Assembly: GCA_947568835.1 (NCBI GenBank)
Contig: OX387603.1
Location: forward strand, 22,840,651-22,904,650
Direction of reading: 5' to 3'
Origin: Protonemura montana
Taxonomy: Eukaryota > Arthropoda > Insecta > Plecoptera > Nemouridae
DNA length: 64,000 bases
In this document: positions 1 to 64,000 of the stretch, one piece after another
How positions within the stretch are numbered: the first letter of the stretch is position 1
Layout of the letters: each line of letters opens with the position of its first letter
Made by a program: the position numbers and the translations under genes
Notes under the pieces: generated by a model
Seen by the model: only the letters and a program-made list of their open reading frames with translations
What the model was told of the DNA's origin: nothing
Databases searched by the model: none

Positions 1-1044
1 TAGTGCGTAACTCTGCAACATTCTGTACAGCACACAATCAAGTGCTGTAACTACGTTCCTCTATTTTTTTATTTTTTTTTTAATATTGTTTTTAGGCCAA
101 TAATCTCAAAGTAGCGCCATGTATGTGTATTTCTCGGTACAACAGGAGTGTCACTGTAATTTGGCAATACTAACAGGATTAACTCAGTATCACTCACACC
201 CAGATGCGGTTAAATTTATCTAGAAGGTATGTGGTATCGATTTTGATGATGCGCCGGCAGTTTGTTGTTTTAAAAGCAGAAGGACAAGCGATACAATCAG
301 TAGAAGTAGAAGTAGATCAAATGTAGAATTATAACTTTGTTGCGTTTACGGTTCAACGGAACGTACTGGGCGAGCTCGGGCACTGTTCTCAAGGCGGCAT
401 TCCAAATCAATTGCAGCATTGCAAAATAGATCTCTTTACTCCATAAACTGAGCTAACAAATAACCAATATATCTGTGTGATTTACTATCGTACTTACCAT
501 AATCTTTAATTAAATAAATTTAATGTCCAGCTAAAACGAATGAACACCAAAGCTGATTGCAGAGTGACAGATCTCACTGACTGTAGACGTTAGGTGTGTG
601 GCTCCTGCTTTGACATAAAATAATGTTCATAAAATAATCCAAGCGAAATTTTCCTACAACACATATGGTGTCCGAAATAGCCTTGAAGTCGAAGCTTTCT
701 TGAACTAGTCACGTGTATGTGCATGGTGTAGGAGGGAGGGGATCGGGGGTGCAAAGCAACTTCTCTTAGGCTCGATTAAAGTCAGTGGGGCTCTGCTACT
801 GTGAAGTAGAATTCAAGAAATTCCCAGATTATATCGTGTGTGTATCCACTTAACCACACCATATCTTCTATTTAATTAATTATAGTACCTATTCAGAACT
901 GAGCTAAGTGCTCACTTGATCGTTGAGTGAATATAATATGAATGGAGTGGGCAAGGAGATTGTGGGTTAGGAGACTGGGGCGCATTCAAGTCTGACCAAT
1001 TGAAACATTGTGACCGATTTTGACCACGTACAATTATCCTTCAG
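1..1044. other. Non-coding sequence upstream of first visible ADA2 exon
   Basis: AT-rich sequence with poly-T tracts. I found no exon matching the missing N-terminal part of ADA2 (signal peptide and dimerisation region), so those exons probably lie left of the window and this is intron. It ends in a splice acceptor, with AG at 1043-1044. Confidence 0.5.
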
Positions 1045-4770
<3,726 letters not shown>

Positions 4771-5316
4771 TTTATTCAGCCAATTCTCATTTTTATGTCA
4801 GATTAAGCAACATACCAGTTTTATTTGTAATTAGCTTTAATCGCATGTTGCAGCGATCACATTTTTTGTGTGTTTAATTTTTAAGAACACAACCACAATA
4901 TTACATTAAAACACAATGAACATTTCAATAAATACAAGTCTTGTTTGTTTCGTTGTGATGTACGTGGTTTCGATATGCATGACCGTCGATGGCTTTGACC
5001 TTGAACCCACGAAAAAATGCACCAAAGTCAACAGGACACGGCGTAGCTCACCTGAAAATAATGAATAAATCCAAGTAACAGCTATTGTTTCAAATGACAC
5101 AAGAAATCAGAGAGCCCGGGATGCATTTCTCAGCTGCTGAAAGGGGTTTAATTCTCGGACACCTAAAACATATTTCAAATATAGCATAAAAGAATCAATT
5201 CCAAAGCAAGCAACCACCACCACTCTGTTTTTCCGCCACCATCCCAGATTTGAAGGAAATCGCCGTCCTTACAACGTTTCCTGCGCTTTGGTGCTCGTCT
5301 TATTTCCAAGGACGCG
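4771..5316. other. Intergenic region between convergent ADA2 and calcitonin genes
   Basis: About 545 bp that must hold both 3' UTRs. Candidate poly(A) hexamers occur on both strands. Nothing else was recognised. Confidence 0.5.
4927..4932 (+). terminator. Poly(A) signal AATAAA for ADA2
   Basis: An AATAAA hexamer about 157 bp after the ADA2 stop. It is the first good match in the 3' flank. No cleavage site was determined. Confidence 0.4.
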
Positions 5317-6834
5317 TTACATTCTCAGCAAACGGCAAGAGGCGTCATGCCCTCGAAGGCAGAAATGCTCCAATATTTGTTCAATGGATAAGGATCTCTT
5401 CCCAGGACTACCTCCTGATCCGAAGTAATCACCATCACCTCCTGATCCTGGATATTGACCATTGATGCAGCTGTCATCGAGTAGATTTACACAGCGCCGC
5501 TCCAGTTTTCCCTTGTTGTCTATTTTGTTCTGGTAAATCGTCACTAGAGGAGCGGACGACCTCTTTCCAGGACTGCCTCCTGATCCGAAGTAATCCCCGT
5601 CGCCTCCTGATCCTGGATACTGGCCGTTGATGCAGCTGTCGTCGAGCAAGTTAGCGCACCTCTTGTCTTTGCCGTGAGTTTCCATTTGGTTCTTGAAGAT
5701 TTCAATCAAGGGAGGTATCGAGCGTTTCCCAGGACTGCCACCTGATCCGAAGTAATCCCCGTCGCCTCCTGATCCTGGATACTGGCCGTTGATACAGCTG
5801 TCGTCGAGCAAGTTAGCGCATCTCTTATTCTTTCCTTGGTTTTCCATGAGTCTCTTGAAAATGTCTAGTAAGGAAGGTATCGAGCGTTTTCCAGGACTGC
5901 CTCCTGATCCGAAATAATCCCCGTCGCCTCCTGATCCTAGATACTGGCCGTTGATGCAGCTGTCGTCGAGCAAGTTAGCGCAGCGTTTCACCCTTTTGCT
6001 ATAAAGAAAAAAGCACCAAAAGAACAATATTAAAATTATGTTCGAAACAGTTTCTGTTTACCTTTAATTTAAAGGTAATCGCGGACTCCTGCGCCTTCGA
6101 CCTGGCATTTCAGGATCTCTCCAGAACTTGTCGTGCCTGGCTGCGTTGACGACGTCGCTGTAATCGCAACTGTGCGCCATGCCGCCGTTCAAGTAACAAA
6201 TCCTTTTTCTGTGGACATCACGTGGATTTTAGTGAGATACTCACATTGCATCATGAAACAAAAGCACACATGCCATTTATCCATCTATCCGACTTACGCT
6301 GGTTTTGGTTTCGGTTTGTAATTTAAAAAAGCTTCTCCCAGAATCAGTTTGAGCAATTTTTCTGTCCGCGGAGTTTCTTGCAAAAACATTGGCTCGGAAC
6401 TGTGACGTGAATAAGCGGTAGAATTGGTTATTGATTGATTACGTTTTTATAGACCTTTTCGTTTCATGATACTTAGCAAACAGTCGTGAAAAAAGCCATG
6501 TGTTAACAGAGAGAATATGATTATTTAGAAAATATGGTCATCGAGAAATTCTGTAAATTTATGCGTGATTCAAGCATTCGACAACCAAGTTTGAGAGTGA
6601 TACAAAATAATATCGATCTCTCTTTAAATCTAACTAAATTTTTATAAAAAAGGATGAAATATTGAAGTTGATTTAGTGCTCGAGGCACAACAACAATTCT
6701 ACACTTGAGTTTTTCAAGTTCACTCACCCTCCCTCGAGCTCTTGCAAACTGTCTTCCTCCAGCAATTCTACAGAACGAACAAGTGCTGGTGTCAAAACAA
6801 CAGCAAGCCAAACTAAGACTGTCAACTTCCCCAT
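5317..6834 (-). CDS. Calcitonin-type neuropeptide precursor, isoform B (four calcitonin-B copies)
   Basis: A secreted prohormone of 296 residues from exons 6834-6728, 6399-6298 and 5998-5317 (minus strand). Exon 1 encodes a textbook signal peptide (MGKLTVLVWLAVVLTPALV). Exon 2 is a spacer peptide. The last exon holds four tandem copies of a 30-residue peptide that begins CANLLDDSC, continues through GDGDYFGSGGSP and ends in GKR. Each copy therefore has an N-terminal disulfide ring (Cys1-Cys9) and, after dibasic cleavage, a C-terminal proline-amide. Both are hallmarks of the calcitonin family. Copies 2 and 3 are identical; copy 1 has Leu for Pro at position 15 and copy 4 has Val for Ala at position 2. 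They are separated by KR or RR sites and amphipathic linkers such as PLLDIFKRLMENQGKNKR-like stretches. Naming it insect calcitonin B rests on the ring, Pro-amide and gene structure as I remember the family. Expected ligand of a class B GPCR. Confidence 0.8.
6064..6834 (-). CDS. Calcitonin-type neuropeptide precursor, isoform A (alternative exon)
   Basis: The same first two exons (6834-6728 and 6399-6298) can splice in the same phase to an acceptor at 6209-6210. Exon A then starts at 6208 and stops at 6066-6064, for a 117-residue precursor. Exon A begins KR-ICYLNGGMAHSC, continues with DYSDVVNAARHDKFW and ends EMPGRRRR. This gives one 33-residue peptide with a Cys2-Cys12 ring and a Pro-amide C-terminus, which fits arthropod calcitonin A. 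A good donor (AAG|GTAAAC, intron from 6061) lies directly after the stop, so exon A could be a 147-nt cassette. Inclusion would give calcitonin A; skipping would give calcitonin B. Use as a separate terminal exon is the alternative. Transcripts are needed to tell which. Confidence 0.75.
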
Positions 6835-6983
6835 GGTAAATATTTGGGCGCACTGTACTGCTAGATGATGGTAGACGGCCCCGGTCCGTGTGTGTGTGTA
6901 TTGGGGGTGCTATATTCCGCGCGCGTTGCTTCCTCGCAAAGAGCTCGGCTGTTTGTGAACGGGGATGAGCCCAGCGTTCGTCG

Positions 6984-6990
6984 TTTTATA
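6984..6990 (-). promoter_or_regulatory. TATA box of the calcitonin gene
   Basis: On the minus strand CTATAAAACG occurs about 150 bp upstream of the ATG at 6834. A start site near 6958 would give a 5' UTR of about 125 nt. Restricted neuropeptide genes often have TATA promoters. Inferred from sequence only. Confidence 0.5.
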
Positions 6991-8381
6991 GCTGTTTGTT
7001 CGGGATCACACACAATTAAATTTTTGCTCGCTTTAATCAAAACACTCCCACCAATGAGGTGCAAGAGTGCGAGCGTTATCACGCAAAGTACGGCGTTTGC
7101 TAAATGCCAATAAATTTCCAAACCCAACAAGGGGTTGATTGATGAAACAATAAATTGACGATAAAGCCTCTTCTGGATTATAATAATAAACAGTGCGTTT
7201 GATCTCAATATGACATATTGAAACGCTGAATAAATAACTTTAGGGAAGGCCGGTAGCATATTATCTCGCAGCCAGGTATTAAATTCGTTAAAAAATATAA
7301 TTAATACCGTCATATGCCATTTGAAGTATGACACTTAAATTGATTGGCAAATATTCCCATCTGTTGGAATTCTGATCAATTTACGGAATTTTTTACGTGG
7401 AAGGTTTGAAAATTCATTGGTTGACACTGCCTTCCCTTTCAAAAAATGGACTGGAAATAAAACAAAATGATCACATAACCAACTTTTTAATTACTTACTA
7501 ACTCGTGAGGGTCTTTGCTCGTGAGTCATGGTCCATAAGGTTGTCAAAGTTTCACATATTAGAAACCATAGTAAAGTAAATACTGATATAAACTATAATA
7601 CTTCAGTGCCGTAAAGAGGTGTACCTGCACTTACACCAACTTAGAATGGTTTGTTCTTGGCATTCAAGTCCTGAGAATTGCGATTATGGGAATTTTTGTT
7701 AATCCCCCACAAACTCTCACTATAAGGATGAAAAGCTTTACTAAACAAATGACTGCGGCTTATTCAAAGTATGCCTCGAGTAAATATGAAAACTAGCTAA
7801 CTCTAAATATAAAGACAAATGTGTAAACTTTGTGAATTGCAGGAGAGAAATGATCTATAGGGAAAACTATTTGAAATTAGAAGATTTTCTTTACCATTAA
7901 ATTATTAGTCAGAAGAATACGATTGAGGTTGCGTAAGAAATTCAGTTTTTGACATAAAGTTGAGAAAGAAATTTAAAGTCTCAATTGGTCATAATCCTGG
8001 CTTCAATTTGAACTTGGCGCCGAGTTGGACCATACGAAGCACGAAGCACGAATGCCGAGCACGCGCAGAATACGTCTCATGCGCCTGTCAATGTCATTTT
8101 CGCAAGGGAGCATTGTCTTAGTTCCATATAATTGAAAACGGCAGATAAGCCATCGTAAGTAGCAATATATGGTTGAATTATAACGTAGTTGATATAATGG
8201 TCGTTTGATTGTCAAGAAAGACAATACCTGTAGGTGTACTGGAAAGCTAAATCGTGACAAGTGACAGAATGCCATGCTCTTACTTGGCCTGCTATCAGAT
8301 GCTATCAGTAGGCGATTAGTAACAGAGTAACTTTCAATTTTCTGACTCATGCATTTGGAATTATCTGCTTGATTGTAGGTA
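6991..8381. other. Intergenic region between divergent calcitonin and PAWR genes
   Basis: About 1.4 kb, shared 5' flank of the two genes. A run TTGATTGTAG just before the PAWR ATG looks like a splice acceptor, so PAWR probably has a non-coding first exon further left in this stretch. Open frames here show no family resemblance and were not called. Confidence 0.4.
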
Positions 8382-9871
8382 ATGGCTTCCAGTTCAGTTA
8401 GTCAGGAGGACATGGAAAACGACTTCGAGCTATCCTCTCGTCGATCTCGCATTCGCACCGCCCGAGCTCGCACTGTGAACCCTCCCACCAGGAACGGTGA
8501 GGGCCACTGTTTTTACAGAATACAAAGTAGATCAGTCCTTTCAAAATACATAAGATGTACATTTTTCATTGATCTGATCTTGCTTCAATATTAAAATGTA
8601 CAAGAATGACGATTTTCTTTGTTTGTAACTGAATTTTATGGAAATTGATTTTCCCATAGATCTTGTTGGAGGTGGCATGGAAGATACTTTAGGTGTAGAA
8701 GTTAAGTCGGCAGAGTCCCTGAATATTGGGAGTTTTCCTGCTGAGCATGATGCCAGCCCGAAGCCCATGAGCCGCAGTAAAGAAAAGCGGGGTAACAGAT
8801 GCGTTCCTGTGAGACAGCCACTCACTGAGCATGTTAACAGGTACGTCAGGAAGTTTTGATGACACTGGTTCCTTGAAGATCGTGGAAATATATGTTTTAA
8901 AATGAATCATTTCTTCAGGGCTAACCATTTGAACAAGGGAAAGCAGCAGCAGCGAGATCGTAGGAAGTTGCGTGAGAAGCGCCGCAGTACAGGAGTAGTG
9001 CACATGCCGTCAACAGAATCGACCGGCAACAGCACCGGGGAAGACGAGAATGACACTCAGGCAAACTCAGCTGAGACCCGCCGCAATACTCATCATAACG
9101 AAGTAATGGTTGGGGGAGATGTTGGAGAGGTCAGTCTGACTGCTGTAATATCATGAAATTCAAATACCTAAATTTCAAACATATATAAATGCCTAACATG
9201 ACACTATTCTTTATATTTCAGCAAAAAGTTTCTCATAAAGTATACACACCAAGGCGAAATAAAAGGTATCGAGGTCTTGTTCTGTTTGTATATTCTGATT
9301 AATTGGTTGCAAGCATATACAAATAAATTTATCTTCTGGGTTGCAGTCCTTCAGATTTGGAGGCTGACGACGAAGACAACCAGGAATTTGATTCTCTGAA
9401 TCAGTCCGACTCGACTGTCAGCAGCTTGGTGCACGTAGCGGAGCTTCCTTCTAGGCCGCGGCCCGGCACTCCCACTGGCGACAAGCCTGAAGAGGTACTT
9501 ACAAATGTTTAATCTCCAGTTTCAAGTGTGGGGAAAAGGCTGAGATCTGTGTTGTGATCCAGGCAACTAACAGTTATCACCTGGATTTTCTCTTGGACCA
9601 AAAAGCAATCGCAAAAAAAAGTTGTAAAATCTTTCTCTGCTCAGCTCTGAGCTGCTCTTCCTTACCAACGTTATTTTGTCGCCAGCTCCTAGAGCGAGCG
9701 CAGGAGGAGAACCGACGGCTGCTATCGCTCCTCGAGGACCGTGACCACAAGATTGCTATCCTAGAGGGACGCATCGCGCAGCTGCAGCGCGACTTGGCGC
9801 AGGAGAAAGAGAGGCTGCGCGAGGAGAATACAGCCCTTATTCGCGCTATGGCGACGCTGGCCGCGAAATAA
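8382..9871 (+). CDS. PAWR: PRKC apoptosis WT1 regulator homologue (Par-4)
   Basis: Six coding exons join in phase: 8382-8496, 8660-8840, 8919-9129, 9222-9265, 9347-9494 and 9686-9871, giving 294 residues. The diagnostic block is KLREKRRSTGVVHM in exon 3, nearly identical to the vertebrate Par-4 segment at the core of the SAC (selective apoptosis) domain and its nuclear-localisation basic stretch. The last exon is a coiled coil with heptad leucines (LLERAQEENRRLLSLL through ENTALIRAMATLAAK), matching the Par-4 C-terminal leucine zipper in place and length. The middle is acidic and Ser-rich (DLEADDEDNQEFDSL). In vertebrates the protein binds WT1, atypical PKC and Akt and promotes apoptosis; its insect role is inferred. 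The N-terminus is Arg/Ser-rich and not conserved with vertebrates as far as I can judge. Confidence 0.88.
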
Positions 9872-12800
9872 TTCAATGCTTGGCACTCGGCAAGTTTGCT
9901 GTGTCGTTTGCGTTTTAAGGTTAATTGTTCAAGTACCAATATATTATTATTATAGTGGGTTTAGTCTATTTTGACAAATTTGACCTACATTTTAGGTACT
10001 AATTCTCACTAGAAACCGGCTGCTATTTATGCCATATATTATCACTAACCCAAACTCAAAATCATTGTATTGCAGGTAGCTAAGATATACTTAGTATATT
10101 TTTTTTGTTGTATCACTGGAATTTTGGAGATGGCTATGCATTTTTTATCATGTAGGCTGGTAGATTCAAAATATATTCCAAATACCGACTCTTATCAGAG
10201 TAGAGTAGAAATGTGGAGACACGTTTGTTACATTGTTCATTTACCAGCCCTTTGCACTCCCACCATTTCATATATTTACAGCTTAAGAAATTGGCATTTG
10301 ACAGCATGTACGTGGGATATATCTCCTACTGGTTTTATCTGAATATACTGGGATTTACTTTATTAAAAATAACCTATTATGGGTGACCGACATACACATG
10401 ACCAGTTCTGTTCGGGAGAGATGGTGCAGGAATGAAAGTTAGTACAATAACTTCGTTCGCCTTGCTTATCAACCTCTCGACAGCATGGATTTGTGGAGGA
10501 ATCCTACCGTTCCAGTTGTACCGTCCTTCGGATGGGATGTTAAGCCGGTGGTCCCCTTGGTGCTATTCAACAGGAGTAGGCTACGTGCCAGCACCGGGTT
10601 TCCCCACCTCCCTTCTAGGCTAGGTTAGGTTCATGATCATCCACTCATTCACGACGCCATTAGACCAGTACCGCACGGCCAGATGTCAAAACAGTGCGTC
10701 GTTAAACACCACAAATCAATAACCTATTGCTATTATTGTCAGTAGATATTCCCTTGTTAAAACGGTGAGAGTGCTAAAAGGTTGGTGAATGAATAGGGGA
10801 GGGGAAAGAAGAAAGCTCAAAATATTGAGGTTGCAAATAATATATCTGATTGGAAAAGATGAATAGATGTATTAAGTCGTTGGCTCTTAAACGAGTTCAT
10901 CCCTTAATATTTTGCTATCGCTGTTGCTACCTCAGGAAGTTGTTTTTCCTTCTTTTCTCTTGTCCAATTCATATTTATTTTTTATAATTATTATTCTGGC
11001 AATAATTTTAAAATGCAACAATTTGAGTATACTGGCAACCATTGCCATAAAAAAAATCATTCGAACAAAATAAAATATCAATCTTTATTGTTATTCATAT
11101 ACACTATATATAGCTGAAAAATCAGACAAATTGTGATTTGTCCCGCAGTGAAATTGTAAAAAATTGTGTGAGGGCGCCAATTTTATAATTTCTCTCACAT
11201 CAGCAACATATTTTGCCATGCATAAAATAATTAAAATAAATATATATATATATAATTGAGAGTGGCAAGTTGATGTCAATATAACAAGATAGGCTGACGA
11301 TGGCATATGTTTAGCAAGATTTGGGAAGGGGCTGACAAGCAAGGATTTGAAATAAATATTGTATGAAATTGTATGGTCTCATTAGGTGAACATCTTCTGG
11401 GTGGTTATCACCAGTTACTGACTAGCCAGCTACAGCTTTGCAGGCTTCCATTCACTGTTTATATTAGCACTTCACACAATTGCTAGTTGTACTTATATAA
11501 ACTGTATTATACATTATTCAGGAAAAATAATGTAAGGGTTATGTTCTGTCTACATGTGTGTGTACTTAACTGAATGAAAAAGTAATCAATCATTCAATAT
11601 TATTATGTTCAATGTGATTCAATGTTGTTTCTCTATTCTATTTTGTCCAAGCCGTAATGGCAAATGAAATAAAATGGTTTAATACCGCAGTTACGTCTAT
11701 TTTGTACGAGCTTCCAATACTAATTCATCTGTTTGTGTGTATATTTCTGCGAAAACTCAAATCTTTTTACATTTCTACGGTTTTTGAGATTTTCTTTCGA
11801 AATTTTTTGAAACGTCTTCAAATTTTTGTCTTACAGTGCTTAATCAAGGTCCCGACATCCGCGGGGCAATTTTTTCCCCTTTTGGGATGTGTTTCGGTAA
11901 TTTTTTATCATTTTGACTTTTTTTTGCTTATTTTGACACTTTTTCTTAACATGCAGATCCTTAAAAATTAATTATTTTGTTACTTGGTGCAATAATGGTG
12001 GAGGGGGGGGGGGGGGGGGGAATAAAAAAACCTTGACTGCCATTCTATTCTCTAAGTACTTTTATACAGTTTTTATGTTAGGTCTTTGAAATATAAGAAC
12101 TAACCTTATGACGTTTTCGTCAGGGCTACATGCTACCAACTACATCAGCTGAGAGGACTGCAACCCTCTGCAGTTGTAAGGCAGGATGGTCAGTCGACTT
12201 CGGTCCTGTTTCCTGTGTGCATCGGTTTGGTAGACAACAGGACAAATAAAGCGATAAAATCTTATTTATTCTGGTTCATCACTTTTCAGCCCGGAGCTTC
12301 CTTTATTTACTTATTGGTCCTCACTTTGGCGCCTAACATAAATTTGAACCTCTAGCTACATTCGTGTAGTGGTTTTTGTGAATTGGAAATATTTCGCGTT
12401 TTCAACTTCCGTGTTTTGAACTTTGCATTTTGAAATTTCGTGTTATGAACATTTGTGCACAAATTATTTAACTAGTTTATTTTATCTGGGACGGTGTTTT
12501 TTTCGTTTGAATTTTCGTAATGACAATAAGTAAGAAATTACACTTTTTTTTCGCAACACTAGGGGTTTGACGCTGGAAGAGCGCAGGGCAGGAGCAAATG
12601 CAACCTTGATTTTCGCACCAATCAATCAATTAATCATAGTGAATCTCTATGCGAGTCGGGGAAATGATATCTAGGAAATCACAAAATTGCCTTGCAAGTG
12701 TTTGTTAAAATTGCCGACACGTTTTGTGCATGTCTCTTTTCGTCAGAAAACGTTTCGTGCACAGCCTAAGTCTGGGTTTAGCGCAGCCCTTGTTGTATGT

Positions 12801-13039
12801 TAACGAGTCAGATTCATATTTTGGATATTCATTTTACTATGATAATGATTTAATTTAATGAAAGAGAAAATTGAAAATTTCAGTCTGCGATATCTTGCCG
12901 TATGTGTAAAAATTCAAACTGAGGGCCAAGCGTCCTTTTGTGTGATTGGTGGACGGCTTTGGCGGTCGATGGCGGTGGTATCTCAGCGTGATGCTAGGCG
13001 AACTGTCAAACCCCGAAATTGATATTTCAAGAAATTACA
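9872..13039. other. Intergenic region between PAWR and PTIP
   Basis: About 3.2 kb of AT-rich DNA. It contains the retroposon remnant at 10438-10725, an 18-base G run at 12003-12020, and a short string near 12335 resembling a reverse-transcription primer site. The PTIP promoter should lie at the right edge. No gene was recognised. Confidence 0.5.
10438..10725 (+). mobile_element. Dispersed retroposon-like repeat, copy 1
   Basis: This segment is clearly related to 24213-24437. Shared blocks include GCCTTGCTTATCAA, ACAGCATGG, TTGTGGAGGAAT, TACGTGCCAGCACCGGGTT and a common end near GTTAAA-ACCACAAA. Most blocks match with few differences, and copy 2 is shorter. The layout suggests the 3' part of a non-LTR (LINE- or SINE-type) family; no coding capacity or target-site duplication was found, so the class is not settled. 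The open frame here (63 codons) is not a gene. Confidence 0.6.
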
Positions 13040-16000
13040 ATGAGTGAATGCAGTGCGCTTGATTTGCAATCGATAGAAACGTACAAATCGAATAGCTCTA
13101 TATTTGCGGGCATAAAGTTTTTTGCTTGTGGAACAGTAAATGATCAGGTACTACTATTTTGCGGCTCTCCAACCTAGCCCTGATGAACAATTTCAGACCT
13201 AGTGATAATGCCCATCTAATCTTTCTATGTACATTTAGCTTTGCAATTATAATATTCTACGGAGGGACATATCGAACGACTCGAAAGCGATGATCGAGAC
13301 CCAAAATTACAGCAAGGTTTCCTCAGTACATTGATTAATTGTTATGATATTTTTCCAGGTTATCAAACTTCTCTGCGATTCCGGTGCCGAACGCCATGAG
13401 TATTTGACAGATTTTGTCACCCATTGCATTACAGGAACTAATGTGGACAAACAAGATTTATTGGAGGATAAAGATCTCTACAGTTTCCCATTTGTCAAAC
13501 AGCAATGGGTCGTGCACTCTCTGAAATGCAATCAACTCTTGCCGTATCCTTTACTTACAACGCTAGGCAGACGTGGAACTTTTGGTAATATTATTCACAA
13601 GTCTCATTTTTGTTTCTTTTACTCACTTTTATGATTTAGCATTTGTGATCAACACTGATGTAGGATTCAACCTGTAATTCAACTACATTGCAAATGTGTC
13701 TCTCTGCAAACATTTCCTTAACAACATCAACAGTACTGCAGGTTATTCTTCAGAAGATGGTATTTTTGATAACTTACTCGTCTGTTTATCGGGTGTTGGC
13801 AAAGAGGATGCAAAAAAGATATGGGCAATGATTATATGGCATGGAGGAAAGTGCCAACTACATCTTGAAGCAAAATGCACCCATCTTATCTCCACCTTAC
13901 CAAAAGGCGTAAGTTGCTACCCCTTTTGTTTTCTCTTATTAGTTAGGTACCTGAGTGTCAGACAGAAACATTGCATACAATCCTGTTTTGCTTTGTTCAG
14001 GCAAAATACGAGCGAGCCATGCAGCTCGAGAACTCGATTCGTATTGTGACTCCTGATTGGGTGGCTGATAGTGTCCGTGCTCGTAAGGTAAATGAAGAAG
14101 CTCTTTACCATCCAAGACTTCTCATCCTGCCACAGCCTGTGGTGAAACAAACATCTTTAATATCACAGTCAACAGTTGCGGCATGTAAGTACAGTTATCA
14201 ATTACCTATGTAGTAAATTATGTCAAACAGTGCTAGGTGCATCTCTAAGCCCGTTTCACAGCTTATTTCAGAGAAAATCACTAGTTATTGGGAGAATCAC
14301 AATAAAAGCAAGATTGCAAAACTAATCCAGCTTAATTTGAACGTTCTTGAATAAGGGTCATTATATCTATTGATAATTATTCCAGTGGAAAGCTCGTTGG
14401 GCGGCTTATCGACTGCGCAGATTCTCGGGTTCGACGACGGGGATGACATGACTCCCACTCCTATTGCTCCTATCGCCGTGGCCCAGCCAATCGTTCAACC
14501 AACTGCGGACCATTCGTCAAAACTGGAGCAGCTACGGCAACGAATGCCTTGGAACAAACCTGCTGCAACTTCCCAGCCCAGTCAGATCCTGCAGGTGAAG
14601 CAGGAACCTGGCCTTCATGTTCAGCAACAGCTCCAGCAACAAGTACAGCAGCAACAGGTTGGGCTGCAACAGCAAGGTGGTCTGCAACAACAGGTTCAAC
14701 AAGTCAGCGTGCAGCAACAGGTTCAGAAAGCTGGAATTCAGCAGCAGGTGCTTCAGCAACAACAAATTCAAAAGCAACAGCAGCAGCAACAGATTCATCA
14801 GCAACTGCAACAACAAAACCAACAGCAATCATTACAAGTACAACAACAAGTTCAGCAACAGCAACAACAGGTATGTCAATCGCAACGCTAATGATATGAT
14901 CTGTTCAAAGAGTGTCTGGCTATCAGAGTTTATGATAGCTAGAAGAGTAGCAAGAGCAAGCAAGAGCAAAAAAGAGTAGCCCATAAGACAGAGTCTTAGT
15001 ACCTGCTTCAAATGAAAACACACCATATGCACCAGTTTGCCAAAGCTAGTAGTTCTTCGATAGAACCACTAATTTTGTTTGTCTCCTTCCCCAGTCGCTT
15101 CCGCAACAACTCCAAGAACAGCTCCAACAGTTCCAGTCGATCCAGCAACTGCAACAGCAACAGCGTCTGAGCAACCTACAGAACGCAAATCTGGGCCAGT
15201 CTCAGTTGTCCGGGCTTCAGAGTCCGGGTGGAATGCCATCGGTGCCTTTGCAGTCGGGCATTTCGGGCCCTGCTCAGGGCCAGATTGGCTCGGCAATGGG
15301 TCAAGGGCCAATCGGTCCAGCCATGCAGGGCCAGGGTCCGCTCGGCCCAGAGCAAGGGCCACGAGCAATGCAGATTCGGCCGCAGCAGATGCAGGCACAG
15401 CTGGCCGTGCAACAGGCGCAAGTACAGGCGCAGGGGCAGGCGCAGAACTGGCGGCAGAATACGGTGAGAATGGTGTTCGTGAAAAGCAGTCCGATTCTTG
15501 TGATTTACATTGACCATCATATTTAAGATATTTAAGTTTTTATCAGCAACTTTCAACTACACATTTTACTGGCCCTTCGGTGGTTGAAAATATCCTCTTG
15601 TTTCAGCCGATTCAGCAACAGCAGCAACAGTTACAGTTGCAGAAGCAACAACTGCAGCTCCAACAACTGCGTGATGCACAGCCGCAGCAGCAAATCCCGC
15701 AGCCACAGCAACAACAGGTTGGCCAGCCTCAGTCAGTCCCACAGCAATCTCCACAGACGCAACAATACTCACTGACCCTGCAGAGAGAGGGCGGTCAGAT
15801 GACCCTGCAGCAACAAAAGTTCCAGCTACAGCAGCGTCAATTGCAGATACAACAACAACTGCAACAGTTGCAACAGCTGCAGGCACAGCATCAGCAAAAC
15901 AATCAGCCTCCAAACCCGCAGATACCGTTGCAAATCATACAGCTACAACAACAACTGCAACAAAACCAACAGCAATATTTACAAAATCAGCAGCATCAGC

Positions 16001-19000
16001 AACAGTTGCATCAACAACAACAACAGCAGCAACAGCAAAATCCTCAACTTCAACAGCAATTATTACAACAGCAGCAGCAACAACAGCAACAGCAACAACA
16101 ACAGCAAACTAGTCCACAACAGCAGCAGCAGCAGCAGCAAACTACTCAACAACTTCAGTTGCAACAAAATCCTCTGCAACAACAGCAACAGCTGCAACAA
16201 CAGCAAATATCTTGGACTCAGCAACCAGCAATGCCTGGTCAGGTGAGTTCAGATTAAAGGAATACATCAAAATGGGTAGGTATATCACTGGGCTCCCAGC
16301 TGAAGATTTTGGGTGACAAGAAGCCTTGCCACTGCAATAATCGTTTTATCAAATTGTTTTGTTTAAATGGTGTAAACAAAAACATGGATACACAACTGCC
16401 CAAAGTAATAATAATATCCTTTGCAGGCACCGACACGCCAACTGATCCATCTGGATCCTCTAACTCACGCAAAGCTGCAGCAAATGGACCCACAACAGCG
16501 GACATTGTTCATCCAGAAGATTCATAAACAAAAGCAGCTCATCATGCAGCGTCAGCTTGCGGTAATTGAAATTTAATCATATTAACTTTATTTGATTTAT
16601 TTGGTACTGACCACAGCTACCTTGTGGGGCATTTAAACTTGTGCCTGCCATTCTCATTTGAGCGTTTCCCGCTCTTGATGCCTGTTTAAGATACTGCCGT
16701 TTTAGGGGTGCAGCAGATCTTAAATTGACATGTTTTGCTGACATAAATCACATGTGCATAGATTTCACAAGTTCACAAGAAGGTCACAAAATTATAAATA
16801 TTCACATGCTTTATGCTAACTCTACTGTTGCTATCTAGGAGTTCTATAGGGGATATCCTCATATCTTAGAATTCCTAAACCAAACTGAAGTAAATTAGAA
16901 GTTGCTGCCAACATCGTTCTTCAACAGAACGGCGCTTTCTCCCCTTCTGACCACGTTCTTTGATTTGCTCTTTGCAGCAGCAACAGCAGCAGCAGCATCA
17001 GCAGAGGGCGCAGCTGCAGCAAGGTGTGGGCGCTGCCCCAGCCCCGAGCCAAGGCATGCCAATGCAGCAGATAGTCCAGCAGCAGCAGCAGGTGGTCATC
17101 CGCGGCCAGGTGCAGGTGCCGCCTGGACTAACTCCGCAGCAGCAAATTGCGTGGCTCACGCAGCAGCGGCAGAGACAGCAGCAGCAGCAACAGCAGCGGC
17201 AGTTTACGCAAGCACAGGGAATCCGGCAGCAGGCAAGTTTTTGGCAATGGCCTGCTTAGGGCTGTCATATCAACATTCAACATATCGAGTTGTCAGCGAC
17301 CTATTTGGAGATGTCTAATTCTGTGTTAATGACCACTCTGTTATTAGGTTGTGAGGTCTAGGCTGACAGTTAAATGGTGTGAGAAAAGAATAATAATATT
17401 TGTGGGTCTGCTTGCTGTTTAAAAGCCAGCAAATTTATGGCATCTTGTCCTAACATTTGAATTATTGTATATTACTTTTATTTTAATCTAGGGAGAGATT
17501 GTCGAGTTAATTAAAATCAACTATTAAATTGATATTTTGGATTGTTAAATTAGTTTTGGGTGTGATAATTGGCTTCTAGGTGCTCGTACAGCAGCAGCAA
17601 GGTGGAATCCGACAGCAAATGGTCCAGCAGACTCAACAGATGGTACAAGGGCAGCAAATAGTTCAAGGCCAGCAAATAGTTCAAGGCCAACAAATGATTC
17701 AGGGCCAACAAATGATCCAGGGCCAACAAATAGTTCAGAACCAGCAAATGCTACAGAATCAACAATTACTGCAAAATCAACAGCTGGTACAAAATCAGCA
17801 ACTGGTGCAAGGACAGCAGATTGTTAGTGGCCAACCACTGGACAACCAAATCTGCCAACAATTGTTGTCTGGGCAACAGATAATGACACCCGGACAACAA
17901 CAGATGCCTCCAGGACAACAGCAAATAACACCCGGACAGCAACAAATGGTCCCCGGCCAACAGCAAATGGTTCCGGGGCAACAGCAAATTTTGGCTGGGC
18001 AACAGCAAATGGTCGCGGGGCAGCAGCAAATGGTCCCCGGCCAACAGCAAATGGTCGCGGGGCAACAGCAAATGGTGGCTGGGCAACAGCAAATGGTGGC
18101 GGGGCAACAGCAAATGGTCGCGGGTCAACAGCAAATGGCACCCGGCCAGCAAATGAGCGACGGCCAGTCTCAGACTTCGCAGACCCAACAACACTTGGCA
18201 ATGCAGCGACAGATCCAGCACCTGCAACAGCTGCGTATTCAGCAGCAGCAGCGAGAAGCACAGAAACAACTGCTGCAGCAGCAACAACAACAGCAGCAGC
18301 AGCAAAATCTACCCGCAGGGGCACAGAGGATTCCGCAAGGCCAGTCACAGAAGCCGATGCAGTATGCTAACCAGGTACACACAGCGTTTACATTAGAGAT
18401 GCTGATTGCTAGCTTATCATTTTCACTTTAGTATTGGTATACAACGAGCTAAATCCATGGTAAGAGATTGTTAACTTTTATAAACATTTCAGAAAAGGTA
18501 AGGCAAATTTAGATTTTAAAATTGATTGTAATGCTCTGGTATCTTTATAATGCAAAAAGAGTGCCAAAAGGCTGGATATTTAGATGAAATCTTATTTAAA
18601 TTGCAAACGCTCGCAATGCGCGGGGTATTTTATTATTATAATTACTATAATCGTCTCAAAAATTGATGCCCAAACAGGGACTCAAACACCAACAACAATT
18701 CGAACCCGCGCATTGCAAGCGTTTGCAATTTAAATAAGATTTCATCTACATACAACGCATCCAACGTCAAATTGGAGTTACTCGAGATTGACAGGTTGTG
18801 ACGTGGTATACCATCACTAGAATCAGAGTGACTGTAGGTATTAACAGCATCTTGGTTCTCCTCTTTGGAGATCTGTCATTCTCATCAAATACACTAAAAT
18901 CGTCTCAAAAAGTTAGTGTCCAAGTAGCTCAATGGGTTGGAGCAACACTCGCGATAGGTGGAGATCAGGGTTCGAGTCTCCGTTTGGGTATCAATTTTTG

Positions 19001-22000
19001 AGAAGGCTGGATATTGATTTGTGGTGAAGAAGGAAAGCGAGAGGATGCGCAACTTATTGAAAAAGAAAAAAAGTGTCGCATGGTGCACTCCACAAATGTT
19101 TGACAAGTGCACCACATGACGCCAATTTTCTATTCCGAGATGTTGTGCTTCCTTCTCTTTCCTTCTTCACCACAATCGGTATCCATAGAAAGTAGACGCT
19201 CGAAAGCATTGATTTTTTATCAGTGAATCTTCTGACCTTTCAGTCTAATAAAAGGAGAGAAGAATTAAATATTAGGACGATTATACGACCTTAGGACAAT
19301 ACTTAAATTAAAGTAGAGGTAAATTATAAAAACTAGAGATTGCGTTCTTACACTCATCATCAAATGTTTGGCGACATATTATGCTTGAGAAAGATAAAGA
19401 ACACTTGACATTAGCTATCCCAAGCCAATTGTTGTGCAACCCCATTTGTCACTAGGCACAGACACTGGGTGGACAACAGGCTGCGCAGGCCCCGCTGCAG
19501 CAGGTGCAGGATGAGATGACCGGACCTGACCAGCAGGGTTTGGTAGTCAACCCGAAGACCAAGACTGCACTCGCCAACATGCTCAACATACGGCTGCAAA
19601 GCGGAGCCACAGGGACGCCAAACCTCTCGCCGCAGCAGGTGAGACTCAAACTATCGTGGAATCAGAATGATTTTGTTTCGAAATGTTTGCCACAATGCTA
19701 ACCAAAGTTATTTTAACGTTGTCTCACGCATGTCCAAAAGAAACAAGTTGGATAACTTAAAAATTGATGAATAATCAGGTTTTTGTGATATAACATCAAT
19801 GACAAAATCGGGTTTTTTTAATTTCTCTAAAATAACCTTGATCAATGCAATGACTAGTAGAATTGAAGAAATGCAAGGGCTGATTTGGGATTTATTTATT
19901 TACTGAGGCTCTTCGAGTTGAATACTTACGTGGCAAAACATAGTAAAACCTACATCTTCTTCCGTCTCGGAACCATTCCTCCATTTCATGATTGCCTTCC
20001 GATAGAGTGTTTGTTGACATCAAATCTTGCTTTGTGTCCGCCTGACAGACGCTGGTAGCCCAGGAAGGCAGTGCAGCCGGGCAGTTGCGCATGATGACGG
20101 CAGCTCACCATGCTCAGCAGCACCAGCCGCCCCCTGGGGTGTTGCCTGGTGGCATGGGGCTGTCCGGTCCCCGGCCACCACCACCTACCGACCCAGCTCA
20201 GCTGCTTGCATACCAGGTCAGCACACTGATCCAAAAGCATGTTTGTGTTAAAATAATGTCTTTTCTCATAAGATCTTAACAGAGTGTGGTACTTTGATGA
20301 CGGACTGCTAAAAATATAAAATATTATATATAAAGGAATGCCATCTCAAAATATTTGAGATGGCATTCCTTGTGTTACTTGCCCTCCTTTTGCCAGCAAG
20401 GATATGCGGAGGAGTCTTACTTTTTAAAGTACCGTACCTCGAGAGAGTATTAAACCTGCTGATCCTCTGGGGATCAATACTATGTTAGTAGATTTGGGTG
20501 CCTAATACTGCGTCCATTAGGCTAAGCAGAGTTGAAACTGATCATTTGACCCTTTTTTCCTCTTGGCCACAGCAGCAGCAACGCCGCACACTTGGCAACA
20601 TCACAAACGCGACAGGGGCGGCCGCAGTCCGCGCTCCCAACGTGGTCGCCGGGCCTACCAACACAATTCCAGCACCGGGGTCGGCTCAGCCACCGCAGGC
20701 AGTTGCTAAATCGGCTGGCGCCAGGTAAAGATCAGCAACTTTTAAAAATTAATGGAAACATCGTGCTTAGGATGAGCTCTCACTCAAACTCGACATTGCT
20801 GTGCAGAAAGAAAGTTCAGAACCTTGTAGATAAATCTGAGGATGTTCTGGTTCTTGGATATTTTAGACTGAATTTCTAGCTGATTGCATGTTTAGATGGC
20901 AGAGTATTACCTCTGGGATATGGCATCTTGTGCACCTTAATTAGTAATGACTAATGGCTGATGACAAACATTTTTTCTGCCAGGCAATCAGGCATCGCTG
21001 GTCACGATCAGCAGCCAAGAGAAACTTTCTACGGCCACAATCCTAAACTTAAGTGTAAGTTGTAAAGCACCTTTTTTCTAGCTTGTCAAGTTAATTTTTA
21101 TCGTAATGGGTAATAAATAAAAAGAACATATTCTCTTTAGTGCCTCCAGACTTGTGTCTCTTGGGTTGCTTCTTCCTGATTGTGGACTACCCTATCACGA
21201 TGCCTGAAGATATAGCAGCTTGGAAGAATCTTATTTCGAAAATGGGCGGAGAAGTGGAGGCTACGTACAGCCACAGAGTCACTCATGTGCTGTGCCAAAC
21301 GCAGATGTCTGCGGCTGTCAAGCAGGTATGCAGACAAGAATCATAATTTACTATTTAGCAAAAAATACAAAGTTTTATGTGTTTGTATAATAGGTATTGA
21401 CAGGTGACTGGTTGTGCTGAATTGATTTGTTCATATTATATTCGTTCCTTTGATTTTAGGCCTTGCGAGATGGAAAACGATGCGTCACTGCCTATTGGCT
21501 GAACGATGTTATCCTTCGAAAGTTGATTTTACCGCCTTGGGAGGCCATGCATTTCCCGCTTCCTTTTGGGTATGTAGCAAACATTTTAACTTTATCTGTT
21601 CAGTCATTCAATTAAAATATTTGAGCACCATTTATTAATTCTCAATGTTTGTTTCAGCGACGACAAGCCGTGCAAGAACCATTTGATTTGCTTTTCCGGC
21701 TTCGAGGGCAATGAGCGCGAACGAGTTAAGGAGATGATCAAGGCCACTGGAGCTAAGTGTACTTCGGCATTGACGAAACACAATACCATACTCGTCTGCA
21801 AAGCGTGAGTGGAGCGAATTACATCGTGCGGAATTTTTCTGCATTTAATGCAACACATAATGCTAGATGAACAAAAGAACAGATGAATTGACGAAAACAA
21901 AAAGTTTTACAATATACCATCCATGTTAGGGGGAAAAACAAAAGACTCGCGTGGGAGTTTTGAAAATCCTGGCTCATATCCAACAGCAGGACCTTCCTAA

Positions 22001-23973
22001 AGACCCTTAGACAGTGCAATCATTTGCAATCCATTTAATTTTTGGGAGAAATTGAGTGTAGCAAGGTTCAGAGCTGCAATCGAGGAAGGTCATTGTAACC
22101 ATTGTACAATTGTAAGAGACAATAAAATAAAATTGATTTGAAAAGGTTCTTTTTAGGACCAAAGGTCAATGAAAACTGAGCACGACCGTCAACGACATGA
22201 CCAAATCGAGTGTAATTAGCTCAAAGTTGCCTGGTATTGGTGTATGACTCACTGTATGAAACACTGTTCTCAGGCTGAGTGGCAAAAAGTATCCGATGGC
22301 TCGAGACATGGAGGTGCCTGTTGTCGATGCCCAGTGGCTTAACGACGTGCTGTTTGGACACTTCTCCTGCCTGCACCAAACGAACGCACAGAAGTATCAG
22401 ACGTACAACCAGCAGAGCCCGCTGCGAGTCGATTACGCTCAAGTTTCACGTTTGATGGGTATGTGAAGTAATATCAATTTTTTGCTTTGAAATCCAGGCA
22501 CAGTATTAAGAAATAATCTGCGTTCTAGCCGCGTGGAAAATGCCGATCAACGTGACTCAGGAGTCGTTTGAGAAGATGAAGGCGATGACTCAGGCCGGGC
22601 TTCCGCTGGCAAAGAGACCGCGACTGAGCAAGTCAGTCGCGTCGCCCGATCAGCAGGAAAACTCACTGGAAAACATTGAGATTGTCAACACCGAATTGCC
22701 ACCACTGGACCAACGACCTGTCGTTATGTTCTCGTGCTTGGCGGAAGGCGTTTCAGAGAAAGAGCTCATACGGGTAAATTGCTATCAACAGCTACCTTAG
22801 AGGAACACAAAGTTGAATGCTCTGAGAAGGATCTAAACAAAAGCTTATTTTGCAGAAACTAGCCCAGCTTGGCGGCAGTTGCGTAGGGGAGGACTTCAAA
22901 TCTGTCACGCATTTGGTGATGAGTAAAGTTCAAGTGTCTTACAAACTGCTGTGCTGCTTCTCCAAAGTAAAATGCATTGTCAATGAACAGTGGATCCTGG
23001 AAAGCTTCTCACAGCAGAAGTTTTTAAGTAAGATAAATATTTATTGATACTTGATAGTGTTGATTATTATCAGTGATAATGTTCAGTGAAGTCCCTTAAG
23101 CTCCTAAGTCACTTTGACTTCCAGGGTACCTATTCTCGAAATGTTACCCCGGCTTAGCCATGGACCATTAACTAGGTACATTGTATTCAAGGTTGAAGCA
23201 TTGTGAGTTATAACCAGGAGGGGCCAGGGAATTATAAGGAAAGGTGACAATAAATGCCCATGTGTAGGGTAACCATCCATAAAAACCAGGATAGCTAAAA
23301 CTAGGATAGCTAGTCACCATGATTGAATCTGGGACCTCTGGAACCGAAGGCAGACATAAATTACTTAACACACTGTGGAACTAATTATTTTGCCGGTGAT
23401 TTATTGTTTGATTTTATTGCAGATGAAACACCATACATGCACAATGAAATTGCGTGTGATGGTGGTGATCCAATTGATATTTCCAAATCCATAGCTAAAC
23501 CAAATCGACATGAGCTCTTCAAGGTGAGAACCATGTTCAGACTTGAAAACTAATATCTTGAATGGGTATGAAAAATTGCAAGTCTACATGCCAAATCCTT
23601 TCTTTAGGGTCGGACGTTTTACATTACTCCGAGTGTGGTACCCGGCAAATCGTTTTTGACCAAGGTTATAGAAGGAGCCGGTGGTACAGTCGACCGTAAC
23701 CTGGCAAGCTCTGTGAATATCCAGGAGCTCAATAAGTCTCAGCTGCACTATGTGCTGGTGTCCGTTGAACAGGATATGTACATGCTGGGGGACCGTTACA
23801 AGTTGATAGGTAATAATTGCGTTTACCTTTTGTCATTATGGGAGTTACTTTTGTCACTAATTTTTATATTTTTGATTATCTGAAACGTTTTTTTTTTTGC
23901 AGAGGTATTTACTGCTCAGTCGGTGATTGTTTCAATCTTCAAGCAAGAAATTTGTTTCGCTCATGAAAGTTGA
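13040..23973 (+). CDS. PAXIP1: PAX-interacting protein 1 / PTIP, six-BRCT adaptor
   Basis: Nuclear adaptor of the MLL3/4 H3K4 methyltransferase complexes and of the DNA-damage response. Twenty-three exons join in phase to 1783 codons. Exon starts are 13040, 13359, 13742, 14001, 14386, 15095, 15607, 16427, 16978, 17580, 19456, 20049, 20573, 20984, 21141, 21460, 21658, 22274, 22529, 22856, 23423, 23608 and 23903. BRCT1 and BRCT2 occupy about residues 20-215 ([20 protein letters not shown]). Residues 230-1270 are Gln-rich. BRCT3 and BRCT4 (about 1312-1520) include VTAYWLNDV and [14 protein letters not shown]5 and BRCT6 (about 1583-1783) form the phosphopeptide/gamma-H2AX pair in relatives; BRCT6 lacks the usual late Trp. 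The [11 protein letters not shown] block lies before BRCT3. The intron after 17232 has a GC donor. The ATG has an A at -3. Confidence 0.94.
14610..18330 (+). repeat. CAG/CAA polyglutamine tracts within PTIP exons
   Basis: Interrupted CAG/CAA runs fill most PTIP exons between these positions, densest at 14630-14870, 15607-16220, 16978-17210 and 18235-18305. CAA and CAG are well mixed, so these encode polyglutamine without long pure CAG arrays. Other reading frames here stay open because of the repeat; they are not genes. Confidence 0.9.
17640..18150 (+). repeat. Coding minisatellites in PTIP: hexapeptide and heptapeptide arrays
   Basis: Inside the exon 17580-18374, two arrays stand out. At about 17640-17830 there are roughly eleven 18-nt units encoding variants of GQQIVQ or NQQLVQ. 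At about 17886-18150 there are roughly thirteen 21-nt units encoding GQQQMVA/P variants, with several adjacent units identical. Array length keeps the reading frame because units are multiples of three. Such arrays are prone to length change between individuals. Confidence 0.85.
18581..19002. mobile_element. Composite fold-back / tRNA-like insertion in a PTIP intron
   Basis: The insertion is bounded by a perfect 13-bp direct repeat AAGGCTGGATATT at 18568-18580 and 19003-19015, read as a target-site duplication. It starts with a fold-back: arms 18581-18626 and 18704-18748 are inverted and almost identical over 45 bp. The loop holds an inverted copy of the sequence that ends the element (GTTTGGG-ATCAATTTTTGAGA). 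The right part, about 18915-18995, is tRNA-like, with an A-box-like TAGCTCAATGGGTTGG, a B-box GGTTCGAGTC and a paired acceptor stem. The anticodon loop lacks T33, so it is not a working tRNA. A tRNA-derived SINE inserted together with an inverted partner is the best reading. Confidence 0.65.
20333..20371. repeat. Perfect 18-bp inverted repeat (hairpin) in a PTIP intron
   Basis: AAGGAATGCCATCTCAAA is followed by ATA and then by its exact reverse complement, giving an 18-bp stem with a 3-nt loop. It sits in the intron between the exons ending at 20216 and starting at 20573. AT-rich sequence precedes it. The loop is too short for a usual microRNA precursor. It may be a tiny fold-back element. 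Confidence 0.9.
23095..23375 (-). mobile_element. Decayed tRNA-derived SINE-like sequence in a PTIP intron
   Basis: On the minus strand an anticodon-arm-like stretch around CTGCCTTCGGTTCCAGAGG is followed by a B-box-like CAGATTCAATC. After it comes a tail with the tandem repeat AGCTATCCT-GTTTTAGCTATCCT. This looks like the tRNA-related head and body of an old SINE. Boundaries are approximate and no target-site duplication was found. Confidence 0.4.
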
Positions 23974-25044
23974 TTGATTCTTTACAAAATTACTGAAAAG
24001 CGTAAACTAGTTATCAATAGTACAAAGCTAAAGATTTTCAAGTGTCCTTCATAACAAGTGCCCTAAAGTGACGTGGCTTTTCTGAAATATAGTTTTTTGA
24101 TATGTAAGTGTATAAATATGTATACATTTATATTGGGGAAGAGGAAAGAGAAAAACAACTTGCCAAGGTAGAAATGGAAACCTTCAGGATAAAGAGGTTG
24201 AAGCGATTGAAAGTAGTCTGACTTCATTTGCCTTGCTTATCAATGTCTCCACAGCATGGTTTTGTGGAGGAATCTGGCTATACCGCCATTTGGAACTGAC
24301 GATAAGCCAGTGATAGTATTTGACACAAGTACCTACGTGCCAGCACCGGGTTACCCTGCTCCCTTCTAAAATGTCAGGTTCATAATTCCAGCCAGTTATG
24401 AAAACAGTGCATTGTTAAAAACCACAAAGCAATGATATGAATCAACCAATTGAGAAAATGAGAAAATGAGTATTTTTGATAGTACGGCCCCCGTTTTGTC
24501 CACGTGGGTACGTCAATAGTCATCTATTCGCACATGAACAAAGCAGAATCTGAAACTTTGTTGTGCTTTTTCATCTTTTATAACCAGCCATTTCTATCTC
24601 TTTACATTGTGATTCTTTCCTGTTCCCTATGAATCCACCAGCCTATTGGCATTCTTAATTTATTGTAAATAAATATCTTCTATTTGTTTTGTCGCAAGAA
24701 CTGAGAACTTCATTCTACTTGTATTTTGTGAGGGTATTTTTGTAGTTCAACTGATATATGTGTGATTTTTTTCTATTGGCATTAAACATCCTCGATACCA
24801 CTCAATCCATCCAAATATTATTATAAACTTTGTAATAAAATTGTAATCGTTTTGCTTGGAATGTTGTATTATTATTGTATCTGAATTATTTTACGCGCAT
24901 TTATTCAAATGATTCACGAGTTTTATATCTCGACGCCAGGGGCAAAGATTGAAGTTAATTTTCTGTCTGTGGCGTACTGACATTTTTGGTAACACGTGTT
25001 GGTCGGGTTCTGTTTCTTCCCAAGAATAAATCATATTGCTCAAA
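23974..25044. other. Intergenic region between PTIP and RPF2
   Basis: About 1.07 kb. It contains the second retroposon-like copy (24213-24437) and an AATAAA at 24668-24673 that could end PTIP transcripts. The pyrimidine-rich stretch near 25000-25020 before RPF2 suits a growth-regulated ribosome-biogenesis promoter. Nothing else was recognised. Confidence 0.5.
24213..24437 (+). mobile_element. Dispersed retroposon-like repeat, copy 2
   Basis: Same family and orientation as 10438-10725, but shorter and more diverged. The best shared block is ACGTGCCAGCACCGGGTT. It lies between the PTIP stop and a poly(A) signal, so it may be transcribed in the PTIP 3' UTR. Confidence 0.6.
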
Positions 25045-27267
25045 ATGCCTTCCGTTCAACGTATTGTGTAAGTATTATTACCAATAAATGAATTTCTAAT
25101 TTAAATGGTACGCGTAAGAAGAGTTATGTTATCGCCGCTTTGCTTTTGGTGTATTGCGTTTTTATAACCTCACATTGGGTTTGATTCAGAAAACCAAAAA
25201 CTCACAAAGGAAAGAAAGTACTTCTGGATAGAGAGCCGAAGCTGATAGAAAACACAAAGCAGACCATATTCGTTCATGGAAAGAAGATGAGTGACACTGT
25301 AAAGAAGTGTATGAAAGATCTGGTAAGCTAGTAAATAATATCATATAATATGCTAACATGCAGGAGGTGGCTCGTGCCTCGCTGGTTACGTTTTAACATC
25401 AATGTTTTCCATTATTTCAGTGTTTTTGTTTTATTCATGCTTTTGGTCTATTTCAGTATGATCTTAAGAAGCCTCAAGCGAAGATGCTTTCACGGAAAAA
25501 TGACATTTTACCCTTTGAAGATATCACCCCAATTGAAGGGTTTTCCCGAAAACATCAAGCGTCACTATTCGTATTTGGATCACACAACAAGAAACGACCT
25601 AATAACGTAGTTTTAGGTATGTTCGTGTTTCTCATGTATATTTTATGTACATGTGTATTTTTTTTTTTGTCGTGGATATTTTGCTAATCCAGAGCTTATT
25701 TCTCATTCAGGTCGGACATATGATCACCAAATTCTAGATCTGATGGAACTTGGCATTGAAAATTATAAAGGACTACAAGATTTCAAAACAGAGAAAATTG
25801 CTCTTGGAATGAAACCGTGCATTCTCTTTTGCGGAGACCTTTTCGATCATAACCACGAGTACAAGCGTCTGAAAAGCTTGCTTGTTGATCTTTTTCATCG
25901 TGAAAACGTTTCAGCTATTCGACTGCAAGGTCTTGAACACATTCTTATGTTTACGGCAGTAGAGGGAGCTCTGTACATGCGCAGTTACAAGTGAGTACAA
26001 GTTTTGCTTAGTAGAGCCAGCTCTTAGGCCATCGTTACTGTACATATTACAACGCTAGAGTTTCGTTGTTTGCTTAATGTTTGCTAAAGCCATAGGCTTA
26101 TAATTTTACATACCCAATTTACTTTCTAAACATTTTTTTGCTTCTTCAAAAATGTGAACAGGGAAGTTTTTTAGTGGTGTGATATCTTTCTTTACAATCT
26201 ATTGGTTTGATAGTTCCTCCCTTATATTTTGGATAATTTCTATATTTCTATTCATATAAATAAATATTTATCTATATATTTATAATTTAATTTTAATTTT
26301 TAATTTATCGTAATAATATTCCGTAGAGGGTTTACGAATTTTGCTAATTAGATGTTGTTTTACAATACATTCTGCATCTCTGAATTCATTAAGCAACCGT
26401 GATTGAATAGAGTTTGATACGAGTAAGCAGAAACCATTCAACGGAATAAAATCTCCAACATAGCAACATTTTGGAAATTCTCTTTCCCCCCCTTTCTCTA
26501 ACCGGGTTGGCGGAAAATCACCGCATACTCACCTTTTTGAATACTGCCATTTCCATAACGTTGCGTGGACAGCGTGATATGAGCGAAGTCGAGAATTAAA
26601 ATTGAATTGTCATACTCGCAAGCTTCTTGGTAATTAAACTACTTACAGTCTAGTATATATATATATATTATGTTTTGCCAGGTTGCTGGAACAACCGAGT
26701 AGTTCTTATGAGGATGTCCGTTGTGCTCAACTTGTCTCCATTGAAACTCGGTGCTGTTTGAAGATCAGTACTAATTTAGTCAAACATTTACACTTTCAGG
26801 ACCCAGTTGCTGAAATCTGGAACAAAATTGCCGCGTGTAGAGCTTGAAGAAATTGGTCCGTCTGTTGATTTTCAAGTGAGAAGGACGAAATTGGCATCGG
26901 ATAGCCTCTTTAAGTTGGCTTGCAGGAAACCTGTGGAGCTCAAGGTAGCTACAAATACAATTTCACTTACCAGTGTAACTGTACCAATCCCTTAACATGT
27001 TTTAAATAATATGACTTTTCTCCTTGTGTTGGACTAACATACATTTTTAATCTGCAGGAAAAGAAGAAGAAGAACATCTCTATGGACGGACTTGGTACCA
27101 AACATGGGCGAATTCATATCAAGAAACAGACGATCAATCTGCAGACCAGAAAGATGAAGGGATTAAAGAAGTCAAAAGCAGAGAAGAAGGTTGAGAAGGC
27201 TGCATTGGGAAAACGGCGAGCAGGAACGTCCGCCGACAGTACCAACAAAAAGGCAAAGGCTGATTAA
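25045..27267 (+). CDS. RPF2: Ribosome production factor 2 homologue (Brix domain)
   Basis: Nucleolar assembly factor that, with RRS1, brings the 5S RNP (5S rRNA, RPL5, RPL11) into the pre-60S particle. Six exons join in phase: 25045-25067, 25190-25322, 25457-25616, 25711-25990, 26800-26944 and 27058-27267, giving 316 residues, the normal length. Diagnostic strings are TIFVHGKKMSDTVKKCMKDL, PFEDITPIE, ASLFVFGSHNKKRPNN, LGRTYDHQILDLMELGI, GMKPCILFCGDLF and LEEIGPSVDF. The Brix domain spans about residues 28-240. The C-terminus is a Lys-rich tail typical of nucleolar proteins. The first coding exon encodes only seven full codons. The gene converges on NUDT18. Confidence 0.95.
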
Positions 27268-27686
27268 ACAACTGGATGAACATTGATGACAAAATAATAA
27301 AGTTTATTAAAATAAAACTACAAAAAAATCCAGCTCCCTTACAAAACAAATTTGTATGAAAAATGTGTATGAATACTTAACACAAATCACAATTGAATAA
27401 AATTTTCACTTAAAATTTAAATAAAATATAGAATGACATAAAGACAATATAAAAAATATTTGTAAATACTATTTTAGCTGCTATCAGCTACTTAAAGAAT
27501 ATTTGTTAGTCACACAGTTGTAAAGTTGTTTCAGTGTTGTCATGGACTCTGCTTAAAATCGTGCAAGATTAGGCTCATTGGTTGACATTATATTAAAATT
27601 GGTACAACTAATCTGACGTAGACACATGAAAAATAGGAATGAACTTGTAATAGCAAGAAGGTCTACACTGGCAAGAAACCTTTTGG
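27268..27686. other. Shared 3' region of convergent RPF2 and NUDT18
   Basis: About 420 bp and AT-rich. It carries overlapping poly(A) hexamers on both strands near 27296-27308 and more AATAAA on the plus strand near 27396-27425. No gene. Confidence 0.6.
27296..27308. terminator. Palindromic bidirectional poly(A) signal
   Basis: AATAAAGTTTATT reads as AATAAA on both strands. The plus copy lies 29 bp after the RPF2 stop. The minus copy could end NUDT18 transcripts with a 3' UTR of about 380 nt. Confidence 0.5.
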
Positions 27687-29287
27687 TTATCGCACTACAT
27701 GGAGAGGGATCGCCATATTCCGTGGAAGCCTGCGGATCAATTCGTCACCAAGTGGCTTCGAGACTTGCAGCCATGTGTACTTATCAATGATGCCGACCTC
27801 TTCCAACGGTTTTCGGAAGGATACGAGGGCTGTCAGGCAGAGCCCATCATTGGTAGCTTCAGGTTTTCCTGTGTGTTCAACTGACAATATCCCGTGCGGT
27901 TTGTGGGGTGGGAGGTCAGCTCCAAATATTTCCTATCGAAAGGAAAATCAATGTGTAAATAAAGGACTAAAGGCATAAAATGTGTTAAGGCTAACACCAA
28001 ATATAATGTCACAATTATTGGTAGATAGAAAACGTACAGTCATAAATTTCTTCAGTGTTGAGTGGAGATTCTTGGTTGGGTTAATATCGCACATTGGCAG
28101 ATGAACTTCGTTCTTTTCGGATAAGAGAATATGTACGCAATTACTGTAAGAAGTTAACATGATAAGAAAAACATCTGCATTGGTCACTAGAAAATTGAGG
28201 ACAAAAAAATTTCAAAAACCAAATAATTTTCAGAAAATATTTTGTATGGACGTACTTGCTACGTTTCCTGATGCATACCACAAGTCTCAAGAGAAGTTTG
28301 TGGTGTCGTTTGTTTACGGGCATCACAAGGCCATGCCATGGTCCTTCTCTTGGCTTCGAGTGGTAGTCCCGGCCCCTCTCAATTATTGGGTGAATGTCAT
28401 TTGCTCGAAGACTTAGTTCAGCGATATTTCCTACCCATTTTGCTTGCAAGGATTCAGAATCTGCATCTTTGGGAGTTTTTAAACGGCCTCCTGAAGAGAA
28501 AAAGGAATATGTCAATTAATCAGTGGAAGAACAGTGTGCCATCTTTCCAAATGAAAGTTGAGTTTGGTCAAATTGGTTAAGACGAGAAATACAAATAAAA
28601 TCATTCTTTACCAGTTATTCTTCCAGTGAGAACAAATCGAAACCAAGAGCCGCTAGCAGTTTCCACCATCAATAAGGTGGTTGGTTCCATTTCGAGACCG
28701 GTTTCCTCCAATACTTCTCTTTTAACAGCTTCCTGTTAGGGACAAAGATTTTCCTAGTTATGATGGCTTCTAAAGGAGTGTCTGGTGAGTGCAACTTGGC
28801 CAAAGACAACTTGGCCGTAATTTAATCCTAAGGCTCAAAAATTGAAAATGACAAAATCATAAAATAGAACGTACTGCAATATCCTCTCCCGGTTCAATCC
28901 TTCCTGCAGGCAAATACCACTGCCCTGCACATGAGCTCTTAGCTTCCTGCATCATAAGAACTTCTCCTGCATCATTGACAAGTATTCCGACAACAATATA
29001 AGTCACAGTAGACTTGACAATGGGAACGTAATCGGCAGACGCAGACGGTGTTACACCCTTTGCCGCTAAGAAATGACAAGAAACCAATTATTATTTACCA
29101 ATCATTATTAAGAACACAGTTCCAACCACACCTTGCAATGTAAGTATGTCAAAATATTGTCTCTCCTGAACTCTGAATCACCTGTAGCTTCATTCTGATC
29201 CTCTAGTGTGAAATCACACAGTTCATCGCTTTCATCTAATGCTTCGCCATGTAGCAACCGTTGAATATTTTCTTCAACTCTATCCAT
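27687..29287 (-). CDS. NUDT18: NUDT18-type Nudix hydrolase (8-oxo-(d)GDP phosphatase)
   Basis: Hydrolyses oxidised guanine nucleoside diphosphates to monophosphates, cleaning the nucleotide pool. Six exons on the minus strand join in phase: 29287-29182, 29065-28875, 28732-28612, 28490-28256, 28143-28038 and 27932-27687, giving 334 residues (vertebrate NUDT18 is about 323). The Nudix box GX5EX7REUXEEXGU is complete when exons 2 and 3 are joined (GRIEPGEDIA, then EAVKREVLEETGL). NUDT18-specific strings include SSCAGQWYLPAGR and GRLKTPKDADSESLQAKWV. The C-terminal third also follows NUDT18, which separates it from MTH1. The N-terminus MDRVEENIQRLLHGEALDES matches the start expected for the family. 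It is divergent from AIMP1, and a copy of a shared 69-bp element lies about 210 bp upstream of its ATG. Confidence 0.93.
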
Positions 29288-29498
29288 TTTAACACATGAA
29301 ATTTGCCTATTCTAAAAGAAATACACGGAAAGTCCACGTAAAACCACAACACACACACAGCACATGCCTTTGGGCAAGTGTCAGCCCATCCTACTTGTCA
29401 AGTGGGGTGAGGGGTGGGTGGGTTCCGTGACCTCAAAGAGTGCACATTCCTTTAACCAGCTGACTATCAAGGTTATTCTCGTCTACGGTCTCAGAAAA

Positions 29499-29567
29499 GC
29501 GGACCCCAGCTAGCGGCATATTCAGATTGAACATGGCGGATATAAAATTACCCTTGAAGAGGCTACA
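29499..29567 (-). promoter_or_regulatory. Shared promoter-proximal element, NUDT18 copy
   Basis: Reverse complement matches 30756-30823 at about 59 of 69 positions. Both copies share CTCTTCAAGGGTA and CGCCATGTTCAAT; the latter contains GCCATGTT, a fit to the YY1/Pho core GCCATNTT. It reads in the direction of NUDT18 transcription and ends about 210 bp from its ATG. Function is inferred from position. Confidence 0.55.
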
Positions 29568-30755
29568 TGCTCTTCCTGCACCGCCACACCGTTCAAAAGT
29601 TCAGAAACGCACAGACCACACGCAGAAAAATCCATGTGAATTTTAAAAACCATACACTGGAGATAACAGAAAAATTTACGGCTTTTCCGATTCACACTAA
29701 AACAAAAAGTTAAATGATTATCAATCCATGGATCAAACTATTTAATTTTCCCCTTTCCTTACTTAATTAAAACTTAAAGGCACTCTCCGTGCCAACAAGC
29801 GACAAAGCGATTAGCTTCTCTACACACGAGTCCTACACCATTTCGATCAGCCACTTCAGATAAGACTACAATAAATTGACATTGGTACTTTGTGAATCCT
29901 TTAGTTGAGTTTTCCAGCACAACAACCCAGACGGCTCCAAAAGGAATAAGAGGTACGATGAGCTTGGATTGCACCCCTCTTCCGAAGCTAAACACTGAAC
30001 TCATCTAGATGAGTAGAGCCACAGGTTATTTAAATAAATATGGTACCTCTAGCTCACACAAAATAAAATCGCTTCAAATACAAAGGGAGTCAATTATCCC
30101 GTCAAAACTCTACGAAAATTTTGGACCATCGAAATTCTCTGAGTAAGAAAAGTGCGCCGGGAATGACTTGACAGCGAGCAACTCTGCCAGTCTAAATTGA
30201 AAAGACATTCGATGAGCTTGGGATTTGGGAACAACTCTAGCAATTTTGCCATAATGAGATAAATCTACTGGCGTCATATATGGCCTTTGCATCAAACCCA
30301 AACTGTTCTGATCAAAGTTTGGACACTCTCGGTGTTCTTACTCAGTAAGTTCCTATAATTTTACAGAATTATTGAATTGGGCTAGGTTTTCGTTTTGATA
30401 GTTGCCGGTTTAGTAACCCAAGGTACCAAGAAATCGATTCGATGTTGGGTATTGAATATTGAATGCTCTTAAACCTGTAACGCCTGTACAGAAAATCCGG
30501 CACGAGGTTTCCTTTCACCTCAAAGTGCTATTATTTTGTTTGTTTTAACATTTTAAACGTTTTTTTTTAATGGTTTTTAAGTTGGACAGGACACGATTTT
30601 ATTCTGGTAGATACCAGTGATTTGGCAAGTTTAACTGTCCATAGCCAGGGTCTGACAGTGCCATGCACCGCAAGGGAAAAGCTTTCAGTTCCTCCACCGG
30701 CCACTAGATGACACTAGGTTATATAAAAGTATCTTTGGTCCGTAGTATTCTTGAT

Positions 30756-30823
30756 TGTAGCCTCTTCAAGGGTATTAATATATTCGCCATGTTCAATGTC
30801 AATATGCTGCTGGTTGGGGTCCG
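30756..30823 (+). promoter_or_regulatory. Shared promoter-proximal element, AIMP1 copy
   Basis: Partner of 29499-29567. It reads in the direction of AIMP1 transcription and ends about 105 bp before its ATG. It contains the same CGCCATGTTCAAT core. A TATATAAAAG stretch lies about 35 bp before it, a possible TATA box. Confidence 0.55.
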
Positions 30824-30927
30824 GTAGTTCGGAAGGCAATTTTTTCATGCGGAGGGTGGTCACCGCTGGGTATTGCAACCAAGCTTTTAATTATATTTCA
30901 AAGCAAACAATAATTTTATTGAAAAGT

Positions 30928-32350
30928 ATGTCTTCCCCTGATGTGCTGAAGCGGTTTGAGTCGCGAGCTGCTACGGCGGAGGAATTAATTAAGACATTGC
31001 GAACAGAGGTGAGGTTATGTAGAAGTGCCAGCATTGGTGCCAGTATGCTGATCAGACGATATATGTCGTACAATTTCTGAGCTGAGAACAAACCATAATT
31101 GTACATTTTTATCTATTTGATTACTGATTAATGAGCTGAACTTTAAATTGTTTCAGATCGAAGAAGTAAAGAAGTTGAAGGCTGAGGAATACAGCAAGGA
31201 TAATCTGGATCTTCTACGATCAGAAAATGAACAGTTGAAGAACGAAGTTGAAAAATGGAAGAAGCGTCTAATTGAATTGGAAATCAAGAACGGCCTAGAA
31301 CAGGTTACTACAGGGTGGATTTAAGTAAGATCAACTACCTAACAATTTTTATTACAAAAGTAAATGTTGTTAACAGGTGCCACTTCCACAAACTGGTAAA
31401 GCAAATACTACATCAACATTACCCAAACCAGCACAGCCTGTTGCAGCTCCTACAGCACCACCAACCAATGAAGTCAAAAATGACAAAAAAAAGCCAGCTG
31501 CAGAGAAGAAAGCCAAGAGCGGTAGCGGAGGCTCTGCACCTGCCGTTGTTGCTGAAGAACCACCTGTAGATGTTGGTCGACTCGATTTCCGAGTTGGAAA
31601 GATTGTCACCGCTAAAAAACATCCAGATGCTGATTCTCTCTACGTTGAAGAAGTAGATGTTGGGGAGGAAAAACCGCGAACTGTGGTAATTTAAATTTCT
31701 TATTATTATTACTTCAATCTATTGGATTTTCTAGCTAAATGATATATTATATTGGTAGGATAATCTTAATAATGGCATACAAAAGTATGCATGCAAAAGT
31801 GTTCAGTATTGCCTATTGTAGTTAATTTGGTAACTGGCCACCCACACAGACATTGACAGAAAGAAAAATTAGGAAGGAAACCATGTCTTAATTAAAACAA
31901 TAGAATTAAAATACCTGATATTGAAACTGCCTACTGACAAAGTACATGCATCTAATTGAACTGAACTTCTTTGTCCAGGTGAGTGGTCTGGTCAAGTATG
32001 TGCCACTAGAAGAGATGCAGGGCCGACTCGTCGTTTTGCTATGCAACCTGAAGCCGTCCAAGATGCGAGGCGTGACATCGGAGGCGATGGTCATGTGTGC
32101 CAGCACTGCAGACAAGGTTGAGATTCTCACCCCTCCAGCCGGAAGCGTGCCAGGTGACCTCGTCCACGTCGAAGGTTTCCCTCGCCTCCCGGATGCTGTC
32201 CTCAATCCCAAAAAGAAGATCTTCGAGACGGTAGCACCGGACTTGAAGACGAGCGCCGATAAAGTTGCCACTTACAAGGGCGTTGCTATGAATGTGCCTG
32301 GTAAAGGGTTTGTGACAGCTCCTAGTCTGGTTGGTGTTCCAATCAAATAA
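30928..32350 (+). CDS. AIMP1: Aminoacyl tRNA synthetase complex-interacting protein 1 (p43/EMAPII)
   Basis: Structural, tRNA-binding subunit of the multi-aminoacyl-tRNA synthetase complex; it contacts arginyl- and glutaminyl-tRNA synthetases in animals. Four exons join in phase: 30928-31008, 31157-31303, 31377-31685 and 31979-32350, giving 302 residues. Residues about 1-75 form a Leu-rich coiled coil ([20 protein letters not shown]). Next comes a Lys/Ala/Pro linker. The C-terminal EMAPII OB-fold begins near [19 protein letters not shown] and holds [43 protein letters not shown] and SEAMVMCAS. Length and order match animal AIMP1. An AATAAA overlaps the stop codon. UFL1 starts only 280 bp downstream on the same strand. 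Confidence 0.96.
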
Positions 32351-32629
32351 AATTTTTCTTTTTGCAATTTCTTAACTGCTTTAACATGGGTTGAATTTGT
32401 CAGAAAATAAGTCGTGGAGAAAATATTTTTGTGCATTTTTTCTTTTTTCCCTGCTTTAGGTATTTTCCACCTGTCTTTTTTCATTAAAATTATTGAACTA
32501 AACAATGTATTTTCTACTTTATTTAGTATCCTGTAATTTTTACTGAAATTTACTTATCAAATTTACGATCAATATTTTTGGCTTGGGTAGTATGTGTTCT
32601 AATGTCAGTAGACGAACCAAGCAGCCGAC

Positions 32630-35600
32630 ATGTCATCAGAAGAGTGGAATGAAGTAAAGCGTTTGGCAGCAGATTTCCAGAAAGCTCAGCTTAGCACCTC
32701 TGAGCAAAAGTGAGTTCATGTTATTTACATTGACAGGTTTTTTATTGCCGGTATGTAAGTCGACTGCTTACTTTTTCTGAGCCATAATGTACCAGCTGCT
32801 GTGATTTTTAGGTTAAGGGGAAAGTAAAGATAAGAAAATATAAATATTCGATGTTTTTGACTATGCTTATTTTTCCAGATTATCCGAAGGAAATATTATC
32901 GAAATAATCAACAAGCTTGTAGAGACTAAGCTTCTTGATGTCATATTCACGCTCGACGGCAAGGAGTATGTTACTCCGCAACATCTTAACCGTGAGATCC
33001 GCGATGAGCTGTATGTTCACGGCGGCCGAATCAATTTGGTTGATCTGGCCAGTATCCTTAATGTGGATCTGAGCCAAGTCACTGAAAGAGCTTCTGAGAT
33101 TAAAAAATCAGACCCCAGCTATTCCATCATTCTTGGTCAATTGATCGACAAATCTTATTTGAAGAAAATTGCTGTTGAAATCGACGAAAAGCTGTCAGAA
33201 GAGGGTCATCTCACCATAGGAGATTTGACTCAACTCTATGATCTGCCAAGCAATTTTTTACAATCTGTAAGTAATATTTCGTATCCCAAATCTGAAGAAC
33301 TATCGTATTTCAGAAGTCTCTGTTGCCTGCCATGAATTTGACTCGAAGACAGTTACACTTATAAAGGCTTTTGTCTTGCATGTGAAACTTTATACTTGTT
33401 TTTTAATTTAATTTAGGTAATTGAGAAAAACATTGGTAAAACTATCCGAGGTAAGCAAGACAGGACTGATCCATCACATTTCTTCACTGATGCATTTGTC
33501 TCTCGGAACCAAGCTTGCATTCGTGGAGCATTAGCTGCAGTCACCAGACCAGTCAACATTTCCACCCTTCTTTCCCAGTGTAACCTTCAAGAAGGAGTAT
33601 TTTTTTGTAAGTAGATTATCCTTCTTTAATTGTACTTATCTATAATTTAGTTATGAATTAAGCAGCTAGAAACATAATTATTTGTTTTGTTGCTAGCTAT
33701 CATCGAAGGAATGATTCAAAATAAAGAAGTACCTGGAGTCATAAGCGGAAAGCAAGGCAGTAACGCAATCTACGTACCCTCCATTTACTCGAAATCCCAG
33801 AATGACTGGGTAAATAGCTTTTACAGACAAAACGGATATTTAGGTGTGTACTATATCTATTCTACTTCTAAATAGACTGATTATTTGATTTGTAATGTGA
33901 ATAAAAACTGAAAAGGTACCAGCATACCTCCTGATTTCCCCAATTATGTACATGTTTATATTTTCAGAATACGAAGCCTTGACACGTCTTGGAATATCTG
34001 ATCCTCATACATTTTTGCGGAAGCATTTTCCAAATGAAAAGCTGATGCTTCTGTCGTCTTGTGCTGTTGGAGCACAATTGTTTGAGATTGTTGAGGCAGC
34101 GGTAGACGAAGCTATCGCCACTGGTACATTCATTGATGTTATGGTGGGTATGATAGTACCACTGGAATGGAGACTAAAAGCAACAAATACTCTGAGAGTC
34201 TGTTAAATAATATTATTTTGTTCTTTTCTAGCCTATACTACCTTCTGTTTTTGAAACGGAAGACGCCGATGAAATTCTGCAGGAAATCTTAAAAAACCGA
34301 AAAAACAAATTATCTAACCAAATTCAAATATACTGCAGCACAATCGCAGTAACCGACCAATTTATTCAGCACATTACAAAATCGTTTGATGACGTAATCA
34401 AAGAGAAAGCAGAGAAGGTGGTTTCACAGGGGATTTATCAGCAATTTCATGCCGAAAACAAGTTGAACCAGAACCGGAATAATGCCGAAGAAGATATGGG
34501 AGGGAAGTCGTCAGACAAACGAGAGGAGCGTAGAAAAAAAGCAACTGGTGGCAAAGGGGGTGGAGGTATGTGATTCTGACATGTCAAATTTTGCTGCTCA
34601 TTTACACGTTCTTCTTTTAAAAAGTCCCATAAGTAGCCAGTTAAACAATTCAACAATCTAATAATGTAATATTTTTATTAGGCACTCAAGGTAGGGAAAC
34701 AAAGATGAAATCTACAAAAAAGAAACACCAGCGCGGCAAGAATACTGGCGGTGGTGACTCCGATTCCGATACTCCACAGTCGTCCTCCAAAGAGGCAAAG
34801 GGGCACGGAACAAAGCTGGAGCTGCTCAGCTTAGCAGACGTAAAGGAAGTGATCGAAGGAGATGACTTGCTCATGGAAGACGATTTAGTGGACTTTGTAG
34901 CAGAGCTAGCCAGCCAGTTGCATCCGTAAGTGGTGAAATTTCATTCTGAACCTGTTTGTGTAGATAGCTAATATTATAGATAGTCGATATTTGTCATTAA
35001 GACTGACCTTGTCTCAAACTGCAAATTTAGCTGCGTATGTAAAACTTACAATATTTAGTCACTGTCTCTGTGAGGTATTTGTTAAAAAATTGTTCAACCA
35101 GTGGCATAACTACCGGCAGGGCAGGTGGGGCAACTGCCCCCGGGCCCAGAGGTTTTTCCCTAAAAACTTGGGCGTGTGCCATTCTCAGGCCCGCCGACGA
35201 TCCCGTGCCCATGACCCAGGTGAAATTTATTTGTTGTGTTGTTTGTTGTAAATCTTGTCCCTGGGCCCAGGTATACCTAGTTATGGCACTGTGTTCAACT
35301 ATAGGTAGCTGAAACCATGTATTAAGAAATCCTAAATCCTAACTTGTCACAGTGATGGCAAGTGGTTATGTTATCACTTATCAAGTATGCATGAAAGCGT
35401 TTAAGTGTTGAGACATGCGCTCCCTAAGTATTGAAAAATATTATTAATCTCGTTTTCAGGTCTTTGAACAAAGCGGCATTGACTGCAGCTCAAGCCGAGT
35501 TTGAAAGCACAATCGCTTCGAGCGCTCAACTGCGCCGCAAAGTTCATAGCGACCTGCAGGAAAAACTTAACTCAATGGTGGTCAACGTCCGGCAGTTTGA

Positions 35601-36588
35601 GAAGGGTTTGAAAAACTTCCCGCAGAAAGAAACGCAACTGCAACTCGCAAGATATTTGATGAAATCGCTGTGCACGGAAGTCGCAAATGAGATTTTTGCG
35701 TTTGTCGCACAGGAGAATATGATTCAATACGATAATAGCAAAGAGCTTACCATTGAGGTATGAAATATTGTTTTTGATAGCAGAATGACCTATAGATAGT
35801 TTCTCATTTTGATATTATTGATAAAAATGATTGGGGAGACATTGCACTCATACTAGTTTTCATGGCTAAGCATATCCATCTTCTGCTTTCAGGCTAGGGC
35901 TAAGATAGCCAATGATCTTCCTAGCGCGGCTAAAGACACTCTTATGAGCATGCACAAGTCCTTGGCGTCTGACAGCATCGACGCTTTTCTGAACACTTGC
36001 GAGCCAGCGATGGGCTTGGGCGTTTGCGACATGGTCTTACGAAAGTACGACAAGAAAAAGGAAAGGCCATTATTGTTCGGCCACCGCGCTGGCCTTTTGG
36101 AACAATTGCAGTCGGCAGAAGATCCCTCTGCGGTGCTTCTGCTAGCAGCTCTGGTTATTTTCGAGACCATCACGCAAACAATGCTGCACGCGTCTGGTAG
36201 ATTTGTTTCGCTCATTTTGGAATTCATACGGACGGGTCTTTCCAACGAAGATTATATGGAATTGCAACATTTTTATGGTGAGCTGTAGGAATTACTTTAA
36301 ATTAATAAATTATCTTAATAAGTCTGCAATCCTGTGGGACAGTGACACGGTCTCAAAACTTGCACGAGTTTTTTAATAATATCATTTCTGTTTGACTTTG
36401 GGATTTCAGAGTTTGTTAGAAATGTTCTTCTTTTTACAGATCTGGTCATGAAGACTCTTTCAGCAGATGCGGACAAAGAGTCACAGGAGGAGACTCTGAA
36501 GTCTCTATCAGAGCACATGCCCAAAGTGAAAGCAATCGCAGCCATTTACAAGAAACCAGCTCCATCTGACAAACAACAAGCAGATTGA
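32630..36588 (+). CDS. UFL1: E3 UFM1-protein ligase 1
   Basis: Scaffold-type E3 that, with DDRGK1/UFBP1 and CDK5RAP3 at the ER membrane, transfers UFM1 from UFC1 to targets such as RPL26. Ten exons join in phase: 32630-32709, 32879-33266, 33417-33606, 33697-33843, 33968-34143, 34232-34565, 34682-34925, 35460-35757, 35893-36277 and 36440-36588, giving 796 residues (human 794). The N-terminus (EEWNEVKRLAADFQKAQLS) is the family helix that engages the partner. Winged-helix repeats follow (GGRINLVDLASILNVDLSQV, GHLTIGDLTQLYDL, RPVNISTLLSQCNL). A Lys/Ser-rich segment around residues 425-480 is a charged linker. The helical C-terminus has PAMGLGVCDMVLRKYDKKKE. The intron after 34925 carries a hAT-type insertion. 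Confidence 0.96.
35099..35291. mobile_element. hAT-type non-autonomous DNA element (MITE) in a UFL1 intron
   Basis: A 193-bp element flanked by a perfect 8-bp duplication TGTTCAAC (35091-35098 and 35292-35299), the size hAT transposases make. Termini are CAGTGGCATAACTA at the left and TAGTTATGGCACTG at the right, inverted repeats with one mismatch over 14 bp. The interior is rich in GGGCCC-type motifs and has no coding capacity. Intact duplications suggest a fairly recent insertion. Confidence 0.85.
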
Positions 36589-39313
36589 GGGATCGAAATT
36601 TAAAATATAGATTTTAGGGTTTACCTACTGTGGAAATGTTTCTTTTTTCATCAGCTGGCATTTCTTTACTGTTTTTTATTTGGGGCTTTAGTGTTATTTA
36701 AAAAAGTTTATACTGTTTGAATTAAAAAAGGACATTATTGTGATGTTTTTCTATTGGTGAATGGACCTAAATAGCTAAATAAAATGTCATTTATTAATTT
36801 TGCTGAAATAAATTGTTTTTATTTTTCTTCCTCTCTAGCCCTCAAGTATGTGTTCAGTCAAAAATTGTTTTTTAAACTAACAAATTCCGATACTCACAAC
36901 TACTGTATCGCTGTCGCCACACGAATTTCGTTGAGTTTGGCGCTATCATACTTGTGAAGTGCCGCGCTCTCTGCCTAGAGGCCAGACAAGCTGGCACGGC
37001 TCCCGTCCTCTCCCCACACAGGTCCCTCCCTCTATAAATGGGTTGCGATAAGCCCATATGGCTCTGCACGCGAGGCTACCGTTTTCCAGCGAGGAGTGTA
37101 GCTGGTGCAATTCTTTAAATGATTGACATGTGCTACTCGAGGAGCTGAATTCATCTGAGGTAAAGTACATATTAATTGCATTGTTTTGGCGGGTCGAGCT
37201 CGACTGCTATATGTGGGTCACGTCCTGCTGATAAGTTCTAGCAGAAGTGTGATCGATGAATATGTGAGCCCGAATACGAGGACCGCGTTTTGTGCTGCCT
37301 GTACACGAGAGCACGTGGCACCTGCTCAAAACATTTACATAATCAAAATGTGTTTGTTTAGTTTACCTAGTTCTTGCTGGATGCTAGTTTGATAATTGTT
37401 CGGTTTTCGTTTCGCGTTATTTCTTGTAGAACAATCTTATTTGATGTTTAAACTGGTGATTTGGAGCTAGAGGTCTTGAGCTTTTGGTGTTTAATGAGTA
37501 ATCATAGCGAAGCACTTGAAAATTAGTTACCTGCTCAATTATAATATATGGAAATGACTTGACATTTTAATGGAGCTAGCTTTGTAAAGAAGTCAGCCTT
37601 CAACTTGAGTCGGTTTGGTTCATTGGAATGCAGATAATTTGCATGAGTGGTGCTATGTTTAAATATTTTCATTATTTAATTTTACCGATTTTATCAATTA
37701 AATGTCTTGACAAGTTTGAAATCTGACCGCCTCTCACCGAATCTGAGCTCTGTTTCGCGATTCTGAGGAAAAATCAGCCAATCGTGATCGTGTGTTCTCA
37801 ACATTGATTGCCAGCGTAAGAGTGCATTTTTTTTCGGGTTCTATTTTGGTCAGGGTCGTACGCACGTGGGGCGGTATCGCGTGTTGAGCTGACTGGGTGT
37901 GGAATTGCACACGCATTTACGGAAGTGCGTTGCGTTGAGATAGTAGCCGTAGTTTTAGGCGTTACCCGAAACTCCGCTGAGGTAGTTAGGATACAATTAC
38001 ACTAAAAAAATAACCATGCTATGGTGCAAATGCGTGAACGGCTTGAATCACTTTGATTTTGATCATTCATAAGGCTCAAATTGATTAGAACCCGATATGT
38101 CAGAGAACATTGTTGTTTATTAGTCGTTCGACAAATGACAATAACTCAGATCATCTTTCTCGCCAGCTTTGTTTGGAAATGTTCTCAAAATTTGACATGT
38201 GATGGCCAATAGCGCAATATATTTTTAAACCAAGGTAAAATATAAATACGAAGTCGAGAATACATCTTCTGTTTCTTTCTGAGAGTTCTTTCAGAGTGTC
38301 ACTTCTGCGTAGGCTAATGGAGACGTCATAAGCTACAAAAACAGTCTCGTGGGTATCACATTTTTTGGACAAACCCTGCTACGCTCGTGCTGCGAATGTC
38401 CGCATTGACTGTCAATGAAAGAACCCCAATGCACGGTTACATCACAGAGTGCCTCACACGTGGTAAAGAACCATGACGTCGATGCACAACATTTAGATGA
38501 CTAGTGCTATTAAGCACGAATGGCTGATGATTATACAGGAACTTATTGATTTGTGTCAACCATATTTTATTCAAGTTATACGAGACGTGGACAAAGACGT
38601 TTTTAACAAGATAATAATCGTGTGGTTTTAGCAGAACGTGTACTTGTCGTTTAAACTTGTTTGAAATTCTGGCATTTGGCAGCAAATCTGCTGGTAATAG
38701 ACTAGCTTACTCTACGCAGTAGTGTGTGCTTAGATTATTAGTAATAGCCGGTAATAGAGATGAACAATAAATAGCAAAATCTACTTGCTATGCATAACCA
38801 CTGTAAATTAATTATTCTTGTGTTAGTCGCTTGACCATGGTTATTACATCAAACAAGAAACTATACTTATACCCGTGTTAATACTGTAATTTTATAATAC
38901 TGTCCCGTTGTCGCACAGATAAATCGCAGATCGGTATCAAAGAAACTAGTTAACAGCTAAAATAATTACAATTCTGAACCCGACCGCCTAGCTCCATAAC
39001 CCATTCACATCACTTCCAACCTTAATTTCGCATTCGAGGAATCGCTCACTCGCCCCCACTCCCTCACGCATATTAAACGCGAGTCGATTTTCTGCACTTG
39101 TATTTGCATTTCGTGTTTCGCGATTTCCCGTCGTCGACCGTCCAGAGAGGCGTGTCCGCTCAAAACACGCTTATCTGGCGACTGTGTGTAGTTCCACTCT
39201 ATAGTGTTCGCCGATAGTGACAAGAGTGTCTTATGCTCGGTCGCTGTTCAGGCGACGACAGACGCTGTCTGGACCTCGCTGTGTGAGGACGTGCGCCCAA
39301 CCAAGCAGCGACC
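36589..39313. other. Intergenic region between UFL1 and the SLC16 transporter
   Basis: About 2.7 kb. AATAAA hexamers at 36778-36783 and 36807-36812 could end UFL1. A promoter-like stretch occurs near 37033. The last few hundred bases should be 5' UTR and promoter of the transporter. Open frames here, some on both strands, show no family resemblance. Confidence 0.5.
37033..37159 (+). promoter_or_regulatory. Possible TATA promoter and non-coding first exon
   Basis: TATAAA at 37033-37038 is followed about 120 bp later by a good donor (CTGAG|GTAAAG at 37160). This would suit a 5' UTR exon of about 95 nt, possibly an alternative start for the SLC16 gene. No transcript evidence is available. Confidence 0.25.
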
Positions 39314-42300
39314 ATGGACAAGTCGGGGGCGCCCTCCGAGTTTACGTTGCGGTCGACGCTGATCATGATCGCCAGTTTCTTGTGCAACGGTATCATATTC
39401 GGCATCATCAACACGTACAGCATTGTCTACGACAGTTTGCGCCAGAGGTTGGAGGCGAGCGGGGAGCATGGCGCCGAGACGAAAGCCGGTAAGTTTTTGC
39501 ACGTGTGCACCTTTGAACAAACAGTATTTTAGGAGTTGTCACTAGAAAAATTTAATCGTATAACACTGTAAGTGGATAACTATCGCGATCATGGGTTTTA
39601 TAAGTTTTTTTTTTCGAAAATTGTACCATTATCACTAAGCAAGCCGGCATCCAAGTTTCAAGGTCTACGAGATTTCAAGCCAGCCACACTACCAATAGGT
39701 AGCCATGCAGTTTTTTGCACCTTTTCTTAATGATTGATTGACGCTACGCTATATGATAGACCCTGCATTAAAAGATGTTCACTTTCTTCCCGAGCCATAA
39801 AATCTGTCGTCATTCACAACAAACGCTTCTAACACCACGTTGGTCACATCGTAAAAATTGCACTGATAGCTGAATGCAGTGTTCACTGGACTTGAGTTGC
39901 ATTCCAATCCGCATACATTGCTGCTTTGCTGTAGTTTTGTTATCATCTTTATTATCCCATTATACGTGCAAGCTGGGCAAGTTGCAATTCACATTCACGA
40001 GAGCAGTGCATTTTCATGAGTGCACAACGAATTGAAAAGGTATTTATTGTTGCCACAGCGACTGGCGTTTCGTAAGATCTTTCCAATCTGTGCAAGTTTG
40101 GCTGTGATGACATTCGATATCAAGGCGGCAACGCAAAGTGATTGCTCACGTGTCTCTTTGCGCCCCGCGTGCATATGTAGGCCGGCGCGAATAATGATTG
40201 TAATGAGTTCCTTGTAAACCTTTACAATGGTGGCAGACAGCTTTGTCCGTAGGCCAAATTTATTCTTATCAATCACTCAACTTTTGTTTTATCGCACATC
40301 TTTGTAATACTATCTGGGATGCGATTTAAGATCAATAATACTCATTTGTCCTTTCAAGATCAATCTGATACTGGATATCGAGCTTGTAGTAAGGATGACA
40401 GAATCAGGCCAAAGTATTAAACCGTTGCATTTTCTGTTTTGAATCCGTGAATTGACACACGCTATCACTATCACCTTTACTAGCTGAGCATTCCTTGTTC
40501 TAGCACAAAGTACCTTACCATCATTCAAACACTGCCTGTGACAACAATCCCATCTTTGTTTTGACTCACACATATTAAACGACAAGTATTGACATAACTA
40601 TCTGTTTGTTAATTTTTTAATACATGTTTGTCTTTTTAAATTGGTGTCAGAAGATGTTTTGTCTGACAATGTAACATTGTTGCTAATTTGTGGTTAGAGG
40701 TGACAATGGTGACAATCCGATAATCTGAGTAATCAACACTTTTATCAGTTCAAAAATGCGTGTACATGTATCAATCCAATTAGAAGAAATGTTATGGCAC
40801 GCAGGCTATTTTGTAACTTATTTATAAAACACAATATTTGTCCAACCGATACATTTATTGGAGACTGGAATCAACTGGCTAACACGACGTACTAAACCAA
40901 TTTTGATCTTGCCCCGTACTCCCCGAGTCTCAAGATGAGAACTTATTCAATCACACATTCCAGTATTTTTTTCGCCACGTTATATAACACTGTAATAAGA
41001 GAAGTGCATATCAACTAAATTTGTTTCGATTCACTGAACTTTTAATCGGTTATTTGATACCCTGTCCACCAAACATTCGCAACGCGATACCCCGCAACAT
41101 CCGACCCAATGTCTTGACCGCTCTCCGCGCAAATTTCCAAACGAATGCCTCGAACCGAGATCTGCCAATCATCCAGCTGCAGCTACTGCAACGCGGGATG
41201 CAAGCCTCATTTATACCACAGATTCAGGTGAAAAATTACTACCAGATAATCTCGAGTGTCATCACTTCATTACACTTAGGCATATCGGATAGTTACTGCG
41301 TAGTGCGTAGTGCGTAGTGTTTAGAGACGTAATACATAAACACAATTGTCCTTGCCGGGGAGAACTTGGCTTGCACAATTGCGATTTCATTTTGACACTT
41401 TGGTAATTATTCTTTAAGTACTAGACGCTCTCGTACTACAAACACACGTAACAGCTGTCCGAGTGACATGACGCACTGCATGACTGGCTGGTAATTATTT
41501 GGACATATAATGTTGCCGTTGGGTAAAACAAGAGTAGACCATGCGTAATTTATTTGACCAATCGCGAATGTTTGCGGATAGTTTTTACACGTCGTAATTG
41601 AAATATTCATAGTGTTCCGACACTTTCACGCAAATTTCTTAAACGGCGGCTGTAAAATGAACATTGAAATAAGAACTTTTTTTCAAATCTGGCCGATGCA
41701 TTTCTGTACCTATACAGCTTGCGTAATTCCCATGTTGTTACTCGTAACTTTCGATTTATAATTCACTTGGCAATAATTTGGCGGACACAATAGCATACCT
41801 TCCTAGTAGTTGAGTAATTTTTCATAAGACGGCCTTGAGACAGATATTCGGGAAGCAACGGGTTCGAGCCCGAGTCTCTTTAAAGTTTAAACCATTTCTG
41901 CAGATTTTGTGGTTTTCATCCTCTGCTCCCAGCGGATGATGAAGTAAAACTTATATTCATGGAATAAAGGTTGGAACCAGGGCAAAAAATGCGGGGAAGT
42001 TTTGCAGCGACATTAATAATTTCGAAAGCCCTATAGTGCACCAGCACGGCTGGCCAATTTTGAGCGCTAATTCTTGGGAAAAATCGGCCAGGTTACGACT
42101 TAAATGAAACGATTTTGTCAAGCCAAATAGGTCTCTTTACAATTTGTGATCCAGCCTTTTGCTACTGACCCAATTGCAAGTATGTAAGACTACTACGGTA
42201 AACCCTTTCCCAAAACAGCAGAATGAAATAAAATAGGCAAATGTCTTAGCAGCTAGGCAGCCTTGGAATCACAACATGGATCGCTCATTACCTGTTCGCA

Positions 42301-45300
42301 TTATACACTGTTTAAATAGTGGCATTATTGTAGTCTTATCAAGACAATTGCTCTACCAGATCTAAATAAAATATAGGGGTTCACTAGAATTACAACCATT
42401 TGTAACACTTGTCGGTCGTTTTTTTTTTGAAGTATCATGTTAGGCTGTAAGCTAAAATTTGCTTTCTCTTTTTTTGAAACGATCGTGAGGTCTTTTGTCC
42501 GTGAAACAGAAACCTCGATACGTTTTAGTTCGAAACAGCGAAAAATCGCAGAGTGCAATTATTTTCGATTTACTTTGACCTCTCACGTTCAATATAAAAG
42601 CAAACTGCAAGAATTCATTGCTTCAAGTTGCATACCGACAATTACTGCAGACATAAAGATACAGCACTTCTCATTCGGTAGACGCTGGCCCAAGAATGTT
42701 ACAAAATTATTAAACATATTGTCGCAATGGTTCTACAGAGAGTGCAATTGTCAACCTAATTTCAACAGAAATGCATTCCTAACACAATCGAGCGCAGTTG
42801 GGTTCATTACTGCGAGGACAGCGATATTTCCCTCTCATTTTTAAGAAAATAAATGCACAAAAAAAAAATTGCACATTCTATTCTAAAACTTAAGTAAGCT
42901 GTAGCACCGTCCGACCAATGTCAACCGTTCAGATGGTGGGAGTGTAGCTCTAGTTTCCTAACGCAGCCCTCAACACAATGTCTTTGGCTAATACTGCGCG
43001 CCTCGGAGTTAATAATAAATGGACTATTTTTGATTTATGGCATTGACTGAACGCTGTGCTTCTACAGAAATATAGAAAGAATGACGTCGAAATTTTCGTC
43101 TCTGACAAAAACTGCGCATGAACGTCGAAAAGTCGGGTAAAATATCATGATAAGTGTTTGAAGTGAAACCATGGTATTTACGTTAGTAAGGATTACATTA
43201 TGCTCTTTAAACCACAGCATGTCGGTTTCAAACTTCCCCAGATCAGCACACGGAGTTTTTTTAATTTATTTAAAACTAGTGTTTCTGAAAATACTACATC
43301 CGAATCAATTGCGGGTACATTAAAGTGTAGATCTCTGCAAAGAATTCCATACAAGAATCTAGTGGACTGTCAAAACGACGTGAAGTTTCATTAGAAACAA
43401 TTCAAAAATATTCACGAGCTAGATAAGAGTAGAAGTCAGATCCTTCGCGCGCTACGCACGCCCGATAAACTCTCCAAATTGGCGCAATGTATCTAACAGC
43501 GTTAAAAAACAAACAACTTATCTTGATTGGCTGTTGCCAAGCAATAACAACTAACGGACTGTTAAGTTCTTAACGGACCACTGAGAAACCTGCACTAAAT
43601 CTATTTTTCTGTTTGCCCGAAGGCTTTGCAAATGTATGTAGCTGTATACTTGAAACCTTTAAGGGATCTCGATATTTCTGCAAACATAATTGTAAGCAAA
43701 CAAGAAACATGAACACTACTTATTAAAGCTACAGGTGGACGCAAACGCAAACACTTGGCATTCTATTCGCATATCTGCTGATCGATAGACCGCCGATGCT
43801 GAAAATAAATTCAATAGACAGCTCGTTTTTCTTCTATGTTTACTTAGCGTCTCGGGTGGTGCTCGTGTAACCTCCATTTCATTTACATAGGCGAGCCTGT
43901 GGCTCATTATCGAGTCTATTCCTTATTTTCTATGCATGACATCGACATGTTGGACTTATGAACAAATTAAGGGTGAAATAAAAGCCCCAAAATCATTCTT
44001 TCACAAAGCGTCATTGATATGCAACACAGATTTGGCCAAATTTGGGGGACGCTTTAAATTTACATTCCAAATTAAAAATATCGCCTTCGCTCAGGGTCGT
44101 TACTGTTCACTTTTCAGATTGTTCTCACGAATCGTTTCCCGCTACATTTTAATTTTTTTTATTTCGTCATTTACTCCCCAATCTGTTTGCTTGTATAGAC
44201 TGACTACAAAAATATTTGACGTCATCTTCTTTATCTTAAAACATCTGGTATCAATTTACAATAGGTCTGCAATAAATCTTAGCTGATGTGGAAAATAGTT
44301 TTTATTTTGCTGTCTGTAACCTGCACTTTCCTTTCTAACATGACTGAGGAGATTGAAATGGGAACGCAGTTCAACAATTGTTTGAACTCAAACTGCATCG
44401 AGATTCGAGTTAAACATTGCAGGCAACAATGTTTAATTCATGGAGAAGGCCGAGTATATGCTTATTTGTTGGCATACTAGCACCGCTTTTGCCGACAGAT
44501 CAGAGACGTCGCTTTGAAATCCTCGCAAAAATTTAAAACCATAAAAAAGCTTAATTTTTAACTCGCTAAAAGTTCATTGGCTCTAACGTTTTTCATGAAA
44601 GTACTTTTATCTGTTTCCGCATTCGCAAGTTCTTAATTCGCAGATAGATGCAGCATAGTGCATCACAGAAATCATTCCAATATATCACAGTTATTATGCC
44701 AGCTGGTGATTTATCACATTATTTAGTATCACTCTTCCGGAAATAGCATTTTCACGCAAACCACATGTGTAACCAGAAGATAATGTAATTTTGCGGCTCG
44801 TTTGACTACAAGGCATTACCACAGATTGACTATCTGTGGCATTACCATATGAAAGTCTTCGAGCTATACAGATTCACACTCGACTCATAAAATGCATCCA
44901 AACTTTTTGAGCCACGAAGACAATACTCTATCGCCCACCAATTTGCGTTGGGCGTCAATGCCTTGTGGCGTACCGGCATTCGACACAATCATGTGACGCC
45001 CTTTTCCTGACCAAATTCACTGATTATAAGCTTGTAATAAACCAAAATTGCGATTGTAAAACTTCGAATTTGAAATTTATTGCGTAGTTGACCAGAAGGT
45101 TTAATCTGCCTAGTAGACACATTGGTACACACATTTTATATTATTATTACATTGGTAATTCGTATAGGCATATGGCAGTTAAAGTTACCATACTCGTTAT
45201 TTTGGAATCGCTCAGTCATTTTGCACTAAATTTTAATCAATAAGTATGGTAATACCACACATTTGAATAAATATCATGGACAATTTTTCTCTGTAGTAAT

Positions 45301-48300
45301 ACTACGTGATTTTTTCTGCGACGGTACAACTTATCGATACGGAAACAAACCACACTATCCGCATTGAACGTTGAGCGTTGAGCTGTCAGGAAACATTCTA
45401 CATGAACCGTACTTGTGTAAGATGCTTTTGACTATGTGTATTTGCAAATGAAGGGCTTAGAACTAAGTTATGTAACATGAATATTGTAAGAATTTTGTTA
45501 CCCAGTGGCTGTGTTATCTGAGTGACCTCTTGCCAGGTCTGTCGCGTCATCTCAGTGATTGGATTTGATCTCTTGATCACGATATTAGTAAATCTGGACG
45601 AATTGTTGGGCGTCAAAACAATAATAAACCCTTTCACAGTAGTACCAATGTTAAACTTAATGTTTAAAAAAATTTCTTGTGTATCTACGAAATAATGCGT
45701 TGTATAAAATGTTGACTGTGTGACCTACGACTCTGTAATAATGTTAGAGTGATTCCGGGTGTGCCCTGATTTGACAATGTTTTGACCTAAATTACACGGT
45801 GATAATTGGTTTTCTATGGACGACCCCATACGGATCACGCAGTGGAGGTCCAATCACCATGAACCTTCGATGAATAAAATGATATTGTGTTTATTTCGTT
45901 AAAAAATATCGATTGGCAATAGGCTTCGCTGCTGGTCTTGCAGTCAGATTTAATCTCCACTGGTCGAAAGACCTTGATAATGTTTTTTTCTAATGCAAAT
46001 TGGTGATAATTAATTGTGGTCAAATGATGCTGGTACATCAGGATACTAAATAACAAGATGACATACCCAGCCTTTCTTGACAAAATTTAGATTGGTAAAT
46101 GTTGTCTGATCTGTTTGACATATGGTAATGGTGCTAACATTTTCTATACGATGTTTGCGTTTTCTATTCAACATATATTTTTCACGCTACACATATGTGG
46201 CAGTTATTTACATATTCCATCTTGCATAACATTTACGTAACAAATTGAGCATAATAGTGCAAAATGGTCAAATAAATGAAGATTTGAAGAAAGATTTGAT
46301 TTTACCTCGAAATAAAAGAAATGGAGATTACGACATGAAACATATTTTATCTCAATAATTCTAAAATACAGTTCAACTCCAAAACACTATGAGGTAACCA
46401 ATTTTAGTTTTACCACTAAATACCAGAAGCCAATCATTTCTCTGTATTTGCTCAACTGTTTCCATGGCTAACACAAAGATCAAAAGTGCTAAAAGTGGTC
46501 CTAAGCATCTTATTTTGAAGTCTTTGGTGGTATATGTTGCTTGTATCGAAATTAATGTGTTCCTTGTTTGCAGCGCTGGTGGGTTCCCTGGCCATCGGGA
46601 TGACGTTCTTCATGTCTCCTGTCGCTGGAATTCTCACCGACAAGATTGGCCTACGCAGGACCACATTTATCGGCGGCGTTTTGGCCACAAGCGGCATGAT
46701 CCTCTCTTCCTTCTTCATTCACTCGGTAACAACCCACATTCCAGACCATTTCAATAGCAATGGCTGCAAAGAGTTTTGAAATCTTGTCACAATTCTCTGG
46801 GTTGAAAAGATCACATACATTCCAATTTTTTTTTTCTGTCGAATTTTATTTGCGAGTTTTTTTTATTTGTTGTTGGGTCAAGTTCAATTACCATTCACAT
46901 CGATGATAGCAGTGCATTCACTCTTGGTGTGCTTAGAACTGTCGAAACCCATAGCTGACCAAGCGGGAATCATTGCAAAGCTTCGGATATCATGCAACTG
47001 AATGTTGATCAATTCCATTGCTTTCATTGCATTGTGTGTTTTAAAATTTAATTGATGAGGCCATTGCAGTTATTCTAACTATGCATTTCATTTTGTTTAA
47101 TGGAAATCAAGGCTTATGCCGATTGATTGATATAAATAGTGAGTCACAGTTTAATATCTATGAGATCAAGTTGTGGTCAAAGGTCATGATGCTTTGTACT
47201 GCAGACAAGCACCATAAGCTCTTTTCAGGATTGTGATCACACAGTGCGCTAAAATTGACTCAACTGGGTTGTACCGAAATTGTTCACTGTATATGAACAT
47301 GCAAAACGCTTTTATTTGAGACATTGACATTTTTGACCTACAATTGTAACCATGCCAAGTTGTAGTTGGGAAACTTACAACCCACAGGTCTGTGTAGATT
47401 TTTGGGCCGCTTGGGCCTGTGTTCTCTTGCTAAATTCCAAAAAAATGTATTCTAGTTCCAGTTTCTATGCCTGTCTGGGTTAACAATTGAGACTTCAAAT
47501 CTGAATCCATCTATTTTGAGCTACTGAACAGTAGTTAGTGCCAGTTCAATAGTAGATTAAGAAGGTTAGCCTTGACAGTGTGTTGTGTTGGTGTCCAGGT
47601 GGAGGGTTTGTCTGTGACGTACGGCCTGATGTTCGGCATCGGCGCATCTCTTGTCTACACTCCGTCCCTCGTCATCCTTGGGCACTACTTCAAGCAATAC
47701 CTTGGCTCCGTCAATGGATTCGTCACATCAGGGAGCTCCGTCTTCACAATCATCTTACCTTTCGTTTTGGATGGACTGATTAAAGCTACAAGTAAGATCA
47801 GTGCGAATCTGTGTCAATATTTTATTGACATGCTAAAAAAGGATTTCCTCTTCAAAAAGATTAGATGTGACCACTCAATAATGATCAAGTAGTATTGTCT
47901 AGTAAAATAAGAAAAATAAAAACCTTTATAGAGGAAAAGTTACATTTTAAGCTGGAAGAGACACAGTAATGAGTTTGTAAATATCTCGAAAATTTTTACG
48001 CATTAGCTTTCTGCAGTTCTTTCGTTAGAAAACCGTTTGAAAGTCACTATGATGACGCCCGTGAGATTGTTTAGCATTTAAAAAATTGGCTTCACTAATG
48101 CGTTCAACTCGGTGACAGGTCTTGAAACCATGCTGCGGAGCCTGGGCGTCCTCTTCACGCTTAGCCTGGGAGCCGCATTCCTCTTCAAGCCGATGATGCC
48201 TGTGGTAACGGTCCCTCAGCCTCGCAACAAGGCCGGAATTGGTGCCACAATGCGCGGACTCATCAACGTCGACATCTGGAAGAAGAAGAAGTACATCATC

Positions 48301-50271
48301 TGGGCCATTGCAGTGCCTGTCTCGCTCACAGGATATTTCGTGCCATACGTACACATGGTGAGTTTTGTAATCAAAGGGCAAATACTTTACTTCTTAAGAT
48401 GACTTTACTTTAAGTATAAGTTCCCATTATCAGGGTGGGATCTGTTGTCACCTCATATTTTTTTTTGCAATTTTGATTGCCATGGTTATATGCCAAATGG
48501 TCAATATTAAATTTGGCAGTATTCTCGTATTCTCGTATTTGGCAGCTTTCTCGTCAATTGCTTTTATTTTCCCACATTACCGATTATAGAATAGCAGTTG
48601 TCCATTTGCAAGATTCTAGAAAAACACCCACGTACAAAAGTTCTTTTCTGATAGTCCTACAATTGTAAGTCTTAATTTAAGCTAATTTTTTAATCTTGTG
48701 TTTTTCACAGGTTTCATTTGTTCAGACGAGGTTCCCTGAAGGCGACGGAAAAATTCTAGTCATGTGCATTGGCGTGACGTCTGGCCTTGGCAGGCTGATC
48801 TTCGGCAAGATTGCCGACTACCCCCGCGTAGACCGGATCCTGCTCCAGCAAATCTCATTCCTCGCCATCGGAATTCTTACCATGTGCTTGACTCTCATCA
48901 ATAGCTTCAACCTGATGATCGTTGTGTCGCTTGCCATGGGAATCTTCGACGGATGTTTCATTAGCATTATCGGCCCAATTGCTTTCCAAATATGCGGACC
49001 GCAAGGAGCATCTCAAGCGATTGGATTCATTCTCGGAATCGCATCGATTCCGTTGACTTTCGGTCCACCGTTAGCTGGATACATTTACTCGGAGACTGGT
49101 TCATACTTTCTTCCATTCATCTTAGCTGGAATCCCTCCAATTCTTGGCGCAATAATCCTATGCTTCATGCGGTGCATAAACGATGAAGACGAGAAAGCAG
49201 CAATAAGCCAAACCTTCATGGCGATAGAAAACGGCGGAACGCCAATGACTGTAATTGCAAACGGAGATTGCAACGGGAAATACCTTACTCCTGGAGACTT
49301 AGCATCAGGTATGTGGGCTCAATTTATTGCTAGATCTTACACGTCTATCACTCCTTTCTACATTCCAGAATACAGGCCGTTACTGAGACGGTGGGATGAG
49401 GAGAAATATTCTGCCATCGTCTATGGCTTGGATTCTAATTTTAATAGCCTAGTACAAAGTAGAGAGCTCAAAACATGATGTTATTCCTAGGGTTTCATGC
49501 AGTGGAAGTATTTTTGTATATTCTATGTTGTTTTTGAATCTGCATTGCCTTTCTGATCCGCACTGGCAGAAGATACAACCATCATTCTCATTTCTGTAAA
49601 TGCTTGAACATTTTAAGTACTCTCTTAGTACTTTGAGGTTCTATTGGCATTTGGTGCTTGTGAATACTTCATGACTTTCTCTTCTCATCTTTTCTTTGTA
49701 TGTGCACCCTTTATTGTCATAATACAAGGTGTTTTTTTATTGTGATATTTATTTTAGGATATAATTTAATCATGATTGATTCCCTCTGTGATTTACATAA
49801 AAATATTTTCCGTACAAGACTCTTGTTGCTGTGCCTGTTTGCCACCTTTTATCAGCTCCCTGTGCTTTTTGCACTAGATCTGTCGCTTTGGTGTTGGCAA
49901 TTTCTTTTTCCTTTCCATTCTTTTAACACATTCTGCTGGGTGGAAGGCAGGCTTGCTTAACTGCAGACTAGGCTTCTTTATTTTCTGAAATATTGAGTTC
50001 GGTGAGTTTTTTTCATTTGCATTTTATTTTCAAGCATGCTTCTTAAATATGTCAATGTTTTTTGTGCTTTCTCAAACCTTTATATCAATATCAATGCGGA
50101 TTTTTTTGTTGAAATACAAGTAATACTCTGGTGATTTTTGCAGGGGTAGCAGCCGACAGGAATTCAAAGCAATCACTAAAAGAAGATCGACTGAGCGCAA
50201 CTGAGCCCGAAGCCGAGTCGCTGCTCGAAGAAATAGACAAAGCGACAATTAAAAGCGGGTTAGCAAAGTAA
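39314..50271 (+). CDS. SLC16-family transporter, MCT8/MCT10-like
   Basis: Twelve-helix major-facilitator carrier of the plasma membrane. The closest match is vertebrate SLC16A2/SLC16A10 (thyroid hormone and aromatic amino acid transport); the substrate here is unknown. Six exons join in phase: 39314-39488, 46574-46725, 47599-47791, 48119-48357, 48711-49308 and 50144-50271, giving 494 residues. MCT10-like strings include VYTPSLVILGHYFKQYLGSV, VNGFVTSGSSVFTIILP, GYFVPYVHM, VMCIGVTSGLGRLIFGKIAD, MGIFDGCFISIIGPIAF and SQAIGFILGIASIP. The usual MCT helix-1 motif (D/E-G-G-W-G-W) is replaced by EFTLRSTLIM. The ATG has a good context (CGACCATGG). Intron 1 is 7.1 kb. The C-terminal tail is acidic (EPEAESLLEEID). 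Retention of the last intron would give a different tail with a stop at 49476-49478. Confidence 0.92.
39489..46573 (+). other. Long first intron of the SLC16 transporter
   Basis: About 7.1 kb, AT-rich, with GT at 39489 and AG at 46573. A short stretch around 41843-41880 has a tRNA B-box-like GGGTTCGAGCCC, perhaps a SINE fragment. Short open frames (up to 135 codons at 42437-42844) look like chance. No nested gene was recognised; intronic enhancers are possible but cannot be seen. Confidence 0.6.
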
Positions 50272-52847
50272 TATGTCAATTGTAATAGGTAGGTACGTAA
50301 CGATGATGTGCTCGAAAAGAGCAACGTGTACCAGGTGTCTTAAGTGGCTTAGTGTCGAAAGTAATAGCAGTGCTGATTACTTTGGTATGTGATTAATGTT
50401 TGAATCAATTTGTGTGACAGATTGATTCAAAGGAAAGTGCCTGATTACATTTCAACCTAAAAGGTGCTCCAAAAGTCTACTCGATTTCAGGGTGAATTGT
50501 CAATCCAATTGATATTTTCAGGATTGCATTTTAAATATAAAGGGAAGGTATTTTTCGTAGGTGCTTGGAGGGGGAGGCCGACAGAACTTGGTTTTATAGA
50601 ACTGAAACTTGATGTTAACCCGGAAAGTTGTGAGAATGTGGCATTGTGCATTTATCGTGAACAACGATTCGTACATCTTTGTGGCAAATAACTATCTTGA
50701 ATTGTATCCAATGTCTTACCAAATGTACAGTATAATCTTGCTTTAATAATTTGGTACGATCGGTGATAAAGGAGCTTTGTCGATGGTAAGATATTGGCCA
50801 GTTTTATAATAGGAACTTGCCATGTATTTCAGTGAATAGACTAGAGGAAAAATGTCCCTAGTAAATTTTATCTAATCACAAAGAGAAACTTTTTAACGGA
50901 ATCAAAAGCAAAGTGTGATCGTTAACTGAGAGATAGGATGCATCTCGACTGCCTTATATTTTGGTGCGATGGCTGAAAAACCGGTATTCGGTTTAATACG
51001 AATGGGCTGTTCGAAACTTTATGGCGACTTTAACATAAAGTTACATATGTTTTGCCCAATATTCTGTGACATATCCAAAGCAAATATTTTGAACAGTCCC
51101 ATAAAACATTATTTCGAAACTTGGTTACCCATAGTCGTTAAATACCTACTACGTTTCGTAATTTGTAAATTTTTTGAAAAAAATGTAACCTTTTCTGCAG
51201 ATGAATGACAAAAAGGATACAGTTTTAAAAGTTGAATATTTATTGTTTTGTCACTGGTTGTTGTTTAGATGAACGGATTTCATCTGGTACTTAAGTTGCT
51301 CGTATTTGCGTACCTAACTAAAAGGTATACACACTTACATTTAGATATATTGTTGTTTTGTAAGTTAAGTAGGGGACAAAGTACCATTACCTACAGGAAC
51401 CTATTTCTGATTTGATTTAGTTTGCCGATATTACAATTACGTCAACATAGGTTTAAATACTAGGTAAATGCCTGTCTGATATTTGACTTAGATACATTGG
51501 ACTTACAGATAATTACACTAAATTAAGATCTGAACATATCCATGCTCTAAAAAATTATGTTTGAATGGTCATTCATAATTTTCTCTCATGCCATAATTTG
51601 AAAATAAAACCATTTCGTTTTTATAAAAAGTTTTTGTCAGTACTAGTTTTTCATTATTGTCACTGTGTGATATGTTTCCATCATTTGCATTCCGACTCCT
51701 ATACTTATGGAACTACACCGCACGAGCCTGTGGTTTAAGGAGGTTTATGGAAACCGGGGGAGTTACAACTTCCAACATTTTGTTTTTAATTAATTGGGTG
51801 TAGCTCGTGAGCGTGAGTAATTATAATCATTATCATCGTATATTTAATGAATTATTATATATTTTTTATTTTAATAGGGAGAAGGTTTCTGGTCAATAGC
51901 GTAATTTCACGTATTTCCGCTGTAGCAAACTAGGTTTTTGACAGCTATCATTTGGCCAATATAGGCAGTCACCAGCGCTTGGAAAACAGAAGGGACTCAG
52001 CGCTGGTGGCGTGGACGCACAAATATTTCAAAATATCGGCCAACTACGTATGTCTAATAAACACAAACACACGCGCAGCTCGAATTGCTTGACAGCTAGA
52101 CATAATTCTATCACGGTGCCGGTGCGTGTAGTTCTCTTGCCAAAGAGTAGAAAGAAGATCTTATATTATTAATATTATTTTATTAGTTGGTTTGGGGCAC
52201 GGAGCCAGGAAAGGGCAACTCTGTTTGTCAGCAGGCTTCCTGTTCATGTCGAGAGGTGGTTATTATTTGAAAACCAGGAATTCAAATGATCCGTAACATT
52301 TTATAAAAAAAAACTATAGTAAACCGAGAGAAAAATTACTTCAATTTCAATCCCTGACAACTTTATAAATCATCACAGATGTTTCTTCAATGTCGGCGAA
52401 ACACACTATCGATGTAGTTCCTAACGTGACATGGAATAGTTTTACAAATAAAATAGTTTTCATAAAGTCGAGAGATATCCTCCAAGCTAGCGTTTCGATT
52501 CCGCGACTCCCCATGCGGCTCCCTCCCCGCACATCTCATCTCGGAACAGCTGTGCGTGTGTATATATCTGTCTGCCTCTATTCCGATGGCGTGACGCAGT
52601 CGCTGTGGCACCGGCTCTTTAGACGGGCGTCCCGCGCATAGCGTCCACAAAACCGGCGCCCTCAAAAATGGACCATCCACTCTGCGGAAGACTTTAGGGT
52701 GACCATCGACAAGGACAGCATCCATCTTACCGAGAACCAGTGACATCTGACTATTAGAAGAAGCACCGGATTGCAATCGTGTGATTTTAGCAAAGAGTGA
52801 TTACTCAGTTATCTTGATTATCGCGAGCGGAGGGTGTCGATTGCCGA
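50272..52847. other. Intergenic region between SLC16 transporter and SOBP
   Basis: About 2.6 kb. The left 1.9 kb is AT-rich with no recognisable gene. From about 52400 the GC content rises, which fits the promoter and 5' UTR of SOBP. A 129-codon minus-strand frame at 52387-52776 lies in this GC-rich part and is probably an artefact of composition. Confidence 0.5.
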
Positions 52848-55800
52848 ATGCGTGTGGTGATGGGCAGTAGGTCTTCGCCTCCCGCCTCGGCATCCCATTC
52901 AGGCGCCGCACGTCAGATCCCCCGGTCTCAAGACATCAAGAAAGAGAACCAAGATGACGAAATTAAGGTAAGCTCTCCCGCTCGACGGCTATTTTTGTAA
53001 CAATCGTTTTATTGCTCGGCGTCTAGAGCTTGGATCTGGCGTTTGGTTGGTGATGTGAATTTCAAATATTATTTTTCGCTTGGAAGTTTGATGCTTATGA
53101 GACGTTGTCATTCTTCTGTTCCTTGGACTGTCATATAATTGCATCCATAGCTTTTACATGTGGTAGATATATAATTGTATTACATATAGTGGTCTTACAT
53201 ATAGTGGAATTCAGTGGTCTTAATTGCCAGCATGTTTGACTTTTAGTATTTCATAAAATGAAAAAAAAAAATTTAATTATTTCATCCACAAAGTTCTTGG
53301 TTTTAGAAAAAGAAAGAAATGAAATTTGACGAACTTTACAGCAAAATTATTCGAAAACCAACTGCTGCCGGTCCTTGTGCCCGTAGTCGATATATTTGTT
53401 TTTAAACAGTCGACTACTTGGGTGTAATAAAGAGCTGCGAATTTGCCGCCCACCGAGGACAATGTGATATCAAAGAGGGGTCGAACTTGTTGGCAAAGAT
53501 TCAAGATAGCTGCAACCTTCGCATGATCACCCTCTCAAGAGAGGAGGGGCACGCACCCGCCTGCTTGCCTGGATAGCGTACGTTTGTTTGATTTATAAAT
53601 CTTAAAATACCACCAAAGGGTGGGTTGGATGAATTCAACAATGAGTTATGTTATAGGAGCGATCGTGGACCAAACTTAAAATCGCCATCCACGAAAATGC
53701 GAGCCAAAATCAGATGTTCGAATTTCCCCAAGCTGTGGAATGAGAAGGTGTCCAGAATTTGGTCTAGTGTTTCTTTGTCGTTTGGTTCGGCTACTGGACT
53801 TTATTGCCCTGTGCTGGGCACAAGCCGTGGTCCTTTCGCACAATTGTAGACGCATTCTCGCGAGAAACTTTATAATTGGCAAATGACACTCTTGGGAATG
53901 CATCCCTAAGAAAGATCCCATAACATCTCGCTTTTATTCTCTCGTATCGCAGAAGCTGAAGCTAACATTTCTATGATTCAAATTTCACGAGAATCTAACG
54001 CTCCCAGCTCCCGACGCAATGTCGGGATGAATGTAACAAGTCTAAGCAGATTTCCTCCGACTTATCGCTCGACTGAAATGTGAGTGTGAAGCGTACTTTC
54101 CCACGGCTATGTAGCCAGGAACGTTACTGTTGAAAGTGCAGGACTTCGCCAGTGAGTAACCACTACCATGTAAACTTTTCGACTAAGTCATGACCCCCAA
54201 AAATAAATAACCAAATGTTCGCTTGAAACGGATTGCTATCCAGGTGTGTCATAAACTCTTGAAGTAGTCCACCATCGCTGCCATGTATAAGTTTCATTCT
54301 ACGCATCCTATTTCGTCGTGTACGAGAAAAAAAAGCTTCAATACAGAATCTACTTTGGGCTTCTTCGAAACTTTGAAGTTATTTATGTACATTCCGAAAT
54401 AGCTCTCTTCTATCCCCGTAAAGGGTTTCCGCCCCTCTCTACAACGACGCCTTTCGCTCGTACACCGACGCCCATGTGCACATCGGACGTCGCCGTAATA
54501 TAATAGCTTATCAAAAGACCACATCATCTACATAGACGTCTAGTATAACACAGGCCGTGACCAGTCGGAGAACGTGATATGCGTCGGCCGCCGCAGCGGC
54601 TGGGATCCAGTAGCTCATTAGACCGACGGGACGAGCGTCGCGGCGCTTACGTTCCAGTGCGCCTCACCGCCGTCACATTATAGGCGTCGCGACTCCAGCC
54701 AGGATATAATTACAGGCGACAAAGTTTGAATTCATTTCGTGTTTCAAAAGACACAATAAGTAATTATTCGAATGGGTTTTTCTGCGATTGATGGCGATGG
54801 TTGAGCCCATATCCTCTGAGGTGTGTTGCCACCGTGCAATGCAGTTGGTGCTGCGTTGCGTCAGAACGACAATCGTAATGCGAGCCGGGTCGTAGCGTAG
54901 ACGCATTTGCGTTTCGATCTCTGTCAAAGTAATTTCTCGCTTGTAATTGTGAGGTGGTCACAACAACCGTCTTGTCCATGTGATGGTATTCATTTCGGTG
55001 GTGGAGGCGATCGGGTTACAAATTAAGCAGAGAAGCTCTTCGTGGCCACAGAAAAACATTCGATAAACAAGCGTGAGACTGCAGAGAGAGAGAAAGATAA
55101 TAACCTATTATGTTCTCTGTACCATTTGCAAATGTATCTGGTGTAGAGAAAGAAAACGAATGTTAGATAATTATCTCGTGTTACAATTAACTAAAAACTG
55201 GTAATTTATAGTTCACTTCTGTGGACAAGTACCATGCTAGACCACTGGTCAGAATCCGATTACAGATGGTAAACTATCCTAAGACGACAAAGTACATGTA
55301 AAAAAATGTCAGATGTAAAAAAAAACGAATCGTTGTTTCAATTTACCACTGTGGGTACGGTTTCAGCGTGATAGAACCCAACACACGCCAGCATCACACC
55401 AATAAGGCTGGGGCTACATATTTGCGAGGTAGGAGAGGTTAGGTATTGGATCAAATTGATCAATTCCTTGCGAAATTTCTGCACACGCGTTAATGTCTTG
55501 GGATGTATTTAGTTCCTCAAAGCTTTCAGATCGGTGGGCGGCACGCCAACCCATGGCGCGCTTGGCCATTTGCCGATTACCAAACACAATTCACCATGTA
55601 AATATAAACAGACCTACCGGTTCGCTAGTCATTGATTATGAAAGGTATACAGGTGCTATAGAAAATTTGTGGTTAAATGCACAGAGACGTACATATGTTG
55701 TAGTAACTATGCGCTAGCAATTAGAACAAAAGATTTAGCCTCATTCCACCCTATCATTAGAGAGTCAAATCCATGGAATAATATACGTCTTATCACGCAA

Positions 55801-58800
55801 TCCAATAATATAAACTGCAGACAGAGGCATAAAGGGTTAAATTCGGGGGAGTGACTACAATAATTGCGATGGGAATCGACACCTGTTACAAGGATAACAT
55901 TATTCGAGGGAAATGAACAATGATTTATCACATCCATGGAGATCTTTATAATTAGCAATTTCCAATGCAAAATTTACGTATTTACAAATTGTACAGTATT
56001 AATTATATTCAAAGATAAACTGACACATTTTTTGTCGTACTCAGCGTAGCACGTAAATTTAACTCGAGCAAGCTTTTCTGGTCGCATTCTATGCATATCG
56101 GATACTGATATGACCATATCCAAGTTACTCTGGTCGTACTATAGCTTTATAACAGATACTGATAGCTGGAGGGATATCAGGTAACAGCTGATGGAAGGTT
56201 CGTCTCGGGTAACCGCTGGCGGTTGTTGGACGCTCATTTCACCGGCATCAGAACCAACAATTCACTGACTCTTCTCGGGTTTCGTCGAGCGAGGCACACG
56301 CGCATAAACAACTCACGGGCTCACTTGTAAACCGCACTCTTCCTCGTCCAGTTGTCTTCTTATTGTCGTCTCTCTGCGTGTTTAGTATTTTCTGATTGTG
56401 TCTATGCTGTCTGGTGTTTATTAATGGGGTTGGTAGTCCGAAACGTCCGACACGGCTCCAGTTACCGGCATGACAAGAGGGATGACTCGTTAGAACATCT
56501 CGGATATAGACAGTAAAGCGCCTTTCGTCGGTGGTGTTGCATTGCACCTCTAATAGCATGTACCTTCAGTCTGCACTTAGTTTATGACTCTTGAAAAGCA
56601 TTTAAAACGAGCACACCAGTGAAATCTAAGTTGTGGTGCTTATACCTTTTGGGTGACCCAGGACCTCCAGATATTGGCCAGCGACCCGTTTAGTGTCTCT
56701 ACATGCTTTATGGACGTCCTTCACGCAGCCAGGCTCTCATTTCGCCTAATAAATCAGCTAGAACAACGGCTAATGGATTGATCCTGTGTCGTTGAAACTG
56801 AAGACGACACTCTATGTGCAAGTGTGAGAGAGATAGCAAGTGTAGAGAGAGAGAGAGGGTGATTGTCGAGAGGATCACTTTCAATCCAGCAAAACATGGC
56901 GCTTATGTTTGGTAACGTGATATTGCCGTATAGGATGGTGAGCTCACATTTACCCACCAAGGATTCCATGCGAGAAAAGGGCGTACAAAAAGCATACTTC
57001 GTCTAGAACTTCACGTGCGATTTTCATAAAGATGTGCCCGGTCACAAATACACCGCATGACAGGCTTTGCATTACTTCCTAACCTATAACTATCCAATGA
57101 AGAGGTAGGTTGATCATTCGTTTCGTCCCAACCTGACCATGACTTGCCCACTGTTTGCTTACCTCTGATCGATTCCAAGAACACCGGATTTTATTTCTTT
57201 ACTTGTACGCTTTGGTCTGAAGCTTGACACATTATTCTATCTACGGAAGCCGGGCCTGTGGCATCTCCCTCCTTGCAACTGTATACAAACTGCCAGAAGA
57301 GCTCGAGTTACAGACAGAAATAGGCTAGCTTCTTCTGTCATACACGCCTCAAGTACAGAATATCTGGTCTTCCCATAAACTATTTGTTCAAAGTTGCGAT
57401 TGCCTAAAATTGACTCTAGCTGTCCTAACAATCGGTGCCACATTGAGCTATGCGGAATAAAATAACTCGAAGTATTAATTTAAAAAATACAATTTGCACA
57501 ACGACACACGCCATTATAATATATGGTAAGCTTCTTGGAAAATAGAGAGTGGCTAGGAGTAAAAAGATAATTTTGAGACGTTATGCATGATCGGTCCATC
57601 CAGTTTCTTCACTCCTTGTGGCCCTGGTAGCCGATGCGACTTCTTTTTTGCCAAGGCTTTTTCACTCCTTGACCGCAAGTCCCGTCAATTTCATGACCGG
57701 CAAGTTCGTACTTACACTGCCATTTTTGACTCCAAAAATATTTTATTAAGCCTTCCTGAAATTAAGGAAAACACTTTTGTGAAGGAAACATTGGATATAA
57801 ATAGCAGAGAGGAACGATGTTTATCGAGGAAGGCACAGAAGAAAAGAGGAGGTAAAATCCACGAATAAAGGTTTTACTTCAGTAAAAATAAATCTCTGTG
57901 CGTACTGGAAAAGTACCGGAAAAGTACCGGGAAAGAAGACATTTGTCCATCTGCGGCAGTCAATACTTAATGTGCATAGTTCACAGAAAAAATAATCCAG
58001 GTGCTAAATTTGATCCTGTTACACTGACTATGTGTAATTTTAGAGTATTTTTTTATATATTTTTTATATTCCAGACGCAATTTAAATGTGATAACAAAAA
58101 TCATGTTTAATGAAGGGTCAGCTTTGTTTCCTCAAAGGGGTGCTACTGAACGTCATAAGTTACCAATTGGCATGATATTAGCACTCGGAAGTAAAAAATA
58201 CGACCACGGTAATGATATGCATAGCGATTGACAAACGACTAATCGCCTTCCGCCCTTGGACGGTCCTTTTTTTATCGTCCTTCACACTGCACTTCGTGTG
58301 ACGATGTGGCGGAGGATGTGAATTTTATGAAAAAAAAATCAGTGATGTCAAGATGTGATCAATGCAAGATGGCTTCTGCAAACAAACACAAAAAAACAGA
58401 CAAATAAGGAGCGATTTCGAGCACAAAATAAATTTGTAGCCCCACGTGCATATTGACAGTTCTTCAGAGATCTCAGTTCCTCAACTGACATCCATAATGA
58501 AAGAGTTTGATCAAGTTTCGTTATAAAAAGCAAAGATGATGACACAATTCTCAAGTACAAATGACTACCCCTGAAAATCTTATTTTGTTTTCCAAACTAT
58601 TTATTTTCTCGAAGACGGCAGGGGATATTTGAAACTTCTAGTACACCTCAAACCAGAGCGATGAACGCATAGATGCGTTTATTCAATGCTAGATGTGATT
58701 AATATAATGAGGTGCAATTATGCTTTCTGGCTGTCGGACCCCCGTCCGACATGAAAACGTTGCCGGCAACCAAAGCCCCAAGCCGACGGCCTTAACCTCA

Positions 58801-60620
58801 CTCCTGACAGTTGGAAGAGTCGAACAATTTGTAGACGGTCTAAATTACAATGATTATACACGAGCGCTAAATAGTCAAAACTAAACCAATTCCCCATTAC
58901 ACTGGATATAATTTGTGCGCACACCAATCATCCGAGAACTAGGCTTTAAATTCAATAAGATGGAAACCGAAAACTACGTATTTTTCGACATTTCATATGA
59001 CACTATGTCCCGGTTTATCTCAACAAGCAAAGAAGGTTTTCATATGTCTGTGACTGCATTTTCAATAATTCATCGACCATTTTATCTTTACAATAGTTTA
59101 TATTTATTTGTTTTTTGTACATTTATATTTTGTCATGTCGTAGGTATTATTGCATTTTTCCCTACATTTCAATAGCACAGTATAAATTTTGTACACACCA
59201 GTGGCGTGCGGTGAGTTTTGCTGATGGGTAGGCGGTAAGCGAACCTTTTCCGAGATGTAACCAAAATAAGGGGGGGGGGGGGGGGGGGAGGGGTCCAAGA
59301 TAATTTTCGGATCAAACTAAAAAGTAGCGTTCAAGGATGCTGTCGGACATTGGATTGCCAAACTTTTTGTTTGACAAGGTTTTATTTGCAAAGCTAGTTA
59401 CATTAACAAACATGTGCGACAAGTCTTGATTGATTAGTGCGATGCTCATTTCGTTCAAAGTTTTCTACTTACTAGCCCACAGCTTGCTTAACTCAAAATT
59501 TGAACACTCTTCAAATAAGTTTTATTGACAGCAGAAAAGGTTGATCCTGAGCCCGTTGGTCACTTGTGTATTTTATAGTTTTTATTGAAATACTGATTAA
59601 AGTCATATGCAGCTTGGCGTCTAAACATTTCATCACAGTCTGACGCAGCCGCAAATTTACCGGGAAAATAGTTTCCGAAACAGATCACGAGTATCGCAAG
59701 TTGGGGGGTTGGCCAAGCTGCCAACTATATTATTAAATAAACTCTACACTAATATATAACATCATATTATTAAACATTAGACTAATATAAAGAATGCCGC
59801 ATGCGTAACCAGCTACGTATCAACCTAGCCAGTGAGTGCATGTTCACGCTGAGAGCGCTATGCATATCGTTCGCGCCCGCTGGAACGCAACCTATGTAGC
59901 TATCAATGTCATGCTGGGGCTAGCGGTGCCACATACCTTTGCTATACTTTAGCACGGCGCGGTGCTGCCATAAGCAGCGTTACCCTCCTCCACCCCTTCG
60001 GTCCAGCCTGATGCCGGGCGTCTTGCACGGCATGACCATCATTGCACATCAAAAGCATTGACATGGAGGCGCAAGCAATAACACATCGACTCTCGGTGGA
60101 AATGGAAAGGCATGTCTTTTTTAATTTTGATTTTAAAAAAGGACGAGAAATTAACCGCCGATAAGATGTTTCTGGGAGAAAATAAAATGATTTGGTTTGG
60201 AAAAGTAAACCTTGAAAAAAAAATTCGGTTGAATGCATTAAAGATGCCTAGGTAGGCACTGCTTACCCTGCCTACCCTTGACTGCACGCCCCTGTTGCAC
60301 ACTTAAGCGTTACACGTGGCTTATTTGTAAACATGATTTTTTTCTGTGTAAATTGCTGTAAGCAACTGGTGAAGAATTAAAATAAAAAATAACCATATTG
60401 TGTTCCTCACAGGAGTACGCCGAGACAGCAATGAACGAGCTCCTAGGATGGTACGGATACGACAAGGTGGACCGCAGCGAGACCCAAGGGCTGAACCTGC
60501 ATCACTTCGCAGCCCAGAGGTCGCCGTCGGATCTGGATTCCTCCGACGGCAGCAGCAGTCCGGAGCGTCGCGACGCCGGCACCGGCACCGGATCGTCGCG
60601 GGGAAGTCCGACGCCAGCAG
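52848..60620 (+). CDS. SOBP: Sine oculis-binding protein homologue, 5' end (3'-partial)
   Basis: Nuclear FCS-zinc-finger protein that binds the SIX-family factor Sine oculis and is linked to eye, ear and brain development. Two exons are visible: 52848-52967 (40 codons, phase 0) and 60413-60620 (69 codons plus one base). The identifying stretch crosses the junction: KKENQDDEIK then [20 protein letters not shown]. It matches the vertebrate SOBP N-terminus ([28 protein letters not shown]) closely. After this, exon 2 becomes Ser/Asp/Arg-rich and low in complexity (SPSDLDSSDGSSSPE), unlike the vertebrate protein. A second in-frame ATG lies four codons after the first. The zinc-finger exons are not in the window, so the gene continues to the right. 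Intron 1 is 7.4 kb and contains a hAT-type element. Confidence 0.9.
52968..60412 (+). other. Long first intron of SOBP
   Basis: About 7.4 kb with GT at 52968 and AG at 60412. It contains a GC-rich patch near 54560-54670, GA-rich simple sequence near 55080 and 56844-56857, and the hAT-type element at 59199-60294. Several open frames of 60-100 codons show no resemblance to known proteins. Confidence 0.6.
59199..60294. mobile_element. hAT-type non-autonomous DNA element in SOBP intron 1
   Basis: About 1.1 kb. The left end is CAGTGGCGTGCGGTGAG; the right end, read inward on the other strand, is CAGGGGCGTGCAGTCAAGGG. Both ends then carry GGGTAGGC and GCAGT/GCGGT-like subterminal motifs. Flanks GTACACAC (59191-59198) and TTGCACAC (60295-60302) match at 6 of 8 positions, as for an aged 8-bp duplication. 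No transposase-like frame was seen, so it is a deletion derivative. A 19-base G run lies inside at 59270-59288. It inserted just before SOBP exon 2 and leaves about 118 bp to the acceptor. Confidence 0.7.
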
Positions 60621-63600
60621 GTATGGTACCGACACTTATGATGTTTCTTAGCAGAAAATCGGCATTAAGGTTTTTAAGGGGAGATTTTTTAGGTAATCAG
60701 TGACATTATGATGTACTGTGCGGGTGATTTATTTCCTTTTCACAATTATCTTGACATTGCCTACTCTATGATCAATTCCTTTCTAATAATATTTTTCAAG
60801 CTTTTCGCAACAACACTGCTACAATTTATCGAGCGACTCGACTAAAATCAGTAAATCACAACAGAGGCGATACGCCAGCACACAGGCCGCTGTACCAAAT
60901 GTAGTACCTACACCCAAATGAAACATGATGCAATTTGAAAATGTATGTAATAGCGATCAAGTCCTGAAATTGCGTACGTGCTCGTATAGCTCAGGAGGGG
61001 TCAAGAGCTAGCCGCCGCAGAGCAAGTGCTCATTGTTTATCATCGGCCTCGTTATGGCGGCATTATTAAGCTGAACACAGGTTTTCACACATTATAATTA
61101 TGTCGGTATCGTGACCGCGCCCCTTTCATTCATGGCTGGTGGGGGTGAACTGACGTGGGGCGTGTTTCTCGCAGACACTAATAATGACCATCGAGGACCG
61201 CGCTGAGCCCTAGGCCCGTGGGAAGGCACAGACGTTGATGGTACTACACAGTTCAATGGCCTATTGGTGGAAATTATTTCGTTATGAGTTTAACCTTGGT
61301 TACATTGAGATTCGCTGGACGAAAAGTGTATAGCATCTATTAGCAAGCTCAGATTTTGAATAATATTTATCGATACCCATAATTTGTCTGCCCAAAGTGG
61401 TTATAGCCGACGGATCCACCCTTAAACGTTTGCAATAAACGTTTGCAATACACTTTTGGGAGGATCGATTGAGAGATCGCGCACAGGTCCGCGAATTTGT
61501 ACAACTCTCATGGTAGTTGGTCTGATTACCAAATTAAGCCTTGAAAATCTCCAGCTGTTGGCGTCTTTTTGAAGCTTTTTTCGGATCTTGCCAACCTCGA
61601 AGAATGAGCAAAACTATTCGAATCAGCGTTTTCTCTAAGGCTAAGATTTCCCTGAGCATTAGCGACCGTTACAGCGACTCAAAAAGAAAAAACGCTTGAA
61701 TTGATCAGAACGGTACTAGCAAGAGGACCCTCGGCATAATTTCTAGAACCCGAGTCTTCGCAAGCTGCTTGTGAAGACGACGCCCGCGGAGCGCGTCTGT
61801 TTAGCGGCGACGTCGGCGGCCTCCCTGGATCTTGTTTGCGCGCGGGTTTCGGTGCCTTCTCGAGTGTCCCGTCGCTATTTCGGGCACTCGCCGTTGGCCG
61901 TCTCAGCTCGAAGCCAGCAGGCGTCGCGTTGCATCTCAAACTCCATTCAAGTATCCTGTACAATGTGCTAGTCTGGCGGCCCGCTTTGCCGCGTTTAACA
62001 ACGCATCGGTCAGTCGATCGAGACTTCTTGGCGACCCTTGTTTCCAGTTGACAGCACAAATTCCTTATGCAACCTATGTGACCTGCCAGTGGAGACAATG
62101 CCGACAGCAAATAAACATTTATAATTTGTGCGAATTTTATCCGGTAGTGTACTATTTTGGTATATAAACGATCTGCAGCATTTTTGGTAAATCTATATTT
62201 TTTTGTGATTTAAAAAAGTATATAGCAAAGCGATACTCGATTTTGATGCGATTCCTCCATTAAGGAAACCACGAATCCTGGATATAAACATAGAATTGCT
62301 ACAATTTTTGCACAAACCTTCAACTAGGGAAGGTTAAAACTCAACTCCCAAACTTTTAATCACCATAAATAATGATTTGAACTGTTAACGCCTTGACAAT
62401 AAAAGCACTGGTTTGCACGGGTCTTTTTGAGGTCGTATGTTAGACGTCCTTGTTGAAAGCGTCGTCTGGCATGAGCGTCGCGACGTCGTGGTCATGCATT
62501 CGCTCGCTGTGCCCTGGCACCCAACACCGTGGCTTGATATGCGATACCGGTCCTTGTGAATTATTGCTCGCCTGCTCTCTCGTGAGGCCGGTATAAATAG
62601 AGAAAGACTAGCACACACCAGATCCTTTCCCTCAATCGCTGCCAATATTCCATAACATAATCATTGTCGTGCAAAGTGAGAAGAACAGTTTATAGCATTG
62701 TAAATGCATTATTGTATTTTCAGACGCTTCCTATTTTACGATTTTTTAGCAGTTAATCTATATTCTATAAGATAGTTTATTTTTTTTATTTTTGGAGTAT
62801 AGATACCGCAAATAGTTTATCTGGCAGTTGATTCTGTATCGCGCCTGTTTGTTTTTATACAAGTTTTTGGTCGCAGCTCGAGGTTTCATTATAAATTAAA
62901 GCCAGAATCGGACGATGATTTCAATTGAAAGGTGGTAATTATATGAACCACGATAGAAAACAACCCGAGCGGGTAATTATAGAACTCCGCGTGCATATCC
63001 ATGGATAATCGTTGTTTTCGTTAGGATTGCAATCTGCATTTTTTTGTCTGTCGGCGAGCTACGTAGCAAGGAGCCAAACGGTTGACTGCAAATGCCAAGG
63101 GACAGAAAGAAAATACTAATATCTTCTCAATTGCTTCGTCTTGACCTGTGTTTGCGATGTTTTCCACACTGGCGCTGATTTTCTGCTGATTCGGCGAGGC
63201 TGTTATGATGATTGATCATTACCGCTTATCAGAGTGGAATGGGAAGAGAAAGCGTCGACGAAACCCCGGAAGGACGATGACGTACGACTAAAGACGGAAG
63301 TGATCGGACTGCGATGGATAATCGAAAAAGGCAAAGGGTGTAAAATATTGACAAACCCACCTTCGAACCTCAGCGAACCACGAGCTACGAAGAGAAAATG
63401 TAGGTTCGTCAAGAATCTTTTGAAATCCTTGAGTCAATTTTTGCGATCAACCTAAAGTCGTTTCAATTGAAACGCATTAATGCACTCTCACTCATGTTTG
63501 TAAATTCGGTGTTCCACACATTTTGGGCAATGAACTGCAAAACACTATTTGATGGATACAATAACAACCACGTGGCAGCCGTCTTCCAAGAAATTCGTCC

Positions 63601-64000
63601 CTTTGCCTTTGATCCGTTAATAATTACTTTCAGAAAATACGTTGCAAACTCCGTTGTACATTTTTCTTGTATCGGACATGACAATAATGGGTTTTGTTCC
63701 ATTTTATCCATCACCCGATTGGCGGAAAGCTCGCCTATTGTCGCCCTTCGGAGAAAATCAGGTGTGAACTTACTGCCAAAGGCGGTACCACCCTGTGACG
63801 AGAATCGGCCAATCAACAGAGGCTAATCAATCTAATTAATATTACACCGCGTCGTTGATGAATGGTTTGTCGACACATTAGAAGTGCAAATTGTCTTGAT
63901 TAGAAATTCAGTGGGAGCCCGCAGAGTGATTGGGATCGAACGCTGTACCTCTACAGGCAAGCGAAACTAATGAAAATAAGATTTTCCGCGTACACTCCCA
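60621..64000 (+). other. SOBP intron 2 (continues past window end)
   Basis: About 3.4 kb beginning at donor GTATGG. No further SOBP exon was found. A GC-rich patch at about 61760-62050 keeps frames open on both strands (143 codons minus, 111 codons plus) with no family resemblance. The overlapping frames at 63463-63826 on both strands are also unrecognised. Confidence 0.5.

Follow-up and report, generated by a model that had tools for sequence, protein, structure and literature searches.

A calcitonin gene of the stonefly Protonemura montana with shared upstream exons and two putative alternative hormone exons

Structure of the locus

The stretch of Protonemura montana DNA analysed in this work, hereafter called the window, comprises 64,000 nucleotides of contig OX387603.1 (assembly GCA_947568835.1), and on its minus strand it carries a calcitonin gene with the ATG at position 6834. 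Positions refer to the window unless another contig is given, and a slash marks the splice border. All coding sequence of the four exons (1, 2, A and B) fits within 1.5 kb, and the introns of the gene are 328, 89 and 63 nt long.

A TATAAAA box at 6984..6990 (minus strand) is a candidate for the shared promoter, from which transcription would start approximately 30 bp downstream. Exon 1 (6728..6834, minus strand, 107 nt) provides the ATG and a signal-peptide-like start, MGKLTVLVWLAVVLTPALVRS, recognized as such by eye, and ends in phase 2 at the donor GG/GTGAGT. Exon 2 (6298..6399, minus strand, 102 nt) runs from phase 2 to phase 2, encodes a common spacer peptide ending with ...KPKPKP-A and is followed by the donor GC/GTAAGT. 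Because phase 2 closes exon 1 as well as exon 2, and because exon 2 measures 102 nt, the latter could itself be skipped without loss of the frame.

According to the reading frames, the exon 1-exon 2 join can continue in frame to exon A or to exon B, resulting in precursors of 117 aa (A) and 296 aa (B) with the signal peptide and the upstream exons in common. The coordinates proposed in the initial annotation turned out to be right to the base: exon 2 leaves phase 2 (GC), and the AGs at 6210-6209 and 6000-5999 both give Ala-Lys-Arg. When both strands of the window are counted, only 158 of 7229 AG dinucleotides (2.2%) would restore Ala and a dibasic pair in that phase, yet both acceptors do, so the frame match exceeds what is expected by chance. 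The frames entering exons A and B contain no Met upstream of the hormone, and therefore only exon 1 can supply a signal peptide.

The last point bears also on the idea that A and B are separate transcripts, each with a promoter of its own, to which two more TATA-like strings in intron 1 (at 6646 and 6451) and a hydrophobic stretch, read from the 63-nt intron by the frame into exon B, could be assigned. That stretch is devoid of Met, and a transcript beginning beyond exon 1 would need the exon 2 ATG (MFLQETPRTEKLLKLILGEAFL...), where no typical signal peptide can be seen by eye; we consider such an arrangement highly unlikely. Searches of the whole assembly (258,480,905 bases in 34 contigs; 11 exceed 12 Mb among 25 of the 34) revealed no second locus for exon B at E values up to 0.01 and none for exon A at E values up to 10. 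In our opinion the locus is very probably an insect member of the A/B calcitonin genes known from arthropods, in which one promoter and shared exons would feed two alternative hormone exons.

Hormone exons and their peptides

Exon A (6062..6208, minus strand, 147 nt) encodes KR-ICYLNGGMAHSCDYSDVVNAARHDKFWRDPEMP-G-RRRR, that is a dibasic site, the 33 residues of calcitonin A and Gly-Arg-Arg-Arg-Arg, followed by the TAA stop (6066-6064) and, two bases later, by the donor AAAG/GTAAAC. The mature peptide is predicted to occupy 6103..6201 (minus strand), with a Cys ring and a Pro-amide that would be formed from the next Gly. Its alignment with calcitonin A of Locusta (PMC4237046) extends over the full length except the first Ile and scores 59, a value reached by none of 2000 plain shuffles and none of 5000 constrained ones, in which the Cys residues and the final Pro-Gly were held. 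It is therefore calcitonin A-like by comparison with this single reference sequence, CYLNGGMAHSCDY...MPG corresponding to CYIGGRMGGCDY...SPG in the locust. The acceptor of exon A is weak on the scale used for all splice scores here (a generic consensus table, not trained on this genome): its 20-base tract is 50% pyrimidine, and an equal or better score is reached by 19.4% of the AGs in the window.

Such a weak acceptor would suit a decaying relic or a rarely used exon, with calcitonin B alone being made, as in Holometabola, which are stated to produce B only and from which calcitonin A is reported absent (PMC4237046, PMC6585902). The cockroach Rhyparobia adds to this, as only B was found in its transcriptome, with neither A nor splice alternatives (PMC12604039). 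Either state is nevertheless very unlikely for exon A of the gene described here, which has kept its open frame, both Cys residues, its stop, the two splice sites and a Pro-Gly-tetrabasic end, and whose peptide matches the locust calcitonin A end to end. What the Rhyparobia case does indicate is that A need not be used everywhere.

With exon A read as a genuine hormone exon, its counterpart is exon B, the coding part of which (5317..5998, minus strand, stop at 5319-5317) comprises four calcitonin B copies, dibasic spacers and a Cys-containing tail. The product begins with KRVKR and continues with four copies of CANLLDDSCINGQYPGSGGDGDYFGSGGSP-G-KR differing by small changes, which can be summarized as C[AV]NLLDDSCINGQY[LP]GSGGDGDYFGSGGSP-G; judged by motif, all four have the Cys ring and Pro-Gly-Lys-Arg. 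All on the minus strand, copy 1 is located at 5893..5982, copy 2 at 5731..5820, copy 3 at 5569..5658 and copy 4 at 5404..5493, the first alone having Leu instead of Pro at position 15 and the last being the most diverged at synonymous sites. The earlier description of one 33-residue Cys-ring Pro-amide peptide from exon A and four 30-residue peptides from exon B is borne out by the translated frames, and that of a donor just past the A stop, a 147-nt exon A and a 63-nt intron before B by the sequence.

The B copies form the top tandem repeat of the window, with a period of 162 nt and a score of 712 (among nine repeats scoring at least 100). Copies 1-3 are mutually nearer, with 1-4 synonymous differences, while copy 4 deviates from them in 14-15 of some 21 synonymous and 1-2 of some 72 nonsynonymous sites (pS 0.66-0.70, pN 0.014-0.028). 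Differences at 66-70% of the synonymous sites versus 1-3% of the nonsynonymous ones speak for strong purifying selection on the B peptide. The acceptor of exon B is strong: its 20-base tract is 80% pyrimidine and only 0.76% of the AGs in the window score as high.

No alignment above shuffles was obtained between the exon A and exon B peptides, and calcitonin B aligns with Locusta calcitonin A at chance level only (2088 of 5000 shuffles). The three exon frames and both full precursors gave no match to the calcitonin/CGRP/IAPP Pfam family at E values up to 10, so that membership in this family is not indicated. The single Pfam match above a cut-off, to HEPN (24 bits, cut-off 22), covers a spacer and part of one repeat and was rejected as spurious and compositional.

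Choice between the two exons

The best explanation of this layout includes several parts that go beyond the letters themselves, namely the promoter, the splicing choice and its default, processing, secretion and receptor action, and these are proposed here as a model. From one promoter, exons 1 and 2 with the signal peptide and the spacer would lead to A or to B. When exon A is included, translation would end at its own stop and one calcitonin A per precursor would be made; when it is skipped, exon 2 would be joined to exon B and four calcitonin B copies per precursor would result. Cleavage at dibasic sites, disulfide closure and conversion of Gly to the amide would then give the mature hormones. 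As the acceptor of exon A is weak and that of exon B strong, B is the probable default, and A may be included where a splicing activator is present in certain cells.

The initial annotation had joined exon A to exon B by a 6062-to-5998 junction. This part of the claim turned out to be an assumption: the termite A mRNA omits the B exon, and in the present sequence there is a strong acceptor at 5051; hence this junction may be one of two options for the donor of exon A. The length of exon A is divisible by three. The message containing both A and B would keep one frame across the A stop, and nothing in the sequence suggests read-through of this stop. If A were spliced onward, no decay caused by a premature stop would be expected, because the A stop lies 2 nt upstream of its donor.

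The acceptor in question is the best-scoring one of the region 7000-4600 and adjoins the best-scoring donor of the same region, ATTTTCAG/GTGAGC (CAG/GTGAGC; 5046..5059, minus strand, with 5051 as the first base after the acceptor). Of 410 AG/GT sites on both strands of the window it is the only one strong both ways by the generic consensus. Placed approximately 265 bases beyond the calcitonin B stop, it may mark either the beginning of a noncoding 3' exon or a site of recursive splicing. Exon A might accordingly be spliced straight to a 3' noncoding exon near 5051 with B omitted, A and B being mutually exclusive, which we regard as a serious possibility, though somewhat short of an even chance. 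Such wiring is known from Zootermopsis, where the B exon is missing from mRNA1 and the A exons from mRNA2, while a noncoding sixth exon is present in both (PMC4237046), and the location of the top acceptor downstream of the B stop agrees with it. Several features argue in the opposite direction. From the B stop to 5051 no donor does better than the mediocre one at 5273 (score 1.07, equalled or exceeded by 6.2% of GTs), the acceptor of B is both near exon A and strong, and the shrimp gene has four exons (PMC11673531).

Concerning 3' ends, AATAAA signals are located downstream of exon B (4771..4825, minus strand, starting at 4825 and 4776), whereas between exons A and B there is none; a single ATTAAA occurs within exon A, at 6068. 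In vertebrates the exon for calcitonin is terminal and carries a poly(A) site of its own, and vertebrate calcitonin and CGRP are Cys-ring amidated peptides. Due to the lack of AATAAA between A and B, an early poly(A) site as in vertebrate calcitonin is unlikely in the stonefly gene.

Relation to known calcitonin genes

Vertebrate CALCA resembles the present locus in that one gene gives two hormones through exon choice (PMC6283891). This parallel, drawn in the initial annotation, is to be taken as an analogy only; a direct precedent is found in the calcitonin A/B gene of arthropods (PMC4237046). The claim of one gene and two hormones is the best reading, as the sequence allows it and the literature reports one A versus several B copies, but neither its vertebrate comparison nor its A-to-B junction is supported as given.

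According to Veenstra (2014), the gene of the termite Zootermopsis makes one A or three B peptides via alternative splicing; very similar genes are described from dragonfly, cockroach and mayfly, and both peptides from phasmids (PMC4237046). As in the locus described here, Zootermopsis has a common signal-peptide part, one A or several B, and a Cys ring with Pro-amide in both peptides (PMC4237046). It differs in having six exons, of which 2-5 are coding, with the A mRNA lacking exon 5 and the B mRNA lacking exons 3 and 4; its first and last exons are noncoding and its B copies number three, compared with one A exon and four B copies in the present gene (PMC4237046). In decapods A and B transcripts are both present (PMC4888303, PMC11673531). 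The gene of the shrimp Litopenaeus is alike in its four exons, the A and B precursors arising by alternative splicing of exon 3 or exon 4 (PMC11673531), and unlike in its B peptides, for which two Cys bridges are predicted (PMC4888303, PMC11673531). Veenstra (2014) describes midgut expression for calcitonin B and regards A as plausibly neural (PMC4237046). No stonefly report on the calcitonin A/B gene was found among the matches listed in a title search of the open-access literature, and calcitonin is not mentioned in the mayfly genome paper (PMC7250882).

Insect DH31 shares the Pro-amide end and is calcitonin-like according to the literature (PMC4237046). In contrast to the A and B peptides it lacks the Cys ring, and it is encoded at a separate locus of the same contig (C2:26620668). 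As DH31 gave no alignment above shuffles with either the A or the B peptide, nothing places these among the DH31 peptides.

Receptors and other observations in the genome

Receptor genes were searched exon by exon, a non-exhaustive procedure that may have missed one, and the reading covered five loci and 12 short pieces, with the type of three genes assigned from the best PDB hits. For the gene at C1:4.63 Mb these were CGRP and calcitonin receptors (E values 1e-32 to 5e-32, the next family reaching 6e-26), and we presume that it resembles the DH31 receptor. The second gene of calcitonin type, at C14:5.33-5.36 Mb, gave the calcitonin receptor at 1e-14, the CGRP receptor at 4e-11 and the secretin receptor at 7e-11. 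For the third, at C2:8.63 Mb, the margin is small, with the parathyroid hormone receptor at 87.8 bits versus the calcitonin receptor at 82.0. For species with both A and B, the scheme of Veenstra predicts one receptor for A and one for B besides the DH31 receptor (PMC4237046). The presence of two clear calcitonin-type receptors, one of them DH31-receptor-like, speaks mildly against this two-receptor picture.

The 7tm_2 family has at least 127 matches in the genome, with 150 of 167 candidates scored. Many of them are long unbroken frames, often of about 600-700 codons, crowded on contigs C14 and C15. This crowding represents a large receptor expansion, perhaps methuselah-like, a family name which we assume.

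In the vicinity of the calcitonin gene, plus-strand frames at 2034-4049 are convergent with it and resemble, as we presume, an adenosine deaminase-type growth factor. Further along the plus strand, 14355-18428 is taken up by frames very rich in Gln, which contain tandem repeats of 18 to 84 bases and perhaps belong to a poly-Q transcription co-activator. Right after them, at 18917-18992 of the plus strand, lies a tRNA-Ser (CGA); tRNA and Rfam scans of the window detected nothing beyond this one tRNA.

Several further features were noted in the assembly. A search for the hemocyanin family gave 19 matches in two clusters, which on the basis of motifs we take to be two hexamerins and five prophenoloxidases; no hemocyanin was recognized. 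TTAGG telomere-type repeats gave 7938 forward and 7633 reverse exact 25-mer hits genome-wide, and among the matches listed those on C1 are internal, away from its ends. On the chromosome-size contig C4 there are two COX1 matches 15,886 bases apart (C4:5760925-5762262 and C4:5776811-5777755), the first scoring the same as that of the mitochondrial contig C34 (15,885 bases) and the second partial; the pair is probably a nuclear insertion longer than a single mitochondrial genome, or else an artefact of the assembly. The mitochondrial contig itself has the ancestral tRNA order (ARAGORN), as expected of mayflies, apart from those known to be rearranged (PMC8231340), and also of many other insects. 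Published genome notes give 11 chromosomes for two mayflies and 12, 6, 13 and 14 for four stoneflies. Among neuropeptides, an ACP-like peptide, QVTFSKDWNG-GKR, is encoded in a minus frame at C3:12184887-12188027. AKH reads QLNFSPSW, a form listed in a review for several Hemiptera; as the sole AKH known from Plecoptera differs by one residue according to the same review (PMC10926376), this form is mildly unexpected for a stonefly.

Conclusions

The locus is a fresh example of an arrangement previously described in termites, other insects and shrimp, and does not represent a system of a new kind. Should calcitonin A prove to be present in a holometabolous insect, it would be the first there, and the hormone switch would have survived into Holometabola. 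Together with the four-exon plan of the shrimp gene (PMC11673531), the present layout would agree with an ancient origin of this organization within Pancrustacea. As a clean and compact candidate for the arthropod hormone switch, the gene offers a convenient test case for exon choice setting both the identity of the hormone and the number of copies released.
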